A DNA stretch of 33,978 bases from Cyanobacteriota bacterium (GCA_026389365.1 JAPLHZ010000109.1:1-33978), one strand, 5' to 3'; counted from the stretch's first letter, positions 1-33,978 are shown. A program made the numbers and translations. The notes: generated by a model not told the origin, from the sequence alone.

Positions 1-226
1 GGCGTCTAAAGGTTGAATACGAGGGGAGCGGTTGGTCATCAGGGAGGGCCAAGAGAAGACGCAGTGACGGTTCATGATTGCGACAAAAGGAGGCCAGAGG
101 ACGATAGCCAGAATAACCACATAAAAAACCGAGGAGACTGAGAAAGAGAATAACCCACAGTTGATGACGACGACCTCGAAGGTGACGAGGGTCGGAAATT
201 TGTTTTAATTGAGTGATGAGGGACAT
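1..226 (-). CDS. ISAs1-like family transposase, N-terminal 75 residues (cut by window edge)
   Basis: An open frame starts at an ATG at 226 on the minus strand and runs off the left edge without a stop. It contains DPRHLRGRRHQLWVILFLSL followed by a GYSGYRPLASFC segment and LPSYSTFRR. This is the pattern of the N-terminal domain associated with DDE transposases of the ISAs1/H-repeat type: a basic RGRRH, a hydrophobic helix, then PSYSTFRR. The catalytic DDE region lies outside the window, so activity cannot be judged. The assignment rests on motif recognition, not a search. Confidence 0.75.
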   Translation of the reverse strand, partial: MSLITQLKQISDPRHLRGRRHQLWVILFLSLLGFLCGYSGYRPLASFCRNHEPSLRLLLALPDDQPLPSYSTFRR

Positions 227-330
227 GGACTGACCAACGATTACAATATCAGTCCATCCTCATTTTCTTAGCTCTGAATGATATAAATCCAGGCCCATTT
301 ATTTTATTTCCCTAGTATGAAACCACCCTG
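1..330 (-). mobile_element. Partial insertion sequence, ISAs1-like (transposase 5' end and outer terminus)
   Basis: The sequence from the window edge to 330 is the upstream end of an insertion sequence whose transposase reads on the minus strand. Read outward-in, its end is CAGGGTGGTTTCATACT (complement of 314-330). It resembles the end seen at 33841 (CAGGGCTATTTCATTCT): both share CAGGG, TTTCAT and CT at the same spacing. The boundary at 330 is inferred from that match; no target duplication can be tested because the other end of this copy lies outside the window. Confidence 0.6.
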
Positions 331-346
331 CACTCTTAAAATACAA

Positions 347-398
347 GGGGGATCGAATCTTTTGATACCAACCCAAGGACTTTTCAAACACCCTCTTA
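347..398 (+). repeat. Dispersed repeat, right-arm copy A (52 bp)
   Basis: It begins GGGGGATCGAATCTTTTGAT and ends TTTCAAACACCCTCTTA. About 80% identical sequence occurs at 3444-3494, the first ~38 bp recur at 30014-30050, and the last 17 bp recur exactly at 11522-11538. It sits just inside the left IS end and directly upstream of the DUF1190 gene, so it may carry part of that promoter. It looks like one arm of a MITE-like palindrome whose fuller form is at 29886-30052. Confidence 0.7.
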
Positions 399-477
399 TG
401 TATATAGAATTAAGTAACTACAGAAGCATCTCACCAAGCAGCATCCACTCAAATCGATTCGGGCGACCCAACCGAGC

Positions 478-1206
478 ATGATTCAACCCGATAACGACCC
501 ACAAAGTCTAAAAAGCCGTCCCATTCACCGCAAACGCATTTATCTGGGTTTGACGATCGCGGCTGTCCTTGCAGGTGGCGTTGTCATTTACAAGAATTCC
601 GAAGAAAAGCCCGACGACCCGATCGATTCGGTGTTTTATCAAACTACTGCTCAATGCGAAGCGGACATCAAAAAGCAGCAAACTGAATACGCCACTTTAC
701 AAAAAAACTTCCAAGGGGACGAAGAAAATGAAGCCCCAACCCCACCGCCAATGAAGGTTGAGGACTGCGCCGCTCAAATGCAGGCCGCCCAGCAGGAATA
801 TGAAAAAACAGCGCCAATTTATAACACGATCGACGATTGCTATGCTGAAGGTGTGCAGTGTGAGCCAACTCGTCCCGGCGAAACAACCGCAGGATATCGC
901 CCTGTCTATGGCGGTACCTACATAGAACCCTACTCCGATAATTCTAGCTATGTCTATTATGGTGGCGGCTCCCATCGCATCTATGACAATCGCCCGGTCT
1001 ACCAAAGTAATACTTCTGGCTTCATTGTCACCCCTTACGGACAAGTAGTCCCCCAAACCACCCCAGGCCGGGTCAGTGTGCCACGCCATACCAGTTTTGC
1101 CGCACCTCTCAGGCCCACTGGAACCGCCGCTAAAGGGACAATCAAGGGGAGAGGAAGCCAAGGCTTTGGCTCTTCATTTAAAGGGACTGGCCGTGGTGGA
1201 AAATAA
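478..1206 (+). CDS. DUF1190 (YgiB-like) membrane-anchored protein
   Basis: 242 residues. A short basic N-terminus is followed by one membrane segment (about residues 21-38). The rest is extracytoplasmic, with Cys at 60, 97, 121 and 128; EYEKTAPIYNTIDDC matches the core of E. coli YgiB (DUF1190), where a similar stretch precedes a DC motif. The last ~60 residues are low-complexity and end in a Gly/Ser/Lys-rich tail (GFGSSFKGTGRGGK), as YgiB also has a Gly-rich end. Unlike many relatives it has no lipobox Cys. The next gene is a YgiC-type ATP-grasp ligase 18 bp downstream, reproducing the ygiB-ygiC gene order. The biochemical role of YgiB is not established; serving as substrate or partner of the ligase is my inference. 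Confidence 0.8.
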   Translation: MIQPDNDPQSLKSRPIHRKRIYLGLTIAAVLAGGVVIYKNSEEKPDDPIDSVFYQTTAQCEADIKKQQTEYATLQKNFQGDEENEAPTPPPMKVEDCAAQMQAAQQEYEKTAPIYNTIDDCYAEGVQCEPTRPGETTAGYRPVYGGTYIEPYSDNSSYVYYGGGSHRIYDNRPVYQSNTSGFIVTPYGQVVPQTTPGRVSVPRHTSFAAPLRPTGTAAKGTIKGRGSQGFGSSFKGTGRGGK

Positions 1207-1224
1207 ATAAGGACGTAAATCCAG

Positions 1225-2565
1225 ATGAAACCGATCGCTATCCTTTGTCGTCCCGACTGGCAGCAGCATATTCGTGACAATGCCTATCAAGCGGATGTCT
1301 TAAGCGATCCAGCCCAGCAATATTGGGTAGAAGCGCTCCCGCAACCCTTCGCCATTCAATTCACGGGACAGGAAGAAACGGCGATCGCTCAAGCTACCGA
1401 GGCGCTATGGGCTATGGGAATTGAATTTCTCGACTGGTTTTTTACCGATCGCGAGTCTGGTGAGGTCGATCGGCGATTGGCCCAACTTCAAATTTCGCCG
1501 GACTATTGGCAAGCAATCAAAAATAGCTGGGATCGGACGGAACCTGCTGAAGATCTCTCGTTGCATACGCGATTTGATTTAGCCGTCACGGATGAAGGTG
1601 CGATCAAGTTATTGGAAATTAATGGAGAAACGCCACTGCTGGGAGCAGAAACAATTTACCAATGGAATTGGTATGTAGATTACATGCAGAATCACCAACA
1701 GAGTGCATTGCCTTTACCGAGCGATGCCAGTCAGTTCAATGAATTCTGGGAGCAAATTGTAGCCCAATGGGGGCGTATTGTTGCGGCATACAATCTTCAA
1801 GAGTGCGGGATTTCCTTTCTGGTGGATGAGAATCTTGAAGAAGATCTAGAAATGGCAATGCAGTTAATTCAAATCCTGCTTGATGATGTCGATCCGAATA
1901 TTTATACTCAAATTGTCTATCTACGCGGATTGAAAGACGATCGGGGCCGCAAAATTCAGCAGGGATTGGGGTTAGATGAGGACGGTTATTTTGTTGATCA
2001 TGCCAACGATCGAATTCCCGTGTTGTGGAAAATGTATGATTGGTCAGATTTACAAAATGATATGGCAAATGATGGCAGTACTCAGGTGTTTGCCGATCGA
2101 TTGGAAACAGGGGAAGTCAAAATCATTGAACCATTATGGAAGCAAGTGCTGTCGAATAAAGGAGCATTGGCGATGATGTGGGAGCAGTTTGGCGATTCGG
2201 AGTATGGGAAATATCTCTTGCCAACCTATTTCGACAATGCCACCGCCGTCGATGCAACGAAATTACTGTTTGATATGCATGTACGCAAACCATTGCTGGG
2301 ATTGGAAGGCGCGGGAATTTCGATCGAAAGCGGATACGGCGCACTGGAACAAAAAGAATCTTTTGGCTATGGGGCAGAGGGATTCATCATTCAGGACTAT
2401 ATCGAACTCCCACAAGCCTTTGGCTATCATTATGTGGTCGGTAGTTGGGCGATTGATGGGGTTGCCGCTGGCGTGATTATTCGGGGTGATACGTCTAGAA
2501 TTACGGGCCGACACTGTTTGATTATTCCCCACATTGTGTCGAATGAGGGCTATATCCCTGATTGA
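1225..2565 (+). CDS. Glutathionylspermidine synthase-like ATP-grasp ligase (YgiC/YjfC type)
   Basis: 446 residues, against about 386 for E. coli YgiC. The N-terminus (RPDWQQHIRDNAY) and the block LLEINGETPLLGAETIYQWNW (near residue 131) match the family, as do EPLWKQVLSNKGALAMMWE, VRKPLLGLEGAGISI and GYHYVVGSWAIDGVAAGV in the C-terminal half. These form the ATP-grasp fold that couples ATP hydrolysis to C-N ligation of a carboxylate and an amine. The N-terminal amidase domain of bifunctional E. coli Gss is absent. The natural substrates of YgiC proteins are not settled, so glutathionylspermidine synthesis should not be assumed. AAGGA lies upstream of the ATG. It is the middle gene of a three-gene operon. 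Confidence 0.87.
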   Translation: MKPIAILCRPDWQQHIRDNAYQADVLSDPAQQYWVEALPQPFAIQFTGQEETAIAQATEALWAMGIEFLDWFFTDRESGEVDRRLAQLQISPDYWQAIKNSWDRTEPAEDLSLHTRFDLAVTDEGAIKLLEINGETPLLGAETIYQWNWYVDYMQNHQQSALPLPSDASQFNEFWEQIVAQWGRIVAAYNLQECGISFLVDENLEEDLEMAMQLIQILLDDVDPNIYTQIVYLRGLKDDRGRKIQQGLGLDEDGYFVDHANDRIPVLWKMYDWSDLQNDMANDGSTQVFADRLETGEVKIIEPLWKQVLSNKGALAMMWEQFGDSEYGKYLLPTYFDNATAVDATKLLFDMHVRKPLLGLEGAGISIESGYGALEQKESFGYGAEGFIIQDYIELPQAFGYHYVVGSWAIDGVAAGVIIRGDTSRITGRHCLIIPHIVSNEGYIPD

Positions 2566-2573
2566 GAAACCCA

Positions 2574-3434
2574 ATGCAAACAATTCATCAATCCCGTTAT
2601 CAATCACGCTTTAGGCAAACTGCCGCCCGATCGCGGGTGAATCAAAACCATTGGGATCTCGATGCCGTTCTGCCTCTGGGGTATCGGATTGCGCCGGAGT
2701 ATTTCGATCGAGTGGCGGATGAGGTTCACCAGAATTTTTGTCGTCTTTTAAGTCGTGATGTCTATTCAGAGGGCGATTCGCAGTCATTATACGATCACAT
2801 TATTGGCCGATCGAATGAGATGTCCCCCGCATTTCTCGCCATGTTGAAGTTATGGTTGACCGATGAACTGAAACATTATGAAGCGCTGCGTCGAACCAAT
2901 CATTGCATTGCAGGTATTAGCTTTGATGCAATGGACCAACAATTTGCCGATCGGGTGCATGAAATTGAGCCGATCGCAGCGGTATTGGTGGATGAATTCA
3001 CAGTGCTGGTAACGCTAATGTTTGACGAGATTGGTTCAGTTTATTCCTATCGCCGCGACCTCTGGGAATACTATCGACATTATGGGCCAGCGATTCAGCG
3101 CATCGGTCATCATCTGATTCAGGATGAGGGAATGCACTTCAATAATGCAGCTGTGTTGTTGCTTAATCAATACTGCGATCGATTGGACGAAGTGCCAAAA
3201 TTATTGACGCAGATTGGGTCTTTGGAAACCTATTTGAAAAAGTATCATAAGACGTTTTTTCTCGATCACGCCCAGGAACAATATCGGTTTCCGCCCTGTT
3301 TTAATGCTGTGTTAATTCGGTTGATTCTGGCGCGATTGGGATTGGGAGAGCGGCCCGATCGGTTGGAATTGCAGGAGCTTTGGCAATGGGTACCAGACGA
3401 CTGTCGCATAACGCCAATCTTTGGGGACGAGTAG
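2574..3434 (+). CDS. Ferritin-like di-iron protein of unknown function, third gene of the ygiBC-type operon
   Basis: 286 residues from the ATG at 2574, 8 bases after the ligase stop; a TTG at 2562 overlapping that stop is the alternative. Two ExxH motifs, DELKHYE (E98, H101) and QDEGMHFNNA (E185, H188), sit in predicted helices with further acidic residues between them (E141, D151, E152). This is the ligand pattern of carboxylate-bridged di-iron proteins of the ferritin-like superfamily. I could not place it in a named family such as AurF, MiaE or ribonucleotide reductase. Tight coupling to an ATP-grasp ligase suggests an oxygenase or oxidase acting on the ligase product or on the DUF1190 protein; that is inference. 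Confidence 0.75.
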   Translation: MQTIHQSRYQSRFRQTAARSRVNQNHWDLDAVLPLGYRIAPEYFDRVADEVHQNFCRLLSRDVYSEGDSQSLYDHIIGRSNEMSPAFLAMLKLWLTDELKHYEALRRTNHCIAGISFDAMDQQFADRVHEIEPIAAVLVDEFTVLVTLMFDEIGSVYSYRRDLWEYYRHYGPAIQRIGHHLIQDEGMHFNNAAVLLLNQYCDRLDEVPKLLTQIGSLETYLKKYHKTFFLDHAQEQYRFPPCFNAVLIRLILARLGLGERPDRLELQELWQWVPDDCRITPIFGDE

Positions 3435-3443
3435 GAGATTTTA

Positions 3444-3494
3444 GGGGGATCGTTTTTTTGATGCCAGCAGAAGGACTTTGAAAACACACTCTTG
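3444..3494 (+). repeat. Dispersed repeat, right-arm copy B (about 51 bp)
   Basis: It runs from GGGGGATCG to ACACACTCTT and aligns with 347-398 with one gap and about 80% identity. It starts 9 bases after the stop of the di-iron gene. Together with copy A it brackets the three-gene operon, both in the same orientation. Confidence 0.65.
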
Positions 3495-3608
3495 GGAGCG
3501 GTGTAGTGCGATGTATTACAAAAACTTCTAAAAAGGGAACAAACCCAGCCGCGAATTCTTCCACAAACCCGTACAATCTAAAACTAGTTTGAAACTTCGG
3601 TTGGTGTT

Positions 3609-5201
3609 ATGGCATCTCGTGCGCTTATTTTTGGTCTCGTCCCCAGCAGTCTAATCGTGTTGCTCTCCAGTCCTGCCGTCCAAGCGCAAGATGTAGAGTT
3701 ACAGATTGGTATTATTCAGCGCTACGGCGATCGCCCCAAGGATGTCCTAACCCTAAAAGCAGTCCCCGGCGACTTGCTAACGGTACGCATTGCTGAACAA
3801 GATGGCAAAATCAAAACCCTCACCACCGACACCCTAAAACTCGAAACCACCGTCCAGCCCTTACCCAAACCTCGCGTTGAAGAGCGTCTGGTGTTCAGTA
3901 CCCACCGCAGCTTTGAATCCGCCGAAGAACAAGCCCAATACTGGAAATCTCGTGGCATTGAAGTTGAATTAGCGCAGCCCGATCGTTGGCAAGTCTGGGC
4001 CAAACGCAGCATCTATAAAACACCGACTGTCCTTCGCCTCCTTGAAAAAAATCTAAAAACTCAAGGCATCCAAACCTCCCGTATCGAAACCCGAACTCTA
4101 ACCGGATTGCCTCGGGCTACCTTTATCCTAAATGGTTTCAAATATACCCGCGACCAAATCGAAGTTACATCCGGCAAGGGCATGATCCAAGTCGATCGTG
4201 ACAACGACAACGCCCCCAACCGCACCTTCCCCGGCAGCCTCAAGCTCCAACCCAACGCCTATGGTAACTACAGCTTAGTCAATCTAGTCGCCCTCGAATC
4301 CTATCTGCGCGGCGTGGTCCCCTACGAAATCGGGACGGGTGCGCCCCAAGCCGCCATGCAAGCCCAAGCCATCATGGCCCGTACCTATGTCTTGCGAAAT
4401 CTGCGCCGTTTTACCACCGACAACTATCAACTCTGCGCCACGACTCAATGTCAGGTTTACTTCGGCACCAGCGGGGTGACGACGGCAACAGATAGCGCCA
4501 TTGCCAGCACCCGAGGCTTAGTCTCAACCTACAACGACGAACTTGTGGATGCCCTATATTCCTCAACCACGGGCGGCATCACGGCCCCATTTAATGAAGT
4601 GTGGCGCGGTAAACCTCGGGCCTATCTGATCGGGAAAGTCGATGCGGTGGCGAATGTGTGGAATTTGACGCAGCGGCCTTTGTCGGATGAAAACAATCTG
4701 CGAGACTTTATTAAATTGAAAGATGGCTTCAACGAGTCTCGGGAATCTAGCTATTTTCGTTGGCAAACCGAAAGTTCGATCGATGCTCTAACTCGTGACA
4801 TTAAAGAATACTTGCAAAGTATCGGTAATCCTTTGGCCGGATTTAGACAGATTCAGGAAATTCAGGTGATGGAACGATCGTCTGCTGGGCGGGTGGCAAA
4901 AATGGGCATCCAAACGGATTTGGGTGTGGTTGTCCTTGAAAAAGACGAAATTCTTCTAGCTTTTGAGGCTCCAAATAGTTTGCTGTTTTATATTGACCCT
5001 ATTGTTGATGCGAGTAGTAATCTGAAAGGCTACAAATTTGTGGGGGGTGGTTTTGGTCATGCGGTGGGCTTGAGTCAGTTTGGATCCTATGCCTTGGGCA
5101 AACGAGGATTTAGCTACGATCGGATTTTGACGTTCTACTTTCCCGGTAGCCAAATCAAGCCCATTTCACCCCAGATCACGTTCTATCGCGAGCCTAACTA
5201 A
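3609..5201 (+). CDS. SpoIID/LytB domain protein with signal peptide
   Basis: 530 residues. A signal peptide (hydrophobic residues 7-22, likely cut after AVQA) marks export. Residues ~92-136 (VFSTHRSFESAEEQAQYW and following) resemble a SPOR-like peptidoglycan-binding module. The SpoIID/LytB core follows: ESYLRGVVPYEIG (~229), AAMQAQAIMARTYVL, ALYSSTTGG and the C-terminal GGGFGHAVGLSQFG (~479). In Bacillus, SpoIID is a lytic transglycosylase and LytB an amidase enhancer. Cyanobacteria do not form endospores, so a role in cell-wall remodelling is expected. It ends 21 bp from convergent glmM, a peptidoglycan precursor gene; that proximity may be incidental. Confidence 0.9.
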   Translation: MASRALIFGLVPSSLIVLLSSPAVQAQDVELQIGIIQRYGDRPKDVLTLKAVPGDLLTVRIAEQDGKIKTLTTDTLKLETTVQPLPKPRVEERLVFSTHRSFESAEEQAQYWKSRGIEVELAQPDRWQVWAKRSIYKTPTVLRLLEKNLKTQGIQTSRIETRTLTGLPRATFILNGFKYTRDQIEVTSGKGMIQVDRDNDNAPNRTFPGSLKLQPNAYGNYSLVNLVALESYLRGVVPYEIGTGAPQAAMQAQAIMARTYVLRNLRRFTTDNYQLCATTQCQVYFGTSGVTTATDSAIASTRGLVSTYNDELVDALYSSTTGGITAPFNEVWRGKPRAYLIGKVDAVANVWNLTQRPLSDENNLRDFIKLKDGFNESRESSYFRWQTESSIDALTRDIKEYLQSIGNPLAGFRQIQEIQVMERSSAGRVAKMGIQTDLGVVVLEKDEILLAFEAPNSLLFYIDPIVDASSNLKGYKFVGGGFGHAVGLSQFGSYALGKRGFSYDRILTFYFPGSQIKPISPQITFYREPN

Positions 5202-5222
5202 TCCTAGTTTTCTTCTGGTTTT

Positions 5223-6641
5223 CTAGCTCGCCAAGTGGTGGTCCACCAGCGCCACTAATTTATCCGTCCATTCATTCACCATCGCCATCGTTTGCGCCTC
5301 CACCATCACCCGAATAACTGGCTCCGTCCCCGACGCTCTCACCAAAATTCGACCTTTATCACCCATCGCTAATTCCGCCGCCGCGATCGCATCCACGACA
5401 GGCCGACAACTTTGCCAATTGAGCCGTGTGGCCCGATCGTCCACCCGAACATTTCGTAAAATCTGCGGATAAGTCTGAAAACTCCCATCCACCAAATCTG
5501 CCAAATTCCCACCCGACTGCTGCACCAAATCTGCCATATGCAACGCCGTCATCAACCCATCGCCGCTCACCCCAAAACGCGGACATAAAATATGCCCTGA
5601 CTGCTCACCTCCCAACGCTGCACCTGTTGCCACCATTTCTGCATGGACGTATTGATCGCCCACGGAAGCCCGAATCAAAGTTCCACCCAGCTTTCCCCAA
5701 GCCCGCTCAAACCCCAAATTTGACATCACTGTGGACACAATAGTCGCATCCGGCAATTGTCCCCGCTGCAAAAGCTGTTTTCCCCAAAGATACAAAATAT
5801 AGTCGCCGTCTACCGTCCGTCCCTGACTATCAACACACAACGCCCGATCGGCGTCCCCATCAAACGCCACCCCCAAATCCGCATCATGCAATTTAACCGC
5901 ATCTCGCAAATTCCCTAAATGGGTCGAGCCGCAATTGACATTAATCCGATCGCCATTCGGACTCTCGTGCAGCGCAATTACCTTCGCCCCAAGCCTTTCA
6001 AACACATCCACCGCCGTCCGAGTCGCCGCACCCCAGGCCAAATCCAGCACTATTTTCAACCCCACAAATGGCGTTGCAGACTCATGAATTAACGGCGCAA
6101 CCAAATGACTCAAATAGCCCTCTAGTAGCTCAGGCCGATAGACATGCTGGCCCCAAACATTATCGCCATGGGTCGATTCAATATGCAAATCTCCCCGAAT
6201 AGCTTGCTCAATGCGCTGTTGTAAATCTGGAGCTAGCTTGCTGCCCGTTGCCCCGAAAAACTTAATCCCATTATCTCCCGGCGGATTGTGACTCGCCGAA
6301 ATCATCACGCCGCCGATCGCCCTAGTCGTACTCGCTACATGGGCCACGATCGGGGTCGGACACATGCCCAAATCCCACACATCAAGTCCCGCCGATGTCA
6401 GCCCGCTCGACAGCGCTGTCGCCAGCATGTCACTAGAATTTCGAGAATCACGCCCCAAAATAACAGGCGCATGATCTCCTGACACTTCCCGCAGCACCTG
6501 TCCCGCCCAATAGCCAACCCGCATCGCTAACGCCGCCGTCAACAAATCCCCCGCCTTCCCGCGAATGCCATCAGTACCAAACAGTAGGCCATCGGGCAAC
6601 TCAAGCTGTCCCCAAAGCGAAATGGTCTGTGATTTATTCAT
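5223..6641 (-). CDS. glmM: Phosphoglucosamine mutase
   Basis: 472 residues, slightly longer than the usual ~445-460 because of a short N-terminal extension before [13 protein letters not shown]. It interconverts glucosamine-6-phosphate and glucosamine-1-phosphate on the way to UDP-GlcNAc, in the cytoplasm. Visible signatures are the phosphoserine loop [14 protein letters not shown] with catalytic Ser117, the metal loop DGDADR at 261-266, GGEQSGH for sugar binding and the C-terminal phosphate site [14 protein letters not shown]. All are intact. It is the last gene of a minus-strand run behind a DUF7734 gene only 13 bp upstream. Confidence 0.96.
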
Positions 6642-6654
6642 AATTAAGTTCTAT

Positions 6655-6951
6655 TTAAAGTCCCGCTGTGTTCAAAATCTTCTCAAAGTCTACCCAAGAC
6701 AATCCCCGATCGATATAACGGGGAGAATTAGGATTGTATGGACCTTCGAGCCGATCAATCAGCTTAATTTCCGCATTCCCTGGAATCATCGGTACCTCAG
6801 GATCAAAGGCCGTGGGACACATCAAGGAACTTGAAAACCCTTTAAAAATAGCAATTTGATCGGGTTCTCCCTGAACCTCGATCGTCACCAAAAGTACCTC
6901 GCGTGGATATTGTACGGTGTACTCTTCTAACCGGAGACCTACTGAAACCAT
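6655..6951 (-). CDS. DUF7734-like conserved cyanobacterial protein
   Basis: 98 residues from the ATG at 6951; an in-frame TTG at 6996 would add 15 residues. I prefer the ATG because MVSVGLRLEEYTVQYPREVL matches how I recall relatives beginning, and AGGGA lies upstream of it. The protein is soluble, with recognisable blocks PREVLLVTIEVQG, IAIFKGFSSSLM and YNPNSPRYIDRGLSW. Relatives occur in cyanobacteria and plant plastids; function is unknown to me. The 13 bp gap to glmM suggests co-transcription. Confidence 0.75.
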   Translation of the reverse strand: MVSVGLRLEEYTVQYPREVLLVTIEVQGEPDQIAIFKGFSSSLMCPTAFDPEVPMIPGNAEIKLIDRLEGPYNPNSPRYIDRGLSWVDFEKILNTAGL

Positions 6952-7029
6952 GATGTTTTCATCCCTGAAGATCACAACGTCAATCAGACTTATCAATTAT
7001 CACTTTGCCCAAACTCTTAGCCCAAAGCC

Positions 7030-7632
7030 TTAGCCCAAAGCCGATCGTTTGCGCTTATTAAATCTGACCAATAAAAAGTAGGCCAAGTAAACAGCATAAA
7101 CGCCAAGCCCAACCATCCCAACGCCGCCCAGGAACCAAGCCGTTGTCGTGGGATGGAACATTTCCTTAAACCCGAAGGGCGGCTGCATCCACAAATAACA
7201 TAACGGCTCACTGATTGGGTCCAATACGGTTACGCTAGGTAAAAATGCACATCGTAATACTGGAAACTGAACGATCGCCCCAATCACACAATAGGCACTC
7301 ACGGCCCACCGCCAGCTCAACAGACTAAATTTAAGTGGATTATTGGCTTGGTCTTCAAGGGATTCATTAATATCCACCCAGAACCAAAGCGCGATCCCAA
7401 TCAGTAACCGTGCCAGCCAGCCCGTCACAAACCCAACGGGCATCGCGGCAATCAACAAATAAGCGCTAATCGCCAATAAGCTAGATACGCGCCAATAAAT
7501 CACCATCAACGTGGCAATAGGTTCATTTTGTTTGATGAAGGCACTTACTAAAAGCCCTAACGGAACTAAAACAGTGAGCAGGACTGCCAGCCTGTAATCA
7601 GTCCAGACTAGTGAAGAAATCCAGGGTGCCAT
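7030..7632 (-). CDS. DUF3177 family integral membrane protein
   Basis: 200 residues with about five hydrophobic segments. WISSLVWTDYRLAVLLTVLV at the N-terminus, IYWRVSSLLAISAYLLIAA, ALWFWVDINE and LLSWRWAVSAYCVIGAI match the DUF3177 pattern I know from cyanobacteria. The C-terminus is basic (RFNKRKRSALG), probably cytoplasmic. No biochemical function is established. It lies 78 bp upstream of the DUF7734 gene on the same strand and may head that operon. Confidence 0.82.
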   Translation of the reverse strand: MAPWISSLVWTDYRLAVLLTVLVPLGLLVSAFIKQNEPIATLMVIYWRVSSLLAISAYLLIAAMPVGFVTGWLARLLIGIALWFWVDINESLEDQANNPLKFSLLSWRWAVSAYCVIGAIVQFPVLRCAFLPSVTVLDPISEPLCYLWMQPPFGFKEMFHPTTTAWFLGGVGMVGLGVYAVYLAYFLLVRFNKRKRSALG

Positions 7633-7769
7633 GGGGAGAGCTATAGATATAAACGGTTTGTCACATACTATTGTTAAGCAGTACTGACACAGCTTTCAAC
7701 CGATCGCAACACTCTGACACAATTGATGGATCATTATTCAAGCAGTGCGCGATCCGATCGGATTCTAGG

Positions 7770-7825
7770 CAAAACAAAACACACCCAAAGCTCACCATCC
7801 TTAAATCGATGTAGCTTCGGGTGTG
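7770..7825 (-). terminator. Rho-independent terminator of cp12
   Basis: Arms CACACCCAAAGCT (7781-7793) and AGCTTCGGGTGTG (7813-7825) pair over 13 positions with one mismatch around a 19-base loop. On the minus strand the stem is followed by a T-rich tract (complement of 7770-7780). It begins about 50 bp past the cp12 stop. Confidence 0.78.
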
Positions 7826-7878
7826 CTCACCATTGGGATTGCCCTAAATCAGGCAAAACGGATTAAGTCAGGCTAGAC

Positions 7879-8109
7879 CTAACTTTCGTAAACTCGGCAC
7901 TCAACAGCATCTGGATTGGTGTCACAGTACACATTGAATTCAGTCCCTGTTTCGTTTTCACGTTGATGAGACGCTTCGGCTTGCAGTTCTTCAACGGCAT
8001 CCCAAGCTGCTGCACATTTCGGTGAAGTCGCACCATCAATGCCGCAGGTCTCGCGGGCATTCTCACGTTCAGCTTCGATTTTCTTTTCTAGTTGCTCATT
8101 CTTACTCAT
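7879..8109 (-). CDS. cp12: CP12, redox regulator of the Calvin cycle
   Basis: 76 residues, the usual length for stand-alone CP12. It is an intrinsically disordered linker that joins GAPDH and phosphoribulokinase into an inactive complex under oxidising (dark) conditions. Both redox Cys pairs are present (C22/C32 and C62/C71), as are the PRK-binding core AWDAVEEL (35-42) and the GAPDH-binding tail YCDTNPDAVECRVYES. There is no CBS-domain fusion. AAGGA precedes the ATG. A clear terminator downstream and a divergent neighbour imply a monocistronic unit. Confidence 0.96.
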   Translation of the reverse strand: MSKNEQLEKKIEAERENARETCGIDGATSPKCAAAWDAVEELQAEASHQRENETGTEFNVYCDTNPDAVECRVYES

Positions 8110-8726
8110 AACAGTATTTCCTTCACTCTTCTAAAGACCAATTGTTCCGTATCATTGAGTTGTTCTAGCCTATGCTATTAAACTCTGGGAAAGCTGTTCA
8201 TCGTGAATCGAAAATTCACTCGAACTGCTCTTGACGACTTTCATAGTGTACCCCGGCTTCTCCAAATCCGTGGATCGAGGAAAACCGTCTAACGATCGGT
8301 AGGGCAATCTCTTACACTAAGTGGTGACTAGTCTGGATGGATGAATGGGCGATGTGGTGGAGGATCTGCCCTAATGCTTTCCCTTGATATTCAGAGGGCT
8401 TCTTGGCTGACTAAAGTCGTTGCTGGGTGCGGATTTTAACTGATAACTATCTGCTATCTATCGTGTGATCCCAAGCCCAAGGCTTCAGATGTTCCGTCCT
8501 GATCCCTAACAACGGTTACCATTATTTTTCTTCGTAATGTGTTAGTGATAGCGCTAAAATTCTTAAGGCCTTCTTAAACTCTACATACTCTTTTTCTACT
8601 GATTTTTTACTGATTCTGCTATATCTCTTTGATGAGAATTATTCAATCTAAAAAATGATACTTCTAGAAAGGTTCTGATTGTCCCGCTTTCCCGTTCTCG
8701 CCACTCATTTTTGGACCCCACGCGTT
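8110..8726. other. 617 bp gap between divergent cp12 and FIST genes
   Basis: No convincing coding frame or RNA gene was seen. It must hold both promoters. Near the FIST side there is a direct heptamer repeat at 8560-8577 in a very AT-rich stretch (8580-8660). The middle part (8200-8520) shows nothing I can assign. Confidence 0.6.
8560..8577 (+). promoter_or_regulatory. Direct repeat TTCTTAA x2, 11-bp period: possible OmpR/PhoB-type operator
   Basis: TTCTTAA occurs at 8560-8566 and again at 8571-8577, separated by GGCC, so the repeats fall on the same face of the helix. OmpR-family response regulators (PhoB, RpaB) bind tandem half-sites at this period. It lies about 150 bp upstream of the FIST start. 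Sequence resemblance only. Confidence 0.3.
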
Positions 8727-9980
8727 ATGGACTCTGTGACTATGCCTTCTAAATGGGTTAGCAGCCTCTCCAACAAAGTCTCCCTAGAGGCTGCGCTTGA
8801 GGATGTTGTTTCTCAAGCCTGTGCCCAGTTAGAAGCTCCGGCAACCCTGGGTTTTATCTACGTGTCATCCGCCTTCACTAGCGAATATTCGCGCTTGATG
8901 CCATTGCTGACTGAGTTGTTGCCGAATGTTCCATTAATTGGCTGTAGTGGCGGCGGGATTATTGGGACCCAAGCCGATCGCAATATTCAAGAGGCCGAAG
9001 ATGAAGTGGCCATTAGTTTGGTCTTGGCCTATCTTCCGGATGTGACGGTTCAGCCCTTTCATGTCGATACCGATCGGTTACCCGATCTTGATGGGTCGCC
9101 CGGAGCGTGGTCCCGGTTAATTGGCGCGGATCCAGCCCAGTCGCCTTGTTTTGTCTTGCTATCGGATCCCTTTTCCCGAGGCATCAAAGACTTTTTAGCA
9201 GGTCTCGACTATGCCTATGCCGGTACTCCGAAAATTGGCGGTGTGGCTAGTTCTGGCATTGTGAACGGTTCCGTTGGGTTGTTTTGTCACAAGCGTATGT
9301 ATCGCGAAGGGACCGTGGGGTTTGCGTTGAGCGGCAACTTAGAAATGGAAACAATTGTGGCTCAAGGCTGTCGTCCGATCGGGAGCGCCTTCCGAGTGAC
9401 GGAAAGTGAGCGGAATATTGTGATTAAAATGTCACCCGAGGAAGAATTTAGCAGTCGTCTGAGTCCTTTGGAACAGCTTCAAAACTTGGTTCAATCGCTG
9501 GATGAAGATGACAAGCTGTTGGCCCAGACTTCCCTGTTTGTGGGGGTGGCCCAGACGGAATTTAAGATGTCGCTGGGGGCTGGGGATTTTTTGGTGCGAA
9601 ATCTGATGGGGTATGACCCTAAGGAAGGCGCATTGGCGATTGGCGATCGGATTCGTCCGGGGCAGCGACTTCAGTTCCATTTGCGAGATGCGGCGACCTC
9701 TGAAGAGGATTTACGATCGTTGCTCAAGCAGCATCAAGATGGATTGTCTGACAAACCGGAACCGATCGGGGCGTTGATGTTTGCTTGTTTGGGGCGCGGC
9801 GAGTCGTTATATGAAGAGAAAAACTTTGATTCCCAGTTATTTACTGAAGCGTTGGGGATGATGCCGATCGCTGGTTTTTTCTGCAATGGTGAAATCGGGC
9901 CTGTGGGAGACAGTACTTATCTCCATGGATTTACGTCTGTGTTCGGCATTTTTCGTCCTAAATATGCGCCCAAACCTTAA
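8727..9980 (+). CDS. FIST domain (FIST N and FIST C) protein
   Basis: 417 residues from the ATG at 8727. A TTG at 8679 preceded by AGAAAGG at good spacing would add 16 residues and cannot be excluded. FIST domains are predicted small-ligand sensory modules. Visible marks are KWVSSLSNKVSLEAAL at the start, PLIGCSGGGIIG (FIST N), GGVASSGIVNGSVGLF, then the C-terminal FIST C part with MFACLGRGESLY and PIAGFFCNGEIGPVG. No kinase, GGDEF or methyl-accepting domain is fused, so it is a stand-alone protein, common in cyanobacteria. Its ligand and partner are unknown. The next gene, hom, starts 38 bp downstream. Confidence 0.86.
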   Translation: MDSVTMPSKWVSSLSNKVSLEAALEDVVSQACAQLEAPATLGFIYVSSAFTSEYSRLMPLLTELLPNVPLIGCSGGGIIGTQADRNIQEAEDEVAISLVLAYLPDVTVQPFHVDTDRLPDLDGSPGAWSRLIGADPAQSPCFVLLSDPFSRGIKDFLAGLDYAYAGTPKIGGVASSGIVNGSVGLFCHKRMYREGTVGFALSGNLEMETIVAQGCRPIGSAFRVTESERNIVIKMSPEEEFSSRLSPLEQLQNLVQSLDEDDKLLAQTSLFVGVAQTEFKMSLGAGDFLVRNLMGYDPKEGALAIGDRIRPGQRLQFHLRDAATSEEDLRSLLKQHQDGLSDKPEPIGALMFACLGRGESLYEEKNFDSQLFTEALGMMPIAGFFCNGEIGPVGDSTYLHGFTSVFGIFRPKYAPKP

Positions 9981-10018
9981 AATAGAAACGCTGTCATAAT
10001 TATTGAACTGGAAAAACC

Positions 10019-11341
10019 GTGGGATTTAAAGTAGGACTGTTAGGACTCGGGACCGTGGGTGCAGGCACCGTTCAGATTCTGCAAACCCCCGACCAGCGTC
10101 ACCCGCTGTTAAAGGAACTCGAAATTCATAGAGTTGGGGTCCGATCGTTATCCAAAGCCCGTGATGTCAGTTTGCCCAGTAGCCTTCTGACAACGGATTT
10201 GGCATCAATCGTAAATGATCCAGAAATTGACATTATTGTCGAAGTCATGGGCGGTATTGAACTGGCCCGTGAATTGATTTTGACGGCGATCGCGAATGGC
10301 AAACACATCGTCACGGCCAACAAAGCACTGATTGCTAAACATAGTGATGAAATTTTTAGTGCGGCGGAAAAACATGGCGTGTATGTGTTGCTTGAAGCGG
10401 CAGTGGGTGGCGGGATTCCGGTGATTGAGCCGTTGAAACAATCGCTATGTTCTAACCGAATTCAGAGCGTCATGGGCATTATCAATGGCACCACTAATTA
10501 TATTTTGACTCGGATGGTGAATGAGGGGGCAGAGTTTGCGGATGTGTTAGCGGATGCGCAACGCCTAGGCTATGCCGAAGCAGATCCGACGGCAGATGTG
10601 GATGGCGGTGATGCGGCGGATAAGATTTCGATTTTGGCGGCGTTGGCCTTTGGGGGGCGGGTCGATCGGTCCCAGGTGTCTTGTGAAGGCATTCGTGAGG
10701 TGGGCCGATCGGAGATTGCCTATGCGGAGAAGTTGGGGTTTGTCATTAAGCTTTTGGGCATTGCAGAACGATCGAACTCTGCACTGAATACTTTGGCGGT
10801 CCGGGTTCATCCAACGCTGTTGCCCAAGAGTCATCCTTTGGCGAATGTGAATGATGTTTACAATGCCATTTTGGTTGAGGGCGATCCGGTGGGACAGGTG
10901 ATGTTCTTCGGGCGGGGTGCGGGTGCGGGACCGACAGCGAGTGCAGTGACGGCAGATTTGTTGAATATTGCGGCGCTGCTTAAAGTAGGTCGTGATTGTG
11001 CTAAGCAAGCTGATGGGACTCCACTTTTGGATCCGCTCTTGGCTTGTGCATACCGTCAAGAGTTTGCGATCGCACCCTTAGAAACGTTGGAATCGAAGTT
11101 TTATGCCCGATTTTTGACCCAAGATTTGCCGGGTGTCATTGGTAAGTTAGGAACGTGTTTTGGTGATAATTTCGTCAGTTTGGAATCAATTGTTCAAGCC
11201 GATAAGCGCGACGGGTTGGCAGAAATTGTGGTGGTGACCCATGTGGTTAAGGAAGGTGATTTTCGATCGGCTTTGGCGGAGATTGAACAAATGAATGTGG
11301 TGTCGAGTATTGCAAGTGTATTGCGTGTATTGCCGACCTAG
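10019..11341 (+). CDS. hom: Homoserine dehydrogenase
   Basis: 440 residues from a GTG start; MGFKVGLLGLGTVGAGTVQI fits the family N-terminus. It reduces aspartate semialdehyde to homoserine with NAD(P)H, feeding threonine and methionine synthesis. Visible are the Rossmann loop GLGTVGAGT, HIVTANKALIA, GIINGTTNYILTRM, the catalytic block ADPTADVDGGDAADKISILA and a C-terminal ACT domain (GVIGKLGTCFGDNFVSLESI), suggesting threonine feedback. It is monofunctional; no aspartokinase is fused or adjacent. Confidence 0.95.
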   Translation: MGFKVGLLGLGTVGAGTVQILQTPDQRHPLLKELEIHRVGVRSLSKARDVSLPSSLLTTDLASIVNDPEIDIIVEVMGGIELARELILTAIANGKHIVTANKALIAKHSDEIFSAAEKHGVYVLLEAAVGGGIPVIEPLKQSLCSNRIQSVMGIINGTTNYILTRMVNEGAEFADVLADAQRLGYAEADPTADVDGGDAADKISILAALAFGGRVDRSQVSCEGIREVGRSEIAYAEKLGFVIKLLGIAERSNSALNTLAVRVHPTLLPKSHPLANVNDVYNAILVEGDPVGQVMFFGRGAGAGPTASAVTADLLNIAALLKVGRDCAKQADGTPLLDPLLACAYRQEFAIAPLETLESKFYARFLTQDLPGVIGKLGTCFGDNFVSLESIVQADKRDGLAEIVVVTHVVKEGDFRSALAEIEQMNVVSSIASVLRVLPT

Positions 11342-11520
11342 GGTTTGAAGTCTAAATTTGAACTCTGAATTTATCTAAATTTAAATGACGATCGTGCTTT
11401 TTAGGGAGTGCGATCTATTTCGCTTGAATAAAAGTTTGAATTGAGGGAGCTTGGCATGACGGTTGGTGGGTAAGTTACAGAATTTGATGATGCATTACGC
11501 AGACACTTGAGTTATGGGGC

Positions 11521-11538
11521 ATTTCAAACACCCTCTTA
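11521..11538 (+). repeat. Dispersed repeat tip fragment
   Basis: TTTCAAACACCCTCTTA at 11522-11538 is an exact 17 bp match to the end of copy A (382-398). It lies 65 bp upstream of the next gene start and looks like the remaining terminus of a decayed element. Confidence 0.55.
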
Positions 11539-11603
11539 GATGAGAAAGAACAAGATATACTGGGATGCGGAGTGTTAATCCAGTAGATTTGGATCAACGT
11601 AAA

Positions 11604-12092
11604 ATGTCAGAATCAAGGAAAATACCGGATAAATGTGTGCGTTGTGGCGCACTTTCGGCCTTGCAAGCAAAAACATTGCATAGCGGCACCTGTTGGGACA
11701 GTAAGGTTTGTCCGAGTCGGAGGTCTTATGTTAGACATCGCGATCGGCGCAATAGTCAACGCAACCGTAAGCGAGATTCTGATTTAAAAACGTTGAATGT
11801 AGAACTGTTGCCATCGATTACCTATGCCATTCTAATTCTGTATCGAGAAACAGGAGATAGTCCAGTTCATGGGATTGCGGTTGAAGTTTGGCAAGACCAA
11901 GAAAAGATTGCTCAAGTTGCACCCATTCATTGTTTTCAAATGCTCCCGTCTCAAGTTCATAGCTATGTTCAAAAACTCCTAGAACTGTTAAGCAAACATT
12001 ATGGTATTAAAAAATTCGTCAGTTTAGTGCGTCTCGATCCCAATCTTTGTCCTATTCAAGATTGTTTTTTGCGTTTAAAGGTCAACTCATGA
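11604..12092 (+). CDS. Conserved cyanobacterial protein with Cys-rich, basic N-terminus
   Basis: 162 residues from the ATG at 11604 (an ATG at 11565 would add 13). CVRCG followed by CW and KVCPSRRSYVRHRDRRNSQRNR suggests a zinc-ribbon-like cluster with an arginine-rich, possibly nucleic-acid-binding stretch. The C-terminal ~95 residues (ITYAILILYRETGDSPVHGI, IHCFQMLPSQVHSYVQKLLELL) look like a compact alpha/beta domain. I recall similar proteins in other cyanobacteria but know no function. Its stop overlaps the start of the next gene as ATGA, indicating translational coupling. Confidence 0.65.
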   Translation: MSESRKIPDKCVRCGALSALQAKTLHSGTCWDSKVCPSRRSYVRHRDRRNSQRNRKRDSDLKTLNVELLPSITYAILILYRETGDSPVHGIAVEVWQDQEKIAQVAPIHCFQMLPSQVHSYVQKLLELLSKHYGIKKFVSLVRLDPNLCPIQDCFLRLKVNS

Positions 12093-12805
12093 CCATTCAA
12101 AAATCTAAGGTAAAGCAACTTGAAATAAGTCTTTGGAATGTGTTGCGATCGGCTACTGAAGACCCTGCTGCTGCTGAATTGTCTACTATTTGGCAGGCGT
12201 TGGATGGTGCGTTGCTAGATTTGCCGATCGTTGCACAATTAGAAATGTCGTCAAGAGCGATCGCCGAAGTAGCTGAGATTTTTCAAGTGCAGGCGGGATT
12301 GATTTTTGAATTGCTAGATGCAACCGCCACGATCGATGGGCCGATTATGAGACGTGATGCTTTCGATCGGTATGTCCGTCAATCTATGGAGGTTGATTTT
12401 GACGATTATATTGAAAAACCAGAACCACTTAAGAGAATGTCTACGTCTAATCCCTCTAAGCCGCGAGAGGATGAGTTCTATTCTCAAGTACAGTCGGTAG
12501 ATAAAATGACATTAATCGAGGCATTGCATGAGGAAATCATAATGTCAGATGTAGCAGTGCGAGAGTCGGTGATGTCGGTGGCCCATGGGGAGGATGTTTC
12601 AGAATGGCTTACAATTATTCGATCGTATTTTTTAATGGAAAATAAGACGATCGAATTGCACTATTTACTCACACAAATCGACCTACAATGGGTAGAAATT
12701 TGGCTAGGATTGCTCTTAGGTGGATATGAATTTGGCCGAACTTCTAAATCATTCCAGATTCCAGAAGATTTTTATGCCGTATCGGGCCTATTCGTTAAGC
12801 GTTGA
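12089..12805 (+). CDS. Hypothetical protein, coupled to the Cys-rich upstream gene
   Basis: 238 residues from the ATG at 12089, which overlaps the upstream stop by 4 bp. It is soluble, acidic and mostly helical, with no transmembrane segment. The first ~90 residues may form a helical bundle, a linker (about 100-135) is polar, and the last ~100 residues end in LLGGYEFGRTSKSFQIPEDFYAV. I recognise no catalytic motif. Coupling suggests it works with the putative zinc-ribbon protein, for example as a two-subunit assembly; this is inference. Confidence 0.6.
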   Translation: MTIQKSKVKQLEISLWNVLRSATEDPAAAELSTIWQALDGALLDLPIVAQLEMSSRAIAEVAEIFQVQAGLIFELLDATATIDGPIMRRDAFDRYVRQSMEVDFDDYIEKPEPLKRMSTSNPSKPREDEFYSQVQSVDKMTLIEALHEEIIMSDVAVRESVMSVAHGEDVSEWLTIIRSYFLMENKTIELHYLLTQIDLQWVEIWLGLLLGGYEFGRTSKSFQIPEDFYAVSGLFVKR

Positions 12806-12953
12806 GCCATATTAGATCTTTCTGGGTAAGTGCAGACCACGTCACCCTAAAAATAATTCAACCGCAGTAGATGTTGCAGTCGGATTCGTTCCATTGGTAT
12901 TGTATTTCTTGTGGGTTTTATTCAAAGTAATGTACCGTTTTTAGTTTAAAGCT

Positions 12954-13943
12954 ATGACCAATTCAGTGCCGATCGATTTACCGATTTCATTTCCTGCTAT
13001 GGGCTGTGGCACTTGGGCTTGGGGAAATCAAGTGCTGTGGGGCTATGATGCCAGTATGGACGGGGAGTTACAGCAGGTCTTCGATCGATGTGTAGCCAGT
13101 GGGGTAACGTTTTTTGATACTGGAGATTCCTATGGGACCGGAAAACTAAAGGGAAAAAGTGAACAGTTATTAGGTCAGTTTAGTCAACATTATTGCGGTG
13201 AAAAGAGGAGTGAAATATGTCTGGCTACTAAACTTGCTCCCTATCCTTGGCGATTGACAAGTGGATCGATTGTAGAAGCAGGCAGAGCTTCGATCGGGCG
13301 TATGGGACGGATTGATTTGGTGCAATTACATTGGTCTACGGGAAATTATGCGCCTTGGTTAGAAGGTTCATTGTTGGATGGTTTAGCGGAACTCTATGAA
13401 CAGGATTTTGTTCGTGGTGTTGGGTTGTCGAATTTTGGACCGAAACGATTGAAACTGGCCCATGAACGCTTACGATCGCGTGGTATTCCGATTGTTTCAC
13501 TGCAAGTTCAGTATTCACTGCTTTCAACGTATCCCGTGACAGAGTTGGGATTGAAAGAATTGTGTGATGAATTAGGAATTAAAATGATTGCTTACAGTCC
13601 ATTATGTCTAGGGCTTTTGACTGGAAAATATGATGTAAAAGGTCCATTTCCTAAGGGATTACGGAGCTTTTTGTTTCCGCAACTATTGCCAAAAATGACA
13701 GGATTACTAGATTGTTTGAATGATATTGCATCACAGCGCCAAAAGACGGTTTCTCAAATTGCTTTGAATTGGTGTATTTGTAAGGGGACAATGCCAATTC
13801 CGGGGGCTAAGTCCTTAGTCCAAGCCGATCAGAATATTGGGGCTTTGGGGTGGAGTTTGGATGATGGTGAGGTCAATGCGTTGGACATAGCCGCAGCCCG
13901 GTGCGATCGGAAGATGATCCAAAACATTTTTCAATCACGATAA
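12954..13943 (+). CDS. Aldo/keto reductase
   Basis: 329 residues forming an NADPH-dependent (beta/alpha)8 reductase. The catalytic tetrad is visible: D55 and Y60 in FFDTGDSYGTG, K93 in LATKLAPYPW and H126 in DLVQLHWSTG. GVGLSNFGPKRL, SLQVQYSLLS and ALNWCICKGTMPIPGAKSL give the substrate barrel and cofactor site. The carbonyl substrate cannot be read from sequence. It stands alone on the plus strand. Confidence 0.93.
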   Translation: MTNSVPIDLPISFPAMGCGTWAWGNQVLWGYDASMDGELQQVFDRCVASGVTFFDTGDSYGTGKLKGKSEQLLGQFSQHYCGEKRSEICLATKLAPYPWRLTSGSIVEAGRASIGRMGRIDLVQLHWSTGNYAPWLEGSLLDGLAELYEQDFVRGVGLSNFGPKRLKLAHERLRSRGIPIVSLQVQYSLLSTYPVTELGLKELCDELGIKMIAYSPLCLGLLTGKYDVKGPFPKGLRSFLFPQLLPKMTGLLDCLNDIASQRQKTVSQIALNWCICKGTMPIPGAKSLVQADQNIGALGWSLDDGEVNALDIAAARCDRKMIQNIFQSR

Positions 13944-14168
13944 GGAATTGAGAATGATGAATGAGTAATTGAGAATATGAAAAATAATCGGTAGCGCTCT
14001 TACTTAAATAACAGAGAAAATAGGCTAATCCAGAATCCTGACAGGGTCGAAGTTCTGATTATTCTTAATCCTTTACATGAGGGCACTACTTCATATTTTC
14101 CCTGCTGTCGCCACATCAGAATCGTTCCGATGAGAGCAGATTCGTCGCTAACAACTAAATTGAATTCA

Positions 14169-14816
14169 TCACCGTGCCGAGATCTGACCCCTGTTTTGTT
14201 CTGCATACATCGCACGCAACACCAACGCAGGATCAACCCACTGGCTCGCATACTTCAATCCCCAATGTAGATGAGGTCCCGTCGTCCGTCCCGTCATGCC
14301 CACCCGGCCAATGCGAGTTCCAGCGAGTAATGTTTGACCTTCGTAAATCTTAGTCCCCCCTTTGCGATCGGTGATGTATTTGCCCCGAGCATCTTGACCT
14401 GCGAATCCAAGCATATGGCAGTATACATGCTCCCACTGACCTGACTCAATCACCATGGATGTTCCACAGGACGAGTTATCCGAAACCTCGACTACCTTAC
14501 CCGTCCACCAGCTTCGGATATAACTGCCTTCCGGTGCGGCCATATCAAGCCCGCGATGAAACTGAGAGCTGCTCCCGGTGCCGTCTGGAGACGATCGGTA
14601 GCCAAACGGTGAGGTATAAGTCTGAAAGTTTTCCAGCGGGAACGACGCGCCCAGCCAGCTTCCGCTCATAGCCGCTTGATTGGTATTCAAGGCTTTGACT
14701 GCCCCGTTCGAGAAGACGATGATGCCGAGGGTTACGAAGAATCCTACAAGAGCAAGGAGAATGCGTCTAGTAATAAAGGATGGATTCTCGATCTGGGGGA
14801 AATAAAATTGCTTCAT
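14169..14816 (-). CDS. M23 family metallopeptidase (LytM-like), membrane-anchored
   Basis: 215 residues. One hydrophobic segment (about 18-36) acts as signal anchor, so the catalytic part faces the periplasm. The zinc site is intact: HRGLD (H87, D91) and GPHLHWGL (H182, H184), with H134 in VYCHM as the expected catalytic residue. TSPFGYRSS starts the domain, as in other M23 endopeptidases that cut peptidoglycan cross-links. There is no LysM or SH3b module; the enzyme is minimal. It is separated by about 290 bp from sfsA and seems monocistronic. Confidence 0.92.
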   Translation of the reverse strand: MKQFYFPQIENPSFITRRILLALVGFFVTLGIIVFSNGAVKALNTNQAAMSGSWLGASFPLENFQTYTSPFGYRSSPDGTGSSSQFHRGLDMAAPEGSYIRSWWTGKVVEVSDNSSCGTSMVIESGQWEHVYCHMLGFAGQDARGKYITDRKGGTKIYEGQTLLAGTRIGRVGMTGRTTGPHLHWGLKYASQWVDPALVLRAMYAEQNRGQISAR

Positions 14817-15108
14817 GCTGTCTTAAGTAAGGCTTATCAAAAGGTCTGGTTGTCAAAATCAGAGTACGTATCCAAAATCTGAGAATCAATTGAGACTAGT
14901 ACAGATGAGCTTCATTTAATCACAAAAATAATAATGTGACTCTAAATTAGTCCTCTGTTGTCAAATAAAGATTCCAATCCGGTAGCTTTACGTAACTTCA
15001 AATCGTATTCTCTTAAATGCACCCCTCAATAGATACCCGAAGCTTAAGGAAATTAATCACATTTCTCAAAAAAAATAGTTTAATAAGAACTGTAATATTT
15101 TATTTCTT

Positions 15109-15828
15109 CTAGAGCAATATTAATTCTGCTAGTCCCAAGTAAGTAATTCCCTGTGGTGTTATGTCAAACCGACAGGGCAATACTTGCAGCCCAGATTTGA
15201 CGGCCTCCCGTAGAAGTTGCCCATACTTGGGATCACGATCGTCCCCCGGAGAAAACCTGTCGCAATCTCCCCGATTGATAAAATAAAGCATGACGGCGCG
15301 GGCTTCAGGGATGATGGTGACCAGTTCACGAATATGTTTTTGGCCACGCTGTGTAACAGTATCGGGAAAAAGTGCGAGGGTACCGTTAGTCCAGGTTGTG
15401 TTTTTGACTTCAATATAAACCGGTCTGTCCGTCGTGTCTAAAACCAGATCAATCCTACTTTTTTCCTGACCGTAGGGCACTTCCGATCGAATGCTGACAT
15501 AATCACTCAATTCAGCGATTACTTTTTGTTCGATCGCGGCTTTGACGACTTTATTGGGCAATGCCGTATTTACGCCACACCAGACAGGTCGATCGTTGTC
15601 ATTGACTTCAATGAGTTCCCAAGTGTAGGCAAGTTTGCGAGTTTTACTATCACTTTTGGAAACCATCACACGATTGCCGAGAAGACATATGCCCGTCATG
15701 GGTCCGGTGTTGGGGCAGTGGGCGGTAATGAGTTCGCCTGTTGTGAGTTCAATATCGGCAAAGAATCGTTTGTAACGACTGATTAGCTTGCCTTCAAATA
15801 ATGGTGGATAGTTGTAAATCTGAGTCAT
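15109..15828 (-). CDS. sfsA: SfsA family protein (sugar fermentation stimulation / DNA-binding)
   Basis: 239 residues, normal for SfsA. Marks include GKLISRYKRFFADIEL, TAHCPNTGPMTGI, SRIDLVL and the nuclease-like block YIEVKNTTW, then FPDTVTQRGQKHIREL and INRGDCDRFSPGDDRDP. E. coli SfsA was described as a nonspecific DNA-binding protein affecting maltose genes; the fold includes a restriction-endonuclease-like core, so a nuclease role has been suggested. Its ATG overlaps the upstream glycosyltransferase stop as ATGA, so the two are translated as a unit. Confidence 0.95.
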   Translation of the reverse strand: MTQIYNYPPLFEGKLISRYKRFFADIELTTGELITAHCPNTGPMTGICLLGNRVMVSKSDSKTRKLAYTWELIEVNDNDRPVWCGVNTALPNKVVKAAIEQKVIAELSDYVSIRSEVPYGQEKSRIDLVLDTTDRPVYIEVKNTTWTNGTLALFPDTVTQRGQKHIRELVTIIPEARAVMLYFINRGDCDRFSPGDDRDPKYGQLLREAVKSGLQVLPCRFDITPQGITYLGLAELILL

Positions 15829-17017
15829 GTTTTTTGAGGTTTAATTTGATTTTTTCTGGCAAATCCAATTGCAACGGCGTAGGCCAAAAATCCATTGAGA
15901 TTGGTAAACGGTGGCATGAATAAGGGTAAGAGAATGAAAACCCGATCGCGATTACTATTCACTTTGGGATACAAATGAAGAAATAATGGAATATACCAAA
16001 CCAATCCCATAATCCATGCGCGATGATTCACAAAATTAATCATATTCAACATGCATAGAATTGATAAATCAAGTCACTGCGCCGTGTTACTCGTAACAAA
16101 ATTGCTGATAGAATTGAACCAATAATGAAGTAACCGATCGTGTTATTCAGCAACAACGGATTCATGAAACCATTAGCAAAATCTTGCATCGCAAACAATC
16201 CATTCCCTTCGATCGCCTGCACCACATTGTTTACTACACGTTGCCCGTGGGTGATCACCGTTTCTGAGCTTGTTATTCTCCCAAATAAACTAGGAATTAC
16301 AAATTGAAAAAAGTGCAGATAAACTGATGGTTTAAAATATAGCAGTGGTAAAGAAAATAGAATTAATGTGCTTGCAATAGAATAAACTGCAATTTTAAAT
16401 TGGCGTTTGATTAGATAGTAAATAATGACGATCGCAGGAAAAATTTTAATACAAATTGCAAGTCCTAAAAGCAGCGCTGATTGCACAAGTTTCTGACTAC
16501 AATAAAGATGAAATGAAAGCCAAGTCAGCAATACAATGACCAAATCAATCTGTCCACGTTCAAATGTTGCGAGTAAGGGGAAGCTACAAGTCACAAATAG
16601 AAAGGCTTCTCCCGGTGTCGATAAACCATCATTCCGTTTCTTAGCAAATAGTAGGCACAACCCCATCAAACTTACTAAAATTAATGCACTAAATACAATT
16701 TTTGCAGTTCCATAGGGCAAGAATCCCAACGGCAAAAACAATAATGCGGCCAACGGTGGATAAATAAATCCAGACGCGATCGCATCTTCTGCATTAACGG
16801 CTGCATACAGTTCAGGAAATTGTGTGACAGGGTTTAAATAAGGGTCAAGGGTCAATATGACCGATCGGGCCGCTACATAAAATGCCCGAAAATCAATCTG
16901 ATAGGCTGATAGTAAGGTATAGACGAGAAAGCCGATCGGTAAAAAGTAAATGAATGAATTGCTAGAAGAATTGCTGGGACGATCGGTCTTATCCATGAGA
17001 TTAATATCAGATTGCAT
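15825..17017 (-). pseudogene. GT87-like membrane glycosyltransferase (DUF2029) split by a -1 frameshift
   Basis: Two overlapping frames together give one GT87-like protein of about 396 residues, a normal length. The first (17017-16046, 323 codons) has DFRAFYVAARSVILTLDPY, FIYPPLAALLFLPLGF and multiple membrane helices, then stops at TGA 16048-16046. The second (16052-15825, 75 codons) continues with AWIMGLVWYIPLF and MPPFTNLNGFLAYAVAI, the usual C-terminal helices. An upstream stop in the second frame confines the shift to about 16048-16073. Adding one T to the TTT at 16066-16068 restores LILSILCMLNMINFV, a plausible helix. No slippery heptamer is visible. It could be a sequencing error, a recent mutation, or a functional split, since the second ATG overlaps the first stop. 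Confidence 0.75.
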
Positions 17018-17046
17018 AACACAGGGTTTAGTTCATTACGATAAAT

Positions 17047-17145
17047 CTCGATCTCCCTAAATCCCCCTTGTGAAGGGGGACTAAGAATTAGAAATAACGT
17101 TCATTTCAATTTCCGGTCCCCTTACTAAGGGAGCTAGGGGAACTC
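17047..17145 (-). repeat. MITE-like palindromic element, inverted core copy (about 99 bp)
   Basis: Its complement runs from TTCCCCTAGCTCCCTTAGTA through TAATTCTTAGTCCCCCTT to AAGGGGGATTTAGGGAGATC. This aligns with 29926-30024, including the AACTCTTAG/AATTCTTAG spacer and both GGGGG-rich hairpins. It fills the gap between purB and the glycosyltransferase gene. Confidence 0.75.
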
Positions 17146-17147
17146 TA

Positions 17148-18443
17148 CTAAATACCCAAGCGCTGATACACCTGGTCCAGATTCTTCAAATGATGACTGG
17201 CATCAAAACAATCTTCAATTTCCGCCGCATTCAAGTGAGTTTGAACCTTTTCATTCTCCTCAATCCGCGCTCGGAAATTACCGCCTTCCACATTCCATTC
17301 TGTATGGGCACAACCCTGAACGATCGCATAGGCTTCTTCACGATTCATGCCTTTGCCAATCAATGCCAATAGCACTCGTTGACTAAATACGACTCCACCG
17401 TAGAGATTCATATTGCGTTTCATATTTTCGGGATAGACCAAGAGGTGTTTGACCAATTCAGTAATCTCGTGAAGCATGAAATCCGTCAAAATGCAGGCAT
17501 CCGGGAATGCCACACGCTCGACAGAACTATGGGAAATATCCCGTTCATGCCATAGCGCCACATTCTCTAAGGCCGACACTGCATAGCCCCGTACCAATCG
17601 AGCCATTCCGGTGAGCCGCTCCGATCGGATTGGATTCCGTTTGTGGGGCATGGCCGATGAACCTTTCTGACCTTTAGAGAAATATTCCTCGACTTCCAGA
17701 ACATCGGTGCGTTGCATGTTACGGATTTCGACGCTGAATCGTTCAATGGATGCCGTGACTAAGGCTAATACATTCATAAAATCAGCATGACGATCGCGGG
17801 AAATCACTTGGGTCGAAGCAGGATCCGGTTGTAATCCCAACAGCCGACAAGTAATCTCCTCAATTTTTGGATCAATATTGGCATAGGTGCCGACGGCTCC
17901 AGAAATTTGGCCAATGGCAATCGTTTTCTTGAGGATGCAAAGCCGATCGCGGTTCCGCAACATTTCAGCCAGCCAACCTGCGAGCTTAAACCCAAAGGTA
18001 ATCGGCTCGGCGTGGATGCCGTGCGATCGGCCAATCATGATGGTATTGCGATGCTGTTGGGCCTGATAACGAATGGCTTGAATGCAGGCTTCTAGCTTAG
18101 TCATGATCAAATCAAGACTCGCGACCATCTGCAACGATAGCGCCGTGTCCAACATGTCAGAACTAGTCATACCGAGATGGATATAACGACCCGCATCTCC
18201 GACGTATTCATTGACATTCGTCAAAAATGCAATCACGTCATGTTTAACTTCTTTCTCGATTTCAAGCACACGGGCAATATCAAATTTTGCTTTCGCCTTG
18301 ATCTCCGTGACGGCTTCCATCGGGATGTATCCGAGTTCTGCCTGAGCCTCACAGACAGCGATCTCCACTTTCAACCAGGTTTGAAGCTTGTACTCGTCGC
18401 TCCAGATTGCACCCATTTCCGGTAGTGTATAACGCTCGATCAA
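17148..18443 (-). CDS. purB: Adenylosuccinate lyase
   Basis: 431 residues from a TTG at 18443, which reproduces the canonical start (M)IERYTLPEMGAIWSDEYKL; a second TTG at 18455 would add four residues. It catalyses two beta-eliminations in purine synthesis: SAICAR to AICAR, and adenylosuccinate to AMP. The fumarase/aspartase signature is GSSAMPHKRNPIRSE; HLGMTSSDMLDTALSLQ and GRSHGIHAEPITFG supply catalytic and substrate residues. The length equals that of the Bacillus-type enzyme. Confidence 0.95.
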   Translation of the reverse strand: MIERYTLPEMGAIWSDEYKLQTWLKVEIAVCEAQAELGYIPMEAVTEIKAKAKFDIARVLEIEKEVKHDVIAFLTNVNEYVGDAGRYIHLGMTSSDMLDTALSLQMVASLDLIMTKLEACIQAIRYQAQQHRNTIMIGRSHGIHAEPITFGFKLAGWLAEMLRNRDRLCILKKTIAIGQISGAVGTYANIDPKIEEITCRLLGLQPDPASTQVISRDRHADFMNVLALVTASIERFSVEIRNMQRTDVLEVEEYFSKGQKGSSAMPHKRNPIRSERLTGMARLVRGYAVSALENVALWHERDISHSSVERVAFPDACILTDFMLHEITELVKHLLVYPENMKRNMNLYGGVVFSQRVLLALIGKGMNREEAYAIVQGCAHTEWNVEGGNFRARIEENEKVQTHLNAAEIEDCFDASHHLKNLDQVYQRLGI

Positions 18444-18562
18444 GGTCTTATCCAAATTACAGCCGTAATATCGTACAGCGATCGGGGCACTTCCATCCGT
18501 TGTTTTTAGATACTGTTTTTAGATGCTTAGGCGGATCCAAGTATTTCAGGTCGTTTTCCACT

Positions 18563-18700
18563 TATCGAGATTTAATTCTCTGGGGAGAGGTCCGGAATCT
18601 TCAGGAATGGGGACTATTGTGGATTTTGAGTGCGATTGTATTTACCCTTGGAATCATGGCATATCGGCGTTTGCGTCCTGCGTTTGCGGATGTTTTATAG
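18563..18700 (+). pseudogene. Remnant of ABC-2 type transporter permease (C-terminal 45 codons)
   Basis: From Y at 18563 the frame reads YRDLILWGEV, then a hydrophobic helix LLWILSAIVFTLGIMAY, then RRLRPAFADVL and a stop. This is the characteristic end of ABC-2 permeases of polysaccharide exporters: a YRD motif, the last membrane helix, and a FADVL-like tail. No permease sequence is visible upstream; purB begins on the other strand within 120 bp. No ATPase partner is nearby. It is probably the tail left after deletion or rearrangement, although a short expressed peptide cannot be excluded. Confidence 0.6.
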
Positions 18701-18721
18701 CGTTTAATTTAAGGACTAATC

Positions 18722-19315
18722 CTAGCTATGAACGCGGGGTTCTGGGTGCAATGTTGAGAGTATTTCGCTTTCGACAAGGGCGATCGCTTCAAGGCGTTCT
18801 GTGACCACGGTGCGATCGAAGTAGGTATCGGCTAAAACCCAATAGAGTCCATAATGTCGGGCTTCGGATTCCATTAACGATCGGTAAAATTCGGCGAGTT
18901 CGAGATCTTCGGAATGTTGGCCGATTAACCCAAGGCGTTCGTGGCTGCGGGCTTCGATGAGGGCCGATACTAAGAGCATATCGAGGAAGCGATCGGGTTC
19001 AGGTTTACGAATTTGTTTAGTCAGCGTGGCTCCATAGGGCGGGGCATTCAGAGGCGCGAGGGGAATGTTACGATCGTTCAGAATGGTATTGACTTGCTGG
19101 AAGTGAAGGAGTTCTTCTTGGGCGAGGTGGGTAAGTTCGTGGACGAGTTTTGTATTGGATGGGTAGCGAGTCATGAACTTTAGTGCTACGCTTGCGGCTT
19201 TGCGTTCGCAGTTGGAGTGATCTAAAAGGATGATGTCCATGTTGGCAAGGGTTTGTTCTGTCCAGGCATCGGATGTTGGGGCGAGTAAAAATTTAATTCG
19301 GGGCAATGATTGCAT
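18722..19315 (-). CDS. miaE: tRNA-(ms2io6A)-hydroxylase (MiaE-like)
   Basis: 197 residues, typical for MiaE. It is a non-haem di-iron monooxygenase that hydroxylates the isopentenyl group of ms2i6A37 in tRNA. LLDHSNCERKAA (E37), AQEELLHFQQV (E68, H71), ALIEARSHERL (E121) and ESEARHYGLYW (E151, H154) give the expected ExxH ligand pairs. The miaA/miaB partners that make the substrate are not in this window. The start codon lies only 15 bp from the divergent EamA start. Confidence 0.88.
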   Translation of the reverse strand: MQSLPRIKFLLAPTSDAWTEQTLANMDIILLDHSNCERKAASVALKFMTRYPSNTKLVHELTHLAQEELLHFQQVNTILNDRNIPLAPLNAPPYGATLTKQIRKPEPDRFLDMLLVSALIEARSHERLGLIGQHSEDLELAEFYRSLMESEARHYGLYWVLADTYFDRTVVTERLEAIALVESEILSTLHPEPRVHS

Positions 19316-19330
19316 GGGCGGTTTTTTCTT

Positions 19331-20194
19331 ATGACATGGTTGGGTCTTGCAATTTTAACGGCTTTCTTTGAATCTTTGAAGGATGTATTCAGTAAAAAGA
19401 GTTTAAATTTTCTAGATGAATATGTGGTAGCTTCTGCGGGGATGGCGATCGCGGCAATTTCTCTGTTACCCGTATTAGCATTTGTCGGCATTCCGACGCT
19501 GGGTCCGAATTTTTGGATGGCGCTAGCAATCGGTGGGTCTTTGAATGTGGTGGCTTATACGTTGTATGTCAAAGCCATTCGCCTAGCAGATCTGTCACTC
19601 ATGTCGCCGTTGTCTACGTTAACGCCATTGTTTTTATTAATCACTTCGCCCTTGATTGTTCAAGAAGTTCCGACGGCTTGGGATGCTGTTGGAGTGTTTC
19701 TGATTGTGCTTGGATCTTATGTATTGAATTTGAATGCGTCGGCTGATGGTTTCTTTGGGCCATTACGATCGATTTTCCGCAATAAAGGCACCCGAATGAT
19801 GGTGGTGGTTGCGTTTATCTGGAGTATTACGTCTACGTTTGACAAGGTGGGAGTGCTGAATTCTTCGCCAATTTTTTGGGCAATTGTATTATTTGGATCT
19901 ATTGCGTTGGGAATTTTGCCGTTGATTATTTTGAAATCAAAGAACCCAATTCAGGGCATTCGATCGCATTGGCGGTTGTTGTTAGCGGCGGGGGTGGCCA
20001 ATGGAATTGGGGTCGGGTGTCAAATGGTGGCAGTGGGAATGGTAGCAGTTACGCAGGTGATTGCCGTGAAGCGAATGAGTGCGTTGATTAGTGTGGGATT
20101 CGGTTATTTTGTATTTGGTGAGAAGGGGATTCGGGAACGGCTATTGGGTTCGGGAATTATGGTGACGGGTGTGGTAGTGATGACGATCGGTTAA
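19331..20194 (+). CDS. EamA/DMT-superfamily transporter
   Basis: 287 residues from the ATG at 19331; a TTG at 19310 would overlap the miaE start. About ten hydrophobic helices form two EamA repeats: the first holds VYVKAIRLADLSLMSPLSTL-type sequence (YVKAIRLADLSLMSPL) and PLIVQEVPTAWDAVGVFLIV, the second AVTQVIAVKRMSALISVGFG and FGEKGIRERLLGSGIMV. Both repeats therefore carry the usual substrate-pore and inter-repeat signatures. Substrate class (amino acid, nucleotide-sugar, drug) is not predictable. Confidence 0.88.
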   Translation: MTWLGLAILTAFFESLKDVFSKKSLNFLDEYVVASAGMAIAAISLLPVLAFVGIPTLGPNFWMALAIGGSLNVVAYTLYVKAIRLADLSLMSPLSTLTPLFLLITSPLIVQEVPTAWDAVGVFLIVLGSYVLNLNASADGFFGPLRSIFRNKGTRMMVVVAFIWSITSTFDKVGVLNSSPIFWAIVLFGSIALGILPLIILKSKNPIQGIRSHWRLLLAAGVANGIGVGCQMVAVGMVAVTQVIAVKRMSALISVGFGYFVFGEKGIRERLLGSGIMVTGVVVMTIG

Positions 20195-20212
20195 CGGTTA
20201 GGGTAAAACCTC

Positions 20213-20323
20213 AATTTTTTTCGTTGGGTCAGTGGAGCAGCGAACCATGTCTCTACAGTCTCTGTAACCCGGATCTGTAAGGACATGAATAGACTCTGCG
20301 CCCTAAACCCAACGAGAAAAATT
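20213..20323. repeat. 111 bp imperfect palindrome between convergent genes
   Basis: AATTTTTTTCGTTGGGT (20213-20229) and ACCCAACGAGAAAAATT (20307-20323) are 17 bp inverted arms with one mismatch. Inside, CATGTC and GACATG, and ACAG/CTGT pairs, extend the fold. It sits between the convergent EamA and LTxxQ genes. There is no T-run after the stem on either strand, so it is not a standard terminator. It resembles the cyanobacterial repeats with CGTTGGGT/ACCCAACG arms that I recall, so a MITE relic is likely. Confidence 0.7.
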
Positions 20324-20340
20324 AAAGTACATCAGAGAAA

Positions 20341-20748
20341 TTATTTTGCCTTTTCTGCTGGCGCTGCTGCACGCATTTTTTGACGTTGTTCCTCAGTTAA
20401 CACGGCATTCTCTTTGGTGTTTTCTTGTTTTTTGATCTCAGCGATACTTGCTTTTTGTTCAGGTGTTAGTTTCAGCTTAGCAAGAGCTTTCCGAAAAGAA
20501 ACTTTGTTAGCTTTAGCGGTTTCCATTTGAGACAGTTGCTCAGGCGTTAATAGTTTTTGAATCGCTGCGCGGGCTTCTTCTTTAATCGTCTTGAGTTGCG
20601 CTTTTTGGTCAGCGGTGAGTTTTAAATCAAGGGGTGCCTTTGCTTCAGCCGCAACGATCGTAGGCTGAGCCAATGCTGAAATTACAGGAATGCCAGTCAC
20701 TGTTGCGAGGCATAGCAAACCGGGGAGGAATTTAAGCAATGAGTTCAT
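20341..20748 (-). CDS. Periplasmic LTxxQ-motif (Spy/CpxP-like) protein
   Basis: 135 residues from the ATG at 20748 with AGAGA upstream; a TTG at 20787 is less likely. A signal peptide (LLKFLPGLLCLATVTGIPVI, cut near ALAQ) is followed by four LTxxQ motifs: LTADQ, LTPEQ, LTPEQ and LTEEQ. This is the mark of Spy/CpxP-like helical proteins; E. coli Spy is an ATP-independent periplasmic chaperone. The mature chain is Lys/Glu/Ala-rich and helical. A metal-resistance regulator role, as for CpxP-like relatives, has no support from neighbours here. Confidence 0.8.
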   Translation of the reverse strand: MNSLLKFLPGLLCLATVTGIPVISALAQPTIVAAEAKAPLDLKLTADQKAQLKTIKEEARAAIQKLLTPEQLSQMETAKANKVSFRKALAKLKLTPEQKASIAEIKKQENTKENAVLTEEQRQKMRAAAPAEKAK

Positions 20749-20816
20749 TTGAATTTCTCTAAGGGATAGAAGTAATTTAGCGGTCAAAATACTATTCGGA
20801 ATAGATCTAGATGAAT

Positions 20817-21044
20817 CTATTCTGCAAACTCGATTTCATAATTGCCATCACTATCTACCGTGATTAGATTGCCATCTTCATCGAGCGTCGAAATTGCCGC
20901 ATTGCCATTTTCATCGACACAAACTGCCGTATCCACGCCATTGTCAGCACATTCAACCGCCCTAGCTGAATGTGCGAACATTGTCAAATTCATCACAGCG
21001 ACGATCGCAATAGTTCCAATAGCAAAGAGTTTATTTTTGACCAT
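20817..21044 (-). CDS. Small secreted acidic protein, function unknown
   Basis: 75 residues from the ATG at 21044 (a GTG at 21071 would add nine). A signal peptide (LFAIGTIAIVAVMNLTMFA, cut near ARA) precedes a short acidic mature part with two Cys (ECADNGVDTAVCVDENG) that could form a disulfide. The tail repeats D-x-D/N-G units (DENGNA, DEDGNL, DSDGNY), reminiscent of Ca-binding turns, though too short to call EF-hand. It may be co-transcribed with the LTxxQ gene 68 bp downstream. Confidence 0.6.
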   Translation of the reverse strand: MVKNKLFAIGTIAIVAVMNLTMFAHSARAVECADNGVDTAVCVDENGNAAISTLDEDGNLITVDSDGNYEIEFAE

Positions 21045-21138
21045 GACAGGAATTGTATAATGAGGTGACACTTTTAAACATAACTAACAAATTTATTTCC
21101 GTCCTCAGTAGAAACACTCGGAACCCTTAGGAACGTCC

Positions 21139-21167
21139 GGTATATTTACTTGCTGGTATATTTACTT
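21139..21167. repeat. Direct repeat GGTATATTTACTT x2
   Basis: GGTATATTTACTT occurs exactly at 21139-21151 and 21155-21167 (16-bp period). It lies about 95-125 bp upstream of the small secreted protein gene, in its probable promoter region. It may be a regulator site or a short duplication. Confidence 0.5.
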
Positions 21168-21265
21168 ATCAGTTTGTGCGATCGTTGGGTGTACTCGTGC
21201 ATTGACTCTTAGATTAAATACCTCATTTCTGGCTCTTATTATTTGGGAATGAGGGATTGTGATTC

Positions 21266-21306
21266 ATTAAGTTGATTGTTCAAATATAACGAACCATCAA
21301 CTTAAT
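21266..21306. repeat. 11-bp perfect inverted repeat downstream of purL
   Basis: ATTAAGTTGAT (21266-21276) and ATCAACTTAAT (21296-21306) are perfect complements around a 19-base loop, starting 10 bp past the purL stop. The stem is AT-rich and lacks a following T-run, so termination is possible but weak. Confidence 0.55.
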
Positions 21307-21315
21307 AAACGAGAA

Positions 21316-23646
21316 TTACACGGCCATCCGTCGATCGATCGCCTCGCCCCAAGTTTCTGTCATCTCAGCCACTGACACATTAATTACCGTTTGCTCCTGA
21401 ACAACAATTTCCAACGCAGACCCAATTACCGTACCAATGCGTTCCCAATTGCCTTGCAGCGCACCCTTTAAATAGGTTTCCCATTCAGTTTGATTCTCCG
21501 GCGATACCGTGACAATAATGCGCGCCCCGCCTTCAGCAAACATTGCATAATCTAAACAATGACTCGCACTAATCAATTCAACCAATGCGCCAATATTGCC
21601 ACCAATGCAGGACTCTGCCAATGCTATTGCTAGTCCACCTTCAGAACTGTCATGGGCTGATTTAATCCAAGATTGTCGAATGCCTTCACGACAGGCCGCT
21701 TGCACCGATCGTTCCAAGACGAAATCCACAACAGGGGGTTGACCTGCGGCAATGTTTTGAATCGCCATCAAATACTCAGACCCACCAAAGCTAATGGTAT
21801 TTGCCTGGGCACTGGTCGGTAATCCTAAAAGGTAAATCCGATCGCCTTCAGTTCTAAACCCTTGGCCCACGGCTTTGCTAATGTCTTCCACAATGCCCAC
21901 CATCCCAATCACAGGCGTGGGATAAATGGGCGTTGGATTCCCCTCGTCGTCCAGAGTTTCGTTATATAAGGAAACGTTGCCACCTGTCACAGGCGTATCA
22001 AATTCGCGACAGGCTTCCGATATTCCGGTGCAAGCATTGGCCAGTTGCCAGTAGCCGATCGGTTTTTCAGGGCTGCCAAAGTTGAGATTATCGGTGACGG
22101 CGATCGGTTCAGCTCCCACACAGGAAAGATTTCGAGCCGCTTCAGCTACGGCCATCTTCGCGCCTTCATAGGGATTCAGATAGACATAGCGAGGATTACA
22201 ATCCGTCGTGGCCGCAACTCCGCGTATAGTAGAGGGATGTTCAAAGGTTGCTTTTTCGGTTTCATTGGCCAAGGCGCGCACTCGGACAATAGCTGCATCC
22301 GCCCCGCCGGGAAACATGACGGTATTGTTTTGAACTTGATGATCGTATTGACGATAGACCCACCGTTTGGATGCGATCGTTGGAGTATCCAAAAGCTTCA
22401 ACAGCACTTGCTTCCAAGACATCCCCTCAATTCCGGTATAGCTGGCCTTAGGTAATGACTCCGGGTTCCAAGCCCAAGCTTTTTGCGCATACTCTGGGGG
22501 CGTGGTCATCAGTTTGCGTTCATAAATCGGCGTGTCGTCTGAAAGTGCCGTCGCAGGAACTTCTGCGGCAATTTCACCTTTGAACATAATACGGACAATA
22601 GATTCAGCAATTACTTCCCCGGCAACGACGGCTTGTAATTCCCATTTATGAAAAATATCAATCAGTTCCTGTTCGCGTCCCTTTTCAGCAACAAATAGCA
22701 TTCGCTCTTGTGATTCCGATAGCAAATACTCATAGGGCACCATTCCCGTTTCCCGTGCCGGAATTTTATCGAGATCGAGTAGAATCCCAACGCCGCCTTT
22801 TGCCGCCATTTCTGCGGTCGAACAAGTCAAGCCCGCTGCACCCATATCTTGCGCTGCTACAACGGCCCCGGTTTTGAAGGCTTCTAGACAGGCTTCAATT
22901 AAAGACTTTTCTAAAAATGGGTCGCCCACTTGAACCGCTGGCCGATCGTCAATGGATTCCGCCGACAATTCTGCACTGGCAAAACTTGCGCCACCCATGC
23001 CATCGCGCCCGGTCGTAGACCCGACATATAAGACTGGATTACCAATGCCCTTTGCACCCGATTTTACAATTTCTGTGGTTTCCATCAATCCCAAGGCCAT
23101 GGCATTTACCAATGGATTGCCACTATAGGCCCGATCGAAATACACTTCACCCCCGATCGTCGGCACCCCAACGCAATTCCCATAATGTGAGATCCCAGAA
23201 ACCACGCCAGAGAAGAGTCTTCGGGTTTTTGCATCTTCTAAAGATCCAAATCGTAAGGAATTCAAAACCGCGATCGGTCTCGCTCCCATAGTAAAAATAT
23301 CGCGTAAAATTCCGCCAACTCCAGTCGCAGCCCCTTGAAACGGTTCGACGGCGGATGGATGATTGTGGGATTCGATTTTGAACGCTAAGCGAATGCCGTC
23401 GCCCATATCCACGACTCCGGCATTTTCCCCCGGACCCACCAGAACCCGCTTGCCTGTGGTGGGAAAATTCTTCAGCAGAGGTCGCGAATTCTTATAGCAG
23501 CAATGCTCCGACCACATCACCCCAAACATGCCTAATTCTGCTTTGTTGGGGTGCCGATCGAGCCGCCGCACGATTTCTGCGTACTCTTCCGGTTTAATCC
23601 CTTCTGATGCGATTTCGGCAGCGGAGAACGGGGAAGGCGTAGACAT
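21316..23646 (-). CDS. purL: Phosphoribosylformylglycinamidine synthase subunit PurL
   Basis: 776 residues from the ATG at 23646 ([17 protein letters not shown]); an upstream TTG at 23676 adds only ten. It is the small-type PurL, which with PurS and PurQ converts FGAR to FGAM using ATP and glutamine-derived ammonia. [58 protein letters not shown] and [15 protein letters not shown] are intact. purS and purQ are not adjacent. Confidence 0.96.
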
Positions 23647-23760
23647 AGAAAAACCTGTGAGAACTGCAACAGGCAATCATTCTGCCATCTTTTGGCACCG
23701 ATTTCTACATTCACCTCTAACTCATCTTTGCCTGACTAATTAGAGGTGAGATTTCAGTAT

Positions 23761-24876
23761 TTAAATCGGTTGATTTGTTGGATCAGATAAGGGGCAGGTC
23801 ATCGATCGATCACCAGTCCAATTCGTAAAGGTATTCTCGTCTTGATAATGCCGAGAGGTTGTCATTAACAACCGCCAAGCCTCACCAGCATCCAATAAAT
23901 TGTATCGATCGGGATAATGGGATTTCAACAGTTCTTGAACCTTTGGATAGTAGTCAGAATTGAGTCCGGGGAAAATGTGATGTTCGGTATGATAGGAGAA
24001 GTTGAAGTGTAGTACATCAAAAAATTTCGGAACTCGTAGAGAAATACTATTGATCAATGGATCATTCACACTGGTCATACGGCAAAGCATATGATTGGTA
24101 TAGATATAAAACATCACGCCAGCATAACCAATCCAAATCGGCAAAAAGTAGCCCAGTAGTAACTTAACCGGATGAAATCCTAAGCTCGCTATAATGATCA
24201 AATGAATGCCTGCCATGATTAAAACTTCAGCCGCGATCGATCGTCTATCCTTATCACTCACGTCAAATGCAACGACAGGATAGGTGGCCCCGCGCCGATT
24301 GAATAGTAATACAGACGTCAAATTACGAAGGGCATGTACACCCCAAGCATGAGCCATCCCAACAATCAAGACTAATGGATTTACATCAGCCGATGGAACA
24401 AATGCATTTTGAATCCATTTTCCCCAGGTATTCGGTTGAGATTGGAGATAGTTCCGATCGGGATCGTCGATGGCGTTAGTCTTATTATGATGTTCACGAT
24501 TATGAACGGCTTTCCAAAGCGTCGGAGGCATCCATAATAATGTTAATCCCAGTAGATTAATTGCCCAACGCAATCGAGGATTTTGAATCGCACGACTATG
24601 CATTAAATCATGGCTGCTGAATAGCATAACGATGACGCTGTTTCCCATAACAATTGCAAGCGGAATATATAGCCACAACATCGACCAATGCCAACGATCG
24701 AGATAGCTTGCCATCGCCCAGCCGAGAATTAAGATGGCTTGATTAATCAGCAATATCCAGAGTTTGTTGCGAACGGGTAGAAAGGCTTCGGGTGGTAGAT
24801 TGGGACGAAGCTTTTTGGCATAGTCGGCTGGTGTTAGCCAAGGATTTACTTCAGTGTTTGGAGTAATAGTGTTCAT
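23761..24876 (-). CDS. Membrane fatty acid desaturase
   Basis: 371 residues. All three histidine boxes of the FA_desaturase family are present: HDLMH (89-93), HNREHH (125-130) and HTEHH (296-300), binding a di-iron centre at the cytoplasmic membrane face. Hydrophobic pairs around 40-56, 66-86, 104-118 and 218-260 give the usual membrane topology. It is not one of the DesA-D groups I can name with confidence, so regioselectivity is open. It diverges from a CFA-synthase-like gene across a 124 bp intergenic region, suggesting co-regulation and sequential action on acyl chains. Confidence 0.88.
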   Translation of the reverse strand: MNTITPNTEVNPWLTPADYAKKLRPNLPPEAFLPVRNKLWILLINQAILILGWAMASYLDRWHWSMLWLYIPLAIVMGNSVIVMLFSSHDLMHSRAIQNPRLRWAINLLGLTLLWMPPTLWKAVHNREHHNKTNAIDDPDRNYLQSQPNTWGKWIQNAFVPSADVNPLVLIVGMAHAWGVHALRNLTSVLLFNRRGATYPVVAFDVSDKDRRSIAAEVLIMAGIHLIIIASLGFHPVKLLLGYFLPIWIGYAGVMFYIYTNHMLCRMTSVNDPLINSISLRVPKFFDVLHFNFSYHTEHHIFPGLNSDYYPKVQELLKSHYPDRYNLLDAGEAWRLLMTTSRHYQDENTFTNWTGDRSMTCPLSDPTNQPI

Positions 24877-25000
24877 TAGATCTTGATAGTTTTTGGTTGG
24901 AATAGTTGGGTGAGTCTTTAAGCTATCTTACAAATGCTTCAGATCTATTTTACTTACGCTATCCTATCAGAATGTATGGACCAAGATTATGGAGGTTACT

Positions 25001-26134
25001 ATGATTTCCCCTTCTATTGGACGAGCACTTCAACGCCATATTCCAGCGATCGGTGATATTACTTCTAAAAGCCCCTTGGCCTATCGTCTTTCACGCGCAA
25101 CTGTCCCCGTTGTTAACACAGTCCAAATGGCCGTGGCAGAGGCTTATATTAATGGTTTGGAGGTTCCAGATGTCGTTTTACGATCGTTGTTTGACACCTG
25201 TATGCCTATTTTATTCAAGCACTTTCCCTCGCTACTTGCCCCCTACGATTGGGTCTTAACCGAGACTCCCCATGTGGCAGAAGGATCGCACGATTTGATG
25301 AAACTTCAGTATGACTTACCCCAAGGCATGTTGAATAGAATGTTGGGAGAGGGTTCATTAATTTATCCTAAATACAGTATGGGACTGTGGGAGAACGGGG
25401 CCGAAAATCTAGAACAATCTCAGATTCACATGATGGATGACGTGATTGAAAAATTGGGAATTCAGGATGGCGATCGCATTTTAGATTTTGGCTGTGGTTG
25501 GGGTTGTGTGCCCAATTATATTCTATCTAAATTTCCGAATGTTCAAATGACAGGTTTAAATCTTAGCCATGAACAATGTGACTATATTCGCAATAAGATG
25601 ACTGATTCGGAAAGTTATTTAAGTTCAGGACGTTTCCAATTATTTGAGGGAGATTTAAATGATGCTAGTTTCACTGAACCATTTGATAAAATCTTGTCTG
25701 TGGGCGTTTTCTGTCATGTTGGCAATTTGACCCAGGCATTTCAGAAATTATCGACCTTTTTAAAGCCCTTAGGTAAGGTTTTTATTCACATTATCACCGT
25801 GCGGACTCCGAATAATATATCAAGTGCTTATACCCATAAGTATATTTTCCCCCATGGTCGATATTGGAATTTTGATGCTGTTCCAAACTGCGATCGGGAT
25901 TTGAAAACAATCGATCGTTGGTATATGAATGGCACCAACTATTCGCAGACTTTTGCGATTTGGCTCCAAAATTTTGATCGGGTTCAAGATGAAATCCGTG
26001 TTTTAGATTATGGTATTGACTACGCTAGATTTCGTCGAATTTGGCGATTCTATTTGATTTGGTTTGTTGCTAATTTTGCCAGTTGCGACGGTGAAATCAA
26101 TGGCAATGGTCAATATCTTCTAGAACGTCGATAG
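25001..26134 (+). CDS. Cyclopropane-fatty-acyl-phospholipid synthase-like SAM methyltransferase
   Basis: 377 residues. The start at 25001 is fixed by GGAGG at 24991-24995, five bases upstream; an ATG at 24989 would overlap this site. The SAM motif is ILDFGCGWGC (160-169) and the post-motif GLNLSHEQC (185-193) is typical of the CFAS superfamily, as is YPKYSMGLW before it. The N-terminal ~110 residues form a helical region found in CFAS. The superfamily also includes small-molecule N-methyltransferases of the coclaurine type, so the substrate is not certain. A divergent desaturase next door favours an unsaturated lipid acceptor, giving cyclopropane or methyl-branched chains. Confidence 0.78.
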   Translation: MISPSIGRALQRHIPAIGDITSKSPLAYRLSRATVPVVNTVQMAVAEAYINGLEVPDVVLRSLFDTCMPILFKHFPSLLAPYDWVLTETPHVAEGSHDLMKLQYDLPQGMLNRMLGEGSLIYPKYSMGLWENGAENLEQSQIHMMDDVIEKLGIQDGDRILDFGCGWGCVPNYILSKFPNVQMTGLNLSHEQCDYIRNKMTDSESYLSSGRFQLFEGDLNDASFTEPFDKILSVGVFCHVGNLTQAFQKLSTFLKPLGKVFIHIITVRTPNNISSAYTHKYIFPHGRYWNFDAVPNCDRDLKTIDRWYMNGTNYSQTFAIWLQNFDRVQDEIRVLDYGIDYARFRRIWRFYLIWFVANFASCDGEINGNGQYLLERR

Positions 26135-26151
26135 TTAATTAAAATAGTTTC

Positions 26152-26186
26152 GGGCAATCGTATCGAGAGTGACCGATTGATTGCCC
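26152..26186. terminator. Hairpin between convergent methyltransferase and ubiA genes
   Basis: GGGCAATC (26152-26159) pairs with GATTGCCC (26179-26186) around 19 bases. On the minus strand the stem is followed within a few bases by a short TTTT tract, so it could end the ubiA transcript; on the plus strand it has no T-run. Confidence 0.4.
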
Positions 26187-26223
26187 CAAATTACTAGATC
26201 CTATCGTAATTTAGAAAACTGAA

Positions 26224-27123
26224 TCAACTTTGCCAAACTCCCGCAATCATACCTGCCAATAAAATAAATCCGATCGCCACATTTTGCCGAAAACTTTCCC
26301 CATAAAACCGATGGGGAACTTTAGTTTCCATCAATTGCCGCGTCTGCCAAGCCCAAATTGCAGAGGCTACTATCCAGCAGCCCCAGAATGCCCATCCCAA
26401 CCCCATCACTTGCCCCAGTTTCGCTAAAACCAGTGCCGTCAAAAAATAAAATATCCCGATTGCCTCTGGTGCCCGTTTGCCAAAAAACAATGCACTTGAA
26501 TTTATGCCCAATTTCCGATCGTCCTCCCGATCGCTCATCGCATACACCGTATCAAACCCCAACGTCCAAAATACAGTCGCCGCCCACAATAGCCAGGTTT
26601 CATTCCCCAAACAAACCGTCGCTGCCGGAGTCGCCCCACAACTCACTGCACTCCAGGAAATCAACACAGCAAACCCCCAAGCGATCGCCAACACCAACTG
26701 CGGCACCGGAAACACGCGCTTCATCGCCGGATACAACACAATGACCGGAACCGCTGCGACACAAAGCCAAACCGTTAATGCATTCAAAAAGAAGGTCAAT
26801 CCATAGGCACAAAGAAACCCCACCAACATCACAATTACGCCCACTTTCACCGACAACGCACGGGACGCAAGGGGCCGATTTTTAGTGCGCTCCACCTTTG
26901 GATCAATGTTGCGATCCCACAGATCATTCACCACACAGCCCGCTGCACTGGTTACTATTGAACCCATCACCACCACCGCCACCAACAATCCCGGCGGATG
27001 TCCCTTAGCTGCCAAAAACAAGGCCCACAGTGCAGGCTGCATCAAAATCAACCGCCCTTCCGGTTTATCCCAACGCAGTAGACGCACAATAGAGCTAAAA
27101 GTTGATTCAGAACGTAGAGACAT
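26224..27123 (-). CDS. ubiA: 4-hydroxybenzoate polyprenyltransferase, UbiA type (plastoquinone pathway)
   Basis: 299 residues from the ATG at 27123; an in-frame ATG at 27234 would add 37 residues running into the divergent ppx start, which homolog lengths (~290) do not support. It prenylates 4-hydroxybenzoate, the first membrane step of cyanobacterial plastoquinone synthesis. Both Mg/diphosphate motifs are intact: NDLWDRNIDPKVERTKNRPL and DREDDRKLGINSSALFFG. RWDKPEGRLILMQPALWALF starts the membrane domain of 8-9 helices. Confidence 0.92.
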   Translation of the reverse strand: MSLRSESTFSSIVRLLRWDKPEGRLILMQPALWALFLAAKGHPPGLLVAVVVMGSIVTSAAGCVVNDLWDRNIDPKVERTKNRPLASRALSVKVGVIVMLVGFLCAYGLTFFLNALTVWLCVAAVPVIVLYPAMKRVFPVPQLVLAIAWGFAVLISWSAVSCGATPAATVCLGNETWLLWAATVFWTLGFDTVYAMSDREDDRKLGINSSALFFGKRAPEAIGIFYFLTALVLAKLGQVMGLGWAFWGCWIVASAIWAWQTRQLMETKVPHRFYGESFRQNVAIGFILLAGMIAGVWQS

Positions 27124-27232
27124 GGGCTTAAACACGCTGCTAGAGAGAGGGACTATAGGCGCTAAGATACCTGAAAATAGCCTTGTATGTCTTGCTTGTG
27201 TCCTGTTGTTTTTTGTTGGAGTCGGTAACGCC

Positions 27233-28861
27233 ATGTCTGATGCTCTCGCTATGCCACTAACAGTTAAGTCAGATCAGCCCAGTCTCAGGGATCGTGACTC
27301 GATTGTGGCAGCAATAGACGTGGGAACCAACTCGATTCATATGGTCGTCGCCAAAGTTCAGCCGTCCATTCCGGCCTTTACCATCATTGCCCGCGAAAAA
27401 TCGACTGCTCGACTCGGCGATCGAGACCAAGTGACGGGAAACTTAACCCCCGCCGCCATAGAACGCGCCATGACGGCCCTCGATCGCTGTTTGACGATAG
27501 CAAAGGGACTTCAGGCTGAAGAAATTATTGCGGTCGCCACTAGTGCGGTGAGAGAAGCACCCAATGGAGCCGATTTTCTAAAGGAGGTTGAAGCGCGGTT
27601 GGGGCTTTGGATTAATCTAATCTCAGGATCCGAAGAAGCACGACGCATTTACCTGGGCGTTCTGTCGGGCATGAGCCTTAACGATCGGCCCCATTTGATC
27701 ATTGACATTGGTGGCGGTTCGACAGAATTAATTCTGGGTGATGGCACCGAAGCGCGCTCCCTCAGCAGTACCAAAATTGGGGCCGTGCGCCTGAAGCATG
27801 AATACATCACAAGCGATCCTATTAGTAACAATCAATTCACTGCCCTAACATCTTATATTTGCGGCATGTTAGAGCGGCCCATTGATCAGGCCCGTGCCGA
27901 AATCAAACCTGGTGAACGTTTAAAAATGGTGGGCACATCCGGCACCATTGAAGCGATCGCAATCTTACAGGCCAAAGCCACAACCGGAACCGTTCCTCAA
28001 CCGCTCCATGGCTATGAATTTTCTAAGCAAAACCTGAAAGATTGGATCAATCAGTTGCGCTATCTAAACTATAGCGATCGTCTATTGATTCCTGGAATGT
28101 CGGAACGCCGAGCGGAGATTTTGTTGCCGGGTGCCATGATCTTATTTGAAGTGATGACCCAAATGAATGTGGATACGATTCAAATCTGTGAACGATCGCT
28201 GCGGGAAGGCGTGGTGGTGGATTGGATGTTGACCCACGGATTGATTGAAGATAGATTGCGTTATCAAGCCTCAGTTCGTCGCCGAAGTGTATATAAAGCC
28301 GCACAAAAATTTAATGTCAATCTAGCCCATAGTGAACAAGTCGCCGAGTTCGCCCTTCAACTGTTTGACCAAAGCCAAGGCTCTCTCCATAACTGGGGTA
28401 TTGAAGAACGCGAATTGCTGTGGAGCGCTGCAATTTTGCACAATTGCGGACACCATATCAACCATACCGAACATCACAAGCATTCTTATTACTTAATTCG
28501 CAATACAGAACTATTGGGATTTACAGAAGCCGAAATTCAAGCGATCGCAAATCTGGCCCGTTACCATCGCAAAAGTAATCCTAAAAAGAAACATGATGCC
28601 TACCGCACCATCAGCAGCAAACGCCATCGTAAAGTCGTTGATCAACTTAGTCCATTGTTACGATTAGCGGTGGCCCTCGATCGCCGTCAGATTGGAGCGA
28701 TCGATCGCATTGAACTCATTCCCAGTTCCCTCGTCATGCAACTCATCGTCCATCCCAAAGATCCCCAAGATGACTGCGCATTAGAACTCTGGAGCCTTGA
28801 TAATAAGAAAACTAGTTTTGAAACCACCTACCAAACTCAGCTCGCAATCAAATTGGTGTAA
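27233..28861 (+). CDS. ppx: Exopolyphosphatase / GppA family phosphatase
   Basis: 542 residues from the ATG at 27233. The reading frame stays open upstream to 26885 but that part lies antisense to ubiA and is not family-like. The ASKHA core shows AAIDVGTNSIHMVVAKV, IAVATSAVREAPNG, HLIIDIGGGSTELILGDG and MVGTSGTIEAIA; the C-terminal third is an HD-like domain (ILHNCGHHINHTEHHKHSYYLI). It degrades polyphosphate from the end, and family members may also hydrolyse pppGpp. It diverges from ubiA with 109 bp between starts. Confidence 0.93.
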   Translation: MSDALAMPLTVKSDQPSLRDRDSIVAAIDVGTNSIHMVVAKVQPSIPAFTIIAREKSTARLGDRDQVTGNLTPAAIERAMTALDRCLTIAKGLQAEEIIAVATSAVREAPNGADFLKEVEARLGLWINLISGSEEARRIYLGVLSGMSLNDRPHLIIDIGGGSTELILGDGTEARSLSSTKIGAVRLKHEYITSDPISNNQFTALTSYICGMLERPIDQARAEIKPGERLKMVGTSGTIEAIAILQAKATTGTVPQPLHGYEFSKQNLKDWINQLRYLNYSDRLLIPGMSERRAEILLPGAMILFEVMTQMNVDTIQICERSLREGVVVDWMLTHGLIEDRLRYQASVRRRSVYKAAQKFNVNLAHSEQVAEFALQLFDQSQGSLHNWGIEERELLWSAAILHNCGHHINHTEHHKHSYYLIRNTELLGFTEAEIQAIANLARYHRKSNPKKKHDAYRTISSKRHRKVVDQLSPLLRLAVALDRRQIGAIDRIELIPSSLVMQLIVHPKDPQDDCALELWSLDNKKTSFETTYQTQLAIKLV

Positions 28862-28887
28862 TGAGTACAAATTGGTGTAGTGAGTAC
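28850..28887. repeat. 19-bp tandem duplication over the ppx stop codon
   Basis: AAATTGGTGTAATGAGTAC (28850-28868) is followed directly by the same 19 bases with one A-to-G change (28869-28887). The first copy encodes the last ppx codons and stop. Confidence 0.8.
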
Positions 28888-28953
28888 AAGTCCAAGGATT
28901 AGTTTATGTAATTCTCGCCCCTTGCCGTAATACACTAGATAGACTGACTAAAA

Positions 28954-28981
28954 ATCATCAACTCCTTATCATCAACTCCTT
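28954..28981. repeat. 14-bp exact tandem duplication upstream of rps1
   Basis: ATCATCAACTCCTT occurs at 28954-28967 and 28968-28981, ending four bases before the S1-protein ATG. It therefore lies in the 5' leader and could alter ribosome access. Confidence 0.8.
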
Positions 28982-28985
28982 AGCT

Positions 28986-29876
28986 ATGGCTCAGAAAACT
29001 CCCGCATCCCCATCTTTTTCGATGGATGACTTTGAAAAAGCGTTAAACCAACATGAATACGCCTTTGCCAAGGGTCAAGTCGTCACGGGGAAAGCTTTCA
29101 GCTACGAAAGCGATGGCGCACTGATTGATATTGGCGGCAAGTCTCCTGCATTTTTGTCCACCGACGAAGCCAGCGTCTATCGCATTAATGACATCAGCTC
29201 CTTCTTACCCCTTCAAGAAGCGCGTGAATTTCTAATCATTGGTGACCAAAATGCAGAAGGCCAAGTGACGGTCTCCATTCGTCAACTGGAAGAGCGACTG
29301 ATTTGGGATGATCTTAAAGACATGCAGAAGACCGATCGGAGCCTGCAAGTCAAGGTGTTGGATGTCAATAAAGGCGGCGTTACCGTCAATGCACTTGGAC
29401 TACGGGGCTTCATTCCCCGATCGCAGCTCAACGAAAGAGAAAACCTAGAAAGTTTAGTGGGTACGTCCCTCACTGCCTGCGTTATTGATTTGGACCAGAA
29501 AAAAAATAAAATTGTCCTATCGAACCGACAAGCCAGTCGAGCGGTCAACATGAGCAAATTGGAGGTCGGTCAGCTTGTTGAAGGCACCGTCACCAGTTTG
29601 AAGGTGTTTGGAGCCTTTGTGGAGTTTGAAGGCTGTACTGGTTTGCTGCATGTGAGTCAAGTGAGCAAGAAAACGGTAGGCGATCTGAATAAGGTGTTCC
29701 AGGTTGGTCAGCTAATTAAGGCCTTAGTGGTCAACATTGATGAAGGCAAGGGCCGAATCTCGCTTTCAACTAAAATCTTAGAACAGTACGATGGTGAAGT
29801 TTTGGATAATCTGGACAAGTTGATTGAAGAAGCAGATGCACGTAAGGACCGGGCGCGTAAGTCGCTATTGGGTTAA
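28986..29876 (+). CDS. S1 RNA-binding protein, short cyanobacterial ribosomal S1 type
   Basis: 296 residues, much shorter than the six-domain E. coli S1 and close to cyanobacterial/plastid three-domain forms. Three S1 domains are visible: ~28-95 (GQVVTGKAFSYESDGALIDIG), ~118-182 (LQVKVLDVNKGGVTVNALGL) and ~195-263 (GQLVEGTVTSLKVFGAFVEF, then GLLHVSQVS). A charged helical tail follows. It should bind mRNA, aiding translation initiation on ribosomes. Whether it is Rps1a or the shorter Rps1b paralogue cannot be settled here; I favour the latter by length. The leader carries a 14 bp tandem duplication. Confidence 0.88.
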   Translation: MAQKTPASPSFSMDDFEKALNQHEYAFAKGQVVTGKAFSYESDGALIDIGGKSPAFLSTDEASVYRINDISSFLPLQEAREFLIIGDQNAEGQVTVSIRQLEERLIWDDLKDMQKTDRSLQVKVLDVNKGGVTVNALGLRGFIPRSQLNERENLESLVGTSLTACVIDLDQKKNKIVLSNRQASRAVNMSKLEVGQLVEGTVTSLKVFGAFVEFEGCTGLLHVSQVSKKTVGDLNKVFQVGQLIKALVVNIDEGKGRISLSTKILEQYDGEVLDNLDKLIEEADARKDRARKSLLG

Positions 29877-29885
29877 GGGAATTTC

Positions 29886-30052
29886 TTAGAGAGTGTTTGA
29901 GGAGTCAGGCGTTGTGACTGAGACCCGATCCCCCTAGCCCCCTTAATAAGGAGGGACTTGAAAAGAGGGGATCTAGAAATTAACTCTTAGTCCCCCTTGA
30001 TAAGGGGGATTTGGGGGGATCGAGTCTTTTGCTACCAACGAAAGGACATTAG
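29886..30052 (+). repeat. MITE-like palindromic element, fullest copy
   Basis: It starts with TTAGAGAGTGTTTGA (complement of the TCAAACACYCTCTTA tip at 398 and 11538). It contains CGATCCCCCTAGCCCCCTTA and, inverted, CCCCCTTGATAAGGGGGATT then GGGGGATCGAGTCTTTTG, and ends in CCAACGAAAGGACATT. The two halves pair as a long imperfect palindrome with nested GGGGG/CCCCC hairpins. It carries no gene. It fills most of the rps1-tab2 gap. Confidence 0.8.
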
Positions 30053-30094
30053 ACAGATGGTTTAGGTTGATTCAACGATCGTTTTAAGGCAATC

Positions 30095-30952
30095 ATGACA
30101 ATTATTTGGGAATTAGATTTTTATTCGCGACCGATCGTGGATGAAAACAAAAAAAAGGTTTGGGAAGTATTGATTTGTGAAAGTCCGACGGAGGTTGGGG
30201 CCGATGCTTCAAATCTTTTTCATTATGCCGAGTATTGTTCTAATTCTCAAGTGAATTCGGGCCAACTCAGCGAAGCCATTGTTAAAGCGATCGCCCTAGC
30301 TGGAATCACGCCCGATCGGATCCGGTTTTTCCGTCAATCCATGAACAACATGATTACGAAAGCCTGTTCGGATGCGGGAATTCCTTGCCAGCCCAGCCGC
30401 CGGACCTACATGTTGAATCAATGGATGAAGGAGCGATCGTTAACGGTCTATCCCTTAGAAGAAGGCTATCAAGCGGGTTCTAATGCCACCGTTGCCTTTC
30501 CCTTGACCCCCCCCCAGCCCATGCAAGATGCCCTTCTCGCTCAGCAATGGGGCACCGTTGCACTAGAAGCCTCGGCGCTCTCGGAAATGGGAGACTGGAA
30601 AATTGATTTTGGTGAAGCCTACCCGATCGCTCAGTTGGGACTTGCACCGGATACCTTGGTGCCGGGGTTGATTCTGTATTCCCAACGATCGCTGGCAATA
30701 GCCGCCTGGATGTCTGGTTTGGAGCTAGCATCTGTGCGGTATGACACGCAAGACGGTCAGCAATTGGTCCTAGAGACGGGGGTAATTGATCGGTGGGCCT
30801 TAGCGCAGTTATTGAATATGCCATTGCAAGCCGAAGCTCGACAGTTTGAAGATCGTAAAAAAGAAGCAAAGGGCGTACATTTTCTGGCGATTCAATCGAG
30901 TCCCGACTCCGAAGAGTTCGCTGGTTTTTGGTTGTTATTAGATGCGCAATAA
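30095..30952 (+). CDS. Tab2/Atab2 family RNA-binding protein
   Basis: 285 residues. The start MTIIWELDFYSRPIVDENKKKVWEV, FRQSMNNMITKACSD, CQPSRRTYMLNQWM, LPL-type PLEEGY block and the terminal GFWLLLD are characteristic of the family. Tab2 in Chlamydomonas and ATAB2 in Arabidopsis bind psaB and related plastid mRNAs for photosystem translation; the cyanobacterial role is less clear. AAGG precedes the ATG at good spacing. The MITE-like repeat directly upstream may contribute to its leader. Confidence 0.92.
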   Translation: MTIIWELDFYSRPIVDENKKKVWEVLICESPTEVGADASNLFHYAEYCSNSQVNSGQLSEAIVKAIALAGITPDRIRFFRQSMNNMITKACSDAGIPCQPSRRTYMLNQWMKERSLTVYPLEEGYQAGSNATVAFPLTPPQPMQDALLAQQWGTVALEASALSEMGDWKIDFGEAYPIAQLGLAPDTLVPGLILYSQRSLAIAAWMSGLELASVRYDTQDGQQLVLETGVIDRWALAQLLNMPLQAEARQFEDRKKEAKGVHFLAIQSSPDSEEFAGFWLLLDAQ

Positions 30953-31015
30953 TCCAACAGCCTATTCCTACATCACCGCCTAAAATAGAGCCTAACCCCC
31001 GATCGCTCGTTTAAT

Positions 31016-31753
31016 ATGGCATCCTCACCTCTAACTCAATCCCGATTCCCCATCCTCGGAATTCCCGTTCATCTGCTCCCCAACACCACTCAAACTCTAA
31101 AAGATCGTCTCGCCGATCGCCAAGGCACCCATGTCGTGACGCTCAATGCTGAAATGACCATGCAAGGGCGCGATCGTTCCGAATTGTCCGACATCATCCA
31201 CCGAGCCGAACTCGTCATCCCCGATGGTGCAGGCATAGTTCTCTATCTCAAGCTCTATGGTAAACGGGTCGATCGGGTTCCGGGAATCGAGCTGGCCGAA
31301 GCGTTATTGGATCACGCTGCCACGACTCATGACAGCATTTTCTTTTATGGCGGCGCACCCGAGGTCTCCGCTCAAGCCGCTAGCATGATGACGGCTAAAT
31401 ACCCTGGTTTACAGATCATCGGTACCGAAAATGGTTACGTTAATCCTGATGATGAATTGTGCGATCGGCTCCAAAAACTGCAACCCCGCATGATCTATGT
31501 CGGTCTGGGAGTGCCGCGCCAAGAACTCTGGATCGACTCCGTGCGGCATCTTTGTCCCGACAGCATCTGGATCGGCATTGGTGGCAGCTTTGATATCTGG
31601 GCCGGAACCAAAACCCGTGCCCCCCAATGGCTCTGCGATCGCAATTTAGAATGGACCTATCGCCTCTATCAAGAACCGTGGCGCTGGAAACGCATGACCG
31701 CTCTTCCTAAATTTGCATGGCGATCGATTCTGTATCGAATCACTGGAAAATAA
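31016..31753 (+). CDS. WecB/TagA/CpsF family glycosyltransferase (GT26)
   Basis: 245 residues, the usual size. It transfers a sugar, such as ManNAc(A), from a UDP donor to a lipid-linked acceptor at the inner membrane face. The signature blocks are visible: HVVTLNAEMTMQ, LVIPDGAGIVL with the proposed catalytic Asp, RVPGIELAEALL, IFFYGGAPEVS, YVGLGVPRQELWI and GIGGSFDIWAG. The C-terminal RAPQWL and LEWTYRLYQEPWRWKR stretch is the membrane-contacting tail. It sits two bases before the ftsE start; the acceptor sugar is unknown. Confidence 0.94.
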   Translation: MASSPLTQSRFPILGIPVHLLPNTTQTLKDRLADRQGTHVVTLNAEMTMQGRDRSELSDIIHRAELVIPDGAGIVLYLKLYGKRVDRVPGIELAEALLDHAATTHDSIFFYGGAPEVSAQAASMMTAKYPGLQIIGTENGYVNPDDELCDRLQKLQPRMIYVGLGVPRQELWIDSVRHLCPDSIWIGIGGSFDIWAGTKTRAPQWLCDRNLEWTYRLYQEPWRWKRMTALPKFAWRSILYRITGK

Positions 31754-31755
31754 TC

Positions 31756-32457
31756 ATGAACCCCGACCTTATCTCCAAAACAAGCAAACCTCGCGTCATC
31801 CGTCTCGACAACGTGAGCAAAACCTACCGTAACGGTACCGCCGCCTTGCGAGACCTGACCATGGACATTTTTGCTGGAGATTTTTACCTGCTCACAGGCA
31901 CCTCCGGCTCTGGTAAATCAACCCTACTCAAACTTTTGTATGGTGAAGATCTGCCTAGCAGCGGTGATATTTGGGTGAATGATTATCATCTCAACACGGT
32001 TAAAGGTAACAAACTCGCTGAATTACGTCGCACCCTCGGCATTGTCTTCCAAGACTACAAACTCCTGCCCCGCCGCACCGTATCTGAAAATATTGCCTTT
32101 GTCCTTTGGGCACAGGGCTACAGCCGCGCTGAAATCGATCGTCGCCTCCCCCCAGCCCTAAAAATGGTCGGTCTTCAGCATAAAGCCACCAGCTTTCCAG
32201 AAGAGCTTTCCGGCGGCGAACAGCAGCGCGTCAGTATTGCGAGGGCGATCGTCGCCACTCCTCCAATTCTGCTAGCCGATGAACCTACCGGAAACCTTGA
32301 TCCCGACAACTCTCGCCAGATTTTAAATATCCTCAAACAGCTCAATAAAATCGGGGTCACTATCCTCATGTCTACGCACGATGAAGCCTTAATTCGCACC
32401 TCTGACTTACCTATTCTCCAACTCAGCAACGGCCAATTAAAACTGATTAACCGATAG
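31756..32457 (+). CDS. ftsE: FtsE-like ABC transporter ATP-binding protein
   Basis: 233 residues from the ATG at 31756 (an ATG at 31717 would overlap the previous gene). Walker A GTSGSGKST (48-56), Q-loop VFQDYKLLPRRTVSENIAF, signature LSGGEQQRVSIARA, Walker B ILLADEPTGNLD and the H-loop STHDEAL are intact. The Q-loop region with LLPRRTV is typical of FtsE, the ATPase that works with membrane FtsX to activate septal peptidoglycan hydrolases. No ftsX follows within the window, so the partner must be elsewhere. The M23 peptidase at 14169 is a plausible but unproven type of target. Confidence 0.88.
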   Translation: MNPDLISKTSKPRVIRLDNVSKTYRNGTAALRDLTMDIFAGDFYLLTGTSGSGKSTLLKLLYGEDLPSSGDIWVNDYHLNTVKGNKLAELRRTLGIVFQDYKLLPRRTVSENIAFVLWAQGYSRAEIDRRLPPALKMVGLQHKATSFPEELSGGEQQRVSIARAIVATPPILLADEPTGNLDPDNSRQILNILKQLNKIGVTILMSTHDEALIRTSDLPILQLSNGQLKLINR

Positions 32458-32782
32458 AAATTAGACAAGTAACGCTAGTTAAATAAATTAGGTATTTTTG
32501 CTACATACAACATTTTTAGAAAATCAATTTAGGTAGATCAACGCATAATAAAGAGGGTGATCCCGCTAACAGAATTCAATTATCTATATACGCTGAAGTG
32601 CTTGCTAAGTTAATGATTGCAATGTGTCAATCAATTCTAAAGAGAATGTGAAGGCCCGATCGGGGATCACAATCTCGGGAAGCATTGTGTGAGTACTCCC
32701 AACGAGATTTTGCCCTCAGAAAGCGATCCCCGGAGTTATTGCACAATAGTTATGGCGTTCAACCTAAGAACTCTCTATAACT
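32458..32782. other. 325 bp intergenic region with structured leader
   Basis: The first ~190 bp after ftsE are AT-rich and show nothing assignable. The part from 32651 to 32733 folds strongly and is described separately. It is followed by 50 bases to the next ATG. Confidence 0.5.
32655..32732 (+). promoter_or_regulatory. Nested stem-loop upstream of the Cys-rich gene (candidate leader RNA)
   Basis: An outer stem CGGGGATC (32661-32668) / GATCCCCG (32725-32732) encloses an inner stem AATCTCG (32671-32677) / CGAGATT (32703-32709) capped by a GGA/TCC pairing. CCCGATCGGG (32655-32664) is an overlapping palindrome that could compete with the outer stem. This is more structure than the neighbouring leaders show. 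It does not match a riboswitch class I recognise, and could also be a terminator-like or protein-binding element. Confidence 0.4.
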
Positions 32783-33169
32783 ATGAAGACTATTGATCCC
32801 CGTTACTATATCCTTCCTAAATCCGATTTCTTTCCTGAGGAGTGTTTCTCTCATGGCGTTGTCAAGTCACGCCTAGATTTGCTTCCAACAGATGACAAAA
32901 TCATCATAGGCGGCAAAACTACGACGAATATTATTACTCCTGAGAGCATTTCTAGTAGCTGCCGTCACTGCCGTCATTATGTTCATGAAGGACGACGAGG
33001 CGGACAGTGCGAACAACTAAACGTCTCTGTCCAAAGTGGTTGGGATGCCTGCTTACTTTCACAAGCCATTTTTCTGGATGCTCCAATCGTGTTTCCGATC
33101 GTCACCTGTAAAAGCCCAGAGTACTGTACTGCTGAGCTTAATCGCTGCGAAACCCCATGTTGGGTGTGA
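32783..33169 (+). CDS. Small Cys-rich conserved protein, function unknown
   Basis: 128 residues. The core CRHCRHYVHEGRRGGQCEQL followed by NVSVQSGWDACLLSQ has a C-x2-C ... C ... C arrangement that may bind metal. I recall the phrase EGRRGG.C..L.V.V...W.AC in other small cyanobacterial proteins. Three further Cys pairs occur near the end (CKSPEYC, CETPC). It is soluble, with no signal peptide. The first ~55 residues show no recognisable motif. Function unknown; the structured leader hints at post-transcriptional control. Confidence 0.7.
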   Translation: MKTIDPRYYILPKSDFFPEECFSHGVVKSRLDLLPTDDKIIIGGKTTTNIITPESISSSCRHCRHYVHEGRRGGQCEQLNVSVQSGWDACLLSQAIFLDAPIVFPIVTCKSPEYCTAELNRCETPCWV

Positions 33170-33193
33170 AATTAGAGTCGCCGTAAGCTGGCG

Positions 33194-33655
33194 CTATAGT
33201 TTTTCATGGGTGTAAGCATGTTGTTTGACATTATCCTCTTGGCTAACTAAACGTTCGCCATTAAGAATCCGTTTTCGCTCCACTGAATATTTAAAATCAT
33301 CTCGTCGCTCCCCCACTGGCAGCAACGTCTGGGCAATTTTCCGAGCCTGATAGGTCCGAGCCGCTGCGATCGCCCGCTCGATGAAGTCTTCACACCATCT
33401 TGAACCCTCGGGAAAACCCTCTGGACGAATTAGTTTTTCTCCTTGAATGACAGCGTGAAAATCAGTCGCGAAGGCAAATTCATAGGACGTTGGAATTCCC
33501 GCCACAATAGTTTCTAACGTGGCTGACGGAATCGGCTCAATCACCTGAACTGGAATTACTTCACCATCTTTTTTGATAAAACACGTCGCCAATCCAAGAA
33601 CCAAGTAGTTCAAAGATTCGGTGTTCGGGGGAATTGCAGTTGCAAGACTGGTCAT
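33194..33655 (-). CDS. Conserved cyanobacterial protein, function unknown
   Basis: 153 residues from the ATG at 33655, chosen because AGGAG lies six bases upstream; an in-frame TTG at 33673 overlaps that site. It is soluble. Notable blocks are LVLGLATCF, VIEPIPSATLE, GIPTSYEFAFATDF, FIERAIAAARTYQARK and the C-terminal ERKRILNGERLVSQEDNVKQHAYTH. I recall close relatives in many cyanobacteria, ending likewise in DNVKQHSYTHE, but know no function. It converges on the Cys-rich gene with 24 bp between stops. Confidence 0.75.
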   Translation of the reverse strand: MTSLATAIPPNTESLNYLVLGLATCFIKKDGEVIPVQVIEPIPSATLETIVAGIPTSYEFAFATDFHAVIQGEKLIRPEGFPEGSRWCEDFIERAIAAARTYQARKIAQTLLPVGERRDDFKYSVERKRILNGERLVSQEDNVKQHAYTHEKL

Positions 33656-33840
33656 AAGAAACTCCTGTTCCAAAGTAATTCGATTCTAAAACGCAGATGA
33701 ATCAGATCTGATAAAACTGTTGAATTTCTTCGGGAATGGGGCATGTTGAAAAAAGACGGAAATAAAAACTCGATCGTTAATTTTCCCAAGTGTGTGAGGG
33801 TTTACAGCATTATTAAAAGTGTTAAGAACGCTAGATTATC

Positions 33841-33978
33841 CAGGGCTATTTCATTCTGAATAGAAGTTTAAGTGTGTTAAGACTAAAGCTAGCCAGTCGC
33901 TGAGCTTGAGCCATATTTTCAAACCCAAGATCACGATATAAATTGAGGGAAACATTCCGCGCAATGGCCCAAATTTGA
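33841..33978 (-). mobile_element. Partial insertion sequence (transposase 3' end and outer terminus)
   Basis: The element end is CAGGGCTATTTCATTCTGAA at 33841-33860, similar to the end of the left-edge element (CAGGG...TTTCAT.CT). It is oriented so that its transposase reads on the minus strand and stops at 33846, inside the terminal repeat. The remainder lies beyond the window. Confidence 0.55.
33846..33978 (-). CDS. Transposase C-terminal fragment, probably ISAs1-like (cut by window edge)
   Basis: A 43-codon open frame enters from the right edge and stops at 33846-33848. It reads IWAIARNVSLNLYRDLGFEN then MAQAQRLASFSLNTLKLLF, helical and basic, as I expect for the C-terminus of an ISAs1-like transposase (RN..LNL.R..GF.N.AQA.R). 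Location directly inside a CAGGG terminus supports this. It does not overlap the N-terminal part seen at 1-226, so identity of the two copies cannot be tested here. Confidence 0.6.
   Translation of the reverse strand, partial: QIWAIARNVSLNLYRDLGFENMAQAQRLASFSLNTLKLLFRMK

Follow-up and report, generated by a model that had tools for sequence, protein, structure and literature searches.

A cyanobacterial DUF1190–YgiC-type ligase operon extended by a candidate ferritin-like di-iron oxidase gene, with a putative role in protein C-terminal tailoring

Introduction

Why does a gene for a candidate ferritin-like protein directly follow genes for a DUF1190 protein and a YgiC-type ATP-grasp ligase? This question is raised by positions 478–3434 of a 33,978-nt stretch of DNA from a Cyanobacteriota bacterium (the window, by which we mean the whole stretch analysed), where three co-directional genes form a tight operon. 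The original prediction for this locus, made from the DNA sequence, was of a ygiB-ygiC-type pair joined by a third gene with two ExxH motifs, the products of which were suggested to perform a ligation followed by an oxidation. ATP-grasp ligases of the YgiC group phosphorylate a C-terminal carboxylate and then couple it to an amine (PMC10979984). We here describe the operon, its conservation and its relatives, and weigh the reactions that it may encode.

Results

Organization of the operon

The first gene (478–1206, plus strand; ATG start, TAA stop) encodes a DUF1190 protein (PF06693) of 242 amino acids, the proposed carrier or substrate. The second (1225–2565, plus strand; ATG, TGA) encodes a YgiC-type ATP-grasp ligase (PF03738) of 446 amino acids with matches to YgiC (7UK8) and YjfC (7UK6), and the third (2574–3434, plus strand; ATG) a protein of 286 amino acids that belongs to no named family and is, as judged with AlphaFold2 and Foldseek, a candidate ferritin-like di-iron oxidase. 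All positions given below for parts of these genes are also on the plus strand. The gap between the DUF1190 and ligase genes is 18 bp, and the ligase stop codon (2563–2565) is separated from the ATG at 2574 by 8 bases, exactly the distance that had been predicted. The open reading frames, the Pfam matches, the 8-bp gap and the recurring linkage described below thus bear out the description of a tight pair with a third gene. In comparison with a 93%-identical homolog, dN/dS was ~0.1 for each of the three genes, indicating that all three are constrained.

Promoter and terminator counts were those of shuffled sequences, and no PADLOC defence family was matched. The next gene on the same strand (3609–5201) encodes a SpoIID-domain protein and does not recur beside the set elsewhere. 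A small ORF on the minus strand of the window (7879–8109) resembled, as judged by eye, a CP12-type Calvin-cycle regulator.

Linkage and distribution of the three genes

The search for homologs of the third gene covered 386 genomes of the phylum, with the window protein as query, and a collection of 84,980 species, with a profile as query; it yielded close homologs at 35 non-redundant loci (L009–L047 without L015, L025, L028 and L037). A ligase gene lay directly upstream on the same strand at 34 of these 35 loci, and all three genes were present at 32, with the DUF1190 homolog upstream of the ligase; the exceptions (L018, L035 and L038) are truncated loci. Other conserved neighbours were absent, with no further gene recurring at more than five of the 35 loci. 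Within the phylum, the third gene was found in 7 of the 386 genomes (one 28%-identical hit not counted), and ligases of the window clade (at least 50% identity) were found in 7 of the 386, the two sets of genomes being identical. DUF1190 was present in these seven genomes and in three of another family of the phylum, which carry the canonical pair without the third gene. Fisher tests of co-occurrence among the 386 genomes, which call for caution since the genomes are related, yielded p values of ~4e-15 and 5e-13. Distances of the three proteins were correlated (Mantel r, 0.82–0.92), although vertical inheritance alone could also yield such values. The third gene is thus found mostly beside the ligase, one-to-one in the phylum, and the opposite outcome, a gene residing mostly elsewhere, was not seen. 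This linkage, the one-to-one co-occurrence in the 386 genomes and the correlated distances support a joint role of the three proteins in protein tailoring.

The distribution is patchy, yet the third gene was present in all four genomes of the window's own genus. Copies decayed by frameshift or truncation were found at L030, L036, L038, L045 and L046, and no viral contig or phage record encoded a relative. At L031 (3465–9812), the entire operon is in tandem duplicate, the second ligase gene having an in-frame stop codon and a frameshift. A complete operon was also found on a 4.4-kb contig (L033; OMIW01000130.1) titled Proteobacteria bacterium, whose genome (G429) was placed in a phylum of 46 genomes; this occurrence may reflect transfer or contamination. 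The Pfam DUF1190 model had no match in these 46 genomes, G429 included, even though the L033 contig encodes a homolog of the window DUF1190 protein.

The ligase and its family

The window ligase matched PF03738 (GSP_synth) with an E-value of 5.9e-63 and, in the PDB, E. coli YgiC (7UK8; E 1.9e-33, residues 2–437) and YjfC (7UK6; E 6.6e-30). It belongs to the YgiC/YjfC family by virtue of its GSP_synth domain, full-length similarity and catalytic motifs. Against the glutathionylspermidine synthetase/amidase model (NCBIfam PRK10507), it scored 65.4 bits compared with a cut-off of 882, with the synthetase part only being matched and no amidase domain present. The predicted active-site residues R116-x-D118 (1570–1578) and E131-x-N133 (1615–1623) were invariant in 28 ligases, and their patterns are those of essential residues of Cp1B, the second pair corresponding to E163 and N165 of that enzyme (PMC12568646). 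Mutation of any of the four such residues cripples Cp1B, which is structurally related to YgiC (PMC12568646).

RefSeq lists both YgiC and YjfC of E. coli as peptide–spermidine ligases, in agreement with Pederick et al. 2023 (as cited in PMC12568646). The pair of families described in the original prediction was supported, whereas its view that the function of the pair is unresolved needs amendment in that the ligase activity is now annotated. The match to these annotated enzymes supports the tailoring reading, with ligation of spermidine to a peptide C-terminus being a putative activity of the window ligase.

The DUF1190 protein and its C-terminal tail

The window DUF1190 protein falls within PF06693 (E 1.9e-7; 32 bits, with a cut-off of 22). 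A hydrophobic anchor at residues 21–39 (538–594) was read from the sequence and the alignment and suggests a membrane-anchored topology; some homologs (L031, L032 and L045) have a lipobox, and cysteines are conserved. The DUF1190 protein thus looks exported, and the ligase and oxidase, with no evident signal peptides, look cytoplasmic.

The most conserved part of the protein is its C-terminal tail, KGTIKGRGSQGFGSSFKGTGRGGK (residues 219–242; 1132–1203), as apparent from the alignment. Mean pairwise identity was 67.5% for these last 24 residues versus 35.9% for residues 1–218, and every complete DUF1190 C-terminus of the operon family ended in Gly-Lys (33 ORFs; the remaining two are pieces of a single frameshifted gene). 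Among 16 partners of YgiC-like ligases lacking the third gene, which were hand-picked across the spread of hits and are not a random sample, nine ended in GG and none in K. A C-terminal [RK]GGFG...GG tail was common to partners of YgiC-like ligases from several phyla, as exemplified by E. coli YgiB (RGGFG...SMGG) and YjfM (RGGYG...HWGG), Vibrio (RGGWG...WGG) and Sulfitobacter (RGGFG...GFGG). Similar tails were apparent in partners that are not annotated as DUF1190, including those of Acinetobacter (RGGFGRSGFSFGG), Arthrobacter (RGGFGGGAKGGGGHGG) and Bacillus (SSGFGG). The gene upstream of an Azospirillum ligase (L101) encodes no such tail. A strict tail pattern overlooked half of the family, the spacing being variable, and was not used as a statistic. 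At L031, the second DUF1190 copy retains mainly the lipoprotein signal, the linker and the tail, even though its ligase copy is broken. The conservation of the tail at about twice that of the rest, the shared ends of the partners and this reduced copy support the tail as the ligase substrate, although a conserved tail might instead serve sorting or assembly.

The difference in apparent location also bears on how the products act. With an exported DUF1190 protein and cytoplasmic enzymes, modification of the tail would have to precede export, which counts against such a reaction and would suit an operon that makes a small diffusible amide, with DUF1190, rather than being the substrate, a lipoprotein for export, binding or sensing of the product. 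The related Cp1B does work on small molecules (PMC12568646). We nevertheless consider production of such an amide unlikely, in that the most conserved part of DUF1190 is a tail common to otherwise different ligase partners and that no transporter or additional biosynthetic gene is conserved with the operon at the 35 loci. We assign little probability to a scaffold role, in which an amine-derived unit would be built on the tail, oxidized and then freed by proteolysis, in the manner of PEARLs. These enzymes extend a peptide C-terminus by way of an acyl phosphate, oxidation comes next, and their structure resembles that of glutathionylspermidine synthase (PMC10979984); DUF1190, however, is a full-length, apparently exported protein, and no protease gene recurs alongside the operon at the same 35 loci.

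Two further tails were recorded. Divergent cyanobacterial ligases at L060 (2–2091) and L102 (2314–4619) lie behind a long gene of a different kind, and the protein it encodes terminates in VSGFGSFR.GG.SS, which is similar in flavour to the tail above. On an Arthrobacter plasmid (L098, 2868–3374), a gene preceding that for a YgiC-like ligase encodes a 168-amino acid product with an RGGFG...GG end, and its annotation as a tRNA-dihydrouridine synthase looks doubtful.

Structure prediction for the third protein

No Pfam or NCBIfam family scored above its cut-off for the third protein of 286 amino acids. The residue numbering of the two ExxH motifs on which a di-iron site had been proposed (E98/H101 and E185/H188) is exact for the ATG at 2574. 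Two such motifs arose in 21% of composition shuffles of the protein, however, and by themselves are weak evidence. They gain meaning from their invariance together with E66 and E152 in 27 homologs and from their placement in the helices of a ferritin-like model. Residues E66, D68, D97, E98, H101, E141, D151, E152, D184, E185 and H188 were invariant in the 27 aligned homologs, down to 26% identity. The predicted ligands, each invariant in both alignments (A2 and A3), are E66 in helix 1 (2769–2771; D68 being an alternative), E98-x-x-H101 in helix 2 (2865–2876), E152 in helix 3 (3027–3029) and E185-x-x-H188 in helix 4 (3126–3137).

An AlphaFold2 model based on the 27 sequences (pLDDT, 90.9; pTM, 0.88) places E66, E98/H101, E152 and E185/H188 in helices 49–67, 85–113, 141–165 and 172–199, respectively. 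The model thus contains a four-helix core with E, ExxH, E and ExxH on the right helices and in the right order and, at this level of helix placement, does not contradict a joint site for the two ExxH motifs. A Foldseek search of the PDB returned ribonucleotide reductase R2, stearoyl-ACP desaturase, an R2-like ligand-binding oxidase, aldehyde-deformylating oxygenase (ADO) and a phenylacetate-oxygenase-like protein, with the azoxy synthase VlmB among the matches of the first model. The matches listed had probabilities of 0.95–1.00, TM scores of 0.4–0.6 and a best E-value of 2.5e-3, which is modest. These results indicate that the third protein is a predicted ferritin-like di-iron oxidase, a statement that we limit to the level of the fold on account of the modest E-values and TM scores. 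The predicted di-iron site is in this way backed by fold and invariance, rather than by the motif count from which it had been proposed.

Members of the family also had Pfam matches below cut-off (6 of 27 members), to FA_desaturase_2 (best; E 0.0019), Rubrerythrin (0.0066) and Ribonuc_red_sm (0.058), and together with the model and the fold matches these weak hits support the di-iron oxidase assignment. No match to a named ferritin-like family was above cut-off in the PDB, Pfam or NCBIfam, and the third protein would therefore represent an unnamed family of ferritin-like fold. It shares the predicted fold and the E, ExxH, E, ExxH order with R2, acyl-ACP desaturase and ADO but differs in having an additional conserved C-terminal part with the sequence LDHAQE and in lacking sequence-level membership of their families. 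Ligand spacing (E66–E98, 32; E152–E185, 33) compares with 31 and 34 in E. coli NrdB and with 28 and 29 in the ADO of the same genome, for what we take to be the ligand positions of NrdB and ADO. This separate, true ADO is encoded on another contig (C335), which holds the only match of the genome to PF11266; the third protein is not a member of that family.

The Rubrerythrin matches would fit a protein for iron storage or sensing or for peroxide protection, with no catalytic role in tailoring. Such a role has, in our estimate, very little probability, with the fold matches being to oxidases of the R2, desaturase and ADO types and with near-exclusive linkage to one ligase clade being hard to explain by iron storage.

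Neither the single sequence nor a profile of the third protein had a true relative in the PDB; the weak hits of the profile, to amyloid beta A4 chains, were chance matches. Alignment of the family with E. coli NrdB and the genome's own ADO by hhalign was insignificant and was not used for ligand assignment.

Distant homologs of the third protein and polyamine genes

Homologs of the third protein with 26–29% identity were found on Pseudomonas plasmids. That of P. aeruginosa, present on at least 15 plasmids in near-identical copies, begins 15 bp after a gene for a protein with a full-length match to the solved homospermidine synthase 6Y87. On the P. tremae plasmid, a truncated gene that encodes the same saccharopine-dehydrogenase C-terminal domain is followed by two homologs and then by a rubredoxin gene, and a gene for a PotF-like polyamine-binding protein is located a few kilobases upstream. 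Rubredoxin is a common electron donor to di-iron enzymes. All predicted ligands are retained in the Pseudomonas homologs; E141 is absent, and for this reason was dropped as a candidate ligand. Two unrelated genomic contexts thus appear to place the third-gene family beside polyamine enzymes. In the window's own genome, genes for AdoMet decarboxylase and spermidine synthase are adjacent. The homospermidine synthase, the rubredoxin at one locus and these spermidine genes support the proposed tailoring pathway.

The Pseudomonas loci differ from the window in having no adjoining ligase or DUF1190 gene, which suggests that free polyamine may be the substrate of their di-iron enzymes. By extension, the di-iron enzyme of the operon might act first, generating an oxidized polyamine or an amine derived from an amino acid that the ligase would then attach to an acceptor, either the DUF1190 tail or some other molecule. 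In the biosynthesis of E-64, an iron oxygenase acts ahead of an ATP-grasp ligase (PMC12568646). The Gly-Lys end, however, coincides exactly with the presence of the di-iron gene, which hints at an action on the tail. Gene order cannot decide the matter, and we regard this order of events as possible but doubtful.

The full gene row at the P. aeruginosa locus (L092, 5441–8968; plasmid CP109686.1) is homospermidine synthase, ferritin-like homolog, DMT transporter and GNAT acetyltransferase, and that at the P. tremae locus (L093, 6041–8917) is the truncated homospermidine-synthase-like gene, two ferritin-like paralogs, a small membrane protein and rubredoxin. A stand-alone cyanobacterial homolog (L015, 9811–10524; 28% identity) has all the predicted ligands with no ligase or DUF1190 gene nearby; it and a Bradyrhizobium fragment have other neighbours and no polyamine-gene context.

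Discussion

We propose that the DUF1190 protein is the carrier of a three-gene protein-tailoring unit. The YgiC-type ligase would activate the carboxylate at the end of the tail as an acyl phosphate and, prior to export, couple it to spermidine or a related polyamine. The third protein would then hydroxylate or otherwise oxidize the conjugate, at either the polyamine or the terminal Gly-Lys. We give this sequence of polyamine ligation and di-iron oxidation a probability of about one-half. The shared partner tail and the polyamine context of distant homologs strengthen the pathway originally proposed, whereas the reaction itself is one that we infer, as to the tail as substrate, the polyamine as amine, the di-iron enzyme as second to act and the type of oxidation. 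Points that count against it include the modest Foldseek scores, the derivation of the polyamine context from two Pseudomonas loci at 26–29% identity, and the Azospirillum exception.

Known systems resemble the unit in part. In E. coli ygiB-ygiC and yjfM-yjfC, a DUF1190 gene is followed immediately by that for a YgiC-type ligase, as in the window, and the tail contains RGGFG or RGGYG, but there is no third di-iron gene and the tail ends in GG rather than GK. The E. coli yjf operon also includes PspA, DUF350, DUF2170 and DUF2491 genes, none of which belongs to the cyanobacterial unit. E-64 biosynthesis (Cp1A, Cp1B and Cp1D) likewise combines an iron oxygenase with an ATP-grasp amide ligase whose structure resembles that of YgiC, but the oxygenase is an Fe/alpha-ketoglutarate enzyme, an ANL amide synthetase takes part and DUF1190 is absent (PMC12568646).

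The formation of hypusine, in which a polyamine is joined to a protein by deoxyhypusine synthase and then hydroxylated by a di-iron enzyme, deoxyhypusine hydroxylase, is similar in its proposed logic alone; the enzymes and folds differ, and a lysine side chain of eIF5A is modified, compared with a protein C-terminus in our proposal. We found no literature on a ferritin-like gene with YgiC-type ligases; the tail may nonetheless have been proposed as the substrate before, with Pederick 2023 and Iyer 2009 being the likeliest places.

Sequence comparison and structure prediction show that the operon is real: it is a variant of a known pair that is conserved in cyanobacteria and that includes a previously undescribed family of predicted ferritin-like di-iron proteins. 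More tentatively, the ligase may add a polyamine to the terminal Gly-Lys of an envelope protein, with the unnamed di-iron family oxidizing the conjugate and the wider YgiC family recognizing the [RK]GGFG...GG tail across phyla. Many bacteria, E. coli among them, possess DUF1190 proteins and YgiC-type ligases, and the literature that we reached gives no natural substrate for the ligase; a compact operon of three genes, in which the carrier tail is nearly invariant, renders this question testable. For the unnamed di-iron family, two unrelated genomic contexts point to polyamine chemistry as a likely setting. If the proposal is true, the operon would modify the C-terminus of a protein in two steps that together are new, and the result would be the bacterial equivalent, at a protein end, of hypusine.
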